Of a DNA stretch of 10,304 bases, positions 1-10,304 are shown piece by piece (the stretch's first letter is position 1; each line of letters opens with the position of its first letter). A program made the position numbers and the translations under genes. Source of the stretch: an uncultured Cloacibacillus sp. Lineage in GTDB: Bacteria > Synergistota > Synergistia > Synergistales > Synergistaceae. A model generated the notes under the pieces. The model was not told the DNA's origin. It worked only from the letters and a program-made list of their open reading frames with translations, and did not search any database. The DNA lies in contig CAKSWL010000061.1 in assembly GCA_934511335.1 (NCBI GenBank), positions 1-10,304 on the forward strand. Reading direction: 5' to 3'.

Positions 1-474
1 TCGTCGTGGGACTCCGAGGGCGTCCCGACGGGGTCTACCGAGCTGATAAAAAACGGCGCGGCGAACGCCTTCCTCTATAATATGCAGTATGCCATAAAGG
101 ACGGCGTCCGTTCTACGGGCAACTGCTCGCGCGGCATGTCCTCGCTGCCCGACGTGGGGACGACGAACCTCATACTCGGGGCCGGCGCGGAGAGCCCGGA
201 GGCGCTGCGGTCGCGCATAAAAAACGGCATGTACGTGACGGAATTCATGGGACTGCACACCATTGACCCGATCAGCGGCGATTTCTCAATTGGCGCCAAA
301 GGACGTCGTATAGAGAATGGCGAACTCACGACGCCGGTGAGCGGCGTCACGATGGCCTCAAATCTGTTAGAATTTATGAAAAATATCTCGGCTGCGGCCT
401 CCGATCTGAAATTCTCGGGCTCGACGGCGGCGCCTACGTTGGTGGTTGAAAATGTTGTCATTGCAGGTAAATAA
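1..474 (+). CDS. pmbA: PmbA/TldE metalloprotease-family protein, C-terminal part (5' truncated)
   Basis: This open frame enters the window from the left and supplies the last 157 codons of a protein that is about 450 residues long in E. coli. The D-S-E-G-V-P-T segment (residues 4-10 of the fragment), the R-S-T-G-N-C region, and the tail [17 protein letters not shown] followed by K-N-I are characteristic of the PmbA/TldD C-terminal domain. PmbA (TldE) forms a heterodimeric protease with TldD. TldD carries the HExxxH zinc motif and PmbA lacks it, and none is visible here, although the N-terminal part is outside the window. The pair acts in the cytosol on small peptides, for example in microcin and RiPP maturation and CcdA degradation. 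The next gene starts inside its last codons, so it is probably the upstream member of the operon. PmbA rather than TldD is favoured by the TTP-x-S-G-V-T tail. Confidence 0.9.
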
Positions 475-1768
475 AAAAATATTTATGGGACTGCTGACAG
501 TCCTGACATCGCTCTTCGTCCTGTACGCCTCCTGCGCCTCCGCCGCAGAGACTCTTTCCTTCTGGAACGGGGATGTAAAAAAGGGCGACATCTCGATGCG
601 CCGGAACGGCGCCATGCAGGAGGTCGCCATTGACGAGGTAATCTCGTCGCTCGGCTTCATCCCGAAGACCGACGCCTCCGCGATCATCGTGGTGCTGGAA
701 GGCAAGAAGATAGAATTCTGGAACGCCTCGAATGTTGTCCGCGCCGCCGGCAGCATAATCAGCTTCCCGCTGCCGGTCAGCAATGAAGACGGACATTGGT
801 GGGGAGAGGCGAAGTCCGTGGCTTCCGCCTTCGGCTACTTCTACGCCGCGATAGGCAAAACCGCCGCCTTCCGCTGGGGTGAGGCCGCGGCGGCCGCTGA
901 GCCTAAAGCCGCGGAACAGGAGCCGCAAGCGGCGGTCAGGGCCGCGGAAGAGGCGAAGACGCCGGTCGTAGAGATCCCGTCCGCGGAACCGGCGCCCGCG
1001 CCGCAGAGCGCGGAGCCCGAGGAAAAACATCCGCCGGCAGCACCAGCTGCCTCCTTCAGCGGGAAGCAGCGCCCGATAGTCGTCGTGGACGCGGGACATG
1101 GGGGACATGACCCCGGGGCGTCGGCAAACGGGGTGCGGGAAAAAGACATCAACCTCAAAGCCGCGCTCCAGCTTGGCGAAATACTGCGGCAGTATGGGAT
1201 CGACACGAGACTTACGCGCCGGACCGACGTCTATTTGAAGCTCGCGGAGCGTACCGCGTTCGCGAACAAAAACGACGCCGACGTCTTCGTCAGCCTCCAC
1301 TGCAACGCGATGCCCAAGGGGCGCTCGAGCGTCGCGGGGCTCGAATACTACATCATGGCCCTTCCCTCGGACAAAGACGCGCTGAACCTGGCCATCGCAG
1401 AAAACAGAGAAATCTCCGCCGGAGCCGAAAGCGCCGCCGACGTGCAGCGCGCCGACAAAAAGACGCAGCTGCTGCTGAAAATATTGGGAGATATGCAGCA
1501 AAATGATAAAATAAACGAAAGCACCATGTTGGCCGAGGTGATGCACAAGGCGGCGAAGTCCGGCTCTATGCCGATGAGAAAGGTGGCGCAGGCCCCCTTC
1601 TTCGTCCTGCGCGGGGCGGGAATGCCGGCCGTGCTCGTGGAGATGGGATATCTCACCAACGCCGCGGAGGCCAGAAAACTCAATTCCGCCTCCTACAGGG
1701 AGGCGCTTTGCCGCAGCATCGCGCAGGGGATCGTTCAGTATATCAGAGAGCATCCCACGCAGAGATAG
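452..1768 (+). CDS. N-acetylmuramoyl-L-alanine amidase (Amidase_3), secreted
   Basis: This enzyme cleaves the amide bond between muramic acid and the stem peptide of peptidoglycan, outside the cytoplasmic membrane. I chose ATG 452 (438 aa) because GGTGG lies 6 nt upstream; TTG 446 and ATG 485 are alternatives. Residues 1-31 form a signal peptide (KK, a hydrophobic run, then A-S-A/A-E). C28 sits in an imperfect lipobox (Y-A-S-C), so a lipoprotein is possible but less likely. Residues about 33-135 form a small domain vaguely like the copper-amine-oxidase-N/stalk fold. Residues about 140-205 are an Ala/Pro/Glu-rich linker. The Amidase_3 domain starts near residue 207, with zinc ligands H216 (D-A-G-H-G-G), E230 (V-R-E-K-D) and H283 (S-L-H-C-N-A), and catalytic E397 (V-E-M-G-Y-L-T-N). 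The start overlaps pmbA by 23 nt, and the GerMN gene follows after 39 nt. It resembles AmiC/CwlD-type enzymes, but the exact orthologue is uncertain. Confidence 0.93.
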
Positions 1769-1807
1769 CGCGGCCGAGAGAGGAAAAAGCCAGAGGGAGG
1801 ACTGTTG

Positions 1808-2674
1808 ATGAGGTATTCTGATGGAAGACAGCGGCACTTTGTGATCCGCGATAAAAGAGACGAAAACTACGACACGCCGGCGGTGCGCCGCCGCGGCGTC
1901 ATAAAAGAACGCGAGGAAGAGGCGGAGGAGATGCTGGAAGGGCCGCGCGCGCCGCGTCCCCGCAAATCGCTGCGCGAACGCGAAATGGAAGAAGAGGAAG
2001 AATGGCGCGCCGCGCGCCGCGGCAGCGTTAAAAGACGCATAAAAGACGAGGACGATTACGACGGCTACGAAGACGAGGAGGAATTCGCTCCCAAAGCGCC
2101 TAAAATCGTCCGTATCTTCGCCTGGGGGGCGCTGATGGTCATCCTCTTCGCCTGCGGCTACCTTGCCACCAACTATTTCTTCAGCTGGTCTGACAAAAAG
2201 GGCGGCGAACGCATCGGCAGCGTCTACGGCAAAGTGGCCGAGGTCAAAGAATCCGCCGCTACGGAGGGCGTTCCCGTCTCCAATATGAAATACACCCTCT
2301 ACGTGCCCGAAGGCGACGGCTTCCAGAGCCGCAGCATCGAGATAACCGGCGGCGGCACTAAAGAAGACGACATCTCAAAGGTAATGTCGATGTATGTCGA
2401 CAGCCTGAAAGAGACGAAGGCGCTCGACCCCGCCGCCGCCATCAACGAGCTCTTCCAGAGCGGCGACTGGCTCTACATCAACATGACCCCCTCCTTCCAG
2501 AGCTCGCTCAAGAATCTGGGCAAAGCCAAGGCCGAGCGACTGCTCAGCGGATTCGTCAAAACGACGCGGGAGAACTTCCCGCCGCTGCGGAAGATAAAAT
2601 TCTACATAAACGCCAAAGAGATCGCCGATAAAAACCCTGTGGACCTCACCCAGCCCTGGGAAAGGGCCGACTGA
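1808..2674 (+). CDS. GerMN-domain membrane-anchored protein
   Basis: ATG 1808 (288 aa) is preferred over TTG 1805 because GGGAGG at 1795-1800 then has a 7-nt spacing. Residues 1-98 are extremely charged, with Arg, Glu and Asp runs including a five-Glu stretch near residue 60, and should be cytoplasmic. Residues about 103-125 form one transmembrane helix. The remaining 160 or so residues lie outside the membrane and form a GerMN domain: Y-T-L-Y-V-P near the start, L-F-Q-S-G-D-W-L-Y-I-N in the middle, and the terminal I-K-F-Y-I-N ... P-V-D-L-T-Q-P-W. In Bacillus, GerM acts in sporulation and germination and lies beside rph. Here it sits between an amidase and rph, so a role in peptidoglycan binding or regulation of the amidase is a reasonable inference. 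There is no sign of sporulation genes nearby. It ends one nucleotide before the rph start codon. Confidence 0.85.
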   Translation: MRYSDGRQRHFVIRDKRDENYDTPAVRRRGVIKEREEEAEEMLEGPRAPRPRKSLREREMEEEEEWRAARRGSVKRRIKDEDDYDGYEDEEEFAPKAPKIVRIFAWGALMVILFACGYLATNYFFSWSDKKGGERIGSVYGKVAEVKESAATEGVPVSNMKYTLYVPEGDGFQSRSIEITGGGTKEDDISKVMSMYVDSLKETKALDPAAAINELFQSGDWLYINMTPSFQSSLKNLGKAKAERLLSGFVKTTRENFPPLRKIKFYINAKEIADKNPVDLTQPWERAD

Positions 2675-2675
2675 G

Positions 2676-3440
2676 ATGCCGGAACTGCTTCGCATAGACG
2701 GGCGCGGCGCCGGCTCGCTGCGCCCGATCTTTATTGAGCGCGCCGTCAGCCGCTACGCCGAAGGGTCGGCGTTCATCAAGTGGGGCAATACCCACGTGCT
2801 CTGCACCGCCTCGATCGACGAAAAAGTCCCTCCATTCATGCGCGGCTCCGGCAGCGGCTGGATCACCGCGGAATACGCGATGCTCCCGCGCTCGACGCAC
2901 CAGCGCAGTCCGCGCGACATCAGCAGGGGAAAACAAAACGCGCGCGGCAACGAGATACAGCGGCTCATCGGCCGTTCCCTGCGCGCGGCGGTGGATATGA
3001 CGAAACTTGGCGAACGGACGGTCACGATCGACTGCGACGTGATTCAGGCCGACGGCGGCACGCGTACCGCCGCCATCACCGCGGGATTCATAGCCCTCTT
3101 TGACGCGCTGCGCTGGCTTCGCGCGAACGGCTTGATACCATCCATACCGCTGAAAAACCAGATCGCCGCCGTCAGCGTCGGCAAAGTGGCGGGGACGCCG
3201 ATGCTCGACCTCTGCTACGAAGAGGACTCGACGGCGGAGGTGGACGCGAACCTCGTCATGACCGGAGGCGGCGACTTCATCGAGCTTCAGGGCACGGGAG
3301 AGGGCGGCTCCTTCTCATACGCGGAGCTCGCGCAGATAATAGACCTCGGCTGGAGCGGCATTTCGGACATCCACCAGAAACAGCGTGAAACACTGGCGCT
3401 CAGCGAAGAAGAAGAGGCGCTGTTTGAAAAATGCAGATGA
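2676..3440 (+). CDS. rph: Ribonuclease PH (tRNA 3'-end phosphorolytic exoribonuclease)
   Basis: RNase PH trims nucleotides from the 3' ends of tRNA precursors using inorganic phosphate, releasing nucleoside diphosphates, and works as a hexameric ring in the cytosol. The protein is 254 aa, close to the family norm of about 240-250. Family motifs appear in order: the R-x-D-G-R start, G-N-T-H-V-L-C-T-A, G-S-G-W-I-T-A-E-Y-A-M-L-P-R-S-T, R-G-N-E-I-Q-R-L-I-G-R-S-L-R, and D-C-D-V-I-Q-A-D-G-G-T-R-T, where R130 corresponds to the phosphate-binding arginine. Start ATG 2676 is 1 nt after the GerMN stop, with GGAAAGG upstream as a modest ribosome site. The last 10 bases overlap rdgB. The order GerM-RNase PH-RdgB matches the Bacillus gerM-rph-ysnA cluster. 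No motif is missing and the protein appears active. Confidence 0.97.
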   Translation: MPELLRIDGRGAGSLRPIFIERAVSRYAEGSAFIKWGNTHVLCTASIDEKVPPFMRGSGSGWITAEYAMLPRSTHQRSPRDISRGKQNARGNEIQRLIGRSLRAAVDMTKLGERTVTIDCDVIQADGGTRTAAITAGFIALFDALRWLRANGLIPSIPLKNQIAAVSVGKVAGTPMLDLCYEEDSTAEVDANLVMTGGGDFIELQGTGEGGSFSYAELAQIIDLGWSGISDIHQKQRETLALSEEEEALFEKCR

Positions 3441-4036
3441 TACTTGCGAGCGCCAACCGCGGAAAGTACCGCGAGATGAAGGCGCAGCTCGAACCGCTGG
3501 GGATAGAGCTGCTCTTTGGAGGGGACTTTGAAAAGCCGCTCGATGTAGACGAGACGGGAGAGAGCTACGCGGAGAACGCGCTGCTCAAGGCCCGTGCCTG
3601 GGCCGCGGCCGCGGGGCTGCCGGCGCTGGCCGACGACAGCGGCCTGGAAGCCGCCGCGCTGGGCGGAGCGCCGGGAATACGTTCTGCGCGCGCCGTGGAA
3701 GGCAGCGACCGCGATCGGATGTACTGGCTGCTCGGTGAAATGAAAGATAAACAGGATCGCCGCGCGCGCTTTGCCTGCGCCATCGCCGTCGTCTTCCCGC
3801 AAAAAGACGAGCCGCTTGTCGTGACGAAATATTGTCATGGACGGCTGACGCGAGAGCCGGCGGGAGAATCGGGCTTCGGCTACGACCCGATATTCGTCCC
3901 CGACGGCTTTGATAAAACCTTCGCCGAACTCGGCGACGAAATAAAAAATAAAATTTCTCACCGCGCAATGGCCGTAAAGGGTATAGCCGAAATGCTCATA
4001 CCTGTGGTACAATTGTATGCTGTACGTGGTATGTAA
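3431..4036 (+). CDS. rdgB: RdgB/HAM1 family non-canonical purine NTP pyrophosphatase
   Basis: This enzyme hydrolyses dITP, ITP and XTP to monophosphates and so keeps deaminated purines out of DNA and RNA. The protein is 201 aa, normal for the family. The motifs are complete: S-A-N-R-G-K at residues 7-12, E-T-G-E-S-Y-A-E-N-A at 41-50, the catalytic A-D-D-S-G-L beginning at A67 (D68, D69), P-G-I-R-S-A-R, F-G-Y-D-P-I-F from F149, and S-H-R at 176-178. ATG 3431 overlaps the rph stop region by 10 bases. A second in-frame ATG at 3437 overlaps the rph TGA as ATGA and would give M-I-L-A-S-A-N, equally like the family start. Translational coupling to rph is likely in either case. No good Shine-Dalgarno lies at the ideal distance. 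The 3' end contains a possible promoter for secG. Confidence 0.96.
   Translation: MQMILASANRGKYREMKAQLEPLGIELLFGGDFEKPLDVDETGESYAENALLKARAWAAAAGLPALADDSGLEAAALGGAPGIRSARAVEGSDRDRMYWLLGEMKDKQDRRARFACAIAVVFPQKDEPLVVTKYCHGRLTREPAGESGFGYDPIFVPDGFDKTFAELGDEIKNKISHRAMAVKGIAEMLIPVVQLYAVRGM
4005..4013 (+). promoter_or_regulatory. Possible extended -10 promoter for secG
   Basis: TGG-TACAAT fits an extended -10 element (TGn plus a hexamer with 5/6 matches to TATAAT) and lies inside the 3' end of rdgB, about 90 bases before secG. There is no convincing -35 hexamer 16-18 bases upstream. A second AT-rich hexamer, TAAAAT at 4034-4039, lies 15 bases after TTGTAT and is a weaker alternative. Confidence 0.3.
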
Positions 4037-4044
4037 AATACTAT

Positions 4045-4075
4045 AGGCGAAGCAGTGGCTTTTGCCTCTTTATTT
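4045..4075 (+). terminator. Candidate intrinsic terminator or attenuator between rdgB and secG
   Basis: AGGCGAAGC (4045-4053) pairs with GCTTTTGCCT (4058-4067) around an AGTG loop. There are 8 Watson-Crick pairs, one G-T pair and one bulged T. The T-rich run CTTTATTT follows at 4068-4075. The T tract is interrupted, so termination may be partial. If the promoter at 4005-4013 is real, this hairpin is in the secG leader and not after the rdgB transcript. Confidence 0.4.
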
Positions 4076-4098
4076 AGAAAACTTTGGAGGTGTGGTTT

Positions 4099-4329
4099 GT
4101 GAAAATTATTCTTGGAATAATTCACATCCTTGTTTGTCTCGCACTCATTGCTGTCGTAATGATGCAGCACAGAAAATCAGGAGGCTTTACCGGCTCCTTC
4201 GGCGGCGGCGGCACGCAGGCCGACATGAGTAACGGCACCTGGCAGCGCATGTCCGGCCTCACGAAGGTCACGGCGGTGCTCATGGGAGCCTTCATGGTTA
4301 TCTCGATACTCCAGGTTGTAGTCAGATAG
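4099..4329 (+). CDS. secG: Preprotein translocase subunit SecG
   Basis: SecG is the small two-helix subunit of the SecYEG channel in the cytoplasmic membrane. I chose GTG 4099 (76 aa) because GGAGG at 4086-4090 lies 8 nt upstream; a TTG at 4084 would place the Shine-Dalgarno inside the gene. Residues about 3-22 (I-I-L-G-I-I-H-I-L-V-C-L-A-L-I-A-V-V-M-M) form the first helix. The Q-x-x-K-S-G-G-F-x-G-S-F-G-G-G-G loop is the family signature. The second helix spans about residues 53-74, after L-T-K-V-T. The length matches the usual 70-80 residues. It is followed after 12 nt by the nicotinate phosphoribosyltransferase gene, so the two are probably co-transcribed although functionally unrelated. 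Confidence 0.93.
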   Translation: MKIILGIIHILVCLALIAVVMMQHRKSGGFTGSFGGGGTQADMSNGTWQRMSGLTKVTAVLMGAFMVISILQVVVR

Positions 4330-4341
4330 CAGGATAGAGAT

Positions 4342-5385
4342 ATGACCTTAAAACCCCTGGACGGGCAGAAAGACATCGCCTCCTACGAGCACATTGACGG
4401 GCGCCTATTCTCTGCGACCCATGAGGAGATTCTTGCTGGCTGGACGACAGACATCTACTTTCTCAAAACGCGCGACGTCCTAAGATCCGCGGGACTCCTC
4501 GATACCCCTGTAGTCGCCGAAGTATTTACCCGCAAACCGGGCACCTTCGCCGGCGTGGAAGAAGTCCTCAGCCTCTTCCGTAAACTGCCGCACCCGCCGC
4601 AGATAGAGACGCTGGCCGAGGGCGAAAGCTTCGAGGCGAAAGAAGTCCTGATGCGCATCACCGGCACCTACGAATCCTTCGGCCTCTACGAGACCGTCCT
4701 TCTTGGTATGCTTGCTTCGTCCACCGGCTGGGCCACGGCCGCCAAAGAATGCGTGGCGGCGGCGGAGGGCAGAAGCGTCCTCTGCTTCGGCGCGCGCCAC
4801 GTCCACCCCGCCATCGCCCCCGTGATGGAGCGCGCGGCGAAAATCGCCGGATGCAGCGCGATGAGCTGCATCCTAGCGGCGAAACTCTGCGGCGAAGAGC
4901 CCAAAGGCACGGTGCCGCACGCGGCGATCCTGATGGTCGGCGACACGGTGAAACTGGCGAAACTCTATGACGCGCAGGTCCCCGCGGAAGAGCCGCGGAT
5001 AGTCCTCGTTGACACCTTCAAGGACGAGGCGGAAGAGGCGATGCGGGTCGCGGAGGCCCTTGGCGACAAGCTTTCCGGTATCCGCCTCGACACCCCCGGC
5101 GAACGCGGCGGCGTCACCCCCGACCTGGTGCGCGAGATCCGCTGGCGGCTTGACACGGCAGGCTTTGACAAAGTGCAGATAATCGCGACGGGCGGCCTGA
5201 CCCCAGAGCGTATCAAAATCATGAACGAAGCGGGCGCGGACGTCTATGGCGTCGGCAGCTACATCACCAGCGGCACGCAGCGCGATATGACGATGGATAT
5301 AAAAATGGTAAACGGCAGGCCGATCGCAAAGCGGGGCCGTCTGCCGGGAATAATATCGAACCCGAAGCTTAAACGCGCGCTCTAG
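4342..5385 (+). CDS. pncB: Nicotinate phosphoribosyltransferase (short, Thermoplasma-like type)
   Basis: The enzyme joins nicotinic acid to phosphoribosyl pyrophosphate to give nicotinate mononucleotide in the Preiss-Handler NAD salvage pathway, in the cytosol. The protein is 347 aa, shorter than E. coli PncB (about 400) and close to archaeal/Thermoplasma-type enzymes. The QPRTase-like fold is shown by F-G-A-R-H-V-H-P (G150-H155), V-D-T-F-K-D-E from about residue 223, R-L-D-T-P-G-E-R-G-G (R248, D250), the phosphate-binding A-T-G-G-L (T283-L286) and G-V-G-S-Y-I-T near the C-terminus. E-V-F-T-R-K-P-G-T-F-A-G in the N-terminal part also fits. ATG 4342 has AGGA at 4331-4334 with 7-nt spacing. Quinolinate phosphoribosyltransferase (NadC) is a relative, but its length (about 280) and N-terminus differ. 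Substrate assignment rests on family resemblance. Confidence 0.9.
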   Translation: MTLKPLDGQKDIASYEHIDGRLFSATHEEILAGWTTDIYFLKTRDVLRSAGLLDTPVVAEVFTRKPGTFAGVEEVLSLFRKLPHPPQIETLAEGESFEAKEVLMRITGTYESFGLYETVLLGMLASSTGWATAAKECVAAAEGRSVLCFGARHVHPAIAPVMERAAKIAGCSAMSCILAAKLCGEEPKGTVPHAAILMVGDTVKLAKLYDAQVPAEEPRIVLVDTFKDEAEEAMRVAEALGDKLSGIRLDTPGERGGVTPDLVREIRWRLDTAGFDKVQIIATGGLTPERIKIMNEAGADVYGVGSYITSGTQRDMTMDIKMVNGRPIAKRGRLPGIISNPKLKRAL

Positions 5386-5393
5386 CCCCGCCG

Positions 5394-5419
5394 CCCGGCT
5401 CTCCCCCACGACCGCCGGG
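5394..5419 (+). terminator. Weak hairpin after pncB, possible terminator
   Basis: CCCGGC (5394-5399) and GCCGGG (5414-5419) form a perfect 6-bp GC stem around a 14-nt C-rich loop, 9 bases after the pncB stop. No T run follows (AGCGTCTCTTCC), so classical intrinsic termination is doubtful. Confidence 0.3.
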
Positions 5420-5558
5420 AGCGTCTCTTCCGCCGGCGCCCGAAGTTACGTAAGGGCGCGTATGCCACGGCAGAAGGGAATCGGTAGAAAGCGCTTTGAG
5501 ATATAAAACGAAAAAATAAAACAAAGAATTAGACTCTCTTTCTTAAGGAGGAAGATCC
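5420..5558 (+). promoter_or_regulatory. rplM leader: hairpin, AT-rich promoter-like zone and strong RBS
   Basis: GCGCCC (5436-5441) and GGGCGC (5454-5459) form a 6-bp stem whose loop contains the palindrome TTACGTAA. Bases 5496-5525 are strongly AT-rich, with TTGAGA (5496-5501), TATAAA (5502-5507) and TAAAAC (5517-5522). No pair has ideal 17-bp spacing, so a promoter is likely but its hexamers are not fixed. AAGGAGG at 5545-5551 is a near-perfect Shine-Dalgarno 7 nt before the rplM ATG. An L13 autoregulatory site could lie here, but I recognise no known leader motif. Confidence 0.4.
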
Positions 5559-5993
5559 ATGATAGGCACACGTTCCTTCATGGCCAAAGGTGAAGAAGTC
5601 GAGCGTAAGTGGTACATCATCGACGCGGAAAACAAACCCCTTGGCCGTCTTGCAGTACAGGTAGCCCGCATACTCTCAGGCAAGCACAAGCCCACCTACA
5701 CCCCCCACGTGGACACCGGTGACTTTGTGATCGTCGTCAACGCCGGGAAAGTCGGACTCACCGGCAATAAACTTACCCAGTCCACCATTGCCAGACACAC
5801 GGGATATCCCGGCGGACTCAAAGTCCTCACCTACAAACAGGTTCTCGATCGCCGTCCCGAGCGTCTCGTGGAGCGCGTGGTATGGGGCATGCTCCCGAAG
5901 ACCAAACTTGGCCGCGACATGTATCGTAAACTCAAAGTATACGCCGGCGCGGCACATCCGCACGCGGCCCAGAAGCCCGAGCAGATAGACTAA
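5559..5993 (+). CDS. rplM: 50S ribosomal protein L13
   Basis: L13 is an early-assembling protein of the large ribosomal subunit that binds 23S rRNA. The 144-aa length is typical. Signature stretches are all present: [13 protein letters not shown] near residue 29, [35 protein letters not shown] and the tail [17 protein letters not shown] 5559 is supported by AAGGAGG 7 nt upstream. The first residues [11 protein letters not shown] match the usual R-(S/T)-(F/Y)-x-A-K start, so the later ATG at 5580 is not needed. rpsI follows after 18 nt, the nearly universal bacterial L13-S9 pairing, so the two should be co-transcribed and end at the terminator at 6439-6469. Confidence 0.98.
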
Positions 5994-6011
5994 GGATAGG
6001 GGTGGAATAAA

Positions 6012-6407
6012 ATGGCAGACAAAAAATTCCTCTGGGGAACAGGCAGAAGAAAGAACGCTATCGCCCGCGTGCGCATTTGCGAGGGTACGGGCCAGTTCCT
6101 CATCAACAACCGTGAAGTAAAAGACTACCTTCCCCGCTTCTACTGGGCCTCGCAGGCCGTAGAGCCTCTTTCGGCGGCGGGCGTCGAAGGCAAGATCGAC
6201 GTCTTTGTGAACGTCCACGGCGGCGGCCTCACGGGCCAGGCCGGAGCCATCCGCCTCGGCGTCTCGCGCGCCCTGCTCAAGATGTATCCCAACGTGCGCC
6301 CCGTGCTCAAGAAGGCTGGATTCCTGACCCGCGACTCCCGTATGGTAGAGCGCAAAAAGGTCGGACTCAAAGGCGCGCGCGCGAACAAGCAGTTCTCAAA
6401 GCGTTAA
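6012..6407 (+). CDS. rpsI: 30S ribosomal protein S9
   Basis: S9 is a small-subunit protein whose basic C-terminal tail reaches toward the P-site tRNA. The protein is 131 aa, the usual size. G-T-G-R-R-K-N-A-I-A-R-V near the start, F-V-N-V-H-G-G-G-L-T-G-Q-A-G-A-I-R-L-G-V-S-R-A-L in the middle, L-T-R-D-S-R-M-V-E-R-K-K-V-G and the terminal Q-F-S-K-R are diagnostic. The last Arg is the residue that contacts tRNA in known ribosomes. ATG 6012 has GGTGG at 6001-6005 with 6-nt spacing. It is the second gene of the rplM-rpsI pair, with a strong terminator 31 bases after its stop. Confidence 0.98.
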   Translation: MADKKFLWGTGRRKNAIARVRICEGTGQFLINNREVKDYLPRFYWASQAVEPLSAAGVEGKIDVFVNVHGGGLTGQAGAIRLGVSRALLKMYPNVRPVLKKAGFLTRDSRMVERKKVGLKGARANKQFSKR

Positions 6408-6438
6408 TCGCGCGAAATCCCTTTACAGTTCAAGGACC

Positions 6439-6469
6439 ACAGGCTGCCCGTTGCGGGCGGCCTGTTTTT
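6439..6469 (+). terminator. Strong intrinsic terminator of rplM-rpsI
   Basis: ACAGGCTGCCCG (6439-6450) pairs along its whole length with CGGGCGGCCTGT (6454-6465). This gives 11 Watson-Crick pairs and one T-G pair around a TTG loop, followed directly by TTTTT (6465-6469). Confidence 0.95.
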
Positions 6470-6492
6470 CGTTCTTCCGCCGCAGATGGGGG

Positions 6493-6595
6493 AGAGCCGG
6501 CCTTGGTTTTGCCTTATGGGGCCCAGAGGACTCTGTTTGGCGCAGACGCCGCGGCCGGCAGAGCAAAACTCCCTCAGGCCCTGCGGGCCGGCTCT
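6493..6595. repeat. Nested inverted repeat, outer arms 10/10 perfect
   Basis: The outer arms AGAGCCGGCC (6493-6502) and GGCCGGCTCT (6586-6595) are perfectly complementary. Inside them GGTTTTGC (6505-6512) pairs with GCAAAACT (6563-6570; 7 Watson-Crick plus one G-T). CTCTG (6531-6535) pairs with CAGAG (6559-6563), and GGCG (6539-6542) with CGCC (6547-6550). The arms nest in one consistent fold of about 103 nt, apart from one shared base at 6563. GGCCC/GGGCC at 6577-6589 is a competing local hairpin. Confidence 0.65.
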
Positions 6596-6607
6596 GATGC
6601 AGCCACC

Positions 6608-6660
6608 GGCAGAATGATGAAAAAACTAAGTTCGGCGACGAAAATAAAAGATTTTCTGCC
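6608..6660. repeat. Inverted repeat GGCAGAA/TTCTGCC
   Basis: GGCAGAA (6608-6614) and TTCTGCC (6654-6660) are perfect 7-base complements separated by 39 AT-rich bases. AAAAT/ATTTT at 6641-6655 is a competing inner hairpin. A 7-bp match alone could be chance; its position in a run of similar repeats adds some weight. Confidence 0.35.
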
Positions 6661-6671
6661 TCACTTGTCGC

Positions 6672-6696
6672 CCAAATCAGAAAAAGGCTGATTTGG
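6672..6696. repeat. Perfect 9-bp hairpin
   Basis: CCAAATCAG (6672-6680) and CTGATTTGG (6688-6696) are perfect complements around the purine loop AAAAAGG. No T run follows on the + strand, so it is not a typical terminator in that direction. Confidence 0.65.
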
Positions 6697-6723
6697 CTCT
6701 CTGGCCGCCTCGGAGAGGGAGCC
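6695..6723. repeat. Imperfect 8-bp hairpin sharing bases with its neighbour
   Basis: GGCTCTCT (6695-6702) pairs with AGGGAGCC (6716-6723), with one T-G pair, around a 13-nt loop. Its first GG is also the end of the preceding hairpin, so the two stems compete for those bases if both are transcribed. Confidence 0.45.
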
Positions 6724-6764
6724 TAAAACCTTTGCTGACCACAGATTTATCTTCCCGTCCATCG

Positions 6765-6813
6765 AAGATCAACCGGCGTTTATCCAGAGGCGCCGAATGC
6801 CGTTTTTGATCTT
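6765..6813. repeat. Long two-part stem-loop
   Basis: The outer stem AAGATCAA (6765-6772) / TTGATCTT (6806-6813) is perfect over 8 bp. After a 1x3 internal loop, 6774-6781 pairs with 6795-6802 (CGGCGTTT with GAATGCCG; 6 Watson-Crick and 2 G-T pairs), closing a 13-nt loop. It ends about 120 bases before sufC. Confidence 0.6.
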
Positions 6814-6860
6814 GCGCCCTCCGTACTTTAACAAAATACGGTAAAGAGATATACTTCTCG

Positions 6861-6902
6861 TTGTGAGGGCAAAAGAATTTTCTTAAGAATAATAAGAATA
6901 AG
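6861..6902 (+). promoter_or_regulatory. Candidate sufC promoter with overlapping palindrome and direct repeat
   Basis: TTGTGA (6861-6866) and TAAGAA (6884-6889) are spaced by 17 bp; the -10 match is poor (3/6). The -10 lies within the perfect palindrome TTCTTAAGAA (6880-6889). An imperfect tandem repeat follows: AAGAATAAT (6885-6893) and AAGAATAAG (6894-6902), 8/9 identical. The zone is markedly AT-rich. A repressor overlapping the promoter, such as an Rrf2-type iron-sulfur regulator, would fit the downstream genes, but no known operator consensus is matched. Confidence 0.35.
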
Positions 6903-6931
6903 TCTGATTAAGAGGAGATGGGTCTTTACCG

Positions 6932-7729
6932 ATGGCAGGAGATAAATTACTGGAAATAGAGGATCTGCACGTCTCTGTGGAGGGGAAGGAGGTGCTGAGG
7001 GGCGTTTCGCTTGCGGTCGGCGAGGGGGAGATACACGCTCTTTTCGGCCCCAACGGCTCGGGCAAGACGTCGCTGCTGAATACCGTGATCGGCTTTTCGC
7101 GCTACAAGATCACGCAGGGCACGATACATTTTAAAGGAGAGGACATCACCGGCGCGACGATCGACGAACGCGCGCGGCTCGGCGTAGGGATATCTTTTCA
7201 GCGCCCGCCGACGATCAGAGGCGTGACGCTGCGCTCGCTCATCTCTTTCGGCCGCCGCTCTCTCTCGTCGGAGGAGATCGAGATGGCCGCCGCGAAGCTT
7301 GACGCCGCGGAGTTTCTGGACCGCGAGATCAACGCGGGGTTGTCGGGCGGCGAGATGAAACGCACGGAGATGCTGCAGATAATTTTGCAGTCGCCTGAGC
7401 TCGTCTGCCTTGACGAACCGGAGTCGGGCGTCGATTTGGAGAATATGGCGCTGATCGGCAAGGCGGCGCGCATCGTGCTCGGGCGCGAGGACTTTGAGGG
7501 CGCGGCCTGCCGCCGTTCAATAAAGAGCCGCCGCGGGAATTACAAAGCCGGCCTCATCATCACGCACACGGGGCAGATCATGGACCACCTCTATGTAGAC
7601 AAGGGACATGTATTGATGAACGGCGAGATCGTCTGTTCGGGAAACGCCTCCGAGCTGCTAGGCGAGATCAGAAGCCACGGCTATACCGAATGTTTCCGCT
7701 GCGCGGGCTGTGAAAGGAGAAACGGCTGA
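6932..7729 (+). CDS. sufC: SufC-type Fe-S assembly ATPase (minimal SUF-like, SmsC)
   Basis: SufC is the cytosolic ABC-type ATPase that drives conformational changes in the SufB scaffold during iron-sulfur cluster assembly. The protein is 265 aa. Walker A is G39-P-N-G-S-G-K45-T, the signature is L137-S-G-G-E141, Walker B ends at D161 with catalytic E162 (L-D-E-P-E-S-G-V-D), and the switch histidine is H212 (I-I-T-H-T-G). Between the D-loop and switch His it has an extra basic segment (around C-R-R-S-I-K-S-R-R), unlike E. coli SufC. It ends with C254-x2-C257-x2-C260, a possible metal ligand set. No membrane segment exists, so it is not a transport ATPase. ATG 6932 is the best start, but the clear Shine-Dalgarno AGAGGAG (6911-6917) is 14 nt away, which is long. 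The stop overlaps the sufB ATG by one base (TGATG), so translation is coupled. Confidence 0.93.
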   Translation: MAGDKLLEIEDLHVSVEGKEVLRGVSLAVGEGEIHALFGPNGSGKTSLLNTVIGFSRYKITQGTIHFKGEDITGATIDERARLGVGISFQRPPTIRGVTLRSLISFGRRSLSSEEIEMAAAKLDAAEFLDREINAGLSGGEMKRTEMLQIILQSPELVCLDEPESGVDLENMALIGKAARIVLGREDFEGAACRRSIKSRRGNYKAGLIITHTGQIMDHLYVDKGHVLMNGEIVCSGNASELLGEIRSHGYTECFRCAGCERRNG

Positions 7730-8901
7730 TGAAGGATTTTCGCGTCGAGGAGCGTTTGGGCGATTTTAAGACCGAGGCCCCCGTCCACAAGGAGGTAAAA
7801 GATATAGCCGAATTGCCGGCGGAGGACCGCGAGCGGATTTACCGCGCCGGTGTGGACGGGGCGGAGAAGTCGGCCGGGACCTTTGTGCACGCCGACCATA
7901 ACACCGTCTACTGCAATTCGAACCTCAAGGGCGTGGAGCTGATGCCGATCTCCTACGCGCTCTTTAAATATGGCGGGCTCAAAGATTATTGCTGGAAGAT
8001 CATAGATCAGGAAAAGGATGTCTTTACCGAGCGGGCGGCCAAGCGCGCCGAGGGCGGCTATTTTATCCGCACCGAAAGGGGCGCTAAGGTGAATTATCCG
8101 GTGCAGGCCTGCATGTATATCGAGACCGACGCGCTCGCGCAGGATGTGCACAATATCGTCATCGCCGAAGAGGGGTCGGAGCTCAATATTATTTCGGGCT
8201 GCGCCTCTGGGCCGCACGTGCGATCCGGCCTGCATGTCGGCGTCTCCGAGATGTATGTCAAAAAGGGCGCGACCCTCTCTTTCACGATGGTCCACGACTG
8301 GGCCGAGGAGATGTCGGTGCGTCCGCGCACCGTCGTCGTCGTCGAAGAGGGCGGGCGTTACATTTCCAATTATATTTGCCTCAAGCCGGCGAAGGATTTA
8401 CAGATGTATCCGACGGTCTATCTCAACGGAGACAACTCTGTCGCCACTTTCAACACCGTGCTGATGGCGGGCCCCGGCTCGAAGATGGACGCCGGCTCGC
8501 GCGTCTGCCTGCGTGGGAAGGGCAGCCGCGCGGAGATCGTCTCGCGCACAGTATCGACTGGCGGCGAGATATATGCGCGCGGACATCTCATAGGCGAGGA
8601 GGCCGGCGTCAAGGCGCATCTTGAGTGCAACGGCCTGCTGTTATCGGATCAGGGAATGATCCACGCGGTACCGGAGCTCGAGGCGCGCCACCATGATCTG
8701 GAGATGTCGCACGAGGCGGCGGTGGGCAAAATCAATCAGGAGGAGACGGAATACCTGATGGCGCGCGGCCTTTCCGAGGCCGAGGCGCAGTCGCTGATCA
8801 TCAAGGGATTCCTTTCGCTCGACATCATTGGCCTGCCTGAGTCGCTGCGCCGGGATGTGGATAGGATGATAGAGGAATCGACCGCCGCGGGCGCGATGTA
8901 G
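7729..8901 (+). CDS. sufB: SufB/SufD-family Fe-S cluster scaffold (minimal SUF-like, SmsB)
   Basis: This is the scaffold on which iron-sulfur clusters are built, working as a complex with SufC. The protein is 390 aa, shorter than E. coli SufB (about 495) and similar to archaeal SufB-like proteins. The C-terminal core is well conserved. C300 in L-E-C-N-G-L-L-L aligns by motif with the essential Cys405 of E. coli SufB. H328-E329 (S-H-E-A-A-V-G-K-I) matches the H-E-A-T pair, followed by R-G-L-S-E-A-E-A and I-I-K-G-F-L. Other cysteines are C62, C88, C128, C158, C217 and C260. ATG 7729 has AAAGGAG (7713-7719) at 9 nt and overlaps the sufC stop. No SufD, SufS or SufU gene follows, so one subunit probably serves as a homodimeric scaffold. 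SufD is excluded by the retained Cys at position 300. Confidence 0.92.
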   Translation: MKDFRVEERLGDFKTEAPVHKEVKDIAELPAEDRERIYRAGVDGAEKSAGTFVHADHNTVYCNSNLKGVELMPISYALFKYGGLKDYCWKIIDQEKDVFTERAAKRAEGGYFIRTERGAKVNYPVQACMYIETDALAQDVHNIVIAEEGSELNIISGCASGPHVRSGLHVGVSEMYVKKGATLSFTMVHDWAEEMSVRPRTVVVVEEGGRYISNYICLKPAKDLQMYPTVYLNGDNSVATFNTVLMAGPGSKMDAGSRVCLRGKGSRAEIVSRTVSTGGEIYARGHLIGEEAGVKAHLECNGLLLSDQGMIHAVPELEARHHDLEMSHEAAVGKINQEETEYLMARGLSEAEAQSLIIKGFLSLDIIGLPESLRRDVDRMIEESTAAGAM

Positions 8902-9050
8902 CGCCGGCAGGGCGCGCCGCGCGCCTATCGACGCGGCGGATATCGCAGCGAAAGAGGGGCGTTCTCTAAGCGGGAGGCCCGTCTTGTGAAGGGCCGTTGC
9001 ACGGTCAGCGGCCTTTCATGCGTCTGTCCGGTTTTTGCGCAACTTTTTAC
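8902..9050 (+). terminator. sufB downstream region with hairpins; probable but atypical terminator at 8987-9018
   Basis: TGAAGGGCCG (8987-8996) pairs with CGGCCTTTCA (9009-9018; 9 Watson-Crick pairs and one G-T) around a 12-nt loop. No T run follows directly; TTTTT occurs only at 9032-9036. An earlier all-GC hairpin, GGCGCG (8911-8916) / CGCGCC (8920-8925), also lacks a T tract. No gene is seen here. The hairpins probably mark the end of the sufCB transcript. Confidence 0.4.
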
Positions 9051-9079
9051 TTGACCTCTCTTGTTTGAGAGACTAAACT
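9051..9079 (+). promoter_or_regulatory. Sigma70-type promoter of the corA unit
   Basis: TTGACC (9051-9056) and TAAACT (9074-9079) are separated by exactly 17 bp, matching the -35 at 5/6 and the -10 at 4/6. Transcription would start near 9086 and give a leader of about 160 nt before corA. The spacer contains the inverted repeat CTCTC (9056-9060) / GAGAG (9067-9071), a possible operator. Confidence 0.7.
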
Positions 9080-9138
9080 CTATAAGCCGAAACCAAGGAA
9101 AATCAGGCGCTATGCCTGGGAAGGGAGAAATCTTTTTT

Positions 9139-9201
9139 ATGGACGCAAGCGGCCCCAGTCCTGAACCTGCGGGACAACTTTTTTTAATTTTCAGCTGCTG
9201 A
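9139..9201 (+). CDS. Putative corA leader peptide, 20 codons, proline-containing
   Basis: ATG 9139 opens a 20-codon frame ending at TGA 9199-9201. It begins M-D-A-S-G-P-S-P-E-P-A-G-Q and ends in the hydrophobic L-F-L-I-F-S-C. Prolines at positions 6, 8 and 10 alternate with Ser and Glu. AAGGGAG (9121-9127) lies 11 nt upstream, slightly long for a Shine-Dalgarno. An in-frame ATG at 9112 would extend the frame to 29 codons (adding M-P-G-K-G-E-I-F-F), with AAGGA 12 nt upstream. The frame lies between the promoter and corA, and an intrinsic terminator sits inside it. This is typical of attenuation leader peptides. By analogy, the enterobacterial mgtL and corL leader ORFs precede Mg2+ transporter genes, and MgtL is also Pro-rich. 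No similarity to a specific peptide family is claimed; expression is not shown by the sequence. Confidence 0.5.
   Translation: MDASGPSPEPAGQLFLIFSC
9158..9185 (+). terminator. Intrinsic terminator/attenuator inside the corA leader
   Basis: GTCCTG (9158-9163) pairs with CGGGAC (9170-9175; 5 Watson-Crick pairs and one T-G) around a 6-nt loop, followed three bases later by TTTTTTT (9179-9185). GGAC at 9141-9144 could pair with GTCC at 9158-9161 instead, a short possible antiterminator. The hairpin lies entirely within codons 7-13 of the leader frame, so a translating ribosome would prevent it from folding. Confidence 0.6.
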
Positions 9202-9202
9202 T

Positions 9203-9242
9203 CCCGGGCCGTTCCGTACCCGGGTGAAGCGGGTACGGAGGG
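9203..9242 (+). promoter_or_regulatory. Hairpin sequestering the corA Shine-Dalgarno, with alternative pairing
   Basis: TCCGTACCCG (9213-9222) pairs perfectly with CGGGTACGGA (9230-9239), plus a T-G pair at 9212/9240, around the loop GGTGAAG. The corA Shine-Dalgarno GGAGGG (9237-9242) overlaps the 3' arm, so its first four bases are buried. Alternatively CCCGGG at 9203-9208 can pair with CCCGGG at 9219-9224, which would break the 10-bp stem and free the ribosome site. Confidence 0.65.
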
Positions 9243-9248
9243 AATTTT

Positions 9249-10205
9249 ATGTTAAGGATAACAAAAACTACCGAGTCACAGCTCATCGAGCTGACGCCGG
9301 ACCGGATAGAGACCGGTGCGTGGATGAGTCTTGTGCGCCCGACGGCGGACGAACTCAGCACGGTGGAGGAGATAACGGGCGCGCCCCAGGATTTTATCCG
9401 TTCCGCGCTCGACCCTGAAGAGTCTTCGCGCATCGAGATCGAGGACAACCACATTCTCGTCCTGATCAACGTCCCGGTAAACCGCGATTCGCACGTTTAT
9501 GAGTACGATACGATACCGCTTGGCATCATCATCACCCCTGACTATATCGTCACCATCTGCCAAGAATACAACGACGTCATCCAGAATTTTTCCGAGACGC
9601 GCTTTCGTTATTTCAGCACCTTCAAACGCACGCGGCTGCTGTTCCAGTTCCTCTACCGTTCGGCGATGATCTTCCTGAGGGACCTGCGCCAGATGACGCG
9701 CCGTTCCGACCAGATAGAGCAGGACCTGCGCAAATCGATGGAGAACGAGGAGCTCTTTCAGCTGCTCGACCTCCAAAAGGGGCTTACCTATTATTCGATG
9801 TCGCTGCGCTCGAACAAGGTGGTCGTCGAACGGCTGCTGCGCCTCTGCTCCAACCCGCAGGTGAGCCATATCATTAAATTCCGAGAGGAGGACGAGGATC
9901 TGCTTGACGACGTGCGCGTCGAATATGACCAGGCGATCGAGATGGCGCAGATTCAGACCGACGTTCATGCGGGGATGATGGACGCTTTCGCCTCCGTTAT
10001 CTCGAACAATCTCAATATTGTGATGAAGTTCCTCGCCTCGATCACGATCGTCATGGCGATTCCCACGATGATCGCGAGCTTCTTCGGCATGAACGTCCCC
10101 GTGCCTTGGGGGGGCCATCCGCTGGGCTTTGTATTTGTCGGCGTCGTCTCCGTGCTGATGACGATCGCCGCGATCTGGGTGCTGTGGAAGAGGCGCCTTT
10201 TTTAG
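9249..10205 (+). CDS. corA: CorA-family divalent cation transporter
   Basis: CorA is a homopentameric inner-membrane channel importing Mg2+ and sometimes Co2+ or Ni2+. The protein is 318 aa, the normal length. Residues 1 to about 250 form the cytoplasmic funnel, with a long charged helical region (about 150-250). Transmembrane helix 1 is about 258-279 and ends in the selectivity motif G280-M281-N282 (F-G-M-N). Helix 2 is about 292-313, followed by the basic tail K-R-R-L-F. The short loop after GMN (V-P-V-P-W-G-G-H-P) has no acidic residue; Thermotoga CorA has M-P-E-L there. This puts it in a divergent CorA branch whose ion preference is less certain. ATG 9249 is 6 nt after GGAGGG. It has its own promoter, structured leader and terminator, so it forms a single-gene regulated unit. 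Confidence 0.95.
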   Translation: MLRITKTTESQLIELTPDRIETGAWMSLVRPTADELSTVEEITGAPQDFIRSALDPEESSRIEIEDNHILVLINVPVNRDSHVYEYDTIPLGIIITPDYIVTICQEYNDVIQNFSETRFRYFSTFKRTRLLFQFLYRSAMIFLRDLRQMTRRSDQIEQDLRKSMENEELFQLLDLQKGLTYYSMSLRSNKVVVERLLRLCSNPQVSHIIKFREEDEDLLDDVRVEYDQAIEMAQIQTDVHAGMMDAFASVISNNLNIVMKFLASITIVMAIPTMIASFFGMNVPVPWGGHPLGFVFVGVVSVLMTIAAIWVLWKRRLF

Positions 10206-10236
10206 GTGAAAGCGCGGAATGAAGCGATGATCTACG

Positions 10237-10281
10237 GGCGGGATGGCCGCGGTGACAGCCGCGGACATCCCGCCGTTTTTT
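10237..10281 (+). terminator. Strong intrinsic terminator of corA
   Basis: GGCGGGATG (10237-10245) pairs with CATCCCGCC (10266-10274). After a single G/A mismatch, CCGCGG (10247-10252) pairs with CCGCGG (10259-10264) around a TGACAG loop. TTTTTT follows at 10276-10281. The stem begins 31 bases after the corA stop. Confidence 0.93.
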
Positions 10282-10304
10282 CTTTTCACGGCGGAGGTTA
10301 AGGT

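Follow-up and report, generated by a model that had tools for sequence, protein, structure and literature searches.

A conserved acidic and proline-containing leader frame upstream of corA in Cloacibacillus, with similar frames before unrelated magnesium importers of anaerobic bacteria

Results

Organization of the corA upstream region

The window (the whole stretch of DNA analyzed, 10,304 nt from an uncultured Cloacibacillus sp.) carries near its end the corA gene, which encodes a CorA-like Mg2+ transporter (Table 1). The closest matches of this gene were found in a Synergistaceae MAG and in Candidatus Caccocola (87% and 83% protein identity), and it showed 90% identity to two genomes in a second Synergistota fetch. 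After corA, a GC-rich long inverted repeat followed by a T run (10237-10281) is likely to be its terminator. An earlier note on this DNA had placed a promoter and a 20-codon frame with a Shine-Dalgarno sequence upstream of corA, and both were borne out. The TTGAC..TAAA[AC]T pair is present in all nine close sequences (the window, L081, L083, L085, L089 and L001-L004) with the leader start 48-61 nt downstream, and the frame, running from an ATG at 9139 to a TGA at 9199-9201, contains Pro at codons 6, 8 and 10, Asp at codon 2 and Glu at codon 9. At the place of the small hairpin that precedes the leader Shine-Dalgarno, a hairpin with altered letters was seen by eye in several relatives.

Table 1. 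Features of the corA upstream region and their positions in the window
Feature	Position	Strand	Remark
Sigma70-like promoter, TTGACC-17 nt-TAAACT	9051..9079	+	From sequence; pair kept in 9/9 close sequences
Small hairpin, CAGGC-GCTAT-GCCTG	9104..9118	+	Directly upstream of leader Shine-Dalgarno
Leader Shine-Dalgarno, AAGGGAG	9121..9127	+	From sequence
Leader ORF, 20 codons, MDASGPSPEPAGQLFLIFSC	9139..9201	+	Codons 1-10 largely conserved, 13-20 not
Region 1, GCGGCCC	9149..9155	+	Inside leader; can pair with region 2
Terminator-like hairpin with T7	9158..9185	+	T tract not conserved, probably not functional
Region 2, CCCGGGCCGT	9203..9212	+	Directly after leader stop; 9206-9212 can pair with region 1
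Region 3, TTCCGTACCCG	9212..9222	+	Strand opposite the Shine-Dalgarno side
Region 4, CGGGTACGGAGGG	9230..9242	+	Contains corA Shine-Dalgarno
corA, CorA-like Mg2+ transporter	9249..10205	+	PF01544, E 9.4e-47

Conservation of the leader is confined to its N-terminal half. The MD start and PS at codons 6-7 are found in 9/9 close sequences and SPEP at codons 7-10 in seven of them (L003 and L004 differ), and from codon 13 onward no conservation was detected among the nine. Since codons 2-10 are almost frozen at the nucleotide level too, comparing synonymous and nonsynonymous changes is uninformative in the window clade. We take the leader frame at 9139-9201 to be genuine, with an N-terminal half that relatives keep upstream of corA. 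Like the MgtL-type leaders, it is a short ORF with a Shine-Dalgarno sequence upstream of a Mg2+ importer gene and has acidic and Pro residues at its extreme N-terminus (M-D-A-S-G-P-S-P-E-P). With Gly at position 5 and Pro at position 6, it fits a looser form of the M-[DE]-x-[DG]-P motif discussed below and not that motif to the letter. No NCBIfam match was obtained for five leader peptides.

The Ser codon directly after the leader Pro (9157-9159 in the window) is AGT, as in 56 of 61 such cases (48/52 and 8/9 in two sets sharing some loci). AGT accounts for 2% of Ser codons across 11 genes of the window and for 8% of those following Pro in long frames of the examined loci. Rare-codon use in general does not account for AGT at this place, and rare-codon content of the leader start as a slowing element was tested and not supported.

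A terminator-like hairpin inside the frame is not conserved

The earlier note had read the leader as a transcription attenuator, in which an intrinsic terminator lying inside the frame is the output. The hairpin stem (9158-9175) and the T7 tract (9179-9185) do exist in the window, separated by AAC. However, the longest T run at this place, 7 nt in the window, is 1-5 nt in the other eight close sequences, the stem is lost in L003, and terminator-like matches are common in the region (5 between 8000 and 10304, compared to 2.1 +/- 1.4 in shuffles). Because of the AAC gap, the abundance of chance matches in the region and the lack of conservation of the T run, the terminator at 9158-9185 is, on these comparisons, most likely a chance occurrence. 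A conserved attenuator with a U tract was rejected on conservation, the T7 tract being unique to the window among the nine sequences, and attenuation by a terminator within the leader is thus very improbable.

Leaders upstream of corA in Synergistota

Among the 24 Synergistota loci of a first corA homology set (L001-L021, L023, L024 and L028), an acidic and proline-containing frame was found in 16 by a loose scan, which required only an acidic codon 2 and a Pro within the first 14 codons. The forms were MDASGPSPEPxG, MDSxSPSPEPQG, MDSxVPEPAS and similar. In a second fetch from 185 genomes, which repeats some places of the first set, our own reading of the frames identified such a frame in 38/68 corA loci, including the more distant forms MESESSARPEPLC, MEGDSPSTTVPRQ and MEGSPSPSPQGPEP. 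Scans recognised no leader in the remaining 30, two of which (L126 and L129) have by eye a GTG-started MSTGDSPLSR frame. A search of the 185 genomes with the SPEP-form pattern gave 41 matches: 16 of the exact leader form, each directly upstream of a corA match, and 25 scattered ones.

A second layout was observed in some Synergistota loci (L005-L011, L100, L123, L126 and L127), in which the leader is followed by a GC-rich hairpin and then by 100-200 nt; by eye, a C-rich stretch in this segment could pair with the corA Shine-Dalgarno. A NiCo riboswitch lies near the corA locus of the close relative L002 (934-1034).

Similar leaders precede corA, mgtE and other importer genes outside Synergistota

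We examined 55 corA loci from outside Synergistota, labeled mostly as Clostridia and other Firmicutes with a few archaea. A leader frame was present in 29 by the loose scan and in 26 by a strict form, M[DE]x[DG](x)P with a Shine-Dalgarno sequence within 450 nt; long acid-rich frames listed by the loose scan in L044, L057, L058, L070 and L074 were not counted as leaders. The forms included MDxGPx, MDxDPx and MEADPx, and among 22 leaders tabulated, codon 5 was Pro in 21 cases and codon 4 was Gly or Asp in 19, although the loose scan makes no such demand. No leader was recognised in 26 to 29 of the 55 loci. Absence of the frame from relatives had been named as evidence against it: the close relatives retain the leader, and it went unrecognised in the above shares of the wider Synergistota and non-Synergistota corA sets. 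In Negativicutes (the class of L022, by label), 135 of 150 genomes gave a CorA match, and among the best 30 of these 135 a leader preceded corA in 30/30 (loose scan) or 28/30 (strict form), most commonly MDVDRPS. The strict form occurred before other genes in 9/209 cases, five of them MgtE-fragment genes of Negativicutes and four loci fetched because of the motif.

Genomes were also searched without reference to transporters, using a Shine-Dalgarno sequence followed by M[DE]x[G/D/E]P. The sets found in this way hold the motif by construction, and only the homology-selected sets test its presence. In the class of L038 (43 genomes), 12 of 14 matches were upstream of corA; the other two lie inside a long frame that we take to be a release-factor gene. 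In Clostridia (the class of L068, 391 genomes), all 74 matches were fetched and 38 preceded corA (17) or mgtE (21), two of the latter at distances of 632 and 782 nt, while the remaining 36 were mostly inside longer frames or at ordinary gene starts. The 21 mgtE loci were identified by similarity in all cases and by Pfam in one; the similarity reaches the membrane domain in 20, and the other, L219, ends at the contig end. In Negativicutes (150 genomes), 39 matches were obtained and 30 fetched. Eighteen of these preceded a gene whose product has PRC, MgtE N and CBS domains, two lay upstream of an ABC permease gene and ten were inside longer frames. The MgtE-fragment genes encode MgtE N, CBS and PRC-barrel domains without the membrane domain (Pfam on L284, L310 and L313), and an Nramp gene followed in 6/6 loci looked at. 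The leader, mostly MDSGP.., is kept before these operons in L284-L292, L294-L297, L300 and L304-L307. The leader before the ABC permease gene (L298 and L299, with L315 and L316) is MDDGP; PF00528 was found on L298 and on the longer L315, an ABC ATPase gene is next in L316, and an M-box is also upstream in L298. The permease is possibly part of an uncharacterised Mg2+ ABC importer.

As grouped in our analysis, the leader occurs in at least four classes (those of L002, L038, L068 and L022) and is thus not one version confined to a single distant bacterium. On the evidence of these sequences, similar acidic and proline-containing tiny genes precede unrelated Mg2+ importers in several groups of anaerobic bacteria. 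Comparison of the sequences gives strong support to the proposal that a leader of this composition governs a Mg2+ importer in the manner of MgtL.

Composition of the leaders

Stalling of ribosomes at Pro codons, caused by low charged tRNA-Pro or shortage of EF-P, could be the signal instead of a Mg2+-dependent drop-off; stalling of this kind has been proposed for mgtP. The window leader has three Pro codons, and prolines are important in MgtL according to the available text of PMC11552253. However, none of 107 leaders has PP among residues 1-12, and in 77 of them the first 10 residues include a single Pro, so polyproline stalling or sensing of proline tRNA fits poorly. In addition, codon 2 is acidic in all 107 (by selection) and codon 4 encodes Asp or Gly in 98 (partly by selection), and in MgtQ the Pro codon is described as mattering only through base pairing (PMC8092293). 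We consider Pro stalling unlikely and favor drop-off of the ribosome at the acidic and proline-containing start.

M-box aptamers precede part of the leaders

Using Rfam, an M-box aptamer was detected upstream on the strand of the leader in 22/80 leader loci (17/60 and 5/20), counts that are lower bounds as a few loci have little upstream DNA (e.g. L242 and L174). None was found in the eight Synergistota loci scanned, and the window gave no covariance-model match to the M-box (RF00380). At the gathering threshold, Rfam 15 reported no family in the window; with E up to 10, four unrelated weak matches (best E 1.1) were obtained in 8900-9300. A riboswitch reading of the window leader was therefore rejected.

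Two M-box aptamers in tandem lie before the leader and the MgtE-fragment/Nramp operon in two Negativicutes loci (L286, 1625-2103; L289, 932-1411). In L219 and L178, a terminator-like hairpin of the M-box sits, by eye, between the aptamer and the leader.

The leader RNA can form a switch at the corA Shine-Dalgarno

Two pairings that the earlier note had missed are possible around the end of the frame. A conserved hairpin (9213-9222 with 9230-9239) extends into the corA Shine-Dalgarno, and 9149-9155, inside the leader, can pair with 9206-9212. The CCCGGG of region 2 can also pair with the CCCGGG at 9219-9224. In the nine close sequences, 97.8% of the cells of the region 3:4 helix are paired, one of its ten pairs being changed on both sides (in 4/9), and 89.8% of the cells of the region 1:2 helix are paired with no pair changed on both sides. 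Relative to shuffles, paired cells and covariation score are high for these helices, and doubly changed pairs and pair types are not; the covariation in the two aligned helices is thus thin. For the window leader as a whole, folding was not better than in shuffles (z -1.29). Pairing of region 2 with region 3 is not favored at equilibrium in the window, so that this alternative would need co-transcriptional folding.

Switch potential was scored as the best pair of competing helices A:B and B:C between leader start and transporter start, with C covering the transporter Shine-Dalgarno, against dinucleotide shuffles in which the Shine-Dalgarno end was kept. A switch with p <= 0.05 was found in 30/60 segments compared to 9/100 other genes, a control set that included at least two mgtE genes, a bias against the switch claim. 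The 60 segments represent 57 loci, as L029/L172, L068/L207 and L038/L171 are identical places (none of the six significant). In a new set, 22/30 Negativicutes corA leaders had a switch at p <= 0.05. Two of the nine close sequences showed no switch beyond chance (L083, p 0.24; L004, p 0.70). The pattern-found leaders scored among the 60 segments and in the opening-energy calculation below were those within 160 nt of the transporter.

In 26 of the 30 significant segments, arm A begins at a distance of 41-65 nt from the leader start, which places it in the late part of the frame or immediately beyond the stop. This position argues against a frame encoding a small protein acting in trans, as MgtR or MgtU do. 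The conserved N-terminus speaks for such a protein, but the C-terminal parts differ between groups and the lengths range from 15 to 54 codons, and we regard a product acting in trans as highly unlikely compared to a leader acting in cis.

None of the 18 MgtE-fragment leaders of Negativicutes showed a switch, and therefore another output would be needed there. This absence is a point in favor of Rho-dependent termination as the output, with the Shine-Dalgarno hairpin secondary; Rho is the known output of the enterobacterial mgtL and corL leaders, as described in PMC11552253 and PMC11282234. In contrast, the Shine-Dalgarno switch in corA leaders is well above controls, which makes Rho an improbable main output. 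Sequestration of the corA Shine-Dalgarno is the output suggested by the folding data.

A ribosome late in the frame is predicted to hide the Shine-Dalgarno

To model the effect of translation, a ribosome-sized stretch was blocked and the energies needed to open the Shine-Dalgarno were compared. A ribosome late in the frame raises the opening energy far more in 71 corA leaders than in 100 controls (p about 7e-16 with relatedness ignored; as the sequences are related, this p-value and those of the switch score overstate independence). The median difference between maximum and no ribosome was +4.0 kcal/mol for Clostridia-type corA (n = 35), +3.8 for the window clade (n = 9), +6.5 for Negativicutes corA (n = 27, three segments over 200 nt having been left out), +6.4 for Clostridia mgtE (n = 12) and +3.1 for Negativicutes MgtE-fragment genes (n = 18), compared to +1.1 for controls (n = 100). 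With the ribosome at codons 2-6, group means were not raised, except for Negativicutes MgtE-fragment genes (2.9 to 3.4 kcal/mol). As the energy rises with a late ribosome and not with an early one, the predicted sign is that finishing the frame hides the Shine-Dalgarno and aborting early leaves it open. According to these models, the RNA of most corA leaders is able to switch, the transporter Shine-Dalgarno being hidden when a ribosome stands late in the frame.

For the class, the calculated sign agrees with a leader whose completion would repress and whose early abortion would induce the transporter. The predicted effect in the window itself is modest: the opening energies are 8.4 kcal/mol without ribosome, 8.6 with the ribosome at codons 2-6, and 9.0 (mean) or 13.8 (maximum) with a late ribosome. 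The mean unpaired probability of the window corA Shine-Dalgarno is 0.43 without ribosome, 0.22 with the ribosome at the stop and 0.08 with the ribosome at codon 8. L002 behaves like the window, and L003 departs from the codon-8 trend. As a departing ribosome would open the site in the window and one stalled at codon 8 would not, drop-off is weakly favored over stalling.

Discussion

Combined, these data lead us to propose that 9139-9201 is the gene of a leader peptide acting in cis and that corA expression depends on ribosomes passing its acidic and proline-containing start, a reading to which we assign a probability of about 0.6. At low Mg2+, a ribosome translating M-D-x-x-G-P-S-P-E-P would be destabilised and would leave the mRNA early; the RNA downstream would then be free to pair, the corA Shine-Dalgarno would be open and CorA would be made. 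At high Mg2+, the ribosome would reach the end of the frame and break that pairing, so that the hairpin over the corA Shine-Dalgarno would form and CorA would not be made.

From the sequence comparisons, the best explanation is that the window leader belongs to a wide class found before corA, mgtE and MgtE-fragment/Nramp operons in Synergistota, Clostridia and Negativicutes. There is perhaps an even chance that the M-[DE]-x-[DG]-P leaders form one widespread class across Synergistota and Bacillota in which the Mg2+ need of the ribosome serves as import sensor. Such a class would be attached to CorA, MgtE, MgtE-fragment/Nramp and perhaps a new ABC Mg2+ importer, with a mostly translational output at corA, and would often stand behind an M-box, RNA and ribosome then gauging Mg2+ in series. 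If this is true, the leaders would represent a strategy of bacteria in general, having arisen or been kept across phyla and having become attached to unrelated importers; in a quarter of the scanned loci, the sensor would stand after an M-box. The leaders, about a hundred variants related to one another, would also provide natural material on which sequence rules for a Mg2+-dependent drop-off could be tested.

The concept of intrinsic ribosome destabilisation reportedly goes back to a 2017 paper in Mol Cell. In the literature accessible to us, a few leaders of enterobacteria are described as sensing Mg2+ through destabilisation of the ribosome, and we found no acidic and proline-containing Mg2+ leader outside enterobacteria, an absence that is not proof as subscription journals are thinly covered. 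The available text of PMC6429828, a study that analyzed one Synergistota genome as well as a corA motif of gamma-proteobacteria, reports no such leader. MgtE-fragment/Nramp operons behind M-boxes have been described; in the same account, one Nramp-related protein transports Mg2+ and another, without an M-box, mainly served manganese (PMC4072509).

In the accounts available, four systems resemble the window leader. MgtL, upstream of mgtA in E. coli and Salmonella, is likewise a short frame before a Mg2+ importer gene; its translation is aborted at E-P-D-P (Glu2, Asp4) at low Mg2+, which turns mgtA on, and the motif M-[DE]-x-[DG]-P accommodates its destabilising EPDP at residues 2-5 (PMC11282234). 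It differs in its output (Rho-dependent termination) and its transporter (MgtA), and it is described in enterobacteria only. Leaders of the MgtL type are characterized by a Mg2+-dependent drop-off of ribosomes that bL31 counters. MgtQ, an ORF between mgtC and mgtB in Salmonella, is alike in that destabilisation at Asp2/Glu5 releases the ribosome-binding site of mgtB, whose Shine-Dalgarno is otherwise sequestered in a stem-loop, with the switch partly inside the frame, and the window motif resembles its Asp2/Pro4/Glu5 (PMC8092293); unlike the window leader, MgtQ has 8 codons, precedes mgtB and sits in the middle of an operon. The enterobacterial corL shares the target gene family, and its translation is inverse to corA expression, but as described it contains only one Pro, is less rich in acidic residues and works via Rho (PMC11552253). 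The nearest known case outside enterobacteria is the mycobacterial M-box uORF (uORF2/Rv1805A at pe20 of Mycobacterium tuberculosis), where, in a Mg2+ context, an M-box is followed by a conserved uORF whose seventh residue is a conserved Pro; its peptide is described as specific to mycobacteria with a role not established, and the window has no M-box (PMC12810186). Most likely, by analogy of features, the window leader works like MgtL and MgtQ. The comparison of sequences suggests that the ribosome itself serves as a magnesium gauge in these anaerobes, as is known in E. coli and Salmonella.
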